DNA of 64,000 bases from Porticoccaceae bacterium LTM1 (GTDB lineage Bacteria > Pseudomonadota > Gammaproteobacteria > Pseudomonadales > Porticoccaceae): positions 942,501 through 1,006,500 of the forward strand of contig CP127080.1 of NCBI GenBank assembly GCA_030252795.1, in the 5' to 3' direction. The position numbers and the translations under genes were made by a program. The notes below the pieces were generated by a model. It was not told the origin of the DNA and made no database searches. It saw only the letters and a list, made by a program, of their open reading frames with translations. Position 1 is the stretch's first letter; every line of letters begins with the position of its first letter. Positions 1 to 64,000 of this stretch are shown here, piece after piece.

Positions 1-1044
1 GGCACCGTCGGCTATAAGTGCAACCAGGAATTCCGGGCAGTGAATGGCGGTCAGCAGTTGCCGAGGCAGGTCTACAAAGATGGCACCTGCGGCAATGTCA
101 AAGAAGTCGATAAAGGCGCTGCCGAAATTGATGGTGAACAGGAACATCAGGTACATCACCACCAGGAACAGTGGGAACGCCAGGAATCGGTTCAACAGCA
201 GAGAATCAAGGTAATCGCTGAGGGTGCGCTTCACCTGTTCGTCGCGGTGCTGAACACCTTCGATTTTTTCGGCGATCCACTGGTATCTGGCCTGGATCAG
301 CAGGTCGGTGGTGTTGCTGTCGCGGCGTTCTTCCAGTTCGGAAACCAGCGCGTCCACTTCCTTGCGAGCCTCTTCTGGCAGGGTTTGGCGCACGTTGGCG
401 TCTTTTTCCAGCAGGGCGGTCAATTGCAGGCGATTGGCGGTCTGGTCGTGCTTACGCAGAATCGCATCAATGCCCATGACCGCAGCTTCCAGTTCAGCGC
501 TGAGCGGAATACTGTGATCTCTGGTGTCTGCCTGTTCGCGCAGGCGGTTGATAATCACGTCGATCAGGGTGCCGACCCCTTCCTGCTTACTGGCAATAAT
601 TGGCACTACCGGCAATCCAATGTGCTCGGCGAGGCGATAGGGGTCAATGTGCATACCTTGCTGGTGGGCGACGTCCATCATATTGAGGGCGACCACAATC
701 GGAATGCCGGCATCGCGCAATTGCGTGGACAGGTACAGGCCACGCTCCAGGCTGGAGGCATCGATAATGTGAACCAGCAGGTCGGCTTCGCCGGACAGTA
801 CATAGTGCTGGGCAATCTGCTGGTCCAGTGAATCCTCTTCGTGGGATACATGCAGTGAATAGGTGCCGGGGAGGTCGACCACTTCAAAGGTGGTTTCGCC
901 GTGACGGAAATGTCCGGTTTTACGCTCAACGGTAACGCCGGGCCAGTTGCCAACCTTCTGGTGGCTGCCGGTCATCGCATTAAAGAGGGTGGATTTACCG
1001 CAGTTGGGATTTCCAACCAGCGCAAGGGTAAAGGTCTTATTCAT
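1..1044 (-). CDS. feoB: Ferrous iron transporter FeoB, N-terminal part (cut by window edge)
   Basis: FeoB imports Fe2+ through the inner membrane using a cytoplasmic G-protein domain. The visible 348 codons begin MNKTFTLALVGNPNCGKST, giving the G1 P-loop at once. G3 (DLPGTYS) and G4 (NMMD) follow, then the helical GDI-like region, and near the window edge the first membrane segment (FPLFLVVMYLMFLF). The ATG overlaps the feoA stop as ATGA, so the two genes are translationally coupled. The reading frame is open to base 1, and the permease part lies outside the window. A Fur-like site lies upstream of feoA. Identification is secure. Confidence 0.96.
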   Translation of the reverse strand, partial: MNKTFTLALVGNPNCGKSTLFNAMTGSHQKVGNWPGVTVERKTGHFRHGETTFEVVDLPGTYSLHVSHEEDSLDQQIAQHYVLSGEADLLVHIIDASSLERGLYLSTQLRDAGIPIVVALNMMDVAHQQGMHIDPYRLAEHIGLPVVPIIASKQEGVGTLIDVIINRLREQADTRDHSIPLSAELEAAVMGIDAILRKHDQTANRLQLTALLEKDANVRQTLPEEARKEVDALVSELEERRDSNTTDLLIQARYQWIAEKIEGVQHRDEQVKRTLSDYLDSLLLNRFLAFPLFLVVMYLMFLFTINFGSAFIDFFDIAAGAIFVDLPRQLLTAIHCPEFLVALIADGA

Positions 1045-1283
1045 ACTTTAATTACGTGTATTTGGCCGGCTTCTGCGCGGCGCAGGCTCAATTTGAATCC
1101 GCGTACTTTAAGGCTCATTGGGTCGCCAAGCGGGGCAACGCCTTGCAGTTCGATGGTGGTGCCGGGGGTAAGTCCCAGGCTCATCAGGCGGTTGCGATAG
1201 TTGGCATCAATGCCATTGAAGTGGTCGATGATGGCTTTTTCGCCGACTTTCAGCTGATGCAGGGGGGTGCTGTTGTTGGTCAC
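1041..1283 (-). CDS. feoA: Ferrous iron transport protein FeoA
   Basis: An 80-residue SH3-like FeoA protein, the usual small cytoplasmic partner of FeoB. The core motif RNRLMSLGLTPGTTIE near residues 31-46 and the following GDPMSLKVRG segment are typical of the family, and the length is normal. It is the first gene of the feoAB unit and overlaps feoB by four bases. Its promoter region faces that of the divergent porin gene, and a Fur-box-like sequence lies about 50-75 bp upstream, which fits iron-repressed transcription. No FeoC-like gene is visible before the window edge. Confidence 0.95.
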   Translation of the reverse strand: MTNNSTPLHQLKVGEKAIIDHFNGIDANYRNRLMSLGLTPGTTIELQGVAPLGDPMSLKVRGFKLSLRRAEAGQIHVIKV

Positions 1284-1331
1284 GCTGGCCTACCGAATCC
1301 TGTTGAATGCGGGAAAGGATAGCTACCCGCG

Positions 1332-1357
1332 AATAAAAATGAAAATCATTCTTATTA
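1332..1357. promoter_or_regulatory. Fur-box-like site upstream of feoAB
   Basis: AT-rich near-palindrome built around aaaatgaaaatcattctta. It resembles the Fur consensus GATAATGATAATCATTATC and lies between feoA and the divergent porin gene. The match was judged by eye; regulation is inferred from the downstream ferrous iron transporter. Confidence 0.6.
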
Positions 1358-1548
1358 TGCCATTGATGGTTTTGGAAGGGAATTGCTCGCTGGGATCTCT
1401 TTGATCTGGGTCAGTTGGCTTGCTTGACTGCACCGTAGTGCTGCTATTTACGTGGTAACGGCAGAAGTGGCCCAGATCTGTTGTGGGTTTAACTGTGTAC
1501 TGGCGGAATCTGTATTTGACGCAAATCAAATTTGTTGCAAATCTAGTT

Positions 1549-1567
1549 GATAATCATTTTCATTACC
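1549..1567. promoter_or_regulatory. Fur-box-like site upstream of the porin gene
   Basis: The sequence gataatcattttcattacc is a close match to the 19-bp Fur consensus, and a partial further repeat (actatcatttc) follows. It lies about 90 bp before the porin start. With the site at 1332-1357 it brackets the feoA/porin divergent region, so both transcription units are probably iron-repressed. The remaining bases of this 371-bp gap show no gene. Confidence 0.65.
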
Positions 1568-1654
1568 ACTATCATTTCGCCCGAAATTGATTGCTCCTCT
1601 CAATGGAAGGGGGGTAAACAACAAACAACATTACCCAACAAGTAAGGACGTTCC

Positions 1655-2863
1655 ATGTTCAAGAAAACTTTGGTTGCTTTGGCGGTTGCCAGTGCCTCTT
1701 TTGCCGCAGTTGCAGACAATGAACAAACCCAACCTTCCCTGGAAGAGATGTGGAAACTGATTCAGCAGCAGAACGCTGAAATCAAGGAACTGAAAGCAGA
1801 ACTGAACAAAAACAAGACCCAGATTCAGGAGACTGAAATCAAGGTTGTTGCTACTGCTGAAGCTGTTGAGAAGCAGGCTACTGTTTCTTCTGCCAGTGCT
1901 CGTTGGGCAGAAAAAACCACTCTGGGCGGTTACGGTGAGCACCACTTCAACCACTTTGAAGAAGGTACTGACAAAGTTGATGCCCACCGCTTCGTACTGT
2001 TCATGGGACATCAGTTCAACGACAAAGTAAGCTTTTTCTCTGAGCTGGAAGTAGAGCACGGTTTTGCTGGTCCGGACGATGAAGCCCCGGGCGAAGTTGA
2101 GCTGGAACAGGCTTACATCAAGTGGGATTTTGCTGAAAAACACAGCGCTGTTATGGGTCAGTTCCTGGTGCCAGTGGGTATCCTGAACGAAACTCACGAG
2201 CCGGACACTTTCTACGGCACCGAGCGTAACAATGTTGAAAGCAAAATCGTTCCGGCTACCTGGTGGGAAACCGGTGTAATGCTGCAAGGTGAGCTGGCTC
2301 CTGGCTTTACCTATAACGCTGCCATTCACAGCGGCCTGAACCTGGATGACGCTGACGGTGTTCGCGATGGTCGCCAGAAGTCTGCCAAAGCAGATGCTGA
2401 AGATCTGGCTTTCACTGGTCGACTGAAATACACCGGTATTGCCGGCCTGGAACTGGCTGCTACCCTGCAATACCAGCAAGATGTTACCCAAGGTACTTTT
2501 GAAACTGCTGATGCTACCCTGTTTGAAACCCACGCGGTTTACCAGAGCGGCAACTTCGGTCTGCGCGCCCTTTACGCTGACTGGAATATCGATGGCATTG
2601 ATTTCAATCTGAGTGGTTACGACGAGCAAACTGGTTGGTACATTGAGCCATCTTACAAAGTGACCGACAAAACCGGCCTGTTCGTTCGCTACAGCGAGTG
2701 GAACAATCTGGAAGGTCTGTCTGGCTCTCAGGAATCAGAGCGTCTGGACTACGGTGTGAACTACTGGCTGACCGATACAGTTGTTCTGAAAGCGGACTAC
2801 TCCGATGACCGCAACGGTGGTAACGACAGCCTGAACCTGGGTCTGGGCTGGTCTTTCTACTGA
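1655..2863 (+). CDS. Outer-membrane porin with N-terminal coiled coil
   Basis: 402-residue exported beta-barrel protein. A signal peptide (about residues 1-20, ending FAAVA) is followed by a heptad-rich segment near residues 28-70 that should form a short periplasmic coiled coil, as in DcaP-like and phosphate-selective-type porins. From about residue 85 come alternating amphipathic strands, and the chain ends LGLGWSFY with the terminal aromatic expected for outer-membrane insertion. A good ribosome site (agtaagga) precedes the ATG. It diverges from feoAB behind a Fur-like site, so a role in passage of iron or an electron-shuttle compound is an inference. The actual substrate cannot be read from sequence. 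Confidence 0.85.
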   Translation: MFKKTLVALAVASASFAAVADNEQTQPSLEEMWKLIQQQNAEIKELKAELNKNKTQIQETEIKVVATAEAVEKQATVSSASARWAEKTTLGGYGEHHFNHFEEGTDKVDAHRFVLFMGHQFNDKVSFFSELEVEHGFAGPDDEAPGEVELEQAYIKWDFAEKHSAVMGQFLVPVGILNETHEPDTFYGTERNNVESKIVPATWWETGVMLQGELAPGFTYNAAIHSGLNLDDADGVRDGRQKSAKADAEDLAFTGRLKYTGIAGLELAATLQYQQDVTQGTFETADATLFETHAVYQSGNFGLRALYADWNIDGIDFNLSGYDEQTGWYIEPSYKVTDKTGLFVRYSEWNNLEGLSGSQESERLDYGVNYWLTDTVVLKADYSDDRNGGNDSLNLGLGWSFY

Positions 2864-2889
2864 GCCTGAGTGCTCGATAGTGACGAAAC

Positions 2890-2961
2890 CGTCATTGCGA
2901 GCGCAGCGAGTAATCCAGTGTCTTTGATGTTTGTTTAGGCGCTGGATTGCTCCGCTATTGG
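2890..2961. repeat. REP-like intergenic inverted repeat
   Basis: The left half starts gtcattgcgagcgcagcgag and ends taatccagtg; the right half is gctggattgctccgct. Together they form a hairpin in the porin/FMN-protein gap. A related single unit occurs at 32010-32047. This is the common gtcattgcgag...caatccag type of dispersed bacterial repeat. Confidence 0.7.
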
Positions 2962-2999
2962 CCAGTATTTTTATTCAGAAAACGGCATTGAGAATACTC

Positions 3000-3548
3000 A
3001 TGCGAGCGATTGGACTTATCTTGTGTCTCTTGGTCTGTTCCTTCAGTTGGGCAGAGCCATCCGCGCTTGACCGTTTTTTGGTTCAATCTTTTGGCGAACA
3101 GCCGCCAAAACCTACCATGCTGTGGCTCAATGGCGAGCAGCGTGAGCAGGCTTCCAAAATTCTTGATCGTCGCTTTGGCGGATTTCGAGTTCGCTATTGG
3201 CAGCAGGATGATCGCACCGCCTGGGTCATGGATGAAATTGGCAAGGAGCTGCCAATCACCATTGGCATAGTGGTTGCGGACACCGGTATCGAAAAAGTCG
3301 AGATTCTTGAATACCGCGAGAGTCGTGGTGGTGAGGTGAAATACCCGTTTTTTACCAGTCAGTTTTCCGGTGCACGGTTGGATGAGGAGAAGTCCAGTCA
3401 GAAACTCGATACTGACATTGATGGTATCAGCGGTGCGACTCTGTCGGTGCGCGCGGTAAAAAAAGTCGCTACACTGGCGCTCTTTTTTCATCACCAAATA
3501 AGCCAGCCAAAATCGGATGACGCACAAACTGCCCAAACGGGCCACTAA
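3000..3548 (+). CDS. Periplasmic FMN-binding domain protein
   Basis: 182-residue protein with a signal peptide (MRAIGLILCLLVCSFSWA) and an FMN-binding domain. The motif DIDGISGATLS near residues 140-150 matches the flavinylation signature in which the second Thr/Ser of SGAT(x)S receives FMN covalently from ApbE. It should therefore be a secreted flavin electron carrier. The ATG at 3000 was preferred over an in-frame start at 2931 because it opens the signal peptide. The 3' end overlaps the next gene by 32 bases, so the two are coupled. Together with the PepSY protein and the Feo locus it suggests periplasmic redox chemistry on iron. No ApbE gene is in the window. Confidence 0.85.
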   Translation: MRAIGLILCLLVCSFSWAEPSALDRFLVQSFGEQPPKPTMLWLNGEQREQASKILDRRFGGFRVRYWQQDDRTAWVMDEIGKELPITIGIVVADTGIEKVEILEYRESRGGEVKYPFFTSQFSGARLDEEKSSQKLDTDIDGISGATLSVRAVKKVATLALFFHHQISQPKSDDAQTAQTGH

Positions 3549-4302
3549 TCACTTTCGACAGGTCCTGTGGCGCTGGCATCGGCGTTTGGGGCTTGCGGTC
3601 GCTTTACTGGTGCTGCTGCTGGCTGTCACCGGAATTCTTATCAACCACTCCGATGGATTAAGTCTGGACCAAAAGCCGGTTCCCCGTTGGATGCTCTCTC
3701 TAGCCTACGATATTGAAGCGCCGGCCATTACCAGCTTTTCCGTAGGCGATCACTGGGCCAGTCATGCCAAGGGCAACGGGCTTTATTGGGATAACAGTGA
3801 ATTGACCTGGAGCGACAGCCCGCTGGTTGGGGCGATCAAAAGCGCTGATTTTTATTTGCTCGCTACGGGTAAAGAGTTGCTGTTGGTTACAAGCGACGGA
3901 ACATTAGCTGAACGTATTGACGAGAGCTATGGCCTGCCTCAGCCAGTGAATAAGCTTGGCATAAGCACTAACAATGTTTATTTAAAAAGCGGTGACGAGA
4001 TTTATCAGGTAGATGTTGAGCAGCTTGCCTGGACGGTTGTGGAAACTGAAAAAGTTGATTGGACGCTGCCAGTTAGTTTGCCTGAAAAGTTGGAAGGTGA
4101 ACTGGCGGAGCAATTTATCGGCAAGGAAATCAGCTGGGAGCGCTGGTTATTGGATTTGCACAGTGGCCGGTTGTTTGGCAATGCCGGGCCATGGCTTATG
4201 GATGTGGTGGCTCTGTCGTTAATTATTTTGGCAATTAGCGGGTTTTCTACCTGGTATTCCGCGCACTTAACTCGTCGCCGTCGTAAGCAGGGAAGGCATT
4301 AA
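3517..4302 (+). CDS. PepSY-associated transmembrane protein
   Basis: 261-residue inner-membrane protein. A membrane segment spans about residues 24-42, preceded by WRWHRRLG and followed by NHSDG. A periplasmic domain of about 180 residues follows, then LDLHSGRLFG and a second membrane segment at about 226-246. This is the layout of short PepSY_TM proteins; the His residues flanking the helices (H21, H44, and the one in LDLHSG) are placed as in heme-binding members. It overlaps the FMN-protein gene. The likely role is passing electrons from the membrane to the flavinylated partner, by analogy with PepSY/FMN-bind reductase sets; this is inferred and not shown by the sequence. Confidence 0.8.
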   Translation: MTHKLPKRATNHFRQVLWRWHRRLGLAVALLVLLLAVTGILINHSDGLSLDQKPVPRWMLSLAYDIEAPAITSFSVGDHWASHAKGNGLYWDNSELTWSDSPLVGAIKSADFYLLATGKELLLVTSDGTLAERIDESYGLPQPVNKLGISTNNVYLKSGDEIYQVDVEQLAWTVVETEKVDWTLPVSLPEKLEGELAEQFIGKEISWERWLLDLHSGRLFGNAGPWLMDVVALSLIILAISGFSTWYSAHLTRRRRKQGRH

Positions 4303-4362
4303 TTTGTATTGGTAGTGAGTGTGTCGTGGTTTTGATTTTCGGAAAGTTTATTGCCTGAAATC

Positions 4363-4438
4363 GCCATCACCAGACCGGAACAGGCCGGCCCTCATAATAC
4401 CCGCAAATCGGGCTAACCTGTTCCGGTCTGGTAATGGC
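4363..4438. repeat. Long hairpin, conserved-loop family, copy A
   Basis: Two 22-base arms (4363-4384 and 4417-4438) pair with one mismatch around a 32-base loop containing cctcataatacccgcaaatc. The loop matches those of hairpins at 31894-31969 and 43498-43572, while the outer arm sequences differ. It lies in the 228-bp gap between the PepSY gene and argF, next to a REP-like unit. No gene was found in that gap. Confidence 0.85.
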
Positions 4439-4472
4439 TTGCGTTGGTGGTCTTATATGCCGAAAACTCGTT

Positions 4473-4497
4473 CGTCATCCCCGCGTAGGCGGGGATC
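4473..4497. repeat. REP-like unit
   Basis: Core cgtcatccccgcgtaggcgg followed by ggat, a short inverted repeat of the tcatccccgcg..gcgggga type. Related copies lie at 31266-31307 and 43929-44003. Confidence 0.7.
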
Positions 4498-4530
4498 TAT
4501 TGGCGTCGCGCTGCTCAGGATGGCACTGAA

Positions 4531-5445
4531 CTAGTGACTTGCGTTGATTAAAAATTCCATCAGCGCTTTCTGCGCATGCAGGCGATTTTCCGCCTCGTCC
4601 CAGATCACCGAGATGTTTTTGTCTTCCATCACCTCGTTGGTGACTTCCATACCCCGGTAGGCTGGCAGACAGTGCATAAACAGCGCATCGTCCTTGGCCA
4701 GAGACATTAAGTTGTGGTCGACAATAAACCCGTCAAAGGCTTTTTGGCGGATTGCCTTTTCCTCTTCCTGCCCCATGGATGCCCAGGTGTCGGTAACCAC
4801 CAGGTCGGCATTGGATACCGCTTCTTTGGGGTCGCGGGTAAGGGTGATTCGACCGGCAAACTTCTCCAGCAACTCGGCACTTGGCTCGTAGCCTTCAGGG
4901 CAGGCGATGTTGAGGTGAAAGTCGAGCATGTCGGCAGCGTTCATGTAGGAGTGGCACATATTGTTGCCGTCACCAACCCAGGCGACAGTTTTTCCCTGCA
5001 TGGAGCCGCGGTGCTCGACATAGGTCTGAATGTCGGCGAGCAGTTGGCAGGGGTGGTAGTCGTCGGTCAGGGCGTTGATCACTGGTACATTTGAGTAGCT
5101 GGCAAAGGTTTCCACTTTGCTGTGCTCAAAGGTGCGAATCATCACGATATCAACCATACGGGAAATCACTCGTGCGGAATCCTCGATTGGCTCTCCACGA
5201 CCCAGCTGGGTGTCGTTGGATGACAAAAACAGTGCGCTGCCACCCAATTGCGCCATGCCCGCCTCAAATGAAACGCGGGTGCGGGTTGAGGATTTCTCAA
5301 AAATCATTGCCAGTACTTTGCCAGCCAGTGGTTTGCCGGCAGTGCCACTGCGATGCTGGGCCTTCAGTTCGATTGCACGGTCAATAACCTGTTGAAGTTC
5401 GGCTTTGCTCAAATCCTGCAGCGTCAAAAAGTGTCGAATAGTCAT
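4531..5445 (-). CDS. argF: Ornithine carbamoyltransferase
   Basis: 304 residues, normal for anabolic OTCase, which joins carbamoyl phosphate to ornithine to give citrulline in arginine synthesis. The carbamoyl-phosphate loop SSTRTR lies near residues 51-57, HPCQ near 131, and the catalytic MHCLP near 259-263. The gene starts 9 bases after the argD stop on the same strand, so argD-argF is likely one transcript. No ARG box was identified. Confidence 0.97.
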
Positions 5446-5454
5446 GTTGTTCCC

Positions 5455-6624
5455 CTAGAATCCTTCGATGACTTCAGTCAGCGTAGTAACCAGAAGCTCG
5501 GCTTCGTCGTCGCTGAGGTTTAGTGGTGGCAGCAAACGAATGACTTTTTCTGCAGTCACTGTAATCAGCAAACCTTTCGCAGCGGCGGCGGCGACCAGTT
5601 CTGTGCACGGGCGTTCCAGTTCGATACCAATCATCATGCCCTTGCCGCGTACTTCGCTCACGTGCAGGCAGTTGGCCAGTGTATCGCGGAAGCGTTGAAT
5701 AAGGTGCTCGCCCATCTGTGCTGCGCGTTCAATCAGGTTTTCCTTTTCCATGGCCTCTATAACGGCCAGGCCAACTGTACAGGCCAGTGGGTTGCCACCA
5801 AAGGTGGAGCCGTGGCTGCCGGGCTGCATTAGTTCGGAGGCTTCGCCAGAGGTCATGCATACTCCGATTGGCATACCGTTACCGAGCCCTTTGGCGGTGG
5901 TGACGATATCGGGAACAATTCCAGCGTGTTGATAGGCAAAGTATTTGCCGGTGCGACCATTTCCGGTCTGGATCTCGTCGAGGATCAGCAGCACATTGTT
6001 GTCGGAGCAGATTTTGCGAAGTTTTTGCAGGTAGTCGTTGGGCGGAACATGAATACCGCCTTCACCCTGGATCGGCTCAAGCATTACCGCGACGATTTCC
6101 GGATTGTTGGTGATCAGCTGGGCAACAGCATCTGCGTCACCAAATGGCGCGCGTACGAAACCTTGTACCAGCGGCCCGTAGCCTTTCTGGACTTTCGGGT
6201 TGGCGGTCGCGGTGAGCGTAGCCATGGTGCGGCCGTGGAATGCACTGGTCATAACCACGATAGTAGGGTTTTGGATGCCCTTGTTGGTTCCGTGAAGGCG
6301 AGCCAGCTTGATCGCCGCCTCATTGGCTTCGGCTCCGGAGTTGCCGAAAAACATCTTGTCCATCCCGGATACCTGGCGCAGTTTGTTCGCGAGGTTTTCC
6401 TGGGCTGGCAAGTTGTACAGGTTGGACGTATGAATCAGGGTCGCAGCCTGTTTGCTGATTGCCTCGGTAACTGCCGGGTGTGAGTGCCCCAGTCCGCACA
6501 CTGCAATGCCTGCAATTGCGTCCAGGTAGCGTTTGTTATTGATATCCCATACAAAACTGCCTTCGCCTTTTAACAAGGTCAGTTGCCGGGTGCCATAGGT
6601 GTTTATCAGTGCATCGGTGGCCAT
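5455..6624 (-). CDS. argD: Acetylornithine aminotransferase
   Basis: 389-residue class III PLP aminotransferase that converts N-acetylglutamate semialdehyde to N-acetylornithine. It shows GNSGAEANEAAIKLAR, LDEIQTGNGRTG, and the PLP lysine in TTAKGLGNG. The ATG at 6624 is chosen because a purine-rich ribosome site (caggac) lies just upstream and family homology starts at once (MATDALINTYG). The in-frame 40-residue extension back to 6744 is hydrophobic and not family-like. It forms an operon with argF and diverges from grxD. Confidence 0.96.
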   Translation of the reverse strand: MATDALINTYGTRQLTLLKGEGSFVWDINNKRYLDAIAGIAVCGLGHSHPAVTEAISKQAATLIHTSNLYNLPAQENLANKLRQVSGMDKMFFGNSGAEANEAAIKLARLHGTNKGIQNPTIVVMTSAFHGRTMATLTATANPKVQKGYGPLVQGFVRAPFGDADAVAQLITNNPEIVAVMLEPIQGEGGIHVPPNDYLQKLRKICSDNNVLLILDEIQTGNGRTGKYFAYQHAGIVPDIVTTAKGLGNGMPIGVCMTSGEASELMQPGSHGSTFGGNPLACTVGLAVIEAMEKENLIERAAQMGEHLIQRFRDTLANCLHVSEVRGKGMMIGIELERPCTELVAAAAAKGLLITVTAEKVIRLLPPLNLSDDEAELLVTTLTEVIEGF

Positions 6625-6928
6625 AAAGGGTCCTGTTAAATTGTCTTCCGGGTTTTCCCGGCAATAATCAGGGGCTGGTAGGCTCAGACCCCCTGAAGTA
6701 GCTAAAAAAAGAAAAAGCAGCACTACGAGTAGGGCTGCCGTCACTTGTCTCCGTTATCATAGCCCAAGCTAAACCGGATGAGATAGAGGAGAAGGCACAT
6801 ATTTACCGCTCGGCCTGTTTTAGCCCTAGATAAGTTGTGGTTTTTAGTGGGTCAGCTTTGCAGTAGAATTGCCCTTTCACTTTCAACCGCATCCCCCAGT
6901 GGGACCCGCAACACGAGGTTGTCATTTT

Positions 6929-7249
6929 ATGACCGATATAATGGATACCATCCGCGACCAGATTGAAAGCAACGCGGTAATTTTGTACATGAAGGGCTCT
7001 CCCAACCAGCCTCAGTGCGGCTTTTCTGCCCGTACCGTGCAAGCGATGATGGCTTGCGGCAAGCGTTTTGCGTATGTGGATATTCTGGCCAACCCGGAAA
7101 TTCGTGCCAATCTGCCTCAATATGGCAACTGGCCAACTTTCCCGCAGCTGTGGGTGAACGGGGAGTTGATCGGCGGCTGTGACATCGTCACCGAAATGTA
7201 CGAGAACGGTGAATTGAAGGCGTTGCTGGAAGAGGCAACTGCCGAGTAA
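6929..7249 (+). CDS. grxD: Monothiol glutaredoxin GrxD
   Basis: 106-residue monothiol glutaredoxin with the QCGFSARTVQ active site (CGFS) near residues 29-32 and the glutathione-binding motifs WPTFPQLWVNG and GGCDI. Such proteins bind and carry 2Fe-2S clusters with glutathione and BolA partners. The ATG at 6929 is preferred over an in-frame start at 6869 because MTDIMDTI is the usual beginning and a gagg ribosome site precedes it. It stands alone, upstream of a peroxiredoxin gene. Confidence 0.96.
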   Translation: MTDIMDTIRDQIESNAVILYMKGSPNQPQCGFSARTVQAMMACGKRFAYVDILANPEIRANLPQYGNWPTFPQLWVNGELIGGCDIVTEMYENGELKALLEEATAE

Positions 7250-7315
7250 CTCGAAAATTCTTTTTGTGAGGCAAATGCCTCGCAGCTCATTATCAGGAAT
7301 TAAGGAGAAATAAAC

Positions 7316-7921
7316 ATGGGCGTATTAGTAGGCAAACAAGCTCCGGATTTTACCGCAGCGGCTGTTCTGGGTAACGGCGAAATCGTTGGTAACTTCAACC
7401 TGGCTGAAACCATTAAAGGCAAAAAAGCGGTAATTTTCTTCTATCCGCTGGACTTCACTTTTGTATGTCCGTCAGAGCTGATCGCATTTGATCACCGCTT
7501 TGAAGAGTTCCAAAAGCGTGGTGTTGAGGTGATCGGTGTTTCCATCGATTCTCAATTCACTCACAACGCCTGGCGTAATACCCCGATTAACGAAGGCGGT
7601 ATCGGTCAGGTGAAATACCCGCTGGTTGCCGACGTTAAGCACGAAATCTGCAAGGCTTACGATGTTGAGTTCGATGCAGCCGGTGTTGCGTTCCGTGGCT
7701 CTTTCCTGATCGACGAAGACGGTACCGTTCGTCACCAGGTGGTTAACGATCTGCCGCTGGGCCGTAATGTTGACGAAATGCTGCGTATGGTTGACGCGCT
7801 GAGCTTCCACCAGGAGCACGGTGAAGTTTGCCCGGCTGGCTGGCAGGAAGGTGACAAAGGTATGACTGCATCCGGTGAGGGTGTTGCTGCTTACCTGAGC
7901 GAGAATGCCGACAAGCTGTAA
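7316..7921 (+). CDS. Typical 2-Cys peroxiredoxin
   Basis: 201-residue AhpC/Prx1-type thiol peroxidase that reduces H2O2 and organic peroxides. The peroxidatic Cys51 sits in DFTFVCPSEL, the resolving Cys in EVCPAGW near residue 172. The segment NEGGIGQ corresponds to the GGLG loop of overoxidation-sensitive enzymes. A strong ribosome site (aaggag) precedes the ATG. Monocistronic between grxD and a bidirectional terminator. The reductant partner is not in the window. Confidence 0.95.
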   Translation: MGVLVGKQAPDFTAAAVLGNGEIVGNFNLAETIKGKKAVIFFYPLDFTFVCPSELIAFDHRFEEFQKRGVEVIGVSIDSQFTHNAWRNTPINEGGIGQVKYPLVADVKHEICKAYDVEFDAAGVAFRGSFLIDEDGTVRHQVVNDLPLGRNVDEMLRMVDALSFHQEHGEVCPAGWQEGDKGMTASGEGVAAYLSENADKL

Positions 7922-7935
7922 TCAATCACAGCAAT

Positions 7936-7970
7936 AAAAAAGGGCACCAGTTGGTGCCCTTTTTGTTTTT
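7936..7970. terminator. Bidirectional rho-independent terminator
   Basis: Stem agggcaccagttggtgccct flanked by A and T runs, between the convergent peroxiredoxin and DUF4124 genes; it can end transcription in both directions. Confidence 0.9.
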
Positions 7971-7980
7971 TTCTGTTGTG

Positions 7981-8409
7981 TTAATCGCAGAACTCTTTTT
8001 CCTGCTTTTCAGCCTGTTTAAGTCTCTGCTGATGCTCATCAGGAGTCAGGTAGCGTTTTTCACCAGATGGCCCTTCAACACGTATTCGGGGGAAATTGCG
8101 CAGTTTTTCAAGTTGGGCTCTTACTTGGGCGCATTTTTCAGGGTCTTTTTTACTTTCTGGTGGTGGTGGGGTTAGAGCCTTACGAGTTGGTTTCTTCTCG
8201 GCGTCAGTTCTTGCTTCCGGCTCTTCTTGCTTGGTTACAGCGGTACCGGTAGAAATGCTGATTAATTCAGCTTTCTGGTTCTCGGGAGGTCTTGCGGAAT
8301 AGTGAGTAACCCCGTTTTTATCGACCCACTTATAGAGTTTCTGCTTGGCATCGGCCTGCAATGGTATCAACAGGGCCAGGGCAATCGCGGCCAGAGCTGC
8401 TCGGTTCAT
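7981..8409 (-). CDS. DUF4124 domain periplasmic protein
   Basis: 142-residue exported protein. Signal peptide at about residues 1-21 (ALLIPLQADA), then the DUF4124 core KLYKWVDKNGVTHYSARPP, a Pro/Lys-rich linker, and a charged C-terminal segment with one Cys at about 93 and one next to the end. The function of the family is unknown. It is a single gene convergent with the peroxiredoxin gene. Confidence 0.85.
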   Translation of the reverse strand: MNRAALAAIALALLIPLQADAKQKLYKWVDKNGVTHYSARPPENQKAELISISTGTAVTKQEEPEARTDAEKKPTRKALTPPPPESKKDPEKCAQVRAQLEKLRNFPRIRVEGPSGEKRYLTPDEHQQRLKQAEKQEKEFCD

Positions 8410-8587
8410 CTTCCATTCTCCTTATTGTTGAGTGGATTCTACACAATCCCGACCCAATCAATGAGATCTGATTCAAATATAGTCAATTTAGCTTAGCAGT
8501 AACGCTAAGCTGTTGTTTCACGGCTATTTTGCCCTATCATAGATGCCAGATTATCAACCTGCTGATCAAAGGTGTGACAGCGATATT

Positions 8588-9430
8588 ATGAACAACGAAA
8601 ACGATAACCAAATCATCGAACATGATGAGATCACTGGTCAGAGTACCTGCCAATCAGCGTCCAGTGAAGCGGATGATTCGTCTCCCATTCAGGAGCATGA
8701 GGAAGAGGAGACGGTAAACGGCCGCTCGGTGCGTCGCCGAGGTGTTTACCTGTTACCTAACCTGCTGACCACAGGTGCCTTGTTTAGTGGCTTTTACGCC
8801 ATTTTGTCGGCTATGGCGGGTAATTTTGAGGCAGCCGCAATCGCTATTTTTGTGGCAATGGTGTTTGATGGCCTGGATGGCCGTGTTGCCCGCCTCACCA
8901 ATACCCAAAGTGCCTTCGGGGTTCAGTACGACAGTCTGTCGGATATGGTCTCCTTTGGCGTGGCACCTGCCGTTGTCTCTTTCAGCTGGGCTCTGCACTC
9001 ACTGGGCAAGGTGGGCTGGGCGATGGCCTTTATCTATATCTCTTGTGCGGCATTGCGTCTGGCGCGATTCAATACCCAGGTTGGTAGTGTCGATAGTCGC
9101 TTCTTTATCGGATTAGCCAGTCCCGCCGCGGCAGCGCTTGTGGCAGGCATGGTTTGGGCCGGACACGATGCCGAACCTGGAGTCACGTTATCTATCGTGG
9201 CCGCAGTAACAACCGCTATGGCTGGTATCCTGATGGTGCTGAATGTACGTTACATCAGCTTTAAGGGTGTAGACCTGCGCGGAAGAGTGCCATTTGTAAG
9301 AATGCTGATTGCCATTATGGTTATCATCATTGTGACTGTTAATCCGCCTGTGGTTCTGCTGGTGTTGGGTGCTGCCTATGCGTTATCTGGCCCGATTCAG
9401 GTGCTGTTGCGCAAAATGAGGAAAAAATAG
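8588..9430 (+). CDS. pssA: CDP-diacylglycerol-serine O-phosphatidyltransferase
   Basis: 280-residue integral membrane enzyme that makes phosphatidylserine. The CDP-alcohol phosphotransferase signature runs DGLDGRVAR...FGVQYDSLSD (D-G-x2-A-R-x8-G-x3-D-x3-D pattern). Several hydrophobic helices follow, and the tail is basic (LLRKMRKK). The first 60 residues are an acidic cytoplasmic extension. The ATG at 8588 is favoured over one at 8543, although neither has a strong ribosome site. leuA follows after a 387-bp gap. Confidence 0.92.
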   Translation: MNNENDNQIIEHDEITGQSTCQSASSEADDSSPIQEHEEEETVNGRSVRRRGVYLLPNLLTTGALFSGFYAILSAMAGNFEAAAIAIFVAMVFDGLDGRVARLTNTQSAFGVQYDSLSDMVSFGVAPAVVSFSWALHSLGKVGWAMAFIYISCAALRLARFNTQVGSVDSRFFIGLASPAAAALVAGMVWAGHDAEPGVTLSIVAAVTTAMAGILMVLNVRYISFKGVDLRGRVPFVRMLIAIMVIIIVTVNPPVVLLVLGAAYALSGPIQVLLRKMRKK

Positions 9431-9817
9431 CGACTTCTTTTGTGATAGTTGGCAGTTGCACTCCGCCATAAAACCTGCTGAAATCGGCAGCAATTAATTG
9501 GGGTACCTGGTGACCCTATTTTTCAGATTCTATGATTAAGCCGCTTTTGCCATGAATACCTCTATCGTGATGTATGGTAATCGAGCCGGTCAGGTTCCCA
9601 ACCTGGCCGGGATGGCTATTGCACCTGAGCTTTTCCTTCCAGATCTACGTCAGGGGTAGGGTTTCCCGCACCTGCGTGTAATCCTGCCCCGGAAAATTGA
9701 CCTCCGTGATATCAACTTGCTCCCGGCATTTGGGCGGCAAAGTGAACGCGGGGTTTTTGATCTGTCTAATTTCATATCTGGTGTTATAAACAACGAATCT
9801 TGAGGGGTTAGTCCACC
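9431..9817 (+). other. Long leader region before leuA, no clear gene
   Basis: 387 bp without a convincing gene. A small hairpin (cctgctgaaatcggcagc) just after pssA may end that transcript. A 35-codon ORF at 9552-9659 has four Leu codons but no ribosome site and no Leu run, so evidence for a classical leucine attenuator is weak. The leuA ribosome site is tgaggggt, about 20-27 bases before the ATG, which is unusually distant. Confidence 0.4.
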
Positions 9818-10978
9818 ATGAGTAAGGACCAATTAGTAATCTTCGATACCACATTGCGTGACGGCGAACAGAGCCCGGGCGCGTCCATGACCAAAGACGA
9901 AAAGCTTCGCATCGCCAAAATGCTGGAAAAACTTGGTGTTGATGTGATTGAAGCCGGCTTTGCGATTGCCAGCCCTGGTGATTTTGATGCAGTTCGCTCT
10001 ATTGCTGAAACGATAAAAGACAGTACCGTGTGTAGCCTGTCCCGTGCAGTGCGCGCTGATATCGAGCGTGCCGGTGAAGCGGTGAAAGTGGCCAACTCCG
10101 GTCGTATTCATACCTTTATCGCTACCTCCCCGATCCATATGAAGTACAAGCTGCAGATGGAGCCGGACCAGGTAGTAGAGCAGGCTGTAAATGCCGTCAA
10201 AATGGCTCGCAACCTGATTGATGATGTTGAATTCTCACTGGAAGACGCCAGCCGTTCCGAGTTCGACTTTATGTGCCGCATCATCGAAGCAGTTATCGAT
10301 GCCGGTGCACGCACCATCAACGTGCCTGACACCGTGGGTTACGGCACTCCGGAAGAGTACGGCAACACCATCGGTCGTTTGATTCAGAACGTGCCCAATG
10401 CCGACAAAGCAATTTTCTCCGTTCACTGCCATAACGATTTGGGATTGGCGGTAGCCAACTCATTGTCCGCGGTTCTGCAGGGAGCGCGTCAGGTTGAGTG
10501 TACGATCAATGGTCTGGGTGAGCGTGCTGGTAACGCCGCACTGGAAGAGATCGTAATGGCGACTCGTACCCGCAAGGATCTGTATCCGGTCGAGACCCGA
10601 ATTAACTCTCAATACATCGCCGAGGCATCGCAGCTGGTTTCTGAAATCACCGGCTTCCCGGTACAGCCAAACAAGGCGATCGTGGGTGCCAACGCTTTCT
10701 CTCACGAATCCGGTATTCACCAGGATGGCGTACTCAAGCATCGTGAAACCTACGAGATCATGCGTGCCGAAGATGTCGGTTGGGACACCAACAAACTGGT
10801 ACTGGGCAAGTTGTCTGGTCGTGCTGCGTTCTCTTCACGGCTCGTTCAACTGGGGCTGGGCATTGAAGACAAGGACGAGTTGATGCAAGCCTTTATGTTG
10901 TTCAAGCAACTGGCCGACACCAAGCGCGAAATCGGTGATGAGGATCTGCGCCAGCTGGTTGCCGGTATGCGTGGATAG
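9818..10978 (+). CDS. leuA: 2-isopropylmalate synthase lacking the regulatory domain
   Basis: 386-residue synthase of the HMGL-like TIM-barrel family that condenses acetyl-CoA with 2-ketoisovalerate, the first step of leucine synthesis. Catalytic and metal motifs are present: [13 protein letters not shown] at the start, [10 protein letters not shown] near 206-215, and NGLGERAGN near 231-239. The protein stops after the linker helices ([13 protein letters not shown]). Enzymes of this type usually have about 510-520 residues, with a C-terminal leucine-binding domain of some 120 residues; here that domain is absent. The TAG stop overlaps the end of a MITE-like insertion, but the stop was there before the insertion. 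Citramalate synthase is a less likely alternative. Confidence 0.88.
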
Positions 10979-11242
10979 GGCCTGTTGACGCTTCATATCC
11001 GCCACTGTTGGTGGCTGAAAAGACGTCCATCAAGGCGCGAGGAGAGTAGTTTGGTCATTCCAAATGAACGACGAGCAACAACGAGGGACGCCTTTTCAGT
11101 TCCAACCCGAAGGGCTGAGGCTATTTTTGTGCTCTACTGCGTTGTCAATCGCTTATGTAGAATGGCTACACTATGCTCTTTCCGCCTTGTTGAGCACAAA
11201 AATCGCTCTCAGCAGAGGTGGATATGAAGCGTCAACAGGCCC
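10978..11242. mobile_element. MITE-like element with 26-bp terminal inverted repeats and TA duplication
   Basis: The terminal repeats 10978-11003 and 11217-11242 pair with one mismatch (outer part gggcctgttgacgcttcata). The element is bordered by TA on both sides (10976-10977 and 11243-11244), as expected for TA-targeting IS630/mariner-type non-autonomous elements. Inside are two further stems, 11015-11028 with 11085-11099 and 11114-11134 with 11192-11213, so the element can fold as a three-stem structure. It has no transposase gene. Confidence 0.85.
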
Positions 11243-11266
11243 TAGACGATTGAAACCGCGTGCAAC

Positions 11267-11292
11267 AGAGGGGACAATGTCCCCTCTTTTTG
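11267..11292 (+). terminator. Rho-independent terminator after leuA
   Basis: Stem agaggggac/gtcccctct with loop aat followed by tttttg. It lies 20 bases beyond the MITE-like element and is probably the original leuA terminator. Confidence 0.85.
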
Positions 11293-11305
11293 TTGGTGCA
11301 TAAAC

Positions 11306-12088
11306 ATGGTGACAGGACAGGAACGCGATTATTACCTGAAGACTCTGGGGGTCATTCAATATGTCCCGCGCGAGTTTTGCCTGCCTGAAACAGTAGCGGA
11401 AGTCACGGCTGCCCCCCCGGAGGTAAATCCGGAAATTGCACAAGTCGAGCCGGCTCAACCACCTGTGCAAGACGCTCGCGAACTACTAGCTGAACAGCCT
11501 GTCGAAAATCGGGCGGAATCACCCGAAGAAAAGCCAGTTCCCCAACCGATTGAAAAGCAGCCAGTTGAAATAGAGCAGGCTGCCACTGTAACTGCAGAGC
11601 CAGCAGTAAAAGCCAAACCAGTGGATACTGAAGAGCCACAGCGCTTTCGAATCTGCTACTGGCGGGTTGCCGATCTACTGGTTTTTGATTCACTGGATTA
11701 CGGCCAAAACCCACCTCAGGATCGCCACGAGTTGCTCGCCAACATTTTACAGTCCATCGGCCGTTCAGGGTCACCGTTACCTGAACCGGAACTGTTGGAC
11801 TGGCCGCTGGTGCCCAATGCTCGCGCTGATAATGCCGGTGCCAGGGCGATGTTCAGTACTTTTTTAAAGCGCCGTGTTGAGCAGGACAATGTTCAATGGG
11901 TGTTGGTGATGGGCGAGTGCGCCAGTAACTATCTGCTGAGCAACCTGGTGAATGTAAAAGGAAAAATGGCGCTGTCCGGAGATTGTCAGGCCATTCGACT
12001 GCCTGGACTGGCTGAAATGCTTGAAGATCCAAATCACAAGCGGACAGCCTGGCAGGCGATTCGGTTTCTGGCGGAATCAACCCAATAA
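11306..12088 (+). CDS. holD: Probable DNA polymerase III psi subunit (HolD-like)
   Basis: 260-residue protein directly upstream of rimI, the position of holD in enterobacteria. Its start (ERDYYLKTLGVIQY, residues 6-19) matches the E. coli HolD N-terminus, with the pattern R-D-aromatic-x-L-x2-L-G-V/I-x-Q-aromatic, the segment through which psi contacts its partners. A Pro/Glu-rich low-complexity linker (about residues 30-110) follows, then a folded domain from FRICYWRVADLLVF to the end. E. coli psi is only 137 residues; longer, poorly conserved psi proteins are known in pseudomonads. The role in the clamp loader is inferred from the motif and the synteny. Confidence 0.72.
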   Translation: MVTGQERDYYLKTLGVIQYVPREFCLPETVAEVTAAPPEVNPEIAQVEPAQPPVQDARELLAEQPVENRAESPEEKPVPQPIEKQPVEIEQAATVTAEPAVKAKPVDTEEPQRFRICYWRVADLLVFDSLDYGQNPPQDRHELLANILQSIGRSGSPLPEPELLDWPLVPNARADNAGARAMFSTFLKRRVEQDNVQWVLVMGECASNYLLSNLVNVKGKMALSGDCQAIRLPGLAEMLEDPNHKRTAWQAIRFLAESTQ

Positions 12089-12108
12089 ATATCATTGGCC
12101 TTTTGAAG

Positions 12109-12579
12109 ATGGCGCATATCAGACCAATGACCGACACCGATCTGGTCACGGTAACCGAAATTGAACAGCAGGTTACCCCCCACCCCTGGAACCAAAAACA
12201 GTTTCAGCAGAGTCTTGAATCCAGCCATCACTGCTGGACCCTTGAGTCCGATGGCGAGGTAATAGGTTATTATCTCTATTCCCTGGTGGTTGGTGAGGCG
12301 GAAATTCTTAATATCGCAGTTGCACCCAATCATCAGGGCAAGGGCTTTGGCAAGCAACTGCTTGAGCACTGTTTGCAGCAAGCTTCGCAGTCGGCGCAAA
12401 TGATTTTTCTGGAGGTTAGGGCCAGCAATTTCCCTGCAATCCAGTTGTATCTGCACTCGGACTTTAACCAGATTGGCGAGCGCAGGGATTACTATCGAAC
12501 GGCGCACGGCAGCGAAGATGCGTTAGTAATGGCTAAGGAGTTAGGTAATGCAGCAGAAGATTACGGTTGGAATCAGTAG
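12109..12579 (+). CDS. rimI: Ribosomal protein S18 alanine N-acetyltransferase
   Basis: 156-residue GNAT enzyme. The acetyl-CoA loop VAPNHQGKGFGKQLLEH lies near residues 67-83, and the C-terminal motif FNQIGERRDYYRT has the catalytic Glu/Tyr region of RimI. The ATG at 12109 (MAHIRPM) was chosen; a TTG two codons earlier is also possible. It follows holD by 20 bases and its 3' end overlaps the next gene by 32 bases, so the three probably form one operon. Confidence 0.92.
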   Translation: MAHIRPMTDTDLVTVTEIEQQVTPHPWNQKQFQQSLESSHHCWTLESDGEVIGYYLYSLVVGEAEILNIAVAPNHQGKGFGKQLLEHCLQQASQSAQMIFLEVRASNFPAIQLYLHSDFNQIGERRDYYRTAHGSEDALVMAKELGNAAEDYGWNQ

Positions 12580-13495
12580 CTGTCTGTTGGGCAATCATGT
12601 TCGCCACGACGGCGGCCATAAACATCACAGCTTTATTACTGGCACGTTGGGTGAGTATTTCGACTTTGTACCATTTTGCCCTGAAGTAGGTGCTGGCCTT
12701 GGTACACCTCGACCGCCAATTCGACTTGTCGGTGATGAGCAGGTAGTGCGTGTGGTTGGCAGCAAAGACCCTAATCTGGATGTTACTGACGATTTAGTTG
12801 GTTTTTGCGAAAGCAAGATGCCGGAAATAGCTCATCTGGGTGGCTTTATCCTTAAGAAAGATTCGCCAAGCTGTGGCATGGAACGGGTAAAAATCTATAG
12901 CGAAAAAGGTCATCCCGCACATAAGGGTTCGGGTGTTTTTGCAAAAATGATTTTGGAAAACTACCCTAATTTGCCCGTTGAAGAAGAGGGGCGGTTAGGG
13001 GATGCCCGCCTCAGGGAGAACTTTATCGAGCGCATATTTATCTACCAGCGCTGGCGGGAGTTGATGGAAAGTGGTTTGAGTGTATCCGGTTTGATGGATT
13101 TTCATGCTCGTCACAAACTTAATTTTATGAGTCGTCATCAGGATAAAGTTCGTGAACTTGGGCGTATTACTGCATCGGCTAACAGCGATAACCTAGAGCA
13201 GGCAGCCAGCGAATATTTTGACCTGGCCATGAAAACACTTAAAAAACTGGCTACTGTAAAGAATCACGTAAACGTATTGCATCACGCTATGGGTTACTTG
13301 AAGCGTGAGCTGGATGGTGATGACAAACAGGAAATGCTGGAGACCATAGAGTCTTACCGGTTGATGCAAGTGCCGTTGATCGTGCCAATCACACTGATTA
13401 AGCATCACTTCCGTCGCAGCCCACATCCCTATATTGAAAATTCCTGGTACTTCAGCCCCTATCCGGATGAATTAAAGCTGCGTAATGGTGTCTGA
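12548..13495 (+). CDS. DUF523-DUF1722 fusion protein (YbgA type)
   Basis: 315 residues. N-terminal DUF523 (ITVGISSCLLGNHVRHDGGHK, ending near residue 150, with PFCPEVGAGLGTPRPPIRL and KKDSPSCGM cysteines) is followed by DUF1722, the YbgA-like domain (FHARHKLNFMSRHQ onward). Cysteines are placed as if for metal or thiol chemistry, but no activity is established for this architecture as far as I know. It starts inside rimI and ends 10 bases after the longest possible start of the next gene. Confidence 0.88.
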   Translation: MQQKITVGISSCLLGNHVRHDGGHKHHSFITGTLGEYFDFVPFCPEVGAGLGTPRPPIRLVGDEQVVRVVGSKDPNLDVTDDLVGFCESKMPEIAHLGGFILKKDSPSCGMERVKIYSEKGHPAHKGSGVFAKMILENYPNLPVEEEGRLGDARLRENFIERIFIYQRWRELMESGLSVSGLMDFHARHKLNFMSRHQDKVRELGRITASANSDNLEQAASEYFDLAMKTLKKLATVKNHVNVLHHAMGYLKRELDGDDKQEMLETIESYRLMQVPLIVPITLIKHHFRRSPHPYIENSWYFSPYPDELKLRNGV

Positions 13496-13538
13496 TAGCA
13501 ACTTCAATTTATCTCATAACAACAAAACGGAGTTACAT

Positions 13539-13823
13539 GTGAGTGGAAATAAACTGAAGCTACCGCTGCCAATTGTCCTGCTGGATGCAATCGGTGTGAT
13601 TGTGTTGGGACTTGGATTACATGAGCACTTTATTTCATCCCCGTTAGTTCCAGAAGCGTATCATTTTGATCGCTATCCGATTGTTTTGATGGTCGTAGGT
13701 GGCCTGATGATACTACCTATGCTGTTCTGCACATTCAGACAGTTAATCGGCGTAAAACGATTGCAATCCGGCAACGCCAATAATATTGGCGGGGCAGGGA
13801 ACAAGCCCAAAGGCATTCAATAA
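13539..13823 (+). CDS. Small two-helix membrane protein (DUF1418-like)
   Basis: 94 residues if started at GTG 13539, which has ggag eight bases upstream; an ATG at 13485 would add 18 polar residues. Two membrane helices (LPIVLLDAIGVIVLGLGL and IVLMVVGGLMILPMLF) are joined by a Pro-containing loop. The pattern LPxxIVLLDxIG...P...ILM..GxLMxLP resembles E. coli YbjC (DUF1418), of unknown function. It lies in a tight run between the DUF523 gene and nfeD. Confidence 0.7.
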   Translation: MSGNKLKLPLPIVLLDAIGVIVLGLGLHEHFISSPLVPEAYHFDRYPIVLMVVGGLMILPMLFCTFRQLIGVKRLQSGNANNIGGAGNKPKGIQ

Positions 13824-13838
13824 CTAGAGGAAACCCAA

Positions 13839-14291
13839 ATGGAGTTTGACGTTGCTTACTGGCACTGGCTGATACTGGGTATCGTATTGGTCGTCGCTGA
13901 AATTTTTATCCCGAGTTTTACGGTAATCTGGTTTGGACTCGGTGCTATTGTGGTTGGGCTGGTTAAGGCCGTAATTCCCGGTATGGGGTTCACCGTCGCG
14001 CTGACACTCTGGATTGTCATGTCATGCCTGTTCACCTTTTTGTGGTTTAAGTTCTTTAAGCCAAAAATGGTTGATAAAACCACTGCGGGTATTGCCAAAG
14101 AAGCGGTAATGGGAGAGACGGGCCATGTTATTCGCGCACCATTGGACGAGGCGAGAGGGGTGGTACGATTTGCAACCCCGGTTTTGGGCGATGATGAATG
14201 GGAGTTTCTGTGTAATGATCAGGTTGAAGTGGGTGATCGGGTTTACATTGCAGAAATTTCCGGCAACACATTAATTGTTAATAAAAAATAG
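13839..14291 (+). CDS. NfeD-like membrane protein
   Basis: 150-residue short-form NfeD. Membrane helices occupy the first half (WHWLILGIVLVVAEIFIPSF and following), and a C-terminal OB-fold soluble domain starts near residue 95 (GHVIRAPLDEARGVVRFATP..GDDEWEF). Short NfeD proteins are normally encoded beside SPFH/stomatin proteins, as here with the next gene 24 bases away. They are thought to scaffold or regulate the SPFH partner in membrane microdomains; that is family knowledge. Confidence 0.9.
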   Translation: MEFDVAYWHWLILGIVLVVAEIFIPSFTVIWFGLGAIVVGLVKAVIPGMGFTVALTLWIVMSCLFTFLWFKFFKPKMVDKTTAGIAKEAVMGETGHVIRAPLDEARGVVRFATPVLGDDEWEFLCNDQVEVGDRVYIAEISGNTLIVNKK

Positions 14292-14315
14292 TTTTAGGAT
14301 AAGGAGTAAAAAAAG

Positions 14316-15164
14316 ATGGAAGTCTCTATTGTTATGGTTGCCATTCTGGTGCTGGTATTTATTACCATTGCACTGGGGGTTCGACTGGTGCCTCAGGGCA
14401 GTAAACACGTTGTGCAGCGCTTGGGGAAATACCATAAAACCCTGCCGCCAGGATTGAATATCATCATTCCCTATATAGATAACGTGGCCTACAAAGTCAC
14501 CACCAAGGATATTGTGCTGGATATTCCGTCACAGGAAGTGATTACCCGCGATAACGCCGTGATCATTGCCAATGCTGTGGCTTACATCAATATCGTTACT
14601 CCGGAAAAAGCGGTGTATGGTATCGAGAACTACGAAATTGCCATTCAGACACTGGTTCAAACCTCCCTGCGTTCAATTGTTGGTGAAATGGATCTGGATG
14701 ATGCCCTCTCTTCCCGTGACCAGATCAAGGCGAAGCTGAAAGGTGCTATCTCTGACGATATTTCTGACTGGGGTATCACTCTGAAAACCGTTGAGATTCA
14801 GGATATCAACCCGTCACCAACCATGCAGAAAGCGATGGAAGAGCAGGCTGCTGCAGAGCGTGGTCGTCGCGCTACCGTAACTCGCGCAGAGGGTGAGAAG
14901 TCTGCCGCTATTCTGGAGGCTGATGGTCGTCTGGAAGCATCACGCCGTGATGCCCAGGCCAAAGTTGTTTTGGCTGAGGCAACCAAGGAAGCGGTTGAGC
15001 GTGTAGCCGCAGCGGTAAAAGACCAGGAGCTGCCGGTTATGTACCTGCTTGGTGATAAATACGTGGACGCAATGCGAGAGATGGCAGAGTCTGACAATGC
15101 CAAAACTGTGGTGCTGCCAGCAGATATTCCGGCTGCAGTGCGCGGTATTCTAGGCGGTCGTTAA
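14316..15164 (+). CDS. SPFH/stomatin-like membrane protease-associated protein (QmcA type)
   Basis: 282 residues. One N-terminal membrane anchor (about 3-22), the SPFH/band-7 domain (RLVPQGSKHVVQRLGKYHKT to about residue 185), then an Ala/Glu-rich coiled coil (AAAERGRRATVTRAEGEKSA) typical of stomatin/QmcA oligomers. It pairs with NfeD in one operon with a ribosome site aaggag. A terminator follows at once. Confidence 0.93.
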   Translation: MEVSIVMVAILVLVFITIALGVRLVPQGSKHVVQRLGKYHKTLPPGLNIIIPYIDNVAYKVTTKDIVLDIPSQEVITRDNAVIIANAVAYINIVTPEKAVYGIENYEIAIQTLVQTSLRSIVGEMDLDDALSSRDQIKAKLKGAISDDISDWGITLKTVEIQDINPSPTMQKAMEEQAAAERGRRATVTRAEGEKSAAILEADGRLEASRRDAQAKVVLAEATKEAVERVAAAVKDQELPVMYLLGDKYVDAMREMAESDNAKTVVLPADIPAAVRGILGGR

Positions 15165-15180
15165 TCGATTGCAGAGAGGA

Positions 15181-15212
15181 AAAAACCGAAGCTATTCAGC
15201 TTCGGTTTTTTT
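15181..15212 (+). terminator. Rho-independent terminator after the SPFH gene
   Basis: Stem aaccgaagct/agcttcggtt with a T run, 17 bases after the stop codon. Confidence 0.9.
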
Positions 15213-15332
15213 ATGCCAATGCAAAAGTGGTCAAAAGGGGCAGCGAAATGTGAATCATTGGTACCTCTAGCTGAGGCTGTTCTACACTGGATGGAGAGAG
15301 CAGCACTTTCACAATAACAAGAGAGGTAGCTA

Positions 15333-15698
15333 ATGATTGATCATATAGGCCTGACCGTTAATGACCTTGATAAGAGTAAAGCCTTTTATATTCAGGCATT
15401 TGAGCCTCTGGGTATGGGGCTGGTAATGGAGGTGGAGGGCTGGAGTGCATTTGGGCCACCCAATCAGCCGATATTTTGGTTGAGTGAACAGGATTTACAT
15501 CAACGGCCAATGCATATCTGTTTCCGGGCGGCCAATCGAGCCCAGGTGGACGCCTTCTATGAGGCCGCATTGGCAGCAGGCGGGCAGGATAATGGCAAGC
15601 CTGGCATTCGAGAGCACTACCACCCAAATTACTATGGCGCTTTCGTGATTGACCCGGATGGGCACAATATAGAAGCGGTCTGTCACGATCCAGAATAA
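15333..15698 (+). CDS. VOC (glyoxalase/bleomycin-resistance) superfamily protein
   Basis: 121-residue single-domain VOC protein, MIDHIGLTVNDLDKSKAFY at the start and GAFVIDPDGHNIEAVCHDPE at the end, giving the metal-ligand positions H4 and the Glu in NIEAV. Two half-modules of the beta-alpha-beta-beta-beta fold are visible. The substrate is unknown. A ribosome site (agagagg) lies 8 bases upstream. It is a single gene followed by a hairpin. Confidence 0.85.
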   Translation: MIDHIGLTVNDLDKSKAFYIQAFEPLGMGLVMEVEGWSAFGPPNQPIFWLSEQDLHQRPMHICFRAANRAQVDAFYEAALAAGGQDNGKPGIREHYHPNYYGAFVIDPDGHNIEAVCHDPE

Positions 15699-15716
15699 GG
15701 TGATAAGTGTAGAAGT

Positions 15717-15756
15717 GACTTTAGCTGCGAACGGTAACTTTTTCGTAGCTAAAGTC
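15717..15756. terminator. Hairpin between convergent genes
   Basis: Arms gactttagctgcgaa and ttcgtagctaaagtc pair with one mismatch. It lies between the VOC gene and the convergent transglycosylase gene and may terminate both; there is no strong T run. Confidence 0.5.
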
Positions 15757-15779
15757 GTGTCTGTTCAAAATTTTAAAAT

Positions 15780-16385
15780 TTACCGCCAGTGCTTATCCCA
15801 CACCTTCAGCACTTTTTCCGAATACTTATAGGTGCCATAGCTGCCATTGTAGCGGGCTAATGCATCTGGCACGTTACCATCTTCTTTATCCAGGTAGTAT
15901 TTTAAGATTGTGCAACCGTAGCGAAGGTTGGTGTCGGTTAGCATCAGGTTGTCGTTTGGGCGGCCCAGCTCTTTTTTCCAAAATGGCATAATCTGCATCA
16001 TGCCTCGAGCACCGACGCGTGAAATAGCAAAGCGATCAAAACCGCTTTCAATCTCAATTACAGCCAATACGATTTCCGGTTGCAGTCCTGCCTTGGTGGC
16101 TTCGCGATGAATCTTTTTCAATAATTCGTAGCGTTGCTGCTCGTCATCAATAAAACGCTCCAGTGGCTGGGATTTGGCCATTAGCCAGACCTGGGCATCG
16201 TAAATGTCGACAAAACTGTCGGCTCCCTCAAGGGATTCCTTGAGAAGGTTTACCAGTTCGGTATCGGGTTGTGGCAGTTGGGGAGGCGAGTTTAGAGGTT
16301 CAGCTAAAGCCAGGTTGCCTGCCATCAGGCCGGTCAGTAGCACCAGCCTTAGGGGGAGACGTATTTTTGTTTTTGTTACTGCCAT
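15780..16385 (-). CDS. Periplasmic lytic transglycosylase, SLT domain
   Basis: 201 residues. A signal peptide of about 28 residues (ending NLALA) is followed by a short helical region and an SLT/goose-lysozyme-type domain from about residue 95. The catalytic Glu is in VIEIESGFDR, followed by GARGMMQIMP and ALARYNGSYGTYKYS, all diagnostic of family 1 lytic transglycosylases that cleave peptidoglycan. It lies downstream of proS on the same strand with a hairpin between them. Confidence 0.92.
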   Translation of the reverse strand: MAVTKTKIRLPLRLVLLTGLMAGNLALAEPLNSPPQLPQPDTELVNLLKESLEGADSFVDIYDAQVWLMAKSQPLERFIDDEQQRYELLKKIHREATKAGLQPEIVLAVIEIESGFDRFAISRVGARGMMQIMPFWKKELGRPNDNLMLTDTNLRYGCTILKYYLDKEDGNVPDALARYNGSYGTYKYSEKVLKVWDKHWR

Positions 16386-16402
16386 TTATTAACTCTTTTT
16401 TG

Positions 16403-16437
16403 AGTGTCAGTTGACGTTGGCAGCGCCAACTGACACT
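16403..16437. terminator. Hairpin between proS and the transglycosylase gene
   Basis: Perfect 11-bp stem agtgtcagttg/caactgacact. It may end the proS transcript, though the T run on that strand is poor. Confidence 0.4.
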
Positions 16438-16451
16438 TGTGGCATCTTTTT

Positions 16452-18185
16452 TTAGCGTAGTTGAATATTGCTGGTGACGAAGTCGAGAATGTCGTCAACG
16501 GCAATATCCTGACTCTCGGTGGCACGGCGGTTTTTGTATTCGACCATGCCATTCTCGAGGCCGCGATCGCCAACAACGATACGATGAGGCAGGCCCATCA
16601 ATTCGGTATCTGCGAGCATGCCGCCCAGACGAGCCTTGGCTTCATCCATAAACAGCACGTCATAGCCAGCACTGGTGAGATCTTCGTAAAGTTTCTCACA
16701 GGCGTCTTTTACTGCTTCTGACTTGTGCATGTTGATTGGAACCAGCGCGATCTGGAACGGTGCGATGCTGTCCGGCCAGATAATGCCGTTGTCATCGTGA
16801 TTCTGCTCGATGGCAGAGGCGACAATACGGCTGACACCGATACCGTAACAGCCCATGGTCATCACAATTTCCTTGCCGTTTTCATCCAGCACTTTGGCAT
16901 TCATGGCCTGGGAGTACTTGGTGCCCAACTGGAAAATATGGCCAACCTCGATACCGCGTTTAATTTCCAGGGTGCCTTTTCCATCCGGGCTGATATCGCC
17001 GGCTACTACATTGCGAATGTCGGCCACATCGGCCAGGGCGCAATCACGCTCCCAGTTCACGCCGGTAAGGTGGTAGTCGTCTTCGTTTGCGCCGCAGACA
17101 AAGTCCGCCAGGTGGGCGGCGTCGCGGTCAATAACAGTTTTGATGTTCAGTTGAACCGGCCCCAGGGAGCCAACATTGCAGCCCAGCTCGGCTTTGATGC
17201 GTTCTTCCGGTGCAAAGGTCAGCGGAGCGGCAATACCGTCCAGCTTCTCGGCTTTCAGTTCATTGAGTTCGTGATCACCACGCAGTACTAACGCTACCAG
17301 TGGTTGTTGGTCGCTCTCTTCCGGGGATTCACCCAACACGATCAGGGTTTTTACACTCTGGTTGTCCTGGGTGCCGAGGAAATTACTCACTTCCGCAATG
17401 CTGTATGCGCCGGGAGTGTGAACTTTGTTCATCTCCTGGGTGGCGTTTGGACGCTCGCCTTGGGGAGCCTGTGCTTCGGCTTTTTCCACGTTGGCGGCGT
17501 AGTCGCTGCCAGTACTGAAGGCGATGGCGTCTTCGCCAGATTGCGCCAGCACGTGGAATTCGTGGGAGAAGCTGCCACCGATTGAGCCGGTGTCGGCCAG
17601 TACCGGACGGTAGTCGAGACCGAGGCGTTCAAAAATCTTGCAGTAGGCACCATGCATGACATCGTAGGTTTCCTGCAGTGACTCCTGGTTGGTGTGGAAG
17701 GAGTAGGCGTCTTTCATCAGGAATTCACGGGAGCGCATGATGCCAAAGCGCGGACGAATTTCGTCTCGGAATTTGGTTTGTACCTGATAGAAGTTGGCAG
17801 GCAGTTGTTTGTAGCTGCGGATCTCATTGCGAATCAGGTCGGTGATAACTTCTTCATGGGTAGGGCCCAGGCAGAAGGGGCGCTCGTGGCGATCCTGGAT
17901 GCGCAGCAGTTCCGGTCCATACTGTTGCCAGCGTCCGGATTCTTCCCACAGTTCTGCAGGTTGAACTACGGGCATCAGCAATTCCTGGGCACCGGCGCGA
18001 TCCATTTCCTCGCGAACGATTTTTTCGACTTTGCGTAATACTCGCAGGCCGGTTGGCAGCCAGCTGTAGAGGCCAGAGGCAAGTTTGCGAATCATGCCGG
18101 CTCGAAGTAGTAGTTTGTGGCTTATTACTTCAGCGTCGGCGGGGGTTTCTTTTTGGGTGGCAATCAGATACTGGCTGGCGCGCAT
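16452..18185 (-). CDS. proS: Prolyl-tRNA synthetase
   Basis: 577-residue class II bacterial-type ProRS. Motif 1/2 regions ([49 protein letters not shown]) are followed by the INS editing domain (about residues 225-405), motif 3 ([13 protein letters not shown]), and the anticodon-binding domain at the C-terminus ([21 protein letters not shown]). Length and all motifs are normal. Confidence 0.98.
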
Positions 18186-18256
18186 GGCGTATTCAGTCCT
18201 TATTCAAAACGTCAAAAGAGGGTATTCTACGGCGCATTAATCGCAGGGTACAGAAT

Positions 18257-18697
18257 ATGTCCGAGTTTACACTTCATCCAAGGTTGGAGGCAGACACAAT
18301 TATGCTGGGTCGGTTTCCATTGTCGCTGTTATTGCTCCATAAAGATGCCAACTACCCGTGGTTTATTTTGGTGCCTCAGCGTCCTGGGTTGACCGAGATT
18401 CACCAGCTTAGTGATGCTGATCGGGATCAGTTGATGAAGGAGTCATGTCAGTTAGCGAAAGCCCTTGAACAGCTTTACAGCCCCGACAAGCTCAATTTGG
18501 CGACGATTGGCAATATGGTGCCGCAGCTGCATTTCCACCATGTGGTTCGCTTCGAGAGTGACCCCGCATGGCCTGCTCCAATTTGGGGGGCGGTGCCTGC
18601 GGTCGAATATGAGCCGGGGGTTATGCGTCAGCAAATTGATGAGATATGTAAAGTATTAATGGTGGGTGCTTTTAAGCCGTCAAGCCAGATCTCCTAA
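18257..18697 (+). CDS. HIT family nucleotide-binding protein
   Basis: 146 residues. HIT-like fold with the histidine motif PQLHFHHVVRF (the HxHxH variant of the family) near residues 92-102 and the upstream FILVPQRPGLTEIHQL segment. HIT proteins hydrolyse or transfer nucleotides; the substrate here is unknown. The ATG at 18257 (MSEFTLHPRLEADT) was preferred over longer in-frame starts that overlap the proS promoter. It diverges from proS. Confidence 0.88.
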   Translation: MSEFTLHPRLEADTIMLGRFPLSLLLLHKDANYPWFILVPQRPGLTEIHQLSDADRDQLMKESCQLAKALEQLYSPDKLNLATIGNMVPQLHFHHVVRFESDPAWPAPIWGAVPAVEYEPGVMRQQIDEICKVLMVGAFKPSSQIS

Positions 18698-18735
18698 TGC
18701 ATTATCTCAGAAGGTAAGTCCTCTACTTGGTGTGG

Positions 18736-18845
18736 GACATGGGCGTGGTTTAGCTTGCTGTGACACGCCGTAGACCCATCCATGGGGGCTCGTGGCCAGC
18801 ATCCCTGCTGGCCACGGTCACATCAAGCTAAACCCCGTCCATGTC
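18736..18845. repeat. Composite long hairpin repeat
   Basis: Outer arms 18736-18757 and 18824-18845 (22 bp, two mismatches; outer part gacatgg). Inside are a tgtgac/gtcaca stem, a cccatccatggg palindrome and a perfect 11-bp hairpin cgtggccagca/tgctggccacg. It fills most of the gap between the convergent HIT and lipoprotein genes. Confidence 0.8.
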
Positions 18846-18871
18846 TTTCAAGTTTGTATGAATGGCGGCTT

Positions 18872-19723
18872 TTATTTTTCTTCAGCCAACTCGCGAAAAT
18901 CATCGGCAAGCCTGCTAAGGCGTTTGTCGAGGTGCTCACGCTGCTTATCGGTCATCGAATTGATAAGGTCAGCTATTAGCTGGAAGGTTTGTTGCTGGTT
19001 GTGAATATTCGCCTGACGATGTTCTTCGCTGACGCTGTTGGCGGAACGGAACAGGTAGGACTCTAGAAAGTCATTCACCGTTTGGGGTGCATATTGGCGC
19101 TGTTTTAAAGCTTGTGCCAATTTCTTTTTCCAGTCCTGCTGGTGGTTAATTTCCATAGACGCCGAGTTTTTGAGAGCTGCAGACCAACGTTGAATACGTT
19201 CTTTCTGGTAATTATTGGGTTTGCCAATCCACTGCTTTGCCAGTTTTTCCATGCGTTCGGTTCGTGCTTCTATTCGCTCTTCGGCGTTCGGCTCGACGTA
19301 ATCCTCCTGGTATTTCTCCGCTTGCTCCTGAAGCTCATCCAGCAGCTTCTCCACTTGCTTGTCGGAGAGGGAAACCAGTAAACGGGCGGCGGGCTTGATA
19401 ACTCGATGTTGCACGTCATTGATCATTTGCTGGCCATCTAAGGCGGCCTGCTGGAGTTGGTCGGCGGCAACGGGTTCGGCAACGGCTTCCTTTAAGTCTT
19501 CAAAGAATTCTGCGTAGCGGGGGAGTTGTGTTGTTCTGTGCCAGCTGAGAAGGGAGTCGATATCGGATTTGAAGGTATTTTTCTGGTTGCCATTCATGTC
19601 GACGTAGCGGCCAGCGTACCAGCCAAGCCACCAGTCAGCAGTGTTGTAGCCGAGTTTGAGGGTGCTGCAACTGGCAAGCAGCGTGAGAACTATGAGAGGA
19701 ATCAGAATGCGCTTAATGGTCAT
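18872..19723 (-). CDS. DUF6279-type lipoprotein
   Basis: 283-residue exported lipoprotein. Lipobox LLASC at residues 15-19, then STLKLGYNTADWWLGWYAGRYVDM, the conserved start of this uncharacterised lipoprotein family, and a long, mostly helical, highly charged body rich in Gln, Glu and Arg. No enzymatic motif was seen. It is the last gene of a minus-strand run with the CorC-type gene, 65 bases downstream of it. Confidence 0.8.
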   Translation of the reverse strand: MTIKRILIPLIVLTLLASCSTLKLGYNTADWWLGWYAGRYVDMNGNQKNTFKSDIDSLLSWHRTTQLPRYAEFFEDLKEAVAEPVAADQLQQAALDGQQMINDVQHRVIKPAARLLVSLSDKQVEKLLDELQEQAEKYQEDYVEPNAEERIEARTERMEKLAKQWIGKPNNYQKERIQRWSAALKNSASMEINHQQDWKKKLAQALKQRQYAPQTVNDFLESYLFRSANSVSEEHRQANIHNQQQTFQLIADLINSMTDKQREHLDKRLSRLADDFRELAEEK

Positions 19724-19788
19724 ACTGCAAGCCGTGCTAAAACTCAGTTCCAGACTTGGAAAAAGTTTAGCACGCCTTTTCAGCAGAA

Positions 19789-21078
19789 TTAGCTTTCAAG
19801 CAGTGGCAACTGATCCATGTTGATTTGTAGGCCACGCACCTTAATCAGGCGTTTCTCGTCCAGGGAGATGGTTTCAAAGCGGTATTTGCCAATATCAAAG
19901 CCAACATTGCCTTCGGGAATGCTCTCCAGCAATTCCAGGGCCAAGCCATTGAGGGTCTTGGGGCCGTCGGTGGGTAGGTCCCAGCCGGTGGCTTTGTTTA
20001 TGTCTCGGATAGTGGCAGAGCAGTCGATAATAAAGCTGCCATCCTTGTCGATGGTGACGTCTTCTTCGGCTTCATCGGCTTCGTTAGTGGTGAAGTCGCC
20101 AACAATCTCCTCGAGAATATCTTCCAGTGTTACCAGTCCCTGAACTTCGCCGTATTCGTCTACTACCAGGGCGCAGCGGCGTTTTACGGTGCGGAAGTTC
20201 ACCAGTTGGGTGTGCAGCGGGGTGTTTTCCGGAACGAAATAGGGCTCAAAGGCAAATCGCTTGATCGCTTCTTTGGTGATCGCATCGGCGCCGCCGCGCA
20301 GCAGACGGCTTACTTTGCGGATGTGCAGGATACCCACCACATTGTTGACGTCGCCCTCATACACCGGCAGTCGAGTGAATGAGCTATTGACCATGTCATC
20401 GGTCAGCTTCTTGATGTCATCTTCCAGGTTGAGGCCAACAATTTCGTTGCGCGGCACCATGATGTCATCAACGGTGACATCTTCCAGCTCCAGAATGCTG
20501 AGCAGCATGCCTTGGTGATCGCCAGAGATATGGTGCCCGGATGCGTCCACTACGGTTCGTAGCTCGTCTTTGCTGAGTGCGTCATCCATGCCCTTGTGAG
20601 GGTCGACGCCAAACAGTCTTACGAGGCTGTTGGAAACATAACTGACCGCATAAACAGCACCCTTGAATAGGAACAGAAGCGGCTGAAGTACCAGGCTGGC
20701 AGGGAAGGCGACGCGTTCAGGGTGCAGCGCTGCAATAGTCTTGGGGGTGACCTCGGCGAAAATCAGCATCACGATGGTCAGCACGATCCCGGCATAAAAC
20801 TCGGAGCCTTGGCCGTAGAGTTTGATGGCAATGGCCGCAGCAACAATAGCGGCAAAGTTATTGGCCAGGTTGTTGCCAATGAGGATAACGCCGATCAGGC
20901 GATCCGGGCGCTTAAGGAGTTTCGCTACACGGCGTGCGCCACGGTGGGTGTTCTGCATGTGTTTCAGTCGATAGCGATTGATCGCCATCATGCCGGTTTC
21001 GGAGCTGGAGAAAAATGCAGAGCAGAGCAGTAAAAATGCGAGCAGGCTAAAGAGTAGCCAAAGGGGCGTGTCGTCCAA
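19789..21078 (-). CDS. CNNM/CorC-HlyC family membrane protein with CBS pair
   Basis: 429 residues. An N-terminal CNNM (DUF21) domain with four membrane segments contains SSSETGMMAINRYRLKH and GNNLANNFAAI. A CBS pair follows (about 205-330, with DDIMVPRNEI and VVDEYGEVQGLVTLEDILEEIVGD), then the C-terminal CorC_HlyC domain. E. coli YfjD is the closest named relative. Proposed roles in Mg2+/Co2+ homeostasis come from the family. It lies downstream of ypjD on the same strand, the usual order next to ffh. Confidence 0.93.
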   Translation of the reverse strand: MDDTPLWLLFSLLAFLLLCSAFFSSSETGMMAINRYRLKHMQNTHRGARRVAKLLKRPDRLIGVILIGNNLANNFAAIVAAAIAIKLYGQGSEFYAGIVLTIVMLIFAEVTPKTIAALHPERVAFPASLVLQPLLFLFKGAVYAVSYVSNSLVRLFGVDPHKGMDDALSKDELRTVVDASGHHISGDHQGMLLSILELEDVTVDDIMVPRNEIVGLNLEDDIKKLTDDMVNSSFTRLPVYEGDVNNVVGILHIRKVSRLLRGGADAITKEAIKRFAFEPYFVPENTPLHTQLVNFRTVKRRCALVVDEYGEVQGLVTLEDILEEIVGDFTTNEADEAEEDVTIDKDGSFIIDCSATIRDINKATGWDLPTDGPKTLNGLALELLESIPEGNVGFDIGKYRFETISLDEKRLIKVRGLQINMDQLPLLES

Positions 21079-21123
21079 GGAGGGTGTAGCCTCAAATTGT
21101 TATCGAAACGGTATGGTGCGGCA

Positions 21124-21930
21124 TCATTGCGGTGAGGTCAACAGCACTTCGTACACGAATTTGCTGCCCCAATAGGCAAGTGCCGTGGCGATAAACCCGG
21201 CCAAGGTCCAGCGAATGGCTGTATTGCCGCGCCATCCCTGTTGGTGACGACCCCACAGGAGGACGGCATAAACCACCCAGGCGGCCAGAGAGAACACTGT
21301 TTTGTGGCCCAGGTGTTGGGCAAACAGGTCTTCAAACAGCCAGAAGCCGGAGATCAGCGATACCGTAAGCAGGGCAAACCCGGCCCAGAGTACCTCAAAC
21401 AGCAACACTTCCATTGTTTGCAGTGGGGGCAGGGCACGCACCCAGCCTTTCAGGTGCTTATGGCGCAGCTGCCAGTTCTGGTAAGCCAGCAGCATGGCCT
21501 GTAGTGCGGCTATGGTCAGCAGGCTGTAGGCCAGTATCGAGCTGAGCACATGCAGGCCGGTTTCCAGGTTCATATCCTTGTAGGTCACAATCATACTGTC
21601 ACTGTTCAGTGAGGCGATGATTACTGGAATAGTGAGCGGAAACAGGAATAAAAACAGGTTGTGGGCGGGTTTGCGTAAGCTGCTCACCCATATCAACAAG
21701 TTGACCACGGTCAAAATCAGTGAGCTGGCTTGCCAGAGGCTGAAGTCAAAGCCTTGTTCAGTAACAACCAAGCGAAAACTGGTAAAAAAATGCACAAGAA
21801 TGGCAATAGAAGCCAAGCCCAGTAAAAAGTCCCGTCTCAATGGACGGTTCTGACGAACTTTGGTGATCTGGTAAACAAACGCAATAAAGTAGAGAGCGAT
21901 TGCGCTGCTGCCGAGATAGAAAGTAGTCAT
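21124..21930 (-). CDS. ypjD: Cytochrome c assembly (CcsA-like) membrane protein YpjD
   Basis: 268-residue polytopic membrane protein of the CcmC/CcsA/HemX superfamily with about eight helices. It includes GLHVLSSILAYSLLTIAALQA with its conserved His, and the second His in LGHKTVFSLAAW. The ATG at 21930 (MTTFYLGSSAIALYF) was chosen over an in-frame start 18 codons upstream that lies in the divergent ffh promoter region. It is divergent from ffh, as in many gammaproteobacteria. The precise function is not established. Confidence 0.88.
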   Translation of the reverse strand: MTTFYLGSSAIALYFIAFVYQITKVRQNRPLRRDFLLGLASIAILVHFFTSFRLVVTEQGFDFSLWQASSLILTVVNLLIWVSSLRKPAHNLFLFLFPLTIPVIIASLNSDSMIVTYKDMNLETGLHVLSSILAYSLLTIAALQAMLLAYQNWQLRHKHLKGWVRALPPLQTMEVLLFEVLWAGFALLTVSLISGFWLFEDLFAQHLGHKTVFSLAAWVVYAVLLWGRHQQGWRGNTAIRWTLAGFIATALAYWGSKFVYEVLLTSPQ

Positions 21931-22117
21931 GTGATCGTATCTATTATTGTTGCGTAACTGTGCGCGAGTTTCGCACAGATGCATTTGGGATGCGAGGGGT
22001 TATCAATTGGCGTCTGGTGGAACGCATCTCATCTATCTGGTCTAAGCGTGCGAACAGGTGGGCAAAAACGTTATACTCCCCGACCTTTAAATTCAGGCAA
22101 GTAGTGACGACTATCTT

Positions 22118-23605
22118 ATGGCTATGTTCGAGAATCTCAGCGACCGGCTTTCCCAAACCCTCAAAAAGGTCACTGGTAAGGCTCAGCTAACCGAAGACAA
22201 CATCAAAGACACTCTGCGCGAAGTGCGCATGGCACTGCTGGAGGCGGACGTAGCGCTGCCGGTGGTCAAGCAGTTTGTCGAGCAGGTTAAGCAGAGTGCA
22301 GTTGGCGAGAAAGTCAGTAGCAGCCTTAACCCCGGTCAACAATTCCTGAAGATTGTTCAGCGTGAGCTGGAAGTTACCATGGGCGATCGCAATGAATCGC
22401 TCAATCTGGCCACCCAGCCGCCCGCTGTGATCATGATGGCCGGTCTGCAGGGTGCCGGTAAAACCACTTCTGTGGCCAAACTGGCCAAATTCCTGAAAGA
22501 GCGGGAAAAGAAAAAGGTGATGGTGGTCAGTGCCGATGTCTACCGTCCGGCGGCCATCAAGCAGTTGGAAACCCTGGCTGGCGATGTGGGCGTTGAATAC
22601 TTCCCAAGCTCTGCCGACCAGAAGCCCCAAGATATTGCCAAGGCAGCGCTGCAGGCCGCCAAGGGGCAGCACGCCGATGTGCTGATCGTCGATACTGCTG
22701 GCCGTTTGCACATTGATGATGCTCTTATGGCGGAGATTCAGGATCTGCACGGGGTGTTGAACCCGGTAGAGACCCTGTTTGTGATCGACGCCATGATTGG
22801 TCAGGACGCGGTCAACACCGCCAAAGCCTTTAATGAAGCCCTGGCCCTGACCGGTGTGATCCTCACCAAGGTGGACGGCGACGCCCGCGGCGGTGCGGCG
22901 CTGTCGGTTCGTCAGGTTACCGGCAAACCGATCAAGTTCCTCGGTGTTGGCGAGAAGACTGATGCGCTGGAGCCATTCCACCCGGATCGTATCGCCTCCC
23001 GCATTCTGGGTATGGGCGATATTCTCAGCCTGATTGAAGAGGTTGAGCAGAAAGTCGACCGCAAGAAAGCGGAGAAGCTGGTTAAGAAAGTCCAGAAGGG
23101 CAACAAGTTCGATCTGGAAGATCTGCGCGACCAGCTGCAACAGATGCAAAACATGGGTGGCCTCGGCAGTATGTTGGAGAAGTTGCCGGGTATGGGTAAT
23201 GTCTCCCAGATGATGGAACAAGCCAACGCCGGTAAACAGTTCAAATCCATGGAGGCGCTGATCAACTCCATGACTCCGGCCGAACGCCGCAACCCGGATA
23301 TCCTCAACGGCTCACGCAAGCGCCGTATCACCGTCGGCTCCGGTACCACCATTCAGGATCTCAACCGTCTGATCAAGCAGCACAAACAGATGGCCAAGAT
23401 GATGAAGAAGATGAAAGGTGGCGGCATGATGAAAATGATGCGCGGCATGGGTGGCCTGCCGGGCATGAAAGGTATGAAAGGTGGTATGCCGCCAATGGGT
23501 GGAATGGGTGGCATGCCTCCGGGTGGTCTACCTGGTATGGGTGGTGACTTGCCGCCGGGAATGGACGGGCTGCCAGGTCTGCCGCCTAACTTCAAGAAAA
23601 AGTGA
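22118..23605 (+). CDS. ffh: Signal recognition particle protein Ffh
   Basis: 495 residues. N domain (about 1-90), G domain with GLQGAGKTT, DTAGRLHID and TKVDGDARGG, then the M domain from about 325 with the RNA-binding signature LNGSRKRRITVGSG. The C-terminal 80 residues are unusually rich in Met, Gly and Pro (MGGMGGMPPGGLPGMGG), longer than the E. coli tail (453 residues in total). The protein targets nascent membrane proteins to FtsY. ffh is normally followed by rpsP; here about 6 kb intervene. Confidence 0.97.
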   Translation: MAMFENLSDRLSQTLKKVTGKAQLTEDNIKDTLREVRMALLEADVALPVVKQFVEQVKQSAVGEKVSSSLNPGQQFLKIVQRELEVTMGDRNESLNLATQPPAVIMMAGLQGAGKTTSVAKLAKFLKEREKKKVMVVSADVYRPAAIKQLETLAGDVGVEYFPSSADQKPQDIAKAALQAAKGQHADVLIVDTAGRLHIDDALMAEIQDLHGVLNPVETLFVIDAMIGQDAVNTAKAFNEALALTGVILTKVDGDARGGAALSVRQVTGKPIKFLGVGEKTDALEPFHPDRIASRILGMGDILSLIEEVEQKVDRKKAEKLVKKVQKGNKFDLEDLRDQLQQMQNMGGLGSMLEKLPGMGNVSQMMEQANAGKQFKSMEALINSMTPAERRNPDILNGSRKRRITVGSGTTIQDLNRLIKQHKQMAKMMKKMKGGGMMKMMRGMGGLPGMKGMKGGMPPMGGMGGMPPGGLPGMGGDLPPGMDGLPGLPPNFKKK

Positions 23606-23612
23606 GTGAGAT

Positions 23613-23642
23613 GAGAGGTGGTAGGTATCCCTGCCACCTCTC
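23613..23642 (+). terminator. Hairpin after ffh
   Basis: Stem gagaggtgg/ccacctctc starting 8 bases after the ffh stop, followed only by a weak T tract; probable transcript end. Confidence 0.5.
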
Positions 23643-24118
23643 CACTGTTTTGGAGTTAATCTTTGCTGCGGATACACCCAGTACACACACTTTCAAATAA
23701 TTCTTGTCATCCCTAATCTTGATGTAAGTCATACCAGTAACAACTTAATAATGCTGGCAGCGTCGAGTGCCCTCATCAATGATTGTCTTCCGGTTCGTGC
23801 GCTGTGAGCACGGCATGCTCTAACAGATCTCTCAGATATAAATAATAATCGAGTGGTACTGACTGCTGTCATCGGGAGAGCAGGTTGTACGGGCTTCAAC
23901 GTGTCATCAATTTATCGTTGTTCCGGCTTCAAGACATTGATCATCAAAGAGAGGTTGTTGATTTGGGGGGGGCTTCAGTCCAGGTAGCGATAGGGAGTGG
24001 AAAACTTCATGGAAGTTAATTTAGAGGGTGCTTTGGATTTAGGGAATTGTCTGCAATAGTGATGGAATTGTGTCATCGCATACGTTATTAGTAGGGAGAA
24101 GGTATAACACTCAAAACA
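23643..24118. other. Gene-free gap before the FecI-FecR islet
   Basis: 476 bp with no ORF that has a plausible start and codon use. It is AT-richer than ffh. A gggagaagg ribosome-like site lies 17-25 bases before the fecI ATG. No Fur-box-like site was seen here, although FecI systems are often iron-controlled. Confidence 0.6.
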
Positions 24119-24682
24119 ATGACCGAAGATAACGTACTTTATTTGGTGGGGCGTGAGCGATCACCGTCCAAGCTTGTGGAACGGGTATTCCTGGATCACG
24201 GCGATGCATTGCGCCGCTTTTTACACGCCAGGCTTGCCTTGGAAGAGGACAGGGAAGACCTGATTCAGGAAGTCTTCCTTAAGCTAATGCGTCAACACAA
24301 TCTGGAGGAAAAGCTCTCCAGTCAATCTGGCAATACACTCAATTACCTCTATGCGATGGCCAGTTCCTTGATCGTCGATATGAAGCGTCGACAGACTTCA
24401 CTTCGTCAGAATGATCACTGTAGCTACATCGACGATGTATTGCCGGGGCAAACACCTGAGCCTGAGCAGATAGCTATTGATCGGCAGAAAATCTCGCGGC
24501 TTCAGAAGGGGGTGGATAGCTTGAAGCCCGAACACAGTACAGTCCTATTCAAAAACCGTTTAGAAATGAAAAGTTGCCGTCAAATTTCTGAAGAAATGGG
24601 CCTTTCCAGACCCACTATTGAGCGTTACCTGGCCAGTGCTTTGTCCATCCTGCGTATAAAGATGGAGGCATATGATGAATGA
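24119..24682 (+). CDS. ECF sigma factor, FecI type
   Basis: 187-residue sigma-70 family factor. Region 2 (about residues 25-85: HARLALEEDREDLIQEVFLKL and the following YLYAMASSLIVDMKRR) and region 4 (about 125-180: LKPEHSTVLFKNRLEMKSCRQISEEMGLSRPTIERY split over the helix-turn-helix) are both present. Its 3' end overlaps the FecR-like gene by 11 bases. The order sigma-antisigma-receptor is the cell-surface signalling arrangement in which a ligand-loaded outer-membrane receptor releases the sigma factor to transcribe the receptor gene. Confidence 0.92.
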   Translation: MTEDNVLYLVGRERSPSKLVERVFLDHGDALRRFLHARLALEEDREDLIQEVFLKLMRQHNLEEKLSSQSGNTLNYLYAMASSLIVDMKRRQTSLRQNDHCSYIDDVLPGQTPEPEQIAIDRQKISRLQKGVDSLKPEHSTVLFKNRLEMKSCRQISEEMGLSRPTIERYLASALSILRIKMEAYDE

Positions 24683-25700
24683 CGCATCTTTAAGGACATC
24701 AAGGGAGATCGCCGCTGACTTTGTGGCTAAGCTCTATTTAGAGGGTCTTACCGTTACTGAGCTGGAGCGTTTGGATAGCTGGCTGGCTGAGGGAGGCTCA
24801 AACCCTGAAGAGTATCGGCTGGCATTGGAAACATGGGAGTTAGTGGGGCAGTGTTCCCCAAAAGATGAATTGCCAGTGAGTCGAGGTGTTAGTGTACCCA
24901 CTAAGCCTGGCTCGAAGGGTTTGTTGCGAGGGATGAGTTGGGCAGCGGCGATACTGATGGTAATTGTCTTTGGCGGAATGCTTTGGCCAGAACAGAAAGT
25001 TAATGTGCCCTCTTCTGTTACATACACCACCCTGACGGGGGAGAGGTCAACTTACGATCTGCCGGATGGCAGTAAGGTTCAATTGAATACCAACAGTCGT
25101 ATACGTGTCACTTTTGATGCGTCTCGTAGACGGGTTGATCTTCTCTATGGGCAGGCTTTTTTCGATGTCGTGGCCGATGCAACATCGCCTTTCCAGGTCG
25201 GATTGGGTAGTAAACGGATTACTGTTCTGGGTACGAAGTTTGATGTGTACCGTCGGCCATTTAGTGTCACGGTGGGGGTAGTTGATGGCGAGATAGCATT
25301 GCACTCAGTCTCTGTGGCGACATTCTCAGATGGCGAGCTTCATACGGCAAGGGCCGGTGAAATTCTAAATGAAGAAAATCTGCGCATTAAAGCAGGACTC
25401 CTGGTTGAGCTAAATGATGGTGGGGGTATGCAAGCCACTTCTCTGGGGGAGGGTGGGACCTACCCACTATGGCGAGAAGGGTTGGTGAAATTTCGTAATA
25501 CAGAATTATCTGAAATGGTAAGAGAGCTAAACAGGTACAGTCGCAAGAAAATACTGATTGAGGATAGTCGAATTATGTCGCTAAGGATTAGTGCAGTCTT
25601 TCCTGTTGATGATATTCACTCGATTATTGAGTCACTTGAGAAAATGTTCGGTATTACTGTGGTCGAGCATCCGGATAGAATTTCCCTTTTAAAAAAATAA
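24672..25700 (+). CDS. FecR-like transmembrane sigma regulator
   Basis: 342 residues. Cytoplasmic N-terminal DUF4880 (about 10-55: REIAADFVAKLYLEGLTVTE..LDSWLAEGGSNPEEY), one membrane helix (about 88-104: AAAILMVIVFGGML), then the periplasmic FecR domain (about 118-230: YDLPDGSKVQLNTNSRI, GQAFFDVVAD, ITVLGTKFDV) and a C-terminal STN-like domain (FRNTELSEMVRELNRYS onward). It should bind the FecI-like factor inside and the receptor N-domain outside. It overlaps the sigma gene. Confidence 0.93.
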   Translation: MMNDASLRTSREIAADFVAKLYLEGLTVTELERLDSWLAEGGSNPEEYRLALETWELVGQCSPKDELPVSRGVSVPTKPGSKGLLRGMSWAAAILMVIVFGGMLWPEQKVNVPSSVTYTTLTGERSTYDLPDGSKVQLNTNSRIRVTFDASRRRVDLLYGQAFFDVVADATSPFQVGLGSKRITVLGTKFDVYRRPFSVTVGVVDGEIALHSVSVATFSDGELHTARAGEILNEENLRIKAGLLVELNDGGGMQATSLGEGGTYPLWREGLVKFRNTELSEMVRELNRYSRKKILIEDSRIMSLRISAVFPVDDIHSIIESLEKMFGITVVEHPDRISLLKK

Positions 25701-25787
25701 TTTAACTTTTTTGATGGAATTGCGATAAAGGCTTCGTTAATAAGGGCGAAGTCTTTTATTTAACGAAAAAGAAAAGAGGTAATAGGG

Positions 25788-28700
25788 GTGAGTAAAATTC
25801 TGTCAAGATGTCGTCATGTTGTTGGCTGGGAGTTGGGGTCTTCAACAGCAAAAAAACGTTTAGCGACTTTTATAGCATCCGCAATACTGTCGGGAGTGGC
25901 GTCTGCCAGTTCTATTGAAGATGATGTAGTTATTATCAATTTCTCAATGCTATCTATGGATGAGGCGCTGTTGAAGTTGGGTGAAGAGAGTGGCGTTAAA
26001 GTTATCTTTTCGAATGATTTGGTAGAGGGGCATGTAAGCAAAGCAATCAGTGGGAAAATGACAGTTGCAACTGCACTGAACAGGATTCTGGATGGTACAG
26101 ACCTGAAATACGAAGTAAGCAAAGATAATGTTGTTGTTATTACCCAGGATGTGGATGCAAAAAAAGATAGAGCGGATCCCATTGAAGAGGTTGAAGAAAT
26201 TGTTGTGGTTGGATCGGCCTTGAAAGGGGGGGACCCCTCAGCACCGATTACTATTTATACGCGTGAAGATTTGATGGCAAGGGGAGTGTTTTCTGTCGAA
26301 GAGTTTCTTCGCACTTACTCTGGTAGTACAACTGTTCTTAATTCAGCCACATCAGCAGAAGTGGATATCAATCCTAACTTGCTGACGCTTGACGCTATGT
26401 ACGATAAGTCTGATGGGATACAAGGGCAGGCTGCTGCCAATATTGCCGGCTTTGGTATTGGGTCAACACTGGTTCTAATCAATAATCGACGTACGGCAGC
26501 ATCACCTGTTCTGGATAATGGATTTGTTGATTTAAACAGCATTCCTTTTGAGGAAATTGAGCGAATTGAAGTGCTGGAAGGGGGGGCTTCATCGCGTTAT
26601 GGCAGTGATGCTGTTGGTGGTGTAGTTAACATTGTAACTCGCCGTAGCCGGGGAACCTCCAGTGCAACAACCTTTCGGGTTGATAATAGTCGTAACGGTG
26701 GCGACCGTTATAATCTGAGTCAGGTGCTTAATTATGGGTGGCAGGATGGCTCTGTTCGCCTAACCCTGAATAAGTCTGAAAGTAAGCCCATTTCCAGTGA
26801 AAAGGCGGGATGGACGACCATGGATCTGACGGATCGTGGTGGTTATGACCGCAGACTTCAGAGTGAGCCACATGCCGGTGGGGCAGTTTATCGTTGGGGG
26901 CCTGGGCGTACATTTAGAATGCCGAATGGTTCATTGTATACACTGCCAGATGGCACTGTTTACACCTACACGGGGTTTGGCTGGGATGCTCTGCCCAGTG
27001 AAAATGATGGTACCGATTATAGTGATGATGATTGGTCCCCCGAAAACTTGCAGCCTTCAGAACAGGGAATTCGTGAATTCCTCTCACCGCATACCCGTCA
27101 GAAATCTGCGTCATTGAGAGTGGAGCAGGACTTCGGAGAGTATCGTTTGTGGTCTGACTTGAGCTGGAATGAAAACAGCTCTCAGACACAGCAGACCACG
27201 TTGGCAATTGGTCCCTTTTCCAGCCCGGTTTATGTACCAGAAAGTAATGCCTTTAACACCTTTGGTGAAGATGTTCGCGCGATCTATACCTTTCACAATG
27301 AAATGAAGATCGGTCAGCTTCCACAAATGACGGCTAACAACATTGCGACTACTAAGCGATTTAATTTTGGTGTCGCTGGGCCCCTGGCATTCCTGGATGA
27401 TTGGGAGTTTACTTTTGATGGTGGAGTTAGCTCTTCAGAATCACTGGCGTGGCAAACGCGACTGGATACCAGTGAATGTGGTTATGATGCTCGCGGCAAT
27501 GCCTTGGCAGGCTATTACGATACAGCAACCGGTGAGTTCTACGAAAATGTTCAGGATATCCCTTCAGATGCAGTTTATGGCGTAGATTATAAGTACGGTT
27601 GCTATGAGGGTGCTGAAAGTCTGTGGAGCAAAATGCTCGCATCGAGCAATCCTGATGAAGCGATCAACCTATTTGGTAATGGCTCAGTGCAATCGCCTTT
27701 CTTGTCTGAAATGTTGTATGAGCGCTACCAAGGAAACCCTGTTCGGTTGAATTATCGTACCCGTGTCGAATTTACTGGCCCAGTGTATGAGCTGCCCGGT
27801 GGTGAGGTGTGGGGACATATTGGTTTTGACTTCAACCGTGATGTGACCGATTACAGCAAGGCAGATTTTCGTCGTCTTTTTGCAGATACTCAAAACGGTA
27901 AAGTGAATCGGGATACTGCCGCGGTATATTACGAGGTTCGAGTTCCCATTGTTGGAGAGGCAAACGCGGTTCCCGGTGTTGAGTCTTTGGCGTTTAATAT
28001 TCAGGGGCGTTACTCTGACTTTGATACACCTGAGTCACGCGGCCAACAAAAATATAACAAGACTACGCCTCAATACAGTCTCAGCTGGAAGCCTCGCAAC
28101 GATTTGACACTGTCAGTTCGCTATACGGAAAGCTTTAAAGCGCCAACCAATTTCCAGCAAATCAATGCGGAATCTGATTTTGCAGACCCTAGTAAGTGTT
28201 TTGGTGCTGCCGATATGGATCCAACCAAAGTGGATGAAAGCTGTTGGCTGGATATGGCGGCAGGAGAGCTCAAACCGTTGCCGTGGGAAAGTAGGCCAGA
28301 TGACTCTATCTACCCGACATGGCTCCCTTTCGCGGTTGATCTTGATGGGTACCGGGATGCAACTGGGGAGTGGCTGGAGGGTGAGCAGCCATTGTTTTAC
28401 GGAAATGTAGCCAGAATTTCGTTTGGTGTACTGGATAGCCTGCGCCCGGAAACCTCTGAAGATTGGAATTATTCGGTACAGTGGAATCCCGAGTTTCTCA
28501 CTGGGTTGTCAATGCGACTGGATTATCGTCAGGTTGATTACACAGATCGAATCGAAACGTTCAATTATTACGATGAGGGGCATCAGGATTATCTGTATAC
28601 GCGTCCCGATCTGTACTGGGAGCACCCGGAAACTGATCAGTTGATGGTTGTTCGATTCCTGCCCAGTAATCAGACGATCAATGAACGCCGGTCACTTACC

Positions 28701-29195
28701 TTTAACTTGGGGTATTACTGGGATACAGACTGGGGAAGCTTTAATTCACGGTTGAGGGGTACTTATGTTGGCACCCACCAGTATCAATTGTCGGATGCCA
28801 CGCCACTCCAAACTATGGTAGGTCGCTACGATAAAAGTGGTCCCAAACAAATGAAAGGCAGCCTTGAGTTTGGGTGGAGCTATGGATTCTGGAACCTGAA
28901 TCTGACGGGACACTACAGTGATGATTATGCCTGGAATGATCAGATTCTGGATACGTCAACCTGGCGTTTGATAGATAACTATGTCGACGTAGAAGAGTAT
29001 TGGTCAGTGGACTTGACTGCCTCTTACAGTGATAGAGATAGTGGTTGGTCGGTTTATGCAGGTGCAAGAAATCTGACTAATACAGACTTCCCATTTATCA
29101 ATGACCGCGCTGGTCAAGGGTTCGATAGCTCTGTAGTAAGCCCTGGTGGCCGTACACTCTACTTGAGTGTGTCAAAACAGTTTGACTTTGATTAG
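25788..29195 (+). CDS. TonB-dependent receptor with N-terminal STN signalling domain
   Basis: 1135-residue outer-membrane receptor, starting at GTG with a good ribosome site (aagagg). Export signal to about residue 40, STN domain (about 45-125: VIINFSMLSMDEALLKLGEE), a TonB-box-like EEIVVVGS near 140, plug domain (about 150-285: VLINNRRTAASP, IERIEVLEGGASSRYGSDA), then a large 22-strand-type barrel ending LYLSVSKQFDFD. At over 1100 residues it is longer than most siderophore receptors and has several long acidic loops. The ligand cannot be told; STN plus the adjacent FecI/FecR indicates signal transduction. Its GC content is lower than that of neighbouring genes. Confidence 0.92.
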   Translation: MSKILSRCRHVVGWELGSSTAKKRLATFIASAILSGVASASSIEDDVVIINFSMLSMDEALLKLGEESGVKVIFSNDLVEGHVSKAISGKMTVATALNRILDGTDLKYEVSKDNVVVITQDVDAKKDRADPIEEVEEIVVVGSALKGGDPSAPITIYTREDLMARGVFSVEEFLRTYSGSTTVLNSATSAEVDINPNLLTLDAMYDKSDGIQGQAAANIAGFGIGSTLVLINNRRTAASPVLDNGFVDLNSIPFEEIERIEVLEGGASSRYGSDAVGGVVNIVTRRSRGTSSATTFRVDNSRNGGDRYNLSQVLNYGWQDGSVRLTLNKSESKPISSEKAGWTTMDLTDRGGYDRRLQSEPHAGGAVYRWGPGRTFRMPNGSLYTLPDGTVYTYTGFGWDALPSENDGTDYSDDDWSPENLQPSEQGIREFLSPHTRQKSASLRVEQDFGEYRLWSDLSWNENSSQTQQTTLAIGPFSSPVYVPESNAFNTFGEDVRAIYTFHNEMKIGQLPQMTANNIATTKRFNFGVAGPLAFLDDWEFTFDGGVSSSESLAWQTRLDTSECGYDARGNALAGYYDTATGEFYENVQDIPSDAVYGVDYKYGCYEGAESLWSKMLASSNPDEAINLFGNGSVQSPFLSEMLYERYQGNPVRLNYRTRVEFTGPVYELPGGEVWGHIGFDFNRDVTDYSKADFRRLFADTQNGKVNRDTAAVYYEVRVPIVGEANAVPGVESLAFNIQGRYSDFDTPESRGQQKYNKTTPQYSLSWKPRNDLTLSVRYTESFKAPTNFQQINAESDFADPSKCFGAADMDPTKVDESCWLDMAAGELKPLPWESRPDDSIYPTWLPFAVDLDGYRDATGEWLEGEQPLFYGNVARISFGVLDSLRPETSEDWNYSVQWNPEFLTGLSMRLDYRQVDYTDRIETFNYYDEGHQDYLYTRPDLYWEHPETDQLMVVRFLPSNQTINERRSLTFNLGYYWDTDWGSFNSRLRGTYVGTHQYQLSDATPLQTMVGRYDKSGPKQMKGSLEFGWSYGFWNLNLTGHYSDDYAWNDQILDTSTWRLIDNYVDVEEYWSVDLTASYSDRDSGWSVYAGARNLTNTDFPFINDRAGQGFDSSVVSPGGRTLYLSVSKQFDFD

Positions 29196-29241
29196 TTAGG
29201 GTATCTTTTGTAAGGGTTAAGGGTTATTTTTCCCTGTTTAG

Positions 29242-29268
29242 GCCGCCGGTTTATCCGGCGGCTTTTTT
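29242..29268 (+). terminator. Rho-independent terminator after the receptor gene
   Basis: Stem gccgccgg/ccggcggc followed by tttttt. Confidence 0.9.
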
Positions 29269-29484
29269 GTGCGTTACGAATAACGGATATTTCAAGAAAT
29301 GGGGTATACCGTTTTAAGTTGAAAGTTGTCTTGGATCGACTTACGGTTGAGTCTGAGTATTTCATGTAAACAGAGCGGTTGCTCATAATGCTTTAGAAGC
29401 TAGATGATGCTCATCGTCTCCAGCCAAAACAAGACACATTTCTTTCATTTCTTCCCTCAAAGGCGTACAATATCGCGCCTTTCG

Positions 29485-29550
29485 AGGTTAGGCACCCCAT
29501 TTTGAGCGGTCTTTCTTTGTGGAAAGAACCGCTCAATTTGCACCTAACCT
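29485..29550 (+). promoter_or_regulatory. Long imperfect hairpin in the rpsP leader
   Basis: aggttaggcacc pairs with the later ttgcacctaacct, and ttgagcggt..ctttc pairs with gaaagaaccgctcaa. The 66-base structure ends about 50 bases before the rpsP start in an otherwise gene-free 405-bp gap (29196-29601, which also holds the receptor terminator). It has no T run, so a regulatory leader for the ribosomal protein operon is more likely than a terminator. Confidence 0.55.
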
Positions 29551-29601
29551 ATTAATTTTAAAAGGGATACTGCTTATCCCGTGTTATAGGAAACTTGTTA
29601 C

Positions 29602-29850
29602 ATGGTAACTATTCGTTTGGCCCGTGGTGGCTCTAAAAAGCGTCCGTTTTATCACCTGACTGTTGCTGACAGCCGTAATGCTCGCAACAGCCGTTTCATT
29701 GAGCGTATTGGCTTCTTCAACCCGAGTGCTCGCGGTAACGAAGAGCGCCTGCGCGTTGACATGGAGCGTGTTAACCACTGGGTAGGCCAGGGTGCACAGC
29801 CTTCTGATCGCGTTGCTGCTTTGATCAAAGAAGCTGCCAAGCAAGCGTAA
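29602..29850 (+). CDS. rpsP: 30S ribosomal protein S16
   Basis: 82 residues of normal length. It starts [19 protein letters not shown] and continues [18 protein letters not shown], the S16 signature. It is the first gene of the conserved rpsP-rimM-trmD-rplS operon. S16 binds 16S rRNA early in 30S assembly. A long hairpin lies in its leader. Confidence 0.98.
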
Positions 29851-29890
29851 GCTGCTGGCAACTGACTTATTTATATAAGTAAGGGAAACG

Positions 29891-30451
29891 ATGACAAGCA
29901 AGCCGGCCGCTGGCGCAGCCTCTCAAGAAGTTGATCGCGTAGTAGCTGGTCGCATTGTTTCTATCCACGGGGTGAAAGGCTGGGTGAAGGTGATGTCCTT
30001 TACCGAGCCCCGTGAAAACCTCTTCGAGTATGGTCCCTGGTGGCTGAAAACTCCGAGAGGCTGGCGCGAAATCAAATTCGATCAGTTCAAGGGCCAGGGC
30101 AAAGGCCTTATTGCCCATATCGTTGGCCTGGACGATCGTGATGAAGCGCGCAACTACTGCCAGCAGGATATCGCCATCGATAAGGGGCAATTTCCGGAGC
30201 TGGAGGGAGAAGAGTTTTACTGGTATCAGCTCGAAGGGCTGACTGCGGTGACTGTATTTGACGGTGAGCGCAAGGTGTTGGGAGTGGTCAAGCAGCTGCT
30301 TGAAACCGGTGCCAACGATGTGCTCATGGTTAAGGGCAACGCCCAGAGTCTGGATCGCAAAGAACGTCTGATTCCTTATACGGATCAGTTTGTTCTTAAG
30401 GTGGATCTGGAAGCCGGTGAAATTGAGGTCGACTGGGACCCAGAATTTTGA
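29891..30451 (+). CDS. rimM: Ribosome maturation factor RimM
   Basis: 186 residues. N-terminal RimM beta-barrel ([24 protein letters not shown] split across residues 17-40) and C-terminal PRC-barrel ([14 protein letters not shown] ... VLMVKGN ... [23 protein letters not shown]). It assists maturation of the 30S head by binding S19. It starts 40 bases after rpsP. Confidence 0.97.
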
Positions 30452-30479
30452 TTCGCAAAGGCTGATCGGGGGCGACACC

Positions 30480-31244
30480 GTGAAAATTGCACTGGTTACG
30501 CTGTTCCCCGAGATGTTTGCTGCCATCACCGAGTATGGCGTTACTGGCAGGGCGGTCAAAAACGGATTGCTGGAGGTTGCTTATTTCAACCCCCGCGACT
30601 ACACCAGCGACCGCCACCAGACGGTGGACGACCGGCCTTACGGCGGCGGTCCCGGTATGGTGATGCTGATTGAGCCGTTGCGGCAAGCCATTGAGGCAGC
30701 GCGGCAATGGCAACATGGCGACGGCGTTAAAAGTAAGGTGATTTACATGTCACCACAGGGACAGGTACTCAACCAGAAGGGGGTAACCTCACTGGTGCAG
30801 GAGACCAACCTGATACTGATTGCCGGCCGCTATGAAGGCGTTGATGAACGCCTGATCCAGCGAGAAGTGGATGAGGAGTGGTCGATAGGTGACTACGTTC
30901 TCAGTGGCGGTGAGTTGCCTGCCATGGTGTTGATGGATGCAGTTATCCGTCATCTGCCGGGTGCACTCGGTCACGAAGACTCTGCGGTTGAGGATTCTTT
31001 TGCCGAGGGGCTTCTGGATTGCCCGCACTACACACGCCCGCTGGTGTACGACGATTATGATGGAGCCGAGGTGCCTGCGGTACTGCTCTCGGGAAACCAT
31101 GAAAAGATTCGACTATGGCGCATGCAGCAGTCGCTCGAAAGAACGCTGATGCGGCGACCGGAGTTGCTGAAAGACCTGCAGCTGACCAATGAGCAGCAGG
31201 CGATACTGGAGAAGATCAACGCTGAATTAAACAGCGAAGACTGA
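30480..31244 (+). CDS. trmD: tRNA (guanine-N1)-methyltransferase
   Basis: 254-residue SPOUT methyltransferase that makes m1G37 in tRNAs. It begins at GTG 30480 with [13 protein letters not shown]. The knotted SAM site shows [22 protein letters not shown], and [16 protein letters not shown]. The longer frame back to 30390 overlaps rimM and is not family-like. It lies in the conserved operon, 28 bases after rimM. Confidence 0.97.
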
Positions 31245-31265
31245 TCCATGCTGGCGAATGAAACG

Positions 31266-31307
31266 CCCGTCATGTCATCCCCGCGAAGGCGGGAATGACA
31301 TGACGGG
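31266..31307. repeat. REP-like palindrome with extended arms
   Basis: The core gtcatccccgcgaaggcggg..aatgac is flanked by extra complementary bases (cccgtcat and atgacggg), giving a stem of about 19 bp. It lies in the trmD-rplS gap. Confidence 0.75.
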
Positions 31308-31379
31308 AATTTCCTCTTTAGCGCAGCGCTACTCAAAAAGAGTAAAACTTAACATTATCGATAAACTGAGGAGCGAACC

Positions 31380-31742
31380 ATGAGTGGTAAGAACCCAATT
31401 ATTGCCCAGCTCGAAAAAGAGCAAATGGCTAAAGAAATTCCTGCTTTTGCACCAGGTGACACCGTTGTTGTGCAGGTTAAAGTAAAAGAAGGTAACCGCG
31501 AGCGTCTGCAGGCGTTTGAAGGTGTTGTTCTGGGTAAGCGCAACCGCGGCCTGAACTCTGCGTTTACCGTTCGTAAAATTTCCAGCGGTATCGGTGTAGA
31601 GCGTACTTTCCAGACTTACAGCCCGCTGGTAGATAGCATCACTGTTAAGCGTCGTGGTGACGTTCGTCAGGCCAAGCTGTACTACCTGCGCGAACTGTCC
31701 GGTCGTGCGGCACGCATCAAAGAGAAGCTGGACAACAAATAA
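31380..31742 (+). CDS. rplS: 50S ribosomal protein L19
   Basis: 120 residues. Family motifs include [39 protein letters not shown] and [11 protein letters not shown]. It is the last gene of the rpsP operon. The ribosome site aactgaggagc lies about 8 bases upstream. L19 sits at the 30S-50S interface. Confidence 0.98.
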
Positions 31743-31760
31743 GTTTGTTGTCGGTTTCAA

Positions 31761-31803
31761 AAACAGGGCGGCTTCGAAAGAAGTCGCCCTGTTTTGTTTT
31801 TGG
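31761..31803 (+). terminator. Rho-independent terminator after rplS
   Basis: Stem aacagggcggcttc/gaagtcgccctgtt followed by a T-rich tract. Confidence 0.92.
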
Positions 31804-31815
31804 GATAAGAGAAAT

Positions 31816-31840
31816 GTCATCCTGAGCGAAGCGAAGGGTC
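31816..31840. repeat. REP-like unit
   Basis: gtcatcctgagcgaagcgaa followed by gggtc; the same family as the palindrome at 37180-37208. It lies 53 bases before hairpin copy B. Confidence 0.65.
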
Positions 31841-31893
31841 CCGGGGTTGGTGTAGGTTTATTGGTCTTTATTGGGTTTGTCGCCAGCGGGTCC

Positions 31894-31969
31894 GCTCTTA
31901 CTGTAGCCTGACAGGCCACTCCTCATAATACCCACAAATCGTCGCGACCTGTCAGGCTACAGCAAGAGC
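31894..31969. repeat. Long hairpin, conserved-loop family, copy B
   Basis: 22-base arms (31894-31915 and 31948-31969) pair with one mismatch; the 32-base loop contains cctcataatacccacaaatc. Relative to copies A and C both arms lack the same short segment (ccgga on the left, its complement on the right), so pairing is kept. The rest of the 322-bp gap 31743-32064 is terminator and REP-like units; there is no gene. Confidence 0.85.
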
Positions 31970-32009
31970 TACTTTGAGGGCTTAAAAGTGTGCATCATGT
32001 ACAGCTCTG

Positions 32010-32047
32010 GTCATTGCGAGGGGCTAAGCGACGCGGCAATCCAGTGA
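32010..32047. repeat. REP-like unit
   Basis: gtcattgcgaggggctaagc followed by gacgcggcaatccagtga; the gtcattgcgag...caatccag repeat type, related to 2890-2961. Confidence 0.7.
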
Positions 32048-32064
32048 CTTTGGGCCAGTTGACA

Positions 32065-32589
32065 CTAAAGCACTTTCCCGTAAGCCACTTCATCCGTCCA
32101 TCGATCGCCAATTTTATAATGCGATGCAAAATGCCCCTCTTTCACAAAACCCATTTTTTCCATAAGTCGAACTGAGGGGGTATTGTCCGGGTCGGCGTAA
32201 GCTACCAGTTTGTGCGCTGGCCAATCTGTTTCAATCATTTTCAGAAAAGCTGCCAGGGCTTCAGTGGCATACCCGCTGCCGTGATAGTGGCTATTGAATT
32301 TGTAGCCAATTTCGATAATTTCACTGCGTTTATCCCGATAGCGAAATCCGATGTCGCCGATCAATTTTCCGGTTTCGGTAAGAATAACGCCCGCACCCAT
32401 CCAGGTATTCTCTTCACCCAGCCAGTCCGCCAGATAACCGTTGTAATGCTCCTGAATTTCCTGCTTAGTACCAACTTCTCGAATATGCGCCATTACTTGT
32501 GGATCCAGCTCATATTCCAGATAGTCCGGAAAATCCTCTGCCGTTAACTGCCTTATGGTAAGTCGTTCTGTGACGATCGTTTGTTTCAT
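32065..32589 (-). CDS. GNAT acetyltransferase, RimJ/RimL-like
   Basis: 174 residues. It starts with the ERLTIRQLTAEDF pattern of the RimL-like GNAT_3 group, has a CoA-loop region around SHYHGSGYATEALAAFLK, and DNTPSVRLMEKMGFVKEG near the C-terminus. The acceptor is unknown. It is a single gene divergent from xerD. Confidence 0.85.
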   Translation of the reverse strand: MKQTIVTERLTIRQLTAEDFPDYLEYELDPQVMAHIREVGTKQEIQEHYNGYLADWLGEENTWMGAGVILTETGKLIGDIGFRYRDKRSEIIEIGYKFNSHYHGSGYATEALAAFLKMIETDWPAHKLVAYADPDNTPSVRLMEKMGFVKEGHFASHYKIGDRWTDEVAYGKVL

Positions 32590-32628
32590 TTCTACAAATG
32601 CTCCCTGTGAAGCGGTAAAGTAACACCC

Positions 32629-33525
32629 ATGTCAGCAGATGACCAACAAGTGATCGAGCGCTATCTGGATACCATCTGGATGGAGCGCGGTTTGAGCGAA
32701 AATAGCCTGGCGGCGTACCGCCGGGATTTGTCACAGTTTTCGGGCTGGCTCGACACGCAGTCGATTGGCTTGCTTGCCATCTCCTCGTTTCACTTGCAGG
32801 AGTATCTTGCTCATCGCCAGGCGAAGGGTTCTTCGGCGCGATCTACCGCAAGATTACTGTCCTGTTTGCGCGGCTTCTATCGCCATCAAGTGCGGGAGAA
32901 GGTGTTGTCGCAAGATCCGAGTGCGCTTATCGAAAACCCGCGATTGGGGCGACCGCTCCCAAAAACTTTGACCGAGCAGGATGTGGAGCAGCTGTTGGCG
33001 GCTCCCGATATTGATGACCCGGTCGGGTTTCGTGATCGCGCCATGCTGGAGATGCTGTACGCATCGGGGTTACGGGTTTCCGAGCTGGTGGGGCTCACTA
33101 TTCATCAGGTCAATTTGCGTCAGGGTGTGGTGCGGGTGTTTGGTAAGGGCAGTAAGGAGCGCTTGGTACCTGTGGGGCAGGAGGCGCAAGAATGGCTGGA
33201 GCGTTTTGTGCGCGAGGCTCGCAGTGAGTTGTTGAAAGGGCAGCAGAGCGATGTATTGTTTCCCAGCCTGCGCGGCCAGCAGATGACTCGGCAAACCTTC
33301 TGGTATCGAATCAAGCATTGGGCCGAGGTGGCTGGCATCAACAAACCATTGTCTCCCCACACACTCCGACACGCTTTTGCCAGCCACTTGCTCAATCATG
33401 GTGCTGACCTGCGAGTTGTGCAGCTGTTGCTGGGGCACAGTGATTTGTCTACCACCCAGATTTACACCCATATTGCCAATTCACGTATGAAAGACCTGCA
33501 CGCTCAGCACCACCCTCGGGGTTGA
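32629..33525 (+). CDS. xerD: Tyrosine recombinase XerD
   Basis: 298 residues. N-terminal SAM-like core-binding domain (VIERYLDTIWMERGLSENSL) and C-terminal catalytic domain with the active residues R (ASGLRVSELVGL), K (GKGSKERLVPVG), HxxR (HTLRHAFASHLL), H (LLGHSDLSTTQ) and the nucleophile Y (IYTHI). Length and motifs are those of chromosomal XerD, which resolves dimers at dif with XerC. The following dsbC, hom and thrC keep a common gammaproteobacterial order, so it is a core gene and not part of a mobile element. Confidence 0.95.
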   Translation: MSADDQQVIERYLDTIWMERGLSENSLAAYRRDLSQFSGWLDTQSIGLLAISSFHLQEYLAHRQAKGSSARSTARLLSCLRGFYRHQVREKVLSQDPSALIENPRLGRPLPKTLTEQDVEQLLAAPDIDDPVGFRDRAMLEMLYASGLRVSELVGLTIHQVNLRQGVVRVFGKGSKERLVPVGQEAQEWLERFVREARSELLKGQQSDVLFPSLRGQQMTRQTFWYRIKHWAEVAGINKPLSPHTLRHAFASHLLNHGADLRVVQLLLGHSDLSTTQIYTHIANSRMKDLHAQHHPRG

Positions 33526-33587
33526 GCTGCGCTTTCAATGGAATAGCTTCTAGACTTATAAAAGGATTCACTACAGGACGAATTGTT

Positions 33588-34325
33588 ATGACTAATTGGA
33601 TTACTCGTCTTCTGCTGGCGGCGTTTATGTTTGTGTCGTTGCCACTGATGGCTGATGTCGACAAGGGCACCAAAGAACAGATTGTGCATGGCCTGAAAAA
33701 GTGGCGCCCTGATCTGAGCTTCACCAATATTATGGAAACGCCGATTGATGGGCTTTACCACGTGCAGGTGGTGGGGGGGCCCTCGCTTTACACTTCTGCA
33801 GATGGTAAATACTTTATCAGTGGTGACTTGCAGGAAGTGGGTTTTGGTCGCACGGAAAACTGGCGCGATAAGGTATACGCGCCTTTGCGCCGAGAACTGA
33901 TTCAGGCTGCCAATCCAGACAATATGATTACTTACAAGCCAAAAGGTGAGGCCAAGGCAGTTATCTATGTGTTTACCGATCTTGATTGTGGCTACTGTGT
34001 GAAATTACAGCGAGAAATTCCGGCCCTCAATGATATGGGAGTGGAAGTGCGTTACCTGGCTTTCCCCAGGGCGGGAATGGGGAGTGCATCGGAGAAAAAA
34101 CTGACGGCAGTATGGTGTGCTGATGATCCGGTTGAGGCTATGGGCCGGATGATGAATCGACAGGAAATCGCTCGTAAGCCTTGCCAGACGAAAGCTATCG
34201 AAGAGCATATGAAGCTGGTTCGCGAGATGGGGATTAATGCGACCCCGGCCATTATTCTTGGTGATGGCACGCTGGTATCGGGTTATCGTCGTGCCAGCCA
34301 ATTGAAGCAAATACTTGGGATATGA
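33588..34325 (+). CDS. dsbC: Periplasmic disulfide isomerase DsbC
   Basis: 245 residues. The signal peptide (about residues 1-22, ending LPLMA) opens at ATG 33588. An N-terminal dimerisation domain follows (about 23-85, GLYHVQVVGGPSLYTSADGK), then a thioredoxin fold with the active site DLDCGYCVKL and cis-Pro loop INATPAIIL. A second cysteine pair (VWCADD and KPCQTK) matches the structural disulfide of DsbC. It shuffles wrong disulfides in the periplasm. Confidence 0.95.
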   Translation: MTNWITRLLLAAFMFVSLPLMADVDKGTKEQIVHGLKKWRPDLSFTNIMETPIDGLYHVQVVGGPSLYTSADGKYFISGDLQEVGFGRTENWRDKVYAPLRRELIQAANPDNMITYKPKGEAKAVIYVFTDLDCGYCVKLQREIPALNDMGVEVRYLAFPRAGMGSASEKKLTAVWCADDPVEAMGRMMNRQEIARKPCQTKAIEEHMKLVREMGINATPAIILGDGTLVSGYRRASQLKQILGI

Positions 34326-34481
34326 GTGGTCGTGCAAGAAGTTCAATAAAACTTGTCATTTTATGCCATTTTAGATGGCAAATAATCTCATGTCTTGATT
34401 GACAGTAGGCGGCGCGACCGGTATCTTCTGTGGCCATTTTTTTGGTTATTTCACCATTAGTCAATCGCCACTGGAGGCATC

Positions 34482-35786
34482 TTGAACTCGCTAAAATTGG
34501 GTATCTGTGGTCTGGGCACGGTGGGCGCAGGTACTTTCAATGTTCTTCGCCGTAATATTCACGACATCAATGCACGCGCTGGCACTTCTATCGAAGTGAC
34601 CCAGGTCGGTATGCGCCGGGATAATCCGGCCTGTGACCTGACCGGTATTTCAACCACTAACGATATTTTTGAAGTGGCTGAAAACCCCGATGTGGATGTG
34701 CTGGTTGAGCTGATTGGTGGTACCACTACAGCCCGTGATTTGGTGATGAAAGCGATTGCCAACGGTAAGCACGTTGTAACGGCTAACAAGGCATTGATTG
34801 CTCTCCACGGTAACGAGATTTTTGAGGCCGCTGAACAGCAAGGTGTGGCTGTACATTATGAAGCGGCCGTAGCTGGCGGTATTCCTATTATTCAAACCAT
34901 GCGCGAAGGTCTGGTGGCTAACCAGATCGAATGGCTGGTTGGAATTATTAACGGCACCGGCAACTTTATTCTCAGCGAGATGTTCGATAAGGGTGCCGAT
35001 TTTGAATCGGTGTTGAAGCAGGCCCAGGAGTTGGGCTATGCCGAAGCCGATCCGACGTTCGATGTTGAAGGAATTGATGCTGCCCACAAGCTGACCATCC
35101 TCGCCGCACTTGCATTTGGCATACCGCTACAATTTGACAAGGTATTTACTGAAGGTATTACCAACATCCAATTACAGGATGTTAATTACGCTCGCGAACT
35201 CGGCTACCGAATCAAGCATCTGGGTATCGCCCGTAAGGGTGCGGATGGAATTGAACTGCGAGTGCACCCTGCGTTGGTGTCATCCCGTCAATTGTTAGCC
35301 AATGTAAATGGCGTTATGAATGCCGTTATGGTGCAGGGCGATGCTGTTGGCCCCACGTTGTATTACGGGGCAGGTGCCGGCGCAGAGCCGACTGCATCAG
35401 CAGTCATCTCCGATATTGTTGATCTGGCTCGTACCCTGTTTATGGAGCCGGAATACCGTGTTGCTCACCTTGGATTTAATGCGGTCAAGCCAAATTGTCC
35501 GATGGTGCTGGATATTTCCGAATCGGAAAGTGCCAGCTATCTTCGCGTGATGGTGGCTGACAAGCCCGGTGGTCTTGCCAGCATTATGACCATCATGGCT
35601 CAGCAGGGCATGGATATTGAAGCGGTTATTCAGAAAGAGCCGGAGCCCGGTCAATTCCATGTGCCGGTAATTTTACTGACAGACAAGTCCAAAGAAAAAA
35701 ACACGCTGGAAGCTATCTCTCGCATTGAGGCGTTGGAGCAAGTTGAAGGACCAGTGGTTCGGATTCGAGTGGAGTCGCTGTCATGA
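34482..35786 (+). CDS. hom: Homoserine dehydrogenase
   Basis: 434 residues, starting at TTG 34482 with a good ctggagg site five bases upstream. NAD(P)-binding GICGLGTVGAGTFNVL at the N-terminus, catalytic ANKALIALHG and GIINGTGNFILSEM, and a C-terminal ACT domain (YLRVMVADKPGGLASIM) that commonly mediates threonine feedback. It reduces aspartate semialdehyde to homoserine. It overlaps thrC by four bases. Confidence 0.96.
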   Translation: MNSLKLGICGLGTVGAGTFNVLRRNIHDINARAGTSIEVTQVGMRRDNPACDLTGISTTNDIFEVAENPDVDVLVELIGGTTTARDLVMKAIANGKHVVTANKALIALHGNEIFEAAEQQGVAVHYEAAVAGGIPIIQTMREGLVANQIEWLVGIINGTGNFILSEMFDKGADFESVLKQAQELGYAEADPTFDVEGIDAAHKLTILAALAFGIPLQFDKVFTEGITNIQLQDVNYARELGYRIKHLGIARKGADGIELRVHPALVSSRQLLANVNGVMNAVMVQGDAVGPTLYYGAGAGAEPTASAVISDIVDLARTLFMEPEYRVAHLGFNAVKPNCPMVLDISESESASYLRVMVADKPGGLASIMTIMAQQGMDIEAVIQKEPEPGQFHVPVILLTDKSKEKNTLEAISRIEALEQVEGPVVRIRVESLS

Positions 35787-37174
35787 AGTACATCAGTACC
35801 CGTGGCAAAGCGCCCGAGCAGAATTTTGAAGGCGTCGTTCTGGCCGGTTTGGCTCCTGATGGTGGCCTGTATGTGCCGGAATCGATCCCGCAATTTTCAC
35901 AAGAGGAAATTGCCAGTTGGGCCGGCCTGCCATACAACCAGTTAGCTTTTAATGTCATCAAACCGTTTGTTGATGGTGAAATTCCTGACGATAAATTGCA
36001 GGATATAATCGACCGTTCCTACGCGACCTTTCGCCACAATGCTGTCGCACCTTTGGTGCAACTGGAAAACAATCTGTGGGTAATGGAGCTGTTTCACGGT
36101 CCGACCCTGGCGTTCAAGGATTTCGCCCTTCAATTTCTCGGCAACTTGTTTGAATACCTGCTGGAAAAGCGTAATCAGAAAGTGGTCATTATGGGGGCTA
36201 CTTCCGGTGACACTGGTTCGGCGGCCATTGAAGGTTGCCGCGGTTGCGACAATATCGATATTTTTATTCTGCATCCACACAACCGGGTTTCGAATGTGCA
36301 GCGTCGCCAGATGACCTCGGTGCTGGACAGCAATGTTCACAACATAGCACTGGAAGGTAATTTTGATGACTGCCAGAGCATGGTGAAAGCGAGTTTTGCT
36401 GACCAGTCATTTTTGCCAGAAGGACGCAAATTGGCGGCGGTGAATTCCATCAACTGGGCACGTATCATGGCGCAGGTGGTGTACTACTTCCATGCTGCCT
36501 TGTCAGTTGGAGGTCCTGCACGACCAGTATCGTTCAGTGTGCCGACAGGCAATTTTGGCGATATTTTTGCCGGTTACATTGCCCGTAAAATGGGATTGCC
36601 CATTGAGCAGTTGATTATTGCTACCAACGCCAATGATGTGCTGCACCGCTGCATAAGCAACAATGATTTCAGCAAGCAGCCACTGATTCATAGCCTCTCC
36701 CCCAGCATGGATATCATGATCTCCAGCAATTTTGAACGATTGCTGTTTGATCTTTATAACCGTGACGGCGAAGCAATAGATCAGTTAATGAAAGCTTTTA
36801 ACGAAGGTGGCGTTTCGCTGGATGAAGAAGTGTTGGCAAAAGCCCGTGAGCTGTTCTCCAGTTTCCGTTGCGATGATGACCGCATGGTGGAAGTGATATC
36901 AAAAGTGTTTGATGAGAGTGATTACTTGCTCGATCCCCATACGGCTACTGGTATTGAGGCAGCACATCAGGTTCGTCGCGATAACAAAACGCCGGTTATC
37001 TGTCTGGCTACTGCGCACCCTGCTAAATTCCCGGAGGCGGTACGTAAGGCGGGCTACCCTGAGGATCCTGCGTTGCCACACCATATGGCGGACCTGTTTG
37101 AGCGGGAAGAGCGTTACGATGTACTGCCCAATGACCTGAAGGCAGTTCATGGGTTTGTGGCGGAGAATATATAA
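35783..37174 (+). CDS. thrC: Threonine synthase
   Basis: 463-residue PLP enzyme that converts O-phosphohomoserine to threonine. PLP lysine in FHGPTLAFKDFALQFLG, phosphate-binding GATSGDTGSAAIEG, and FSVPTGNFGDIFAGY are all present. It is translationally coupled to hom (ATGA). A small palindromic repeat follows immediately and may end the hom-thrC transcript. Confidence 0.97.
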   Translation: MKYISTRGKAPEQNFEGVVLAGLAPDGGLYVPESIPQFSQEEIASWAGLPYNQLAFNVIKPFVDGEIPDDKLQDIIDRSYATFRHNAVAPLVQLENNLWVMELFHGPTLAFKDFALQFLGNLFEYLLEKRNQKVVIMGATSGDTGSAAIEGCRGCDNIDIFILHPHNRVSNVQRRQMTSVLDSNVHNIALEGNFDDCQSMVKASFADQSFLPEGRKLAAVNSINWARIMAQVVYYFHAALSVGGPARPVSFSVPTGNFGDIFAGYIARKMGLPIEQLIIATNANDVLHRCISNNDFSKQPLIHSLSPSMDIMISSNFERLLFDLYNRDGEAIDQLMKAFNEGGVSLDEEVLAKARELFSSFRCDDDRMVEVISKVFDESDYLLDPHTATGIEAAHQVRRDNKTPVICLATAHPAKFPEAVRKAGYPEDPALPHHMADLFEREERYDVLPNDLKAVHGFVAENI

Positions 37175-37179
37175 ATGTT

Positions 37180-37208
37180 TGTCATCCTGAGCGCAGCTCA
37201 GGATGACA
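37180..37208. repeat. Perfect 13-bp palindromic repeat after thrC
   Basis: tgtcatcctgagc and gctcaggatgaca with a 3-base loop. It shares gtcatcctgagcg with the REP-like unit at 31816 and sits between thrC and recJ. Confidence 0.75.
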
Positions 37209-37238
37209 ATTAATTAAGGCTCACTTTGAAGGTGCCTG

Positions 37239-38972
37239 ATGATCAAAACCGTAAAACGCCGGACAGTAGACCTCTCCGGCGTTTCTTTTTCTGACAATGT
37301 CCCAGCGTTATTGCAAAGAGTGTACGCCGCCCGCGGTGTACACAGTGATGAAGAGTTGCAAAAGCAGCTGGGATATCTGCCAAAGCCTGACGAATTAAAA
37401 GGCATCGCAGCTGCTGTCGAATTGTTATGGCAGGCTGTTCAGCAGCAACAATCCATTTTAATTGTTGGTGATTTTGACTGTGATGGTGCCACCAGTACCG
37501 CGCTGGCAATTCTGGCGCTGAGAGCCATGGGTTGCGAAAAGCTCGATTATCTCGTTCCCAATCGGTTTGAGTACGGCTATGGACTAACCCCGGAAATTGT
37601 CGAGCTGGCGAGCCAGAAACAGCCGGATTTAATTGTCACGGTGGATAATGGTATCTCCAGCATCGCTGGGGTTAAGGCCGCTAAACAATTGGGTATGCAG
37701 GTGCTGATTACCGATCACCACTTGCCCGGAGAGCAACTGCCTGAAGCGGACGCGATCGTAAACCCGAATCAATCCGGTTGTGATTTTCCCAGTAAGAATC
37801 TTGCTGGAGTGGGGGTGATTTTTTACCTGCTCAGCGCGTTGCGCGCCAAGCTCCGTGAGCAAAACTGGTTTGCCAGCTGTGGAATAGCCGAGCCCAATAT
37901 GGCCACATGGCTGGATCTGGTTGCGCTGGGTTCGGTGGCCGATGTGGTGCCGTTGGATCGAATCAATCGCATTCTTGTTCATCAGGGATTATTGCGAATT
38001 CGGGCGGGGCAGTGTCGGCCAGGAATCCTGGCATTAATGCAGGCAGCCGGGCGTGATTACCGTAGAGCTGTAGCGATGGACTTCGGTTTTTTTGTCGGCC
38101 CACGCCTCAATGCCGCCGGGCGCCTGGATGATATGAGCCACGGTATTGAGTGCCTGCTGACTGACAGCCTGGAGTTGGCTCGTGAATACGCCCAGGAGCT
38201 GGATGGCCTGAATCGTGATCGCAAGCTGATTGAAGCAGAAATGCAGCGCGAAGCGCTGGCGATTGTCGATCAGCTGCATCTGGATGACGAGGGGTTGCCG
38301 TGGGGATTGAGTCTCTACAATGAAAACTGGCACCAGGGAGTGGTGGGTTTGTTGGCATCGAGGATCAAGGAAAAGGTTCACCGTCCGACCATCGCATTTG
38401 CCAACGCCGATGATGAAGGTAAAGAGATCAAAGGGTCGGCGCGCTCAATTCCCGGACTACACATTCGCGACGCATTGGATGCCATTGCTACCCGTTACCC
38501 GGGGTTGCTCAACAAATTTGGCGGTCACGCCATGGCAGCGGGGATGAGTCTGCCAGCGGATAAATTTACAGAATTCCAGCGTGCTTTTGATGAAGAGGTT
38601 CGTCGACAACTCAGCGAGTCTGATCTGGAAGCTGAGCTGCTCTCCGATGGCGAAATGACTTCACAGGACTTGCGGTTAGAACTCATTGAGCAGCTGCGAG
38701 AAGGGGGGCCTTGGGGTCAACATTTTCCCGAACCAGTATTTGATGGTGAGTTTCGCATCGTCCAGCAGCGAATTGTGGGTGAAAAGCACCTGAAGCTGGT
38801 GCTGGCAACAGAGGATGGGCTGGCTGTAGATGCCATCGCCTTTAATGTCGATTTGCATAGTTGGCCCAACCCAAATGCCGCTAAAGTTCATTGCGTATAC
38901 AAGCCGGATATCAATGAATTCCGCGGTAATCGGTCGGTGCAATTAATTGTGGACCAGCTAGTAAGTTGTTGA
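37239..38972 (+). CDS. recJ: Single-stranded-DNA exonuclease RecJ
   Basis: 577 residues. DHH phosphoesterase motifs are VGDFDCDGATSTAL, VTVDNGISS and ITDHHLPGEQLPEAD; the DHHA1 domain has GSARSIPGLHIRDALD and FGGHAMAAGMSL; an OB-like domain closes the protein. It is a 5'-3' exonuclease in recombination and mismatch repair. The ribosome site gaaggt lies 7 bases before ATG 37239. Confidence 0.97.
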   Translation: MIKTVKRRTVDLSGVSFSDNVPALLQRVYAARGVHSDEELQKQLGYLPKPDELKGIAAAVELLWQAVQQQQSILIVGDFDCDGATSTALAILALRAMGCEKLDYLVPNRFEYGYGLTPEIVELASQKQPDLIVTVDNGISSIAGVKAAKQLGMQVLITDHHLPGEQLPEADAIVNPNQSGCDFPSKNLAGVGVIFYLLSALRAKLREQNWFASCGIAEPNMATWLDLVALGSVADVVPLDRINRILVHQGLLRIRAGQCRPGILALMQAAGRDYRRAVAMDFGFFVGPRLNAAGRLDDMSHGIECLLTDSLELAREYAQELDGLNRDRKLIEAEMQREALAIVDQLHLDDEGLPWGLSLYNENWHQGVVGLLASRIKEKVHRPTIAFANADDEGKEIKGSARSIPGLHIRDALDAIATRYPGLLNKFGGHAMAAGMSLPADKFTEFQRAFDEEVRRQLSESDLEAELLSDGEMTSQDLRLELIEQLREGGPWGQHFPEPVFDGEFRIVQQRIVGEKHLKLVLATEDGLAVDAIAFNVDLHSWPNPNAAKVHCVYKPDINEFRGNRSVQLIVDQLVSC

Positions 38973-39008
38973 TGTTCAACTGGCAATTCATCTATTAAAG
39001 CCTTTTAC

Positions 39009-39039
39009 TTGACCTTCCAGCCGATGGAAGGTCTATAGT
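39009..39039 (+). promoter_or_regulatory. MerR/CueR-type promoter-operator
   Basis: -35 ttgacc and -10 tatagt are separated by 19 bases, and the spacer holds the dyad accttccagccgatggaaggt. This is the copper-type MerR operator pattern (accttcc...ggaaggt) with the long spacer that needs activator-induced distortion. It lies 32 bases before the MerR-family gene, implying autoregulation of the operon. Confidence 0.85.
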
Positions 39040-39071
39040 GCTTCATAAGTTCAAAGCCCTTGGAGCAGAAG

Positions 39072-39467
39072 ATGAATATCGGCAAACTGGCCTCTCTCAC
39101 CGGCCTGTCGAGCAAGGCGATTCGGTTTTATGAATCGGAAGGTATTATTGAGTCGCCGCAACGGCAGGCCAATGGTTATCGCGATTACCCACAGTCCGCC
39201 GTGGCCGAGCTGAATTTTTTACGTCAGGCTCGACAATTCGGATTTTCACTGGATGAGTGCCGGCAATTGATGACGCTCTGGCACAACCCAAAGCGGCGCA
39301 GTGCGGAAGTTCATCAACTGGTTACCGAGCGTCAGCATCAGGTTGAACAGCAAATCGCAGAGCTGCAGGAGATGAGTTCCTTACTCAATGATTTGCTCAA
39401 CCGCTGTTCAGCGAACGAATCATCCAAATGTGCAATTATCGATTCTTTAGCAGGCAAAAAAGCATGA
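39072..39467 (+). CDS. CueR-like MerR family metal regulator
   Basis: 131 residues from ATG 39072 (MNIGKLASLTGLSSKAIRFY); a TTG four codons earlier is less likely. Winged-helix domain at about 1-70, long dimer helix at about 80-115, and a metal loop C-x7-C (RCSANESSKCAI) as in CueR, the Cu+/Ag+ sensor. Its stop overlaps the start of the exporter gene (ATGA). The operator upstream has copper-type half-sites, so monovalent copper sensing is likely, though the exporter family is also linked to zinc. Confidence 0.88.
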   Translation: MNIGKLASLTGLSSKAIRFYESEGIIESPQRQANGYRDYPQSAVAELNFLRQARQFGFSLDECRQLMTLWHNPKRRSAEVHQLVTERQHQVEQQIAELQEMSSLLNDLLNRCSANESSKCAIIDSLAGKKA

Positions 39468-40549
39468 GTGACAGTTGCCATTCTGAAATGAAAACAAAAA
39501 CCTCCTGTTGCCCATCGAATGTGGGGGACAATAACAAGTCCAAACCTGATTACCTGTTGTGGATTTCGGGCATCGTTGTGTTGTTTGGTTATGTTCTCTA
39601 TTGGCTGCTGGACGGCCACTCCGCATTGCCCCAATGGCTTGTGGTAATGACTGAGGGCATCTACGAGCTGGTCAATAAAATGTGGTGGGGTTTGATTGCC
39701 GCTGTCCTTTTTGTGGGCTTGCTGGATCGGATTCCCCGGGATCTGGTGATGACTGCGTTGGGACGTGGCGGTACTGTTAAAGGTATTGGTCGCGCGACAC
39801 TGGCAGGTCTGCTACTGGATCTGTGTAGCCACGGAATTTTGATGATTGGCGCCAAGCTCTATGAACGAGGAGCAAGTGTGGGGCAGGTGATGGCTTTTCT
39901 GATTGCCAGCCCCTGGAACTCTCTGTCACTGACTATCATTATGGTTACCCTGATCGGCTGGCAGTGGACATTGATGTTTATTTTGCTGTCCATGCTTATC
40001 GGTATTGTCACGGGGCTGATTTTTGATCGCCTGGTGAAAAGCGGTCATTTGCCCGCTAATCCCCATCATCAGGAAGTCACAGAAATGACACCAGTGTGGC
40101 CCGGTGTTAAAGGCTTGTTTAAGAACGCAGACTGGTCAGTGCCAGCTTTGTTTAGGCTGCTTAAAGATGGAGTCAGTCAATCCAGAATGGTATTTCGCTG
40201 GCTGCTATTCGGTATTGTGATCGCTGTATCCATTCGCGCTTTTGTGCCGATGGACGCCTACCAGACATTGTTCGGCCCGACGATAGGTGGCTTGCTGCTG
40301 ACTTTGCTGGGCGCGACTATTATCGAAGTGTGTTCCGAGGGTTCGACGCCAATTGCGGCAGATTTGCTCAATCGCGCGGCAGCGCCAGGCAATGGCTTCG
40401 CCTTCCTGATGGCAGGAGTAGCCACTGATTACACCGAAATCATGGTGCTTAAAGATGTGACTCGTTCATGGAAGATTGCCCTGTTCTTGCCACTGGTAAC
40501 ACTGCCACAAGTGATAGCAATTGGCTGGATGCTCAATAGCCTGGGGTGA
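39464..40549 (+). CDS. SO_0444-family Cu/Zn efflux permease
   Basis: 361 residues. The N-terminal cytoplasmic segment is cysteine-rich (DSCHSEMKTKTSCCPS), possibly metal-binding. It is followed by about eight to ten membrane helices of the ArsP/DUF318 permease type, with LLDLCSHGILMIGAKLYERG and the repeat-related TIIEVCSEGSTPIAADLL, each with a membrane Cys. It is cotranscribed with the CueR-like regulator. Export of copper or zinc is family knowledge; the regulator favours copper. Confidence 0.85.
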   Translation: MSDSCHSEMKTKTSCCPSNVGDNNKSKPDYLLWISGIVVLFGYVLYWLLDGHSALPQWLVVMTEGIYELVNKMWWGLIAAVLFVGLLDRIPRDLVMTALGRGGTVKGIGRATLAGLLLDLCSHGILMIGAKLYERGASVGQVMAFLIASPWNSLSLTIIMVTLIGWQWTLMFILLSMLIGIVTGLIFDRLVKSGHLPANPHHQEVTEMTPVWPGVKGLFKNADWSVPALFRLLKDGVSQSRMVFRWLLFGIVIAVSIRAFVPMDAYQTLFGPTIGGLLLTLLGATIIEVCSEGSTPIAADLLNRAAAPGNGFAFLMAGVATDYTEIMVLKDVTRSWKIALFLPLVTLPQVIAIGWMLNSLG

Positions 40550-40630
40550 CAGAATGCAGTGGGCGGTGGTTAGTGCCGGTGCTTTCCGGTAAAATCGCCG
40601 CCTTTCGACTTGACTGGAATTTATACCGCA

Positions 40631-41726
40631 ATGGAAATTAATCCAATCAAACTTGCCCTCGACGATCTGCAAGCGCGCACTGACGTGCTTAGGGGGTATC
40701 TTTGACTATGATCACAAGAAAGAACGTCTCGCGGAAGTAGAACTGCTGTTGGCTGAACCGGGCGTTTGGAACGAGCCGGAGAAGGCCCAGGAACTGGGTC
40801 GCGAGCGCTCCACACTCGAAGCCGTAGTAAAAACCATTGATACTCTTACCTGCGGTGTCAGCGATACACGCGATCTGCTGGACTTTGCCGTGGAAGAGAA
40901 TGATGAAGCTGCTGTGGAAGATATTCGCGGCGAAATCGAATCGATGGAAGAGCAGCTCGCTGATCTGGAGTTCCGTCGTATGTTCTCTGGCGAAATGGAC
41001 CCCAACAACGCCTACCTCGATATTCAGGCTGGCTCCGGTGGCACCGAAGCCCAGGACTGGGCCGAAATGCTGCTGCGCATGTATCTGCGTTGGGCTGAAG
41101 CCAAGGGCTTTAAAGCCGAGATTGTTGAGGCATCCGCCGGTGAAGTGGCAGGACTGAAAAGTGCCACGGTTCATATTCAGGGTGAATACGCGTTTGGCTG
41201 GTTGCGCACCGAAACCGGTGTACACCGTCTGGTTCGTAAGTCGCCGTTTGATTCCGGTAACCGTCGTCACACCTCTTTTTCCGCCGTATTTGTGTCCCCG
41301 GAAATTGACGACAATATCGACATCGACATCAATCCGGCTGACCTGCGTATCGATACCTACCGCTCCTCTGGTGCCGGTGGTCAGCACGTTAACACCACCG
41401 ACTCCGCGGTGCGTATTACCCATGCCCCCAGCGGCATTGTGGTTCAGTGTCAGAACCAGCGCTCCCAGCACCAGAACAAAGACAAGGCGATGCAGATGCT
41501 GCGCGCCAAGTTGTATGAGATGGAGATGCTAAAACGCAGCGAGAGCGCCCAGGCGCTGGAAGATAGTAAATCCGACATCGGTTGGGGCAGTCAGATTCGC
41601 TCCTACGTGTTGGATGACTCCCGCATCAAGGATCTGCGTACCGGTGTTGAAACACGCAATACCGGCGCGGTACTGGATGGCGCGCTGGATAACTTTATTG
41701 AGGCCAGCCTGAAGGCTGGTTTATAA
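40631..41726 (+). CDS. prfB: Peptide chain release factor 2, with programmed +1 frameshift
   Basis: The start ATG is at 40631; after 24 codons an in-frame TGA lies at 40703-40705. The surrounding cttagggggtatctttgact contains the Shine-Dalgarno-like aggggg and the slippery cttt-ga, as in E. coli prfB. A +1 shift continues to 41726, giving 364 residues. The SPF tripeptide (RKSPFDSG) that reads UGA/UAA and the catalytic GGQ ([15 protein letters not shown]) are present. The frameshift autoregulates RF2: low RF2 lets the ribosome shift. lysS follows, as usual. Confidence 0.97.
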
Positions 41727-41730
41727 GGCC

Positions 41731-41808
41731 TGACGTCGGACGTTTGACGTCTGACGCCGGGAAGTACTAAATGAGATTGCGTCCGACGTCCGACGTCCGA
41801 CGTCCGAC
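41731..41808. repeat. Tandem 7-bp repeats with partial inverted copy
   Basis: Four copies of cgtccga lie at 41780-41808 and a degenerate opposite-sense array (gacgtcggacgtttgacgtc) at 41731-41756. The two halves can pair. They fill the prfB-lysS gap just before the lysS ribosome site. Confidence 0.8.
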
Positions 41809-41826
41809 CCGAGAAAGGTTGAAAAA

Positions 41827-43359
41827 ATGTCTGACAATCAAAACCAGGTGAACCTGGATAATACTCAGGATGAAAACAGGCTAATCGCCGAGCGCCGTGG
41901 AAAATTGCAGGAGATGCGCGACCAGGCCGCAAGCGAAGGCGGAAGTGCATTCCCGAATACCTTCCGTCGCGACAGTTACACCGCCGACCTGCAAAATAAA
42001 TACGCTGAAAAATCCAAGGAAGAGCTGGAGTCAGCCAAACTGGTATTTGCCGTTGCCGGCCGTGTGATCCGCAACCGCGGTGCCTTTATGGAAATCCAGG
42101 ACATGAGCGGTCGCATTCAGCTTTACGTTACCAAAGATGCGCGCCCGTTTGCTAAAAGCCTAGACCTGGGTGACATCATCGGCGTGAAAGGTGAGCTGCA
42201 CAAATCCGGTAAAGGTGATCTTTATATTCAGCTTGATGAATACCAGTTGCTCACCAAGTCCCTGCGTCCGCTGCCGGATAAATACCATGGTCTGGCGGAC
42301 CAGGAGCTGCGCTACCGTCAACGTTATGTAGACCTGATCGTAAACCCGGAAGTGCGTGATATTTTCCGTGTGCGTTCGAAAGTGATCGACTTTATTCGCA
42401 GCTACCTGAACGGTGCCGAATTTATGGAAGTGGAAACACCTATGCTGCAGGTGATTCCCGGCGGTGCCACAGCACGTCCGTTCGTTACTCATCATAATGC
42501 GCTGGATATCGACATGTACCTGCGTATTGCCCCAGAGCTGTATCTCAAGCGCCTGGTGGTGGGTGGCTTTGAGCGTGTATACGAAATTAACCGTAATTTC
42601 CGCAACGAGGGCTTGTCCACCCGTCACAATCCCGAATTCACTATGCTGGAGTTCTACCAGGCGTACGCAGATTACAATGATCTGATGGACCTGACCGAAG
42701 ACATGCTGCGCAAGCTGTGTGAAACCGTACTGGGTAATACAGACGTGCGAAGCACCGTTAAAAATGCCGAGGGCGAAGTGGTTTCAGAAAAAACCTACGA
42801 CTTTGCCAAGCCGTTCCGTCGCATCAGCGTGTTCGATTCCATTCTGCACTTTAATCCGGACATCTCGGCTGATGCATTGGCTGATGAAAGTGGTGCTCGC
42901 CAGATTGCCGAACATCTGGATATTCCGCTGAAAGACAGCTGGGGTCTGGGTAAGGTACAGATCGAAATTTTCGAAAAAACCGTAGAGCATCGTCTCGACG
43001 AGCCGACTTTTATCACCGAGTACCCAACGGAAGTTTCTCCGCTGGCGCGCCGCAATGATAAAAACCCGTTTGTTACCGACCGCTTTGAATTCTTTGTTGG
43101 TGGCCGCGAATTGGCTAACGGCTTCTCGGAGCTTAACGACGCTGAAGACCAGGCAGCTCGCTTTAAAGAGCAGGTGGCTGAAAAAGACGCTGGTGATGAT
43201 GAGGCCATGCATTACGATGCTGACTACATTCGCGCGTTGGAATACGGCCTACCCCCCACAGCTGGTGAAGGTATAGGTATCGACCGCTTGGTGATGCTGC
43301 TGACTGACTCACCATCAATTCGCGATGTGCTGCTGTTCCCCCACATGCGTCCGGAATAG
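41827..43359 (+). CDS. lysS: Lysyl-tRNA synthetase (class II)
   Basis: 510 residues. An OB-fold anticodon domain (about 60-170: [23 protein letters not shown]) and class II core with motif 2 ([20 protein letters not shown]) and motif 3 ([21 protein letters not shown]). Length is normal. It sits downstream of prfB as in many bacteria. A weak hairpin ggtgcgc/gcgcacc at 43381-43397 may end the transcript. Confidence 0.98.
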
Positions 43360-43430
43360 CACTTTTCTCATTGGCCGTAGGGTGCGCTATGCGCACCTTT
43401 CCGCCGGTGGTGCACCTACATCCTTATCGT

Positions 43431-43452
43431 CGTCACCCTTCGCGCAGCGAAG
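43431..43452. repeat. REP-like unit
   Basis: cgtcacccttcgcgcagcga followed by ag; a matching opposite-sense half (ccttcgctacgtccaggatg, 43589-43608) lies beyond hairpin copy C, so the pair flanks that hairpin. Confidence 0.6.
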
Positions 43453-43497
43453 AGGCTAGCTGCTCTCGTCAGTAAGTTAATTTTGTGCTCATAGTCC

Positions 43498-43572
43498 GCC
43501 CATGCCTGACCGGAACAGGCCTGCCCTCATATACCCACAAATCGGGCAAATCTGTTCCGGTCAGGCATGGGC
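43498..43572. repeat. Long hairpin, conserved-loop family, copy C
   Basis: Perfect 21-bp arms (43498-43518 and 43552-43572, with cctgaccggaacag on the left) around a loop with cctcatatacccacaaatcg, one base shorter in the tcat(a)atac part than copies A and B. It lies in the 723-bp repeat-rich gap between lysS and the SIMPL gene. Confidence 0.87.
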
Positions 43573-43630
43573 TCAGTCTGTGCGATGAGAACCTTCGCTA
43601 CGTCCAGGATGACAATGTGCTTTTTTACGC

Positions 43631-43661
43631 AAAAAAAAGCCCCGCTGAAAACCAGCGGGGC
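43631..43661 (-). terminator. Minus-strand rho-independent terminator
   Basis: Read on the minus strand: gccccgctggttttcagcgg then ggc and eight T. It follows the 29-codon ORF at 43714-43803 and supports its transcription. Confidence 0.9.
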
Positions 43662-43713
43662 AACGAGTTGTGAAAATCACATCAAGGGGGGTAGGTAAAT
43701 CGTCGAGCAAACG

Positions 43714-43803
43714 TTACCGGGAAAGACGAGCCGCTTTCAGATCATCCGCAGCAATTGCGGAAACCAGCAGACCGGTAACAGTAAAAGCAGCAATCATAAG
43801 CAT
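43714..43803 (-). CDS. Putative 29-residue hydrophobic peptide
   Basis: The ORF reads MLMIAAFTVTGLLVSAIAAD followed by DLKAARLSR. Ribosome site ggag lies 7 bases before the ATG, and a strong minus-strand terminator follows 53 bases after the stop. One predicted membrane helix (residues 2-19) and a charged tail suggest a small inner-membrane or exported peptide. I do not recognise a family. The combination of ribosome site, helix and terminator makes a real small gene plausible, but it could also be the leader of an unseen transcript. Confidence 0.6.
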   Translation of the reverse strand: MLMIAAFTVTGLLVSAIAADDLKAARLSR

Positions 43804-43928
43804 GTCGTTTCTCCAAAGTGGCTGTCGCCGTAACGTTGATGGGTGCCATTATGGGGACGGGCAATGTTAAGTAGGGTGGTGGATGCGTAAAGAAAGGTAA
43901 AAACTGCCGCAATTGCAAACTGCCCCTC

Positions 43929-44003
43929 GTCTTCCCCGCGAAAGCGGGGATCCATTGCGAATAGTGACCGACAAACCTGGATTCCCGCCTGCGCGGGAAT
44001 GAC
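43929..44003. repeat. Pair of opposed REP-like units
   Basis: Units cgtcttccccgcgaaagcgg (43929) and ggattcccgcctgcgcggga (43979) face each other across 26 bases, a BIME-like arrangement before the SIMPL operon terminator. Confidence 0.7.
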
Positions 44004-44022
44004 GGAGACGTTTTTTACACGC

Positions 44023-44046
44023 AAAAAAAGCCCCCGAACGGGGGCT
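44023..44046 (-). terminator. Minus-strand terminator of the blaI-SIMPL operon
   Basis: Minus strand: agcccccgttcgggggct followed by seven T, 37 bases after the SIMPL stop codon. Confidence 0.9.
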
Positions 44047-44082
44047 GAACAGGCTTGGATGGATGCCTGAGTGGAGCAATAG

Positions 44083-44811
44083 CTATTGCTCCAAATAAAA
44101 CACTGCGCTGATGTATCCGTATACTTTCTGTTTTGAAATCGTTAGTCGTGAATAGCTGTTATGTGGCTTCATAGGAGCATCCATCAACAAGTTTCTTTCC
44201 GCGAGGTGGTAATAGTTTCCCTGAGTACTAAATCTCTCCTCGGATATTTGATAAATTTTCCCAAGTTTTACCCCAAACCCCTTCGCCATTCTCTGGGCGT
44301 TCTCTCTAGCATTGAGAATCGCTTTTTGCTGGGCTTGCTGTTGTAGTGTGTCTCTGTTGTCAAAGTCCAGAAGTGTGGAATCAAACGTTGAGATCCCTGA
44401 TTCAACGAGGGCATGGATTAAGGCACCATATTTATCAAGAACTCGTAACTTCAGCTCGACAGAACGGCTAACGCGCTCACCAAGATAGATTCTCTCACCA
44501 TCCTTGTATTCATAATCAGGCCGGATTCTTAGTTGTGTAGCACTCATGTCCTCATTCTTCACGCCATTATTGAGTGCGGCATCGATGGCATTGTTGGTGT
44601 GCTCGTCAACCCATTTCTTTGCTTCAGCAGCAGTTGCAGCAGTGTGAGTGATTGATAATTCCATCTGAATGTAATCCGGCATTGCCTCTACATAGCCTGA
44701 GCCGTTTGCCACCAGGTGTTCCTTGTCGCTCAGAGGATTAGCCAGCAACGTTGTAGGCAGGAGGGCTGCAAGAAGTAGTTGTCCTGCAAAGAAAAGCTTT
44801 TGAATGCACAT
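44083..44811 (-). CDS. Periplasmic SIMPL-domain (DUF541) protein
   Basis: 242 residues. A signal peptide (about 1-24, ending TTLLA) is followed by a SIMPL domain: VANGSGYVEAMPDYIQMELSI opening, KNEDMSATQLRIRPDYEY, and ARENAQRMAKGFGVKLGKI in the C-terminal half. SIMPL proteins are periplasmic or outer-membrane-facing proteins often tied to stress, with no fixed biochemical role. It starts 9 bases after the TonB-like gene and is the last gene of the blaI operon. Confidence 0.87.
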   Translation of the reverse strand: MCIQKLFFAGQLLLAALLPTTLLANPLSDKEHLVANGSGYVEAMPDYIQMELSITHTAATAAEAKKWVDEHTNNAIDAALNNGVKNEDMSATQLRIRPDYEYKDGERIYLGERVSRSVELKLRVLDKYGALIHALVESGISTFDSTLLDFDNRDTLQQQAQQKAILNARENAQRMAKGFGVKLGKIYQISEERFSTQGNYYHLAERNLLMDAPMKPHNSYSRLTISKQKVYGYISAVFYLEQ

Positions 44812-44820
44812 CTCAACCTC

Positions 44821-45465
44821 CTACTTTTCCAGCTCAAAGGTGATACGTTGAGTGATGTCCTGTGTGCCGATGGCGGTTCCTTCCACTTTTTCGGGGCGAT
44901 ACCGCCATTTGCGAACAGCTTGAATAGCAGCCGAATCAAAGATGCGTGCTGGTTTCGATTCGATGATTCGAATATTGGTGGTGGTACCGGTAGGAGTGAT
45001 ATCAAAAATAACATCAACATAGCCTTCCTGGTTTCTTTGAAGAGCTACCTCTGGATAGCGAGGTGCGACATTTGAAATGGCAACTACGCCATTACCCGCA
45101 CCATAAGGTCCAACAATGCCCTGGCCAAATCCACTGGGGCTGAAGCTGCTTTTTCCGGAAGTAAAAGGGGAGATCTCTTGGGTGACAGGGGTAAGAGAGA
45201 TCGCTGTTGGTTCAAAAATACTTTCGGCCCTGGCAGTTGGAGGTTGCAGAATTACTTTTTCCGGTTTTGTATTTTTCTTGACTTCAGGAGGGCCAAGAGA
45301 ATTCATATCGAAATAGATGTCCGCAATTGTAGGAGTATCCTCCAGAATAAAGCCATCCTGGGTTCTGATAAGTTGAGTCATAAGAATCAACAGGCAGGCA
45401 GTAACCATGATTGCAGGCACAATGCTGGCAAAAGAGCGATTGGATCTTTCCGAAAAAGTGCTCAT
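44821..45465 (-). CDS. TonB-family periplasm-spanning protein
   Basis: 214 residues. Cytoplasmic N-terminus, one membrane helix (about 14-32: IVPAIMVTACLLILMTQLI), a linker rather poor in the Pro-Lys repeats usual for TonB, and a TonB C-terminal domain (about 130-213: ISNVAPRYPEVALQRNQEGYVDVIF, ARIFDSAAIQAVRKWRYRP). No ExbB or ExbD genes accompany it. It is part of the blaI-blaR1 operon and shares its C-terminal domain type with the upstream M56 protein. Confidence 0.88.
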   Translation of the reverse strand: MSTFSERSNRSFASIVPAIMVTACLLILMTQLIRTQDGFILEDTPTIADIYFDMNSLGPPEVKKNTKPEKVILQPPTARAESIFEPTAISLTPVTQEISPFTSGKSSFSPSGFGQGIVGPYGAGNGVVAISNVAPRYPEVALQRNQEGYVDVIFDITPTGTTTNIRIIESKPARIFDSAAIQAVRKWRYRPEKVEGTAIGTQDITQRITFELEK

Positions 45466-45574
45466 CTAAATACTCCTTTTAGTATTTTCAGGGTGCAGTG
45501 ACCCATCAGTGGTGTTGCCACATATCTTTTTTACTAATCAGGGTTTTGTGAAGGGCTCTGGTCAGAGCCGGATT

Positions 45575-47092
45575 TCATCGTCGTCGATGATTCTTTTCTT
45601 CCATTCGAAAGATGATCTGATTGGTAATACCCTCGAAAACAACGGGTGTTCCATGGTCATTTTGTGGTGGGTATTTCATTTGTCGAACAGCGTGAAGGGC
45701 AGCTTTATCAAAAATATTCGCGGGAGTTGCGTTAATGATATTTACATTGGATACCGAGCCATCAGCCTCCACGTCATAGCGGACTGTAACTTTGCCTTCT
45801 ATACCAAGTGACTCGGCTCGATAAGGATATTTTGGCAATACCATGTGGGTAGGTTCTGGTAATTGAGGCTGAGTGGGAAATTGGTTGATTTCTGGAGTTG
45901 GTAACGCAATGGATGGCTTACTCAGGCCGGGGTTTGTTACCGAAGGCTCTATGTTGTAGCTGTACGATGCTGCCACCTTAATCGTTGGTTCTAATTCTGA
46001 AGGAGCAATGTATGTGATGGGCTTTATTTCGACAGTAGTTGAACCTGGCTCGCTCTTCACTTCAGGCACCGGGGTTGGTTCTGCGGCTTTTGACAGAATA
46101 ATCCACTCATAGTCGGAAATGTTTTCAAGCCATTTTTTCGCCTGCTCTTCAATAGCGGTAGCCTTGAGTGCAGCCAGCGGCACCAACATAGCGGTAAAGA
46201 TCAAAGTGATTGCAGTTCTTACCTTTCCATTAATTGGCTGGTGTGAGATTTGTTCGTCCAGCAAGCTGCGGATACGGTGATAGAGTCCGGCACGTTGCTT
46301 GAAGGCCGCGACAGCAAAGCCACAGTGCCTATCCTGGGTGATAGCCATCAGTTGTTCGGCATATTCATAGCCGGGAATATTCAACTCCAAAACCTGGTCG
46401 TCGCAGGCATTTTCTGCCAGATACTCCAGCCAACTCCACAGCCACCATACCCATGGCAAAAACCAGAACAGTGAACAGATGATGCGGCCAACAACCGCAG
46501 TTGGCCAGTCAAAGCGTTTTACATGAGCCAGCTCATGGGCCATCACAGCGGTGATGCATGCAGTAGGGCGCTGCAGAATATCGACAGGCAGAACAACCGT
46601 AGGGCGTCTCAGCCCAAAGGCAAATGGTGGCATCACTTGTTCAGTGGTTTTTAATTGAATATGCCGGGAAATTACCAGCTTGCCGCGTAGGTCAGAGAGA
46701 ATTTCCAGCGCGCTTGGGTCTTCCACATCGCTCAGGTTATTTCGCAGGCGAATCACACTGGTTAAATCTGCCGCCAATTTAATCAGGATTAATACAACAC
46801 CTGCTGCGTAAATAGAAACAATCCAGGACAGCAGAGGAGACAGGCTTACTGTACTGCCGCTGTCTGTTTGAGTGCCCCAAGAGGCGGGTAATAATTGCAA
46901 AGGAGTTGCGGGAACCAGATTGTTAAGCAGAGGGATCAAAGGCAAGCAGACAAATGCACAGAGCATTAACCAGTGGCGAGTGCTTGCCGATTGGCTGCGG
47001 CATAAATGAACGACAGTACCGATTAGAACAACTATCAGTGTTGGTCTCAGTATTAATAGGTCTATCCAGTGAAATACTGATACTGCGTTCAT
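45575..47092 (-). CDS. BlaR1/MecR1-like M56 metalloprotease fused to a TonB C-terminal domain
   Basis: 505 residues. Several membrane helices and an M56 gluzincin domain with AVMAHELAHVKRFDW (HExxH) at about 200-215, a further helix near 295, then a Pro-rich periplasmic linker and a TonB C-terminal domain (about 420-500: MVLPKYPYRAESLGIEGKV, ANIFDKAALHAVRQMKYPP). M56 proteins of this kind cleave BlaI/MecI repressors when their outer domain is triggered. Here the sensor position is taken by a TonB domain instead of a penicillin-binding domain, so the trigger may come from an outer-membrane partner; this last point is inference. It starts 12 bases after blaI. Confidence 0.88.
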   Translation of the reverse strand: MNAVSVFHWIDLLILRPTLIVVLIGTVVHLCRSQSASTRHWLMLCAFVCLPLIPLLNNLVPATPLQLLPASWGTQTDSGSTVSLSPLLSWIVSIYAAGVVLILIKLAADLTSVIRLRNNLSDVEDPSALEILSDLRGKLVISRHIQLKTTEQVMPPFAFGLRRPTVVLPVDILQRPTACITAVMAHELAHVKRFDWPTAVVGRIICSLFWFLPWVWWLWSWLEYLAENACDDQVLELNIPGYEYAEQLMAITQDRHCGFAVAAFKQRAGLYHRIRSLLDEQISHQPINGKVRTAITLIFTAMLVPLAALKATAIEEQAKKWLENISDYEWIILSKAAEPTPVPEVKSEPGSTTVEIKPITYIAPSELEPTIKVAASYSYNIEPSVTNPGLSKPSIALPTPEINQFPTQPQLPEPTHMVLPKYPYRAESLGIEGKVTVRYDVEADGSVSNVNIINATPANIFDKAALHAVRQMKYPPQNDHGTPVVFEGITNQIIFRMEEKNHRRR

Positions 47093-47104
47093 AGTCAGGT
47101 CCTC

Positions 47105-47503
47105 TTAACGAGCTTCCTTGTTTTTCTGTCTCGCCCTGGCAATCCGCTCTTCCAGATCTGCCAGTTCCTTGTCCGATAAGGTGTCGTTCTCCAGATCCAG
47201 CAAGGTGTTTACCGCCGCTGCAGCGGAGCCGCCAAAGAAAGTTCGCAGCAGCCGCTTGATAGCTGATTCGGACGCCGTACTGTGTTCAACCGCCGGGCGA
47301 TAGATGTATTTGGCGCCTTCTTCGCGGTGCTCAATTAGCCCTTTTTGCTCCAGTTTGCTGAGCATAGCCCTTACTGCTGAGTAGCCAGGAGGGTTGGGCA
47401 GCGATTCCAGGACGTCCTGGGCGGAGGACTCCCCGCGTTGAAAGAGCGCATCCATAATCTGGCGCTCCCGTCGTGTAAGGCTGTTGTTTAGGTCTTTGGC
47501 CAT
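47105..47503 (-). CDS. BlaI/MecI-family transcriptional repressor
   Basis: 132 residues. Winged helix (about 8-80: LTRRERQIMDALFQRGESSAQDVLESL and GYSAVRAMLSKLEQKGLIEHREEGAKY) and a C-terminal dimerisation and cleavage region (LLRTFFGGSAAAAVNTLLD). First gene of the four-gene operon, followed by its cognate M56 protease. It probably binds the tagcatcatgcta dyad just upstream and represses its own operon until cleaved. Confidence 0.93.
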   Translation of the reverse strand: MAKDLNNSLTRRERQIMDALFQRGESSAQDVLESLPNPPGYSAVRAMLSKLEQKGLIEHREEGAKYIYRPAVEHSTASESAIKRLLRTFFGGSAAAAVNTLLDLENDTLSDKELADLEERIARARQKNKEAR

Positions 47504-47528
47504 TTTGATTCCCTGGGTGCTATTTTTT

Positions 47529-47541
47529 TAGCATCATGCTA
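47529..47541. promoter_or_regulatory. Candidate BlaI operator
   Basis: Perfect 13-bp dyad tagcatcatgcta followed by a half site (aatagca), 26 bases upstream of the blaI start. Position and symmetry fit autoregulation; the binding is inferred. Confidence 0.55.
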
Positions 47542-47693
47542 CAAAAATAGCATTATCGAAATTTCTGTCAAGAAAAACTTTCTTATCAGTATGAGATGCA
47601 AGTAGCGAATCCAGTGACCAAAACCACTGAAATTGTCATATAAGAGTCATGCTTTGTTATTAGGATGCCCCGTTCGCCTGACGGAGAAGAAAA

Positions 47694-49799
47694 ATGCCAA
47701 AGTGGTCATGGGTAAAATATAAGGAAATTATCTTTTCGGTAGCACTGTTTATTGTGCTGGACGCCGGGGTTTTGATTCTTAACTACTACACCTCTTTCCA
47801 AATCGCTAACGATGCCCACGCTATTGAGCTGGCCAGCCGTCAATCCACGCTGGCCGAAGAGATGCTGCATCGGCTTTATCAGGTTCGCGATGACGCGCAA
47901 GCCGGTGATGCAATGCCTTCATCTGTGGATCAGCTGGGTAAGCCGTTCAAGCAGTTTGACGAAGTACTCGATGGCTTTATTCACGGTGTAGCACTGATTG
48001 GTCGCGGCCTTGATCAGGATGCCCTGTTAACTGAAGCTGACTACTCCGGGGTGGGTGGTGAATCTTTAAGTAATGCCCAAAAAATCTGGCAGGAATATCG
48101 TGGCCTGGTGAGTAACGTGGTGTACTCCGGGTTTGATGATGACATGACCGCCAAGGATCTGTTGGACTCCACAAAAAAAGCGATTGCCTATGGTCGTGAA
48201 CATGGCGCTGAACTGGTGGATGCGGTACAAAACTTTGCTGGAAGCGTAGAGGATCGCGCCCAGCAAAAAGCTTCGCGCTTGAGAATGTTCCAGATGGTGG
48301 GTATTTCTCTTGCCGTTATTAACTTCTTTATCATCCTGTTTCACTTTATACGCAAACTCAGCCGCAGTGACCGCGCAGCTGAAACGGCGCGTCGAGAAAC
48401 CGAAGAAATTCTCGGTACCGTAAACGACGGTCTGTTTCTTCTCGATCGCAAAAGCAAAATAGGATCGCAATACTCGGCCAGTCTGACTCGTCTTTTTCAG
48501 CAAAAGAATCTCGCTGGAAGACCCTTCTTTGATTTGCTCTCCTCGATGGTGTCCGGAAAAGTGCTGGATACTGCCCGGGAATTTGTTGAGGTTCTGTTTG
48601 CCGAGCACGTAAACGCCGAGCTGATGGGGGATCTCAACCCGCTGGAGCAGGTGGAGCTGACCCTGATGCAAAACGATGGCCGTGTAGCTACGCGTATTGT
48701 GTCGTTCCGTTTTACCCCGGTTCGAGAAAACGGTGAATTGCTGCATCTGTTGGTGACGGTCGACGATATTACCGAGCAGGTTGAGCTGGCCCGTGAACTG
48801 GATCAGTTGAGGCAGGAAAATGCTCGTGAAGCAGATCTGCTTTTAAGTGCGGTACACGTTCAGGCCGAGCGTCTGGATCAATTGCTAGGTAGTGCCAATC
48901 GCTCAGTGCGAGATATCAACCGCATTTTGCAAATCCAGGGTGTAAGGGACGAGCAGCTGCGCGGCAAGGTGGATTCTATTTTCCGGATCGTTCACCGCCT
49001 TAAAGGAGAAGCGGCAGCAATTGAGCTTTCCATTCTGGAGACTCGTGCCCACCAGTTTGAAGATTTGCTGGTAAGGCTCAGAAACAGCGAAAGCCTCTCC
49101 GGAAATGACTTTCTGCCGGTGACAGTGGCACTTAACCATCTTTCTCGCGATTTGATTGCGCTGCAAACCCTGGCCGAGCGACTGGGTGGAGTTAGCACAA
49201 GGGAGTCGTCTCAAAACCCTGATAAAAAGCGCCTGCTGGAAGAAGAGCTGGTCACAGTTGCCCAGCAGGCAGCGCAGCAGGGCGGTAAGGATGTGGAGCT
49301 CGATATGGACCTGTTTGATGTCGAGTTGTTACCGAACAATTTCAGTGAAGATATTCGCGCTGAACTGATTCAACTAGTTCGCAATGCGGTGGTTCATGGT
49401 ATTGAAACCCGTGGCTCAAGGCAGCTTCAGGGCAAGCCAGTTGCCGGAGTAGTGCAATTGCTGACTGAAAAGCAGGGTGGTACGACACGAATAATTGTTC
49501 GTGACGATGGTCGCGGTATTGATTTAGGCACTATTCGAAAAAGACTGGCTGCCAGCGGTAAATGGAGTCATGAGCAGGTAAATCAGTTTACGCCAGCCGA
49601 GTTAATCCGCTTCCTGTTTTCGCCCGGTTTTTCCACCGTAGATGAGGAAAACAATTTAGCCGGGCGAGGTGTTGGTCTCGACTATGTGAAACAGCAAGTG
49701 GAAAGTCGTGGCGGTCGTCTGACCCTGAAGGCCAAGCGCGGCCAATTTACCGAGTTTTGTATGACAGTGCCGGTCAATCAGACCGTTGCTGTTTCCTGA
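47694..49799 (+). CDS. Membrane CheA-like histidine kinase with Hpt and PAS, no CheW domain
   Basis: 701 residues. Membrane helices at about 12-29 and 199-219 enclose a helical periplasmic sensor that starts like PilJ-type N-domains (AIELASRQSTLAEEML). A PAS-like domain covers about 235-360. An Hpt helix has the phosphoacceptor His434 (IVHRLKGEAAAIEL), and an ATPase domain shows the N-box LVRNAVVHGIE, DDGRGID and GRGVGLDYV near 669-677. The protein ends after the ATPase, so the P5/CheW-like domain of CheA is missing. CheY and CheX genes follow in one operon, suggesting a stand-alone phosphorelay. Confidence 0.87.
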   Translation: MPKWSWVKYKEIIFSVALFIVLDAGVLILNYYTSFQIANDAHAIELASRQSTLAEEMLHRLYQVRDDAQAGDAMPSSVDQLGKPFKQFDEVLDGFIHGVALIGRGLDQDALLTEADYSGVGGESLSNAQKIWQEYRGLVSNVVYSGFDDDMTAKDLLDSTKKAIAYGREHGAELVDAVQNFAGSVEDRAQQKASRLRMFQMVGISLAVINFFIILFHFIRKLSRSDRAAETARRETEEILGTVNDGLFLLDRKSKIGSQYSASLTRLFQQKNLAGRPFFDLLSSMVSGKVLDTAREFVEVLFAEHVNAELMGDLNPLEQVELTLMQNDGRVATRIVSFRFTPVRENGELLHLLVTVDDITEQVELARELDQLRQENAREADLLLSAVHVQAERLDQLLGSANRSVRDINRILQIQGVRDEQLRGKVDSIFRIVHRLKGEAAAIELSILETRAHQFEDLLVRLRNSESLSGNDFLPVTVALNHLSRDLIALQTLAERLGGVSTRESSQNPDKKRLLEEELVTVAQQAAQQGGKDVELDMDLFDVELLPNNFSEDIRAELIQLVRNAVVHGIETRGSRQLQGKPVAGVVQLLTEKQGGTTRIIVRDDGRGIDLGTIRKRLAASGKWSHEQVNQFTPAELIRFLFSPGFSTVDEENNLAGRGVGLDYVKQQVESRGGRLTLKAKRGQFTEFCMTVPVNQTVAVS

Positions 49800-49814
49800 A
49801 GCAAGGAATAGTCG

Positions 49815-50174
49815 ATGAAGTTAATGATTGTGGATGACTCCATGGTGATCCGTCGAAAAATCGAACGGGTTCATCAGCTGCCGGTAGAGAAAGTGGTGCA
49901 GGCAGAAAATGGTCACGAGGCGGTTGCAGTCTGTCGCCGGGAATTGCCGGATGTGGTAACGATGGACCTTACCATGCCACATATGGATGGGGTTGAGTGC
50001 GTCAAACGTCTGGTAGAGATTAAACCGGATATTCGTGTGTTGGTGATCTCCGCTTTGGCAGACAAGCACACCGCCATTCAGGCGATCAAGAATGGGGCCA
50101 GGGGGTTCCTGTGCAAACCTTTTTCAGAAGACGCGCTTAATGGCGCATTACAAAAATTACTGGCGGGGAACTGA
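49815..50174 (+). CDS. CheY-like single-domain response regulator
   Basis: 119 residues. Acidic pair D7/D8 (IVDDS), phosphoacceptor D51 (VVTMDLTMPHMDG), Ser79 (VISAL) and K101 (FLCKPF) are all present; there is no output domain. The gene begins 15 bases after the kinase and ends 2 bases before the CheX-like gene. It is probably phosphorylated by the upstream kinase and dephosphorylated by CheX. Confidence 0.93.
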   Translation: MKLMIVDDSMVIRRKIERVHQLPVEKVVQAENGHEAVAVCRRELPDVVTMDLTMPHMDGVECVKRLVEIKPDIRVLVISALADKHTAIQAIKNGARGFLCKPFSEDALNGALQKLLAGN

Positions 50175-50176
50175 GA

Positions 50177-50623
50177 GTGACTGAAGCTGATATTCAGGTC
50201 TTTATTGATGGTGTTAAGCGATACTTTGAAAATTCGGTCAGTCTGGCTGCTCAGGTTTCTACCCCATATCTGGTTAACTCCACCGAAGCTCCCGCCGAAG
50301 ACTTCACGGGCATTATCGGGGTTTCCGGTGGTCGCAAAGGTTGCGTGTATTTCACCGCACCCAGAGCCATGTTGCAGCACCTGCTGCTGGGGCTTGGCGA
50401 ACCAATCGTAAACAGTGAGCTGATGCGGGATCTGGTGGGTGAAGTGGCCAATACTATCAGTGGCAACGCCCGCGCAGTGTATGGCAGTGACTTTATGATC
50501 TCGGTGCCGGTAGTGGTGCAAGGAAGACCAGAAAATCTGCAACTGCCCAAGCAGCTGAAGGCATTTGTGATTCCGTTCCAGTGGCAGAGTTACTCGGCGA
50601 CTTTGGTGGTTTGTCTGGAGTGA
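50177..50623 (+). CDS. CheX-like CheY-P phosphatase
   Basis: 148 residues, starting at GTG 50177. CheX fold: FTGIIGVSGGRKGCVYFTAP and the catalytic-helix region ELMRDLVGEVANTISGNAR, where Glu and Asn are expected to attack the CheY phosphate. It closes a kinase-CheY-CheX operon. The last 67 bases have a diverged second copy at 53258-53324, downstream of the next two genes. Confidence 0.88.
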   Translation: MTEADIQVFIDGVKRYFENSVSLAAQVSTPYLVNSTEAPAEDFTGIIGVSGGRKGCVYFTAPRAMLQHLLLGLGEPIVNSELMRDLVGEVANTISGNARAVYGSDFMISVPVVVQGRPENLQLPKQLKAFVIPFQWQSYSATLVVCLE

Positions 50624-50781
50624 TTTGGTATCCGATCCCTGATAGGGAAACTTTTGACCCCTTCTGGGTTGAAAATGTGCTCTTATCAGTGCGCTATTTC
50701 GCCAATTCAATAATGCTTGCATGGTATGGGAAGTCTGCCTAGTATTGGACGCTCGACTCCAATAAAACCAGAGGATCGTTT

Positions 50782-51267
50782 ATGAAAACAACAATAACTT
50801 TTGCTGTGGCGCTATTGGCAGCTGCGGTATCAACTGGTGCGGTTGCTGCAAACGGTCCAGCAGGCTCAGGCCCTAATCCATATGTCGATTGCGGTATCGG
50901 TGCTGCACTGTTCCCCAATACCCATTGGGCAGCCGTAACCTCAAACGTTACTTGGGATGTTGGTACTACAGCAATCATCTCGGCAACCGCCAGTCCTGAA
51001 ACCTGCAGTGGGAAAAATGTAAAGGCGGCAGCCTTTATTCTCGATACTTATGAGACTCTGGCTGAAGAGACTGCACGTGGTAAAGGTGAGCATCTGGTCT
51101 CCCTGATGAATATCATGGAAGTTGAAGACGAAAAACGTACTGCACTGGTATCTCAGGTTCGTGCTGGTATGGCGGTAACTGTCTCTGGCGAAGACTATGA
51201 CAATATGAATCGCCTGGACAAGGCCAAAAGCTACTACGCATTGATGATGACTGCAGTAAACAGCTAA
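50782..51267 (+). CDS. DUF3015 periplasmic protein
   Basis: 161 residues. Signal peptide (about 1-23, ending GAVA), then NPYVDCGIGAALFPNTHWAAVTSN and SPETCSGK, the two-cysteine core of DUF3015. The function is unknown. The gene has its own ribosome site (cagagga) and comes right before a DUF4105 gene. The pair is bounded downstream by a partial copy of cheX. Confidence 0.85.
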   Translation: MKTTITFAVALLAAAVSTGAVAANGPAGSGPNPYVDCGIGAALFPNTHWAAVTSNVTWDVGTTAIISATASPETCSGKNVKAAAFILDTYETLAEETARGKGEHLVSLMNIMEVEDEKRTALVSQVRAGMAVTVSGEDYDNMNRLDKAKSYYALMMTAVNS

Positions 51268-51337
51268 TGGCTGAAAGTGACTGCCAAAACTTTTGGCAGT
51301 CACTTCTCTCTATATCCTTTTCTCTGGTTGCCCTGTT

Positions 51338-53242
51338 TTGCGCAAACTCGCTTCGGTCATTTTGGCGCTCCTGGTGTTACTTTCATTTTCGAGTAGTTCC
51401 AGTGCCTTAGAATTTAACGCTTTAAAAATTGATTCAGCTAAACTTGAACAGCTATCCAGGTCATCAACTTGGCATAAGCTAATGCTCTATGAATCGAACT
51501 CCCAATCTCATTACGGAGTTGAAAGCGCAATACACACAGATGATTTCTTTTTGGCGGCGGATGGCCGTCATAATCCTCTCGCAGAATTGCAGGCTACTCT
51601 GAATGCATTGTCTGTAAAAAATATTTCCGAACCTGACTCTCACGCTCAATGTAAATTCAGAGGCCGTTATGTCTGGCTAGATCAGCAATTGGGTTTATCG
51701 AGCCGAGGCATTGAAATGGTTGAATGCCCAAGATACGAATCTTGGTCTTTAGAAGGGAAAACAGAATCTGTAAGTCTGATGTTTGCTACTGGATATCTGG
51801 GCAATCCCGCCTCTTACTATGGCCATGTTCTCCTCAAACTGAATTCTACGCAATCCGGAAAGCCAACCAAGCTGGAAGATGTAACGGTCAATTATGGTGC
51901 GATTGTTCCGGCCGGTGAAGGGCCTTTGCCATATATCTTTAAAGGTCTTTTTGGTGGTTATGACGCTGGCTTCAGCCATATTCAATATTATTTTCACAAT
52001 CATAATTACGGAGAGAATGAACTCCGGGATATGTGGGAATATGAGTTGAACCTGACGCCAAGTGAGCTTGATTTGGTGCTCGGTCATGCCTGGGAAGTTC
52101 TCTTTCAAAAGTATCAGTACTTTTTTGCCAAAAAGAATTGCGCCTATAGGGTGGCAGAAATACTAGAGGTCGTAGATGGAATCATTCTTCGGCCAAACGA
52201 GCTGATGCCCTGGTTTGTCCCACAAGCTTTGATTCAAAGCGTCTCCCGTATTGAGCGTAATGGCGAACCCGTGATTAAGTCGGTTCAATACCATCCGTCT
52301 CGCCAAACACGGTTGTATAAGCGATACAGCAACCTTTCTAGCACTGAAAAAGCAATTGTTGAGTCTGTTGTTAGGAATATTGATGAGCTTGAAGGAGAGG
52401 GGTTTGATTCATTGAATCTGACGGCCAAGTTGAGGGTTTTGGATACCTTGCTGGATTATTTTCAGTTCATTCGCGACGCCGAATTGTTGGCAAAGGATGT
52501 TTCAAATACCTACTACCGACGTGTTCTGGCAAAGCGATATCTGTTGCCACCCGGTGAGGTGGACGTGGATATGGACTCAAATGACTCGCCCCATAAAGGT
52601 CGAAGCCCCAGTTTGGCCGGTGTCGAATTTATCCATAATCAGGTATTTGGAACAGGGATAGGCTTACACATCAGACCAGTTTATTACGATGCTTTGGATG
52701 CGGATTTTGGCCATGTAAACAATGCATCACTCTCAATGGGCGAGATGAGGCTGGCTGTTTTTGATGGACAAGTCCAGTTGCGACAGTTGGAAATATTCAG
52801 TGTAGAAAGTGTCAATGCTGCGGTGACAGGACTGCCAGGTGACGAAGGAAATTCCTGGAAGCTGGGGTTAGGGCTTAGGCAGCAATCGCTGGATTGTGAG
52901 CATTGTTTGGCAACAGTCTTTTGGGGAGATCTTGGTCATACGTTGCAGTTATCTGATCAGGTGCTTATTGGCGGGTATCTGGGTGGCGGTATTCAGGAGA
53001 GTCAGGGCAATAGTGGTAGTCTTTACGCCAAAAGTTCTGTCTTTCTGAATATGAAGTTGGCTGACAGTTTCAGAGTGCGGCTGACTGCAGAATATCTTGA
53101 TCATGTAGATGGTGACCATGAAAGCAGACTTGATATGGGAGCCCATCTTCAGTATCGAATTTCCAGAGACTGGTCGATTCGAGCTTACTACGAAGATCGA
53201 ATCGTAAGAGAAGTGGGAGTATCTTTGAACCTATATTGGTAA
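51338..53242 (+). CDS. DUF4105 (Lnb-like) exported protein
   Basis: 634 residues from TTG 51338; a TTG 15 codons earlier is possible. The signal peptide ends near residue 28 (SSSSSALEF). The middle holds the DUF4105/Lnb domain (about 145-330: ASYYGHVLLKLNS, NYGAIVP, KKNCAYRVAEILE) with the Cys of the papain-like N1pC-type core. The C-terminal 200 residues look like beta strands of an outer-membrane-associated barrel and end VGVSLNLYW. Relatives of the domain include a lipoprotein N-acyltransferase, but this activity cannot be assumed here. It is paired with the DUF3015 gene. Confidence 0.85.
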   Translation: MRKLASVILALLVLLSFSSSSSALEFNALKIDSAKLEQLSRSSTWHKLMLYESNSQSHYGVESAIHTDDFFLAADGRHNPLAELQATLNALSVKNISEPDSHAQCKFRGRYVWLDQQLGLSSRGIEMVECPRYESWSLEGKTESVSLMFATGYLGNPASYYGHVLLKLNSTQSGKPTKLEDVTVNYGAIVPAGEGPLPYIFKGLFGGYDAGFSHIQYYFHNHNYGENELRDMWEYELNLTPSELDLVLGHAWEVLFQKYQYFFAKKNCAYRVAEILEVVDGIILRPNELMPWFVPQALIQSVSRIERNGEPVIKSVQYHPSRQTRLYKRYSNLSSTEKAIVESVVRNIDELEGEGFDSLNLTAKLRVLDTLLDYFQFIRDAELLAKDVSNTYYRRVLAKRYLLPPGEVDVDMDSNDSPHKGRSPSLAGVEFIHNQVFGTGIGLHIRPVYYDALDADFGHVNNASLSMGEMRLAVFDGQVQLRQLEIFSVESVNAAVTGLPGDEGNSWKLGLGLRQQSLDCEHCLATVFWGDLGHTLQLSDQVLIGGYLGGGIQESQGNSGSLYAKSSVFLNMKLADSFRVRLTAEYLDHVDGDHESRLDMGAHLQYRISRDWSIRAYYEDRIVREVGVSLNLYW

Positions 53243-53257
53243 TGAAGCCGGCTAATA

Positions 53258-53324
53258 GAAGGCGATTGTTACTCCGTTCCAGTGGAAGAGTTACTCGGCG
53301 ACGTTGGTGGTTTGTCTGGAGTGA
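53258..53324 (+). pseudogene. Diverged copy of the 3' end of cheX
   Basis: The 67 bases match 50557-50623 with about eight differences, same strand and same frame to the final TGA. Conceptual end: KAIVTPFQWKSYSATLVVCL, against KAFVIPFQWQSYSATLVVCL in the intact gene. Two of the differences are silent. It has no start or upstream part, so it is a remnant; it brackets the DUF3015-DUF4105 pair. Confidence 0.85.
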
Positions 53325-53352
53325 AATCCTTCAGAAGGATTGATTGGAAAAT

Positions 53353-53377
53353 AAAAAAGGCGCCAACGGCGCCTTTT
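53353..53377. terminator. Bidirectional rho-independent terminator
   Basis: aaaaaaggcgccaacggcgcctttt between the cheX remnant and the convergent lipoprotein gene. Confidence 0.9.
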
Positions 53378-53419
53378 TAATCTGCACTAAGTCATATTGA
53401 CCGGTCAACAGTCGCAGAT

Positions 53420-53914
53420 TTAGTTAATCGCTTGAAGCTGTTCGCGATCAGCGGTTGAAAGTTGGTCAACGGTGATAATTTTCAAGCTTACGGCATCGCC
53501 ATTAGCTTGTGCATTATCGGTCAAAGTGGTTGTAACCGTATTTGGCAGTTTGTACATTGCGCCGGTAGCAGGGTCTACGATGAGCATGCCGATTAAACCG
53601 CCAATCAGTAAGTTACCGAAATACCAGCCATCAATCCCAGCCTTTAGTCGCGCAGTTTGTTTGCCGTACCCTTCTTTGTTGTAAGTGATTGTGTAATCCT
53701 CTCCAGAGAAGAATCCAGCACCACTTTCCAGTATTACCGTATTTGGAGTGGTACCACTGTGTACAGTTCGGCCACTTTTATCGGTAATGGTAAATTGTGC
53801 ACCAGAGGGATTGCTAGAGATTGCTACAGGGTATGAGGAGTCGCTGACGATGCTAGCGCAACCAGTAGAAGCAAGTGCAGCAGCTATTGCAAGAGTGAGG
53901 GAAATCTTTTTCAT
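53420..53914 (-). CDS. Small lipoprotein with PEGA-like domain
   Basis: 164 residues from ATG 53914, which has a ribosome site (aagga). Lipobox ASTGC at residues 15-19 (Cys19 is acylated). The body begins YPVAISSNPSGAQFTITDKSG, a PEGA-type beta repeat, and has a hydrophobic Gly-rich segment (WYFGNLLIGGLIGMLIVDPATGAMYKLP) typical of a group of uncharacterised proteobacterial lipoproteins. The function is unknown. It is a single gene. Confidence 0.82.
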   Translation of the reverse strand: MKKISLTLAIAAALASTGCASIVSDSSYPVAISSNPSGAQFTITDKSGRTVHSGTTPNTVILESGAGFFSGEDYTITYNKEGYGKQTARLKAGIDGWYFGNLLIGGLIGMLIVDPATGAMYKLPNTVTTTLTDNAQANGDAVSLKIITVDQLSTADREQLQAIN

Positions 53915-54055
53915 TTTAATCCTTAGGTCCATTTCATTTTATGAATAACTCCTACCATTTCCCATCCGTCGGGAAAATGATCGCGGGATTAAATATCTGC
54001 AAAGAGGGGATGTCAAGTGACACTGAAGATGGTGTCTCAGGATGACATTGATGGT

Positions 54056-54361
54056 TTACTTACCAAGTCCGGAAAAATACTCAGCCAGATTCTCAATATC
54101 CTCATCACTCAAGGGCTTGGCCATTGGTGTCATTAAGGGGTCATTGCGTTTGCCGTCGCGAAAATCTTTCATTGCTTTGATCAGGTAGCCTTTTTGCTGG
54201 CCAGCCAGGTTTGGCCACATGGTGTTATTGCTTTTCCCTTCCGGGCCGTGGCATGCAGTACAGACGACGGCTTTGGTTTTACCTGCTTTGGCGTCTCCTG
54301 CCTGAATGGCTGGGGCTGCAATCAATAGGCTTACGGTGGTGATTAGAGTGATCTTCTTCAT
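54056..54361 (-). CDS. Small periplasmic cytochrome c
   Basis: 101 residues. Signal peptide (about 1-21, ending AIQA), one heme site CTACHG, and distal Met ligand candidates in DPLMTPMAKPLSDEDI. Class I cytochrome c like c-553 or c4/c5 single domains, an electron carrier. The ATG at 54361 with aaggag upstream was preferred over a start seven codons earlier. It diverges from ung. Confidence 0.92.
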   Translation of the reverse strand: MKKITLITTVSLLIAAPAIQAGDAKAGKTKAVVCTACHGPEGKSNNTMWPNLAGQQKGYLIKAMKDFRDGKRNDPLMTPMAKPLSDEDIENLAEYFSGLGK

Positions 54362-54497
54362 GTTGTTCTCCTTGCTAGCCATTACAGCCAGTATGGCCTT
54401 ATTTGGTGTTGATGTGAATCAACTTCAGGATAGTTTGGCAATCCTGGGTTTTCCGTTAGGATGTGCGCTTTATTGATCGGTACAAGGGGATTTTGGC

Positions 54498-55187
54498 ATG
54501 GCCAATACCATTCAGCTGCATGAGTCATGGCTCAATGTGCTTGGCGTTGAGTTTGAACAACCTTACATGACGTCGCTGAAATCTTTTCTGAAACAGGAGA
54601 AATCGGCCGGCAAGGTGATTTACCCGGCCGGGGATCAGTGGTTTGCGGCATTCAATACCACCCCTTTTGACAAAGTTAAGGTGGTGATTCTGGGGCAGGA
54701 CCCTTACCACGGTCCGAATCAGGCACATGGTCTCTGTTTTTCGGTCTTGCCTGGTGTTCAGGTGCCACCGTCATTGGTAAATATCTACAAGGAGATCGAG
54801 CAGGACCTGGGTATAGTGCCGCCAGCTCATGGTTGCCTGACTCATTGGGCGGAGCAGGGGGTATTGCTGCTTAATGCAACTTTGACAGTTGAGCAGGGCA
54901 ATGCCGGTGCGCACCAGGGTAAGGGCTGGGAGCAGTTTACCGATCAGGCGATTACTGCTTTGAACGAGCAGCGTGAAGGCTTGGTGTTTTTGTTGTGGGG
55001 CAGTTATGCGCAACGCAAAGGCGCACTGATTGATCGCAATAAGCACTTTGTGTTGACCGCGCCCCATCCTTCGCCACTTTCAGCGTATCGTGGATTTTTT
55101 GGGTGTCGACATTTTTCCAGGGTGAATGAGTATTTACAGTCCCAAGGGCAGCAGCCGATAGATTGGTCCCTACCGGCTCAGCCATAA
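54498..55187 (+). CDS. ung: Uracil-DNA glycosylase
   Basis: 229 residues, family 1 UDG. Catalytic loop [18 protein letters not shown] with the activating Asp68, and the DNA-intercalating loop [15 protein letters not shown] with the catalytic His. Normal length. It removes uracil from DNA in base-excision repair. Single gene, convergent with a membrane-protein gene 9 bases downstream. Confidence 0.98.
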
Positions 55188-55196
55188 GCGGTCTGG

Positions 55197-55619
55197 TCAA
55201 TCTACTTTCAGTGGGGGGTGTTTGGCTTTGGCGCGTAGCCAGTTCAGGCTTTTAAGTACTTTGGGGTAAGAGACCAGTTTTCTTTCCAGTCGATATTTTC
55301 CAGGGTAATCCATCATCAGTAAGCCCATCGCCAGGGTCAGTAGACCCTGGCCCGGCAGAAAAAGCATTAGAAAACCGCCGCACAGCAAAATGGCACCCAG
55401 CAGGTTTTTGCCTGCCAGCAGGATTGAGCGTATTGCCGGATGCAGATTACTCCAATGTGAGGGGTGGCGTTTGGAATATAAGAAGTAGTCCTCAGGAATG
55501 CGCGATACCAGCCAAGGCAAAGTGATCAGGCTGATGATAAAGGTGAAAAGCGACAGAACGCCCAGCCATGTCAGTATGGACTGATGGGCGTTGAACCATT
55601 GTTCGATGGTTTCGATCAT
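55197..55619 (-). CDS. PGPGW-type transmembrane protein
   Basis: 140 residues, three predicted membrane helices (about 17-37, 66-84 and 86-101). The segment LFLPGQGLLTLAMGLLMMDYPGKY corresponds to the PGPGW motif region of this uncharacterised family. It is downstream of ygfZ on the same strand (11-base gap), so probably cotranscribed. Confidence 0.78.
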   Translation of the reverse strand: MIETIEQWFNAHQSILTWLGVLSLFTFIISLITLPWLVSRIPEDYFLYSKRHPSHWSNLHPAIRSILLAGKNLLGAILLCGGFLMLFLPGQGLLTLAMGLLMMDYPGKYRLERKLVSYPKVLKSLNWLRAKAKHPPLKVD

Positions 55620-55630
55620 GTGCTGCTCGA

Positions 55631-56635
55631 TTACTGCTCCAGCTGGTAGGGCAGTGACAATACGGTCACTGTCGACAATGGACCGGAGTTGCTGCCGGAT
55701 TCACCAAATACGTGTAAAGCATCGGCTTGCGCGGCAGCTTCTGTCAATACTGCCAGCAGCTCGATTTGGTTTTCATCGGCTTGTTGGGCGTTAACTACAG
55801 TGCCTATTGACTGGGTTTGGTTGGGCAGGTAAATGGCATTGCCGATAGTCGGGATTGTGTTTCCGGCTATGGACAGGCGATACATGCGTTTTTTCAATTT
55901 GCCCAGATACTTCATTCTTGCCACCACTTCCTGGCCGCTGTAGCAGCCTTTTTTGAAGCTGATGGCGTCCAGTGCTTGCAGGTTAATCATCTGCGGAACA
56001 AAGCTGTCGATGGTTGCTGTGCTGATTTTGGGCAATCCAGCGCGAATATCCATTAACTCCCAGAGGGGGAGTCCGGCAGTAGTTGCCTTGTTTTCCATTT
56101 CTTCCCAGAAGCTTTGCGCTTCATCATTGTCGATCAGCAGCAGTTGGCGGCCATCAGGGAGTGGAATATTTTTGTATGGGGCAGACAGTTCTGGCAACTG
56201 GCCCGCGACTTCTCCCGACAAGCCAAGTATTTTGATTTCCTCATTAACCCTGATTTCTGTTTTGAAAAACGGCGCAAACTTACCCAGGCTTTGCAGTAGT
56301 GTCTCAACCTGATCCTTGCGAGTAATCAATGCAATGGTGTCTTCTGTCCATTGGGCAATATGGAACAGGGCGATTACTCTTCCCTTTGGGGTGCAGTGGG
56401 CGCCAAACAAACTGTTCTCTGCGTTGAGTGTCTTTATGTCGCAGGTTACCTGCCCCTGAAGCAACTGACTGCCATTACCACCGGTCAAGGTGATGACGGC
56501 GTGATCTTCAAGGGCAAACAGTAGACTGTTTTCCTGTAGGGAAGAGTAATCTGCAGCGTTTTCACCAAAACTGACAACAAGGCCATCCTTGAATTGTGCG
56601 TTGCGGGATTCCAGAAATTGTTGCCAGTTACTCAT
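55631..56635 (-). CDS. ygfZ: Folate-binding tRNA-modifying protein YgfZ
   Basis: 334 residues. GcvT-like fold with the YgfZ signature KKGCYSGQEVVARM near residues 220-235, including the reactive Cys. YgfZ helps iron-sulfur enzymes such as MiaB using tetrahydrofolate. The ATG at 56635 was taken over a TTG three codons upstream. It diverges from sdhE, as in E. coli. Confidence 0.93.
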   Translation of the reverse strand: MSNWQQFLESRNAQFKDGLVVSFGENAADYSSLQENSLLFALEDHAVITLTGGNGSQLLQGQVTCDIKTLNAENSLFGAHCTPKGRVIALFHIAQWTEDTIALITRKDQVETLLQSLGKFAPFFKTEIRVNEEIKILGLSGEVAGQLPELSAPYKNIPLPDGRQLLLIDNDEAQSFWEEMENKATTAGLPLWELMDIRAGLPKISTATIDSFVPQMINLQALDAISFKKGCYSGQEVVARMKYLGKLKKRMYRLSIAGNTIPTIGNAIYLPNQTQSIGTVVNAQQADENQIELLAVLTEAAAQADALHVFGESGSNSGPLSTVTVLSLPYQLEQ

Positions 56636-56733
56636 AGGGATCAAATATCAATTGGTTGCAGAGAGGAGGGCTATCTTACCAGTCTTCCACTATAATGCCT
56701 CTCTTCGTTTTACGATTAAGAGATTGTAGTGCT

Positions 56734-56982
56734 ATGGATAAAAACCGTCTGTTTTGGGGCAGTCGCCGGGGAATGCTGGAACTGGATCTGATCCTGCTGC
56801 CATTTGTAGAGAAAATTTACCCCACTCTCGAGCAGGACGACAAAGAGCGCTACCACCAGCTACTGGAAGAACAGGATCAGGACCTGTTTGCGTGGTTTAT
56901 GAATCGCTCGAACCCGGAAGATGCGGATTTGCAGCGCATTGTTACCATCATTCGCGATACTCGCAGTCAGGTTCGTGACTGA
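56734..56982 (+). CDS. sdhE: FAD assembly factor SdhE (YgfY)
   Basis: 82 residues, with the RGxxE-type motif SRRGMLELDLILLPF that binds the flavoprotein subunit of succinate dehydrogenase and fumarate reductase during FAD attachment. The ATG at 56734 is used; the longer in-frame start is not family-like. Its end overlaps ygfX by 8 bases. Confidence 0.95.
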   Translation: MDKNRLFWGSRRGMLELDLILLPFVEKIYPTLEQDDKERYHQLLEEQDQDLFAWFMNRSNPEDADLQRIVTIIRDTRSQVRD

Positions 56983-57388
56983 TTCAGTCGAGCGGTTTGA
57001 AATATCGTCATCCAGATGGCTGTCGCGCTATCTGCTGATTAGCCATTTGTTGGTATTGCTGTGTTGCTGGATGCTGCCCTTAGAAGTTGCTTTGCAATGG
57101 CTGGCAACCGGAGTGGTGATAGCCAGTGCCATCTGGTACTGGTATTCAGTCCGCAAAAACGAATTCCACGGCATTCAGGTCAGCAATCAAGGCTGGCAGC
57201 TGCTCGCAAGAGGGGAGCAGGTCAGGGCTGAATTGCTTCAGCCCTGTTATGTGAGTCGTTATTTAATGATTTTGAACTGGCGACTGCCCAACAGGCGCAG
57301 CTACCGCCAACTGATATTCTCAAATAGTGTTACGTCTGATCACTATCGGCGGTTGCGTTGCCGCTTGCGTGAATATCTCACCCGTTAG
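56975..57388 (+). CDS. ygfX: YgfX (CptA-like) membrane protein
   Basis: 137 residues, starting at GTG 56975 inside sdhE. Two N-terminal membrane helices (about 16-34 and 39-56) are followed by a soluble domain (GIQVSNQGWQLLARGEQVRAE, WRLPNRRSYRQLIFSNSV). Same position and layout as E. coli ygfX, once described as the toxin of an sdhE/ygfX pair that affects FtsZ and MreB; that role is disputed. The assignment rests on synteny plus topology. Confidence 0.83.
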   Translation: MTDSVERFEISSSRWLSRYLLISHLLVLLCCWMLPLEVALQWLATGVVIASAIWYWYSVRKNEFHGIQVSNQGWQLLARGEQVRAELLQPCYVSRYLMILNWRLPNRRSYRQLIFSNSVTSDHYRRLRCRLREYLTR

Positions 57389-57408
57389 ACAGAGTCCTAG
57401 AATACCAG

Positions 57409-59034
57409 TTACACAGCTGGGTTCTGGCTGACGATAATATCCTGGCCGGCAAAATTGTCTGGCACCATAATGGTGTCCTTCGCGACATTGGAGGTTTCCG
57501 GGTAGTCCAGTGTGTAATGCAGGCCGCGACTTTCACGACGTTGCATTGCTGAGCGGATAATCAGTTCTGCCACCATGGTCAGGTTGCGTACTTCCAGCAA
57601 GTTTTTGCTGATCTTGTAGTTGGTGTAGTACTCGTGGATTTCCCTTTGCAGTACTTTAATGCGGTGCTGGGCGCGCTCCAGACGCTTGCGGGTGCGGACA
57701 ATTCCCACATAGTCCCACATAAACCGCCTCAGTTCGTCCCAATTGTGGGAAAGCACCACGTCCTCGTCGGAGGAGGTGACCTGCGATTCGTCCCAATCCC
57801 TGGCTTCACCGAGATCGGCAATTTTGTCAAAAATGGTGTCGATATGTTGTGCGGCACTGCGCGCGTATACAACGCATTCAAGCAGTGAATTACTGGCCAG
57901 GCGATTGGCGCCGTGCAGGCCGGTGAATGAGGTTTCGCCAATGGCGTAGAGGTTCTGCAAGTCAGTGCGACCATGCTGATCTACTATCACGCCGCCACAG
58001 GTGTAGTGAGCAGCGGGCACCACAGGGATCGGTTCTTTGGTGATATCAATTCCGTACTGAAGGCACTTGGCATGAACAGTAGGGAAGTGCGATTCAATGA
58101 ACTCAGCCGGCTTGTGGGTGATATCAAGATACAGGCAATCGCAACCCAGCCGCTTCATTTCGTGGTCGATAGCGCGAGCCACGATGTCGCGGGGAGCGAG
58201 TTCAGCGTCGGGGTGAAAGCGATGCATAAAACGATCGCCATTGGGCAGTTTCAAATAGGCGCCTTCACCGCGCAACGCCTCGGTAATCAGAAAAGTACCC
58301 GCTTTCGGGTGATAGAGGCAGGTCGGGTGGAACTGGTTGAATTCCATATTGGCCACCCGGCAACCTTTGCGCCAGGCGACTGCAATACCGTCGCCACTGG
58401 CTCCACCGGGATTACTGGTATAGAGGTATGCCTTGCTGGCACCGCCGGTAGCCAGAATGACGGTTTTGGCCTGTATCAATTTGGCGTGGTCGGTATCAGC
58501 ATCGAGTACATAAGCGCCGGTGCATCGAACCTTGCGGGAATTGGGGTCTGCTTCGGTAATCAGGTCGATCACTGCGTGATGTTCAAACAGGCTAATGTTG
58601 CCGTGATTGAGTGCTTTGTCGACCAGTGTATTTGAGATCGACAAGCCCGTAGCATCGGCACTGTGCAGGATGCGGCGGTGACTATGTCCGCCTTCTTTGG
58701 TGAGGTGGTAATTGCCATTGGCCTTGGTGAAGTCGACGCCCTGATCAATGAGCCATTGAACGGCTGCGGTGCCGTTCTCTACGGTAAACTGCACCGCGTC
58801 GGAGTGACATAGCCCGGCACCTGCAACCAATGTATCTTTGACATGTGACTCAACACTGTCTTCACTGTCGAAAACCGCAGCGATGCCTCCTTGCGCATAC
58901 AGGGTGGAGCCGCTTTTCAGTTCGCCTTTACTGATCAGGCCGACTCGATATTTGTCTGCCAGGTGCAGTGCTGCGGTAAGGCCGGCAGCGCCGCTGCCCA
59001 CGACCAGTACATCAAAATAGTGTTGTTCAGTCAT
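57409..59034 (-). CDS. nadB: L-aspartate oxidase
   Basis: 541 residues. FAD-binding [19 protein letters not shown] at the N-terminus, [15 protein letters not shown]-type active region ([18 protein letters not shown]), EFNQFHPT, and [17 protein letters not shown], all diagnostic of NadB in the succinate dehydrogenase/fumarate reductase flavoprotein family. It makes iminoaspartate for NAD synthesis. It diverges from rpoE, the usual arrangement. Confidence 0.97.
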
Positions 59035-59263
59035 TTAGTGGCTATGTCTTTCGTTATGTTGCTGTCGATGCCCGACTTTCTATACAAAAAGGGCGAGCAT
59101 GATAGTATAGCGGGCGATGTGTGCCTACTTGCAAGTAGCTGTCATACTTGAACTATTTACACTCATCAAAGTATATGGCGTGTTTTTTTGCATTTAAGAC
59201 CGGGGCCGATTGAAATAGTCTGGTCAGGCCTTTGTAACTTTCTGGACGGGAGAAAGGTAGATA

Positions 59264-59854
59264 ATGGGAGCCAAATCGGCGCAGCAATCTGATCAGCAGC
59301 TGGTCAGTCGCGTTCAGAAAGGTGATAAGCGAGCTTTCGATCTACTGGTATTAAAGTATCAGTACAAGGTGCACGCCATTGTCGCGCGATACATCAATGA
59401 CTTTGAAGAAGTGAACGATGTCGTGCAGGAGGCTTTTATCAAGGCCTATCGTGCATTGAAGAATTTTCGTGGCGACAGCCAGTTTTATACCTGGTTGTAT
59501 CGTATTGCGGTCAATACTGCCAAAAACTATCTGGTAGCTCGAAACCGCCGTCCGCCAGCAACCGATGTCGATGTTGGCGACGCCGAGTTTTACGATGGCA
59601 GTGATGGATTGAAAGATATCGATTCGCCTGAGGAGCAGTTATCAAGGGATGAGTTGGAGGTGGTCGTTGATGAGGCCATTCGACAGTTGCCCGAAGATCT
59701 TCGCACTGCGGTGACATTGCGTGAATTTGAAGGTCTCAGTTATGAAGATATTGCGAATGTGATGGACTGCCCTGTAGGTACCGTTCGCTCCAGAATATTT
59801 CGTGCTCGTGAGGCGATTGACCTTCAGGTAAGAGCATTGATGGAGGGGAAATAG
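59264..59854 (+). CDS. rpoE: Extracytoplasmic stress sigma factor RpoE/AlgU
   Basis: 196 residues. Region 2 (about 25-95: YINDFEEVNDVVQEAFIKAYRAL, FYTWLYRIAVNTAKNYLVAR) and region 4 (about 135-185: LPEDLRTAVTLREFEGLSYEDI, CPVGTVRSRIFRAREAI). Controls envelope-stress genes, usually including its own operon. First gene of rpoE-rseA-rseB-rseC-mucD. A ribosome site gggagaaagg precedes the start. I did not find an unambiguous sigma-E promoter in the upstream gap. Confidence 0.97.
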   Translation: MGAKSAQQSDQQLVSRVQKGDKRAFDLLVLKYQYKVHAIVARYINDFEEVNDVVQEAFIKAYRALKNFRGDSQFYTWLYRIAVNTAKNYLVARNRRPPATDVDVGDAEFYDGSDGLKDIDSPEEQLSRDELEVVVDEAIRQLPEDLRTAVTLREFEGLSYEDIANVMDCPVGTVRSRIFRAREAIDLQVRALMEGK

Positions 59855-60078
59855 CTTGCGACACGGAATTGCTTTATTGAAGAGGGTTCAGTGAGGAACC
59901 AATTTGATTAAGCCCGGTCTGATCAGCTATCAATACCAAAGGGTCTGTGAATGTGCCTGGATGGGCAGCTGCACTGCGAGGTCAGGGAAGAGTCGTTGAT
60001 AGCATTATTGAATTTACAGTTTTTATTAGTTACTCAAATTCACTCGACTGGAGTGGACTTGGATAGAGGAAATAAATA

Positions 60079-60708
60079 ATGAGTGACAATTCTCACCTTA
60101 AAGAGTCGCTGTCGGCCCTGATGGATGACTCTGTGGATGAACTGGAGCTGCACAGAACCCTTCGTGCTGCCTCAGAAGATCCGCAGCTGCGCGAGTCCTG
60201 GCGGCGATACCAGATTGCCCGCTCGGCGATGCGACGGGAACTGCCAGCTGTCACGGTGGACTTGTCCAGTGCCATCTCTGAAGCTATTGGGAATGAAGCC
60301 AGCCATAGCAGTGCCATATCACGGGCGCTAAAGCCTCTGGGTCGTATTGCCATTGCTGCGTCTGTAACAATTGCAGCGGTGCTTGGTGTTCAGCAGTTTC
60401 AACAATCACCAGAGCAGGCTATTGAAGCGCAACTTGCAACTGCCGAGCCGGAAGTTGTGGCGCCACCTCTGGTTTCGCCACTTATTCAAACTCGAGCGGT
60501 GAGTACCAGCAATCCTTCAAATTATTCCAGAGAACCACGTTCTTTGGTTCTGGAAGGTGCTCCTGTTATGGATCAGGTAACTCAACAGCAAATCCAGGCC
60601 TATTTTGATGAGCTGATGAGGCGTCATGTTGAGCGTGCTGCCCTAGGTACCCACCAGAGCCTTTTGCCTTACGCCCGACTACCGCAACAATCAGAAGACA
60701 CCCAATAA
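60079..60708 (+). CDS. rseA: Anti-sigma factor RseA/MucA
   Basis: 209 residues. Cytoplasmic RseA N-domain (about 1-60: LKESLSALMDDSVDELEL, ESWRRYQIARSAMRRELP) that clamps sigma-E, a membrane helix at about 94-110 (IAIAASVTIAAVLGV), and a periplasmic tail that would be cut by a DegS-like protease. A 224-bp gap with no gene separates it from rpoE. Confidence 0.94.
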   Translation: MSDNSHLKESLSALMDDSVDELELHRTLRAASEDPQLRESWRRYQIARSAMRRELPAVTVDLSSAISEAIGNEASHSSAISRALKPLGRIAIAASVTIAAVLGVQQFQQSPEQAIEAQLATAEPEVVAPPLVSPLIQTRAVSTSNPSNYSREPRSLVLEGAPVMDQVTQQQIQAYFDELMRRHVERAALGTHQSLLPYARLPQQSEDTQ

Positions 60709-60729
60709 TTTCAGGTGCATAGCGACCCA

Positions 60730-61704
60730 ATGTCAAAACTCCGCACAAATGGCTTGAATGCCGTGTTCCTCATCGCCTGTATGGTCGCTATGGGATTGGT
60801 ATCTGCAACCGCTTCGGCAATGCCTGAATCCATGCCGGCCCAGGAATTGTTAAAGCGTATGGCCGAGGCGGGTCGCAATCTCAACTATCAGGGCACCTTT
60901 ACCTATGAGCATGGTGGTGCCATGAAGTCATTCCGTATTACTCACAATGTAAGTGGCGGAAAAGAGTATGAGCGCCTTGAGTACATGAACGGCCCACAGG
61001 CTGAGGTGGTGCGAAGCGGTAATCCTCTGGCCTGCGAGCGTGCCGGTGACCTTTTACTGCGTGGCGCAATTGTCGAAAGTGGAATCGGTTACGGCAACCT
61101 TGAGAAACACTACCAGCTGCAAATCAAAGGAGCAGACCGGGTTGCGGGTCGTTCAGTGACAGAACTCCACGTGATTCCTAAAGATCAAATGCGTTACGGA
61201 TATGTGCTCTCTGTCGATAAGGAGAGTTCGCTGCTGTTGCGTGCCATGCTGGTCGCGACCAGTCCCAAGCAGGTTGTGCTGGAGCGTTTCGAGTTTGTCC
61301 AGATTGAGATAGGTGACGAGCTGGCTGAAGATCAGCTGCTCTCAAGCAACGACCTCCCCGAAGAGCCCGGTACTGTGCCTTGTGATGAAGAAGTTCAGGA
61401 TTACCAGAAATGGCGTGTAAGTTGGTTGCCGGAGGGTTTTGTGCTGACGGCAGTGCATGAAGGCGATCTGGATGGGGCTGAAACTTTGGTATTTACCGAT
61501 GGTTTGAGTTTTTTCAGTATTTTCATAGATGCTGGAGAAGGCCTGAAAATGCCTTCGCTCAGGGCAAAGCGAGGAGCCACTGTGGCCGCCATGGCCAGAG
61601 CCAAGTACCAATCTAAAGATTTTGCCATCTGTGTAGTTGGTGAAATTCCTATGGCTGTTGCCACTCGTATCGCTCGCTCAGTGCAAGCGAATACAAATCG
61701 ATAA
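60730..61704 (+). CDS. rseB: Sigma-E regulator RseB/MucB
   Basis: 324 residues. Signal peptide (about 1-30, ending ATASA), then the MucB/RseB N-domain (AQELLKRMAEAGRNLNYQGTF) and C-domain (KWRVSWLPEGFVLTAVHEG). It binds the periplasmic tail of RseA and protects it, sensing mislocalised lipids or lipopolysaccharide. The ATG at 60730 was chosen; a GTG at 60715 is also in frame. Confidence 0.93.
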   Translation: MSKLRTNGLNAVFLIACMVAMGLVSATASAMPESMPAQELLKRMAEAGRNLNYQGTFTYEHGGAMKSFRITHNVSGGKEYERLEYMNGPQAEVVRSGNPLACERAGDLLLRGAIVESGIGYGNLEKHYQLQIKGADRVAGRSVTELHVIPKDQMRYGYVLSVDKESSLLLRAMLVATSPKQVVLERFEFVQIEIGDELAEDQLLSSNDLPEEPGTVPCDEEVQDYQKWRVSWLPEGFVLTAVHEGDLDGAETLVFTDGLSFFSIFIDAGEGLKMPSLRAKRGATVAAMARAKYQSKDFAICVVGEIPMAVATRIARSVQANTNR

Positions 61705-61723
61705 TTACTGTATCTCCATTTCA

Positions 61724-62185
61724 ATGATCCGGGAATCTGCCACTGTCACCTCTGTAGAGTCAGATTGTCTTTGGGTGGAAGTTATTCAGAAATCCACTTG
61801 TGGCAGTTGTGCTGTTCGCCAGGGTTGCGGGCAGCATCTGGTAGCAAAATTGACCGGGCGAGTTCAGCAAATTCGTGTTTTGCCCGGCAACACTTCTCTG
61901 GAGCGAATTTCTGTAGGCGATCAAGTGGTCATCGAAATTCAAGAGAGTGTGGTGGTTAAAGGGGCAACACTTGTTTATCTGTTGCCATTAGTTGCACTCA
62001 TCTCAGCTTCAGGATTCAGTTACCTTCAGCAATGGCCTGATAGTATCACTGCACTTTTCGCTCTGACCGGATTTATTCTCGGTGCTCTCGTAGTTCGATG
62101 GCACTCTCGAAAATACAGTAATGATAACTCCGTAAACCCTGTATTGGCCGGCTGTGAAAACAAACCTTTAAATTTTGTTAAATGA
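61724..62185 (+). CDS. rseC: RseC/MucC family membrane protein
   Basis: 153 residues. N-terminal cytoplasmic domain with the redox-type cysteine cluster C26-x2-C29-x5-C35 (TCGSCAVRQGCGQ), two membrane helices (about 75-95 and 99-117), and a polar C-terminus. Conserved member of the sigma-E operon; linked to electron transfer to SoxR-type reductase in E. coli. The ATG at 61724 matches the family start (MIRESATV). Confidence 0.9.
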   Translation: MIRESATVTSVESDCLWVEVIQKSTCGSCAVRQGCGQHLVAKLTGRVQQIRVLPGNTSLERISVGDQVVIEIQESVVVKGATLVYLLPLVALISASGFSYLQQWPDSITALFALTGFILGALVVRWHSRKYSNDNSVNPVLAGCENKPLNFVK

Positions 62186-62289
62186 CATTATTTATATAAA
62201 ACTCATGGCAAAAATGGTTGTCTCAATAACGCCATTATTTTAATGCCAAGAATTTGGTTTGTTGACAGTTAATGAGATGGAGTAGATCA

Positions 62290-63660
62290 ATGTCAAAATA
62301 CTTAACTGGCTGGTTTGTTGCTCTTTTTCTATTGGGTTCTGCCTCAGCGCAATCGGCAGAGCTCCCGGATTTTGCCGACCTGATTGAGAAGAATTCACCG
62401 GCAGTGGTGAAAATTGAAGTCGAGGGCAAAGCCGGTGGTGGCCGAGTTGCTGTACCTCAGGATGTCCCCGAAATTTTTCGTCGTTTATTTGAAGATCAAT
62501 TACGTCGACAGCCCCAGCAACAAATGCGCTCAATGGGGTCTGGTTTTGTAGTAGAAGAAGATGGCTATGTACTCACCAATAATCATGTTGTAGAGGGCGG
62601 TGAAAAAATTACGGTTCGATTCTCTGATCGCACTGAATTTGCTGCCACTGTGGTGGGAACAGATCCCAGTACCGATTTGGCCCTGCTGAAAATTGACGGT
62701 GATGATTTGCCAACTGTGAAGTTTGGTAATTCCGACAAGTTGAAAGTCGGTTCATGGGTGGTTGCAATCGGTTCGCCATTTGGCCTTGATTACTCGGCAA
62801 GTGTCGGGATTGTCAGTGCTTTAGGTCGCAGTTTGCCAAACAGTGATCAGGGAGATTTTGTGCCCTTCATTCAAACGGATGTAGCAATCAATCCTGGTAA
62901 CTCTGGCGGCCCTCTGTTTAACCTGAATGGTGAAGTGATTGGAATTAATTCACAAATCTACACCCGTTCCGGTGGTTCCAACGGTATATCATTCTCTATT
63001 CCATCAGCAGTAGCTCAAACGGTGATCAAGCAGCTGAAAGAGGATGGTACGGTAGCCCGAGGCTGGTTTGGTGTTGAAATGGCGCGACCCATTGATGCTG
63101 AAATGGCTGCGGCTCTTAACCTTGATAAGCCTCAAGGTTCTCTGTTGAGTAATGTGTTGCAAAACAGTCCGGCTGAAAAAGCTGGCCTGGAGCCTGGCGA
63201 TGTCATTGTGAAAATTTCTGGCAAACCCATCATTACCAATGCGGATGTGTCCCACGTTGTCGGTGTAACATTGCCGGGTGAGAAGGTTGACGTTGAGGTG
63301 ATTCGCGACGGCGAAGTGAAAAAGCTTCAGGTGATCGTTGGTGAGCGCGGCAAACTGGCCGCTAACGGATCCATTGACAGTGGTGACCGTTTGGGGCTTG
63401 TAGTTCAGAATATCGATAATCGTACACGTACCATGCTGAGGCTTCGCGGTGGAGTGGAAATTACCGCCGTAGCACCGGATTCAGCGGCGGCTGCTGCGGG
63501 TCTGCAGGAGGGCGATATTCTGGAGCGAATCGGCCGTGTTCGAATTACTGACGAAACAGCCTATCGTGAGCTTATCCAGCGGATACCTGAAGGTCAGCCG
63601 GTTGCGATTCGAGTATTTCGCAATGGCAACCCGTTCTATATGACCCTTGTGATTGAGTGA
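62290..63660 (+). CDS. mucD: Periplasmic serine protease MucD (DegP family)
   Basis: 456 residues. Signal peptide (about 1-23, ending SAQSA), trypsin-like domain with catalytic triad His99 (LTNNHVVEG), Asp129 (STDLALLKI) and Ser205 (NPGNSGGPLFN), followed by two PDZ domains (about 250-345 and 365-450). It degrades misfolded envelope proteins and feeds back on the sigma-E response. The ATG at 62290 with ggag upstream is preferred over 62272. Confidence 0.96.
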   Translation: MSKYLTGWFVALFLLGSASAQSAELPDFADLIEKNSPAVVKIEVEGKAGGGRVAVPQDVPEIFRRLFEDQLRRQPQQQMRSMGSGFVVEEDGYVLTNNHVVEGGEKITVRFSDRTEFAATVVGTDPSTDLALLKIDGDDLPTVKFGNSDKLKVGSWVVAIGSPFGLDYSASVGIVSALGRSLPNSDQGDFVPFIQTDVAINPGNSGGPLFNLNGEVIGINSQIYTRSGGSNGISFSIPSAVAQTVIKQLKEDGTVARGWFGVEMARPIDAEMAAALNLDKPQGSLLSNVLQNSPAEKAGLEPGDVIVKISGKPIITNADVSHVVGVTLPGEKVDVEVIRDGEVKKLQVIVGERGKLAANGSIDSGDRLGLVVQNIDNRTRTMLRLRGGVEITAVAPDSAAAAAGLQEGDILERIGRVRITDETAYRELIQRIPEGQPVAIRVFRNGNPFYMTLVIE

Positions 63661-63666
63661 TAGTCA

Positions 63667-63690
63667 AAAGCCCGGCTCGCCGGGCTTTTT
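63667..63690 (+). terminator. Rho-independent terminator after mucD
   Basis: aaaagcccggctcgccgggc followed by ttttt, ending the sigma-E operon. Confidence 0.93.
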
Positions 63691-63802
63691 GCTGTTTGAG
63701 CCATGTGTACTATTTACACCCTGTGGAGCCGGTGTCAGTGGATAAAAAGGGCCATTTCCACTAGAATCCGCACCTCATTTGCCCTCTTGGAATCGAAGTT
63801 AC

Positions 63803-64000
63803 GTGTCAGACCTGAGCCATATCCGCAATTTCTCCATCATCGCCCACATCGATCATGGTAAATCCACCATCGCCGACCGCTTTATCCAGCTGTGCGGCGG
63901 CCTGACCGAGCGTGAAATGGCCGCTCAGGTTCTGGATTCCATGGACATCGAGCGGGAGCGCGGTATTACCATTAAGGCCCAGAGCGTAACGCTGGACTAC
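63803..64000 (+). CDS. lepA: Elongation factor 4 (LepA), N-terminal part (cut by window edge)
   Basis: 66 codons from GTG 63803 to the window end: [20 protein letters not shown] and onward, with the P-loop AHIDHGKST and the switch I region [16 protein letters not shown] of translational GTPases. LepA back-translocates or helps assembling ribosomes. It directly follows the sigma-E operon, as in many gammaproteobacteria. Confidence 0.97.

Follow-up and report, generated by a model that had tools for sequence, protein, structure and literature searches.

Hairpins in which a conserved loop stands on a covarying stem are usual in families of structured RNA, and dispersed hairpins with compensated stem changes are found as the double-hairpin elements of mitochondrial genomes. 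These belong to another compartment and have another sequence. The closest described bacterial systems are the REP, BIME and REPIN sequences, small extragenic palindromes that occur in many copies, form opposed pairs and tandem arrays that include flanking DNA, seldom lie between divergent genes and in many copies carry A-G or GTAG at the foot (PMC3733652; PMC3116915); the element described below shares these features, although GTAG itself is present at the foot of only a third of its copies. What group 3 TnpA-REP enzymes read is GTAG and bases of the loop; their stem must be well paired, but most of its sequence matters little to them. The transposases of IS608 and ISDra2 recognize bases in the loop and irregularities in the stem (PMC8266576). 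Hairpin ends of IS200/IS605 elements such as these resemble the present element, as it is interpreted below, in being structures recognized in this way and in their coupling to replication (PMC6006769), but such elements carry a transposase gene, whereas none accompanies the hairpins considered here.

Three such hairpins lie in the analysed stretch of 64,000 nucleotides from Porticoccaceae bacterium LTM1 (hereafter, the window). They were found where the initial annotation had placed them, each with 22-bp arms and, in the 22-bp register, a single mismatch. Copy 1 (4363-4438, minus strand, subfamily B) has arms at 4363-4384 and 4417-4438 within a covariance-model match at 4356-4444 (81.6 bits); its conserved loop at 4390-4409 reads CCTCATAATACCCGCAAATC on the plus strand, and its left foot (4356-4362) ends in ATC, where the family consensus has YCC before the stem. 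Copy 2 (31894-31969, minus strand, subfamily A; model match 31887-31975, 98.2 bits) has arms at 31894-31915 and 31948-31969, a conserved loop at 31921-31940 and the foot GTA-GC on the minus strand, a hyphen marking the junction of foot and stem; its right foot at 31970-31979, TACTTTGAGG, corresponds to the family consensus T(A/G)NTTTGGG, and the reverse complement carries ..AAAGTA-G. Copy 3 (43498-43572, minus strand, subfamily B; model match 43491-43578, 82.1 bits) has arms at 43498-43519 and 43551-43572, its mismatch being the innermost pair, G.T on the plus strand. The loop sequence common to the three is CCTCAT(A)ATACCCRCAAATC, with one base missing in copy 3, the conserved loop of which (43525-43543) is shorter by that base. 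By our own arithmetic, chance would produce about 2e-7 perfect 22-bp inverted repeats with a gap below 60 in 64 kb. Folded as single-stranded DNA, each of the three hairpins surpassed 200 of 200 shuffles on either strand, with z scores of -5.3 to -9.6.

REP-like units beside the hairpins, already remarked upon in the initial annotation, are of the CGTC-tagged GTCATCC... type and are clear at 4473-4499 (GTCATCCCCGCG..CGGGGATC, beside copy 1) and at 31817-31842 (GTCATCCTGAGCGAAGCGAAGGGTCC, beside copy 2), and degenerate near 43498; they form a separate family and lie outside the hairpin element. An inverted pair of CGTC-type REP units is also present at 43922-44005 in the window, with dozens of matches at about 80% identity in the congener G001, and an inverted repeat at 41720-41816 is formed by a GACGTCCGACGTC repeat tract.

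The hairpins are dispersed widely in the host genome (a single contig of 3.13 Mb, in which the window spans 942501-1006500). Allowing up to 3 mismatches, the loop pattern matched there 34 times as opposed to 0 for a reversed control, a looser pattern gave 52 as opposed to 1, and a covariance model built from an alignment of 48 copies identified at least 73 distinct hairpins, a lower bound because only 75 candidates were scored in that search. The family is genuine and extends far beyond the three copies from which it was first recognized. Among 112 genomes of the same taxonomic family, only the host gave copies: none was found in two congeners, in 55 other relatives or, under strict filters, in the remaining genomes of these 112. 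Phage, plasmid and viral collections likewise gave none at the sensitivities used. Matches to the loop pattern in other genomic and viral contig collections had no paired arms and were attributed to chance. The two congeners are only 67-84% identical to the host in aligned segments, which is too diverged for clean empty sites. The family is best read as a species-specific dispersed repeat of about 90 bp.

Alignment of the copies revealed a constant architecture, described here on the strand that reads CCTCAT (orientation F). About 30 T/G-rich bases and then ...YCC precede an outer stem of about 22 bp, which starts with GC in 51 of 60 copies. Below an inner stem of 3-5 bp lies a conserved mismatch consisting of one or two C.A oppositions, which on the other strand are U.G or T.G wobbles, and the inner stem is capped by a conserved loop of about 20 bases, CCTCAT(AATACCC, ATAACCC, ATAACTG, AATACTG, ATACCC)ACAAATC. 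On the 3' side the stem returns to GC and is followed by the foot T(A/G)NTTTGGG. Information content in the left foot is 1.38 and 1.25 bits at positions -1 and -2 (59 copies) and reaches background about 5 bp to the left and 10 bp to the right of the feet and stem. Stem length is constant: in 34 of 61 copies, 27 bases separate the outer end from the loop. Read on the minus strand, most copies have NNA-G at the junction, A closing the foot and G opening the stem, and 20 of 60 have GTA-G. Three subfamilies are distinguished by their arms: A (..CCTGACAGG), B (..ACCGGAACAGG) and C, in which the arms are individual.

These dimensions set the element apart from described REP types. GTAG REPs have a family-conserved stem sequence of 6-13 bp and a loop of usually 2-4 bases, in contrast to a variable stem of 22 bp and about 20 conserved loop bases here, where only a third of the copies have a GTAG foot. 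CGTC REPs have a CGTC/TGTC tag, a stem of 8-9 bp and a loop of 4-5 bases (PMC3733652), again in contrast to 22 bp and about 20 bases. Two other kinds of hairpin were rejected. An intrinsic terminator, in which a T-run follows a hairpin of short loop, does not fit a loop of about 20 bases with TNNTTTGGG after the stem on one strand and GG plus an A/C-rich stretch on the other, and inspection of the aligned copies revealed feet of CC-GC and GC-T, with no RYYYAAC...GTTRRRY boxes of an integron attC site.

Conservation of the loop together with arms that vary and yet stay paired, as the initial annotation had proposed from three copies, was borne out across the family. All 22 stem pairs vary in the alignment, each with changes on both sides, and several columns contain all four Watson-Crick pairs in quantity. 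Stem cells are paired in 92% of cases versus 60% in shuffles, and the covariation score is 0.783 versus 0.190 in shuffles and 0.06-0.20 for partners slid along the stem. Along nearest-neighbor edges, 67 base pairs were changed on both sides versus 78 uncompensated differences, while loop changes affected 26 of 655 positions; per base, change in the arms is about 2.5 times as fast as in the loop. An origin of the arms in target sites or genes was rejected. Identical or near-identical units occur at many loci with unrelated outer flanks, and in about 0.6 Mb of the genome the arm sequences matched nothing else but one copy of the hairpin whose loop is a variant; because the same arms recur beside unrelated flanks, they travel with the unit.

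Of the 67 two-sided changes, 36 are transversion-type swaps, for which no G.U intermediate is possible, and two-sided changes are adjacent slightly more often than expected (12 versus 7.7). Both are in line with the proposal that template switching during replication, a described mechanism (PMC8794818; PMC7202029), keeps the arms of an inert palindromic repeat paired without any selection. Template switching may keep such stems perfect and contribute to the pattern (PMC8794818), but as the sole cause it is improbable, as it does not account for a stem of fixed length, for a loop and feet that do not vary, or for a one-sided excess among uncompensated stem mismatches. In F these are A.C rather than G.T in 27 versus 9 unique events (p 0.004), A.C in F being G.U or G.T on the other strand. 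This asymmetry favors pairing within one strand, whether as single-stranded DNA or as RNA.

The same mismatch asymmetry, along with the conserved C.A oppositions below the inner stem that become wobbles on the non-CCTCAT strand, would be expected of a structured RNA present in many copies, in which the GATTTGTGGGTATTATGAGG strand is transcribed, the loop binds a protein or another RNA and the stem is generic support; the transcripts would come from the GATTTGTGGG strand. A precedent of the same design exists in the same genome. A minus-strand sequence at 18729-18852 in the window resembles TwoAYGGAY RNA (RF01731; 30.1 bits, with a gathering score of 43) and has a variable stem of about 29 bp; about 26 TwoAYGGAY loop matches were found in the host genome and 23 and 9 in the two congeners, and the host stems, of 23-29 bp, are as variable as those of the conserved-loop hairpins. 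Like the present family, TwoAYGGAY carries its conserved apical domain on a long and hypervariable stem that covaries, and dozens of copies of it occur in this genome. It differs in having two GGA hairpins at the apex instead of one open loop and in being present in both congeners, from which the conserved-loop hairpin is absent. The GGA motifs in these loops are of the CsrA-binding type. An RNA function, the chief rival reading, is nevertheless somewhat unlikely for the conserved-loop family, which is found in a single species, shows no orientation bias relative to neighboring genes and has flanks with no conserved promoter or terminator signal, as judged by information content and a scan of one site. 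Furthermore, more than half of its paired changes are the transversion swaps that lack a wobble intermediate, and the Rfam search of the window gave no match to the hairpins at gathering score, only weak matches to microRNA precursors of the kind that any long hairpin obtains. The initial annotation's statement that no described family has this pattern was too strong, because the stems of TwoAYGGAY in the same genome and those of REPINs (PMC3116915), in which compensatory changes are known, also vary with compensation. No repeat family joining a 22-bp unread stem to a conserved loop of such length turned up in the libraries and literature searched.

Based on simple ORF calling, nearly all copies of the hairpin lie between ORFs, and divergent gene pairs are avoided (5 of 61 contexts). 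About 10 pairs of neighbors in opposite orientation are spaced 6-90 bp apart, some of them within arrays, and tandem arrays have periods of 239-258 bp. At 115822-116866 of the genome, nine hairpins alternate in orientation with a 239-bp period between a cupin-like and a UbiD-like gene, and at 421746-422349 there is a tandem array of units of about 258 bp, each with a conserved-loop hairpin and a TwoAYGGAY-type hairpin. Templated block repair of the arms was considered for the latter array and rejected; by eye, its internal copies look instead like chimeras, formed when two hairpins were fused within the conserved loop during tandem duplication.

Orientation is biased with respect to replication. 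If the GC-skew switch near 1.55-1.7 Mb is taken as ter, the CCTCAT strand of subfamily A is in the leading-strand sense at 19 of 22 loci (p 0.0009), and the bias extends to all collapsed loci (38 of 56, p 0.01); group C, whose members occur in opposed pairs, has no such bias. Relative to tandem genes, the CCTCAT strand has the same direction in 21 cases and the opposite one in 18, so there is no bias with gene direction, and the replication-strand bias is not due to it. In subfamily A, the strand that bears the wobbles and the GTAG-like foot is the opposite of the lagging-strand template. This orientation is contrary to the prediction for IS608-type transposition and fits poorly with it.

A transposase or reverse transcriptase linked to the hairpins, which the initial annotation had suggested looking for, was not found, and no enzyme of any other kind was found linked to them. 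The genome gave no hit to the Y1 transposase and RAYT models (PF01797, none; REP_Tyr_transpos, NF047646, none even at E<=1), whereas 33 of the 58 genomes examined for it contain a Y1 domain. No such hairpin accompanies the Y1 loci of relatives, three of which lie in congener G001. The Y2 transposase model (PF04986) gave no match, but it matched nowhere in the control either, so this negative carries no weight. The only reverse transcriptase found in the genome belongs to a type III-A retron identified with PADLOC (2583443-2584075, with an adjacent phosphoribosyltransferase-like gene); being unlinked, with the closest copy known some 42 kb away, it was rejected as the mover. Nor was an autonomous element found between neighboring hairpins at three loci, which hold only ordinary genes, named by eye, e.g., those for a peptidyl-prolyl isomerase, an LpxH-like hydrolase, Ogt, UbiD and Rho. 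A match to a known REP/RAYT or terminator family, the outcome that would have counted against a separate family, was likewise not obtained, there being no RAYT and no Rfam match at the gathering threshold. Target-site duplications around the hairpins were not above chance. Their lack, usual as they are for MITEs, makes it highly improbable that the hairpins are remnants of a terminal-inverted-repeat transposon, of MITE or TIRYT type, whose full-length copy has been lost; the repeats are dispersed, non-coding, palindromic and known from one species, as such remnants would be, but their ends vary freely, whereas MITE ends are conserved. A GTAG REP would be expected to have a cognate RAYT flanked by the repeat, and none was found in the genome. 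Because the stem and transposase findings differ from those of REP/RAYT systems and neither a linked enzyme nor a target-site duplication was found, membership in these systems is not claimed. RAYT loss is known in REP-bearing genomes (PMC3733652), and the absence of a RAYT is therefore compatible with past mobilization.

On balance, the conserved-loop hairpin is probably a REP-like, dispersed, non-coding and non-autonomous repeat of about 90 bp that acts as a single-stranded DNA hairpin. This reading is preferred because enzymes that read loops would yield a fixed loop, stem irregularity, feet and length while leaving the stem sequence free. It is supported by the location outside genes, the opposed pairs, the tandem arrays, the GTAG foot of a third of the copies and the replication-strand bias of subfamily A. 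Recognition by the enzyme would depend on the unpaired feet, on the loop and on the wobble pairs beneath the inner stem, and the 22-bp stem, equivalent to two helical turns, would need only the right length and pairing. Acting in trans, the enzyme may have scattered copies at replication forks, its gene being now lost from the genome or no longer recognizable. The unread stem sequence would drift while selection for a working hairpin kept it paired, probably with help from template switching (quasipalindrome correction), by which one arm is restored from its partner. That the family represents a new class of replication-coupled mobile hairpin, whose enzyme reads only the loop and feet and leaves the stem free, is unlikely; the element looks like an undescribed REP-like dispersed element and not like a wholly new kind.

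If the stem is truly unread, the family would constitute a natural experiment, replicated more than 70 times in one genome, on the maintenance of pairing in long stems whose sequence turns over, and could separate selection from template-switch correction. An unread stem would also suggest that hairpin DNA has a mover besides the Y1 transposases already known.
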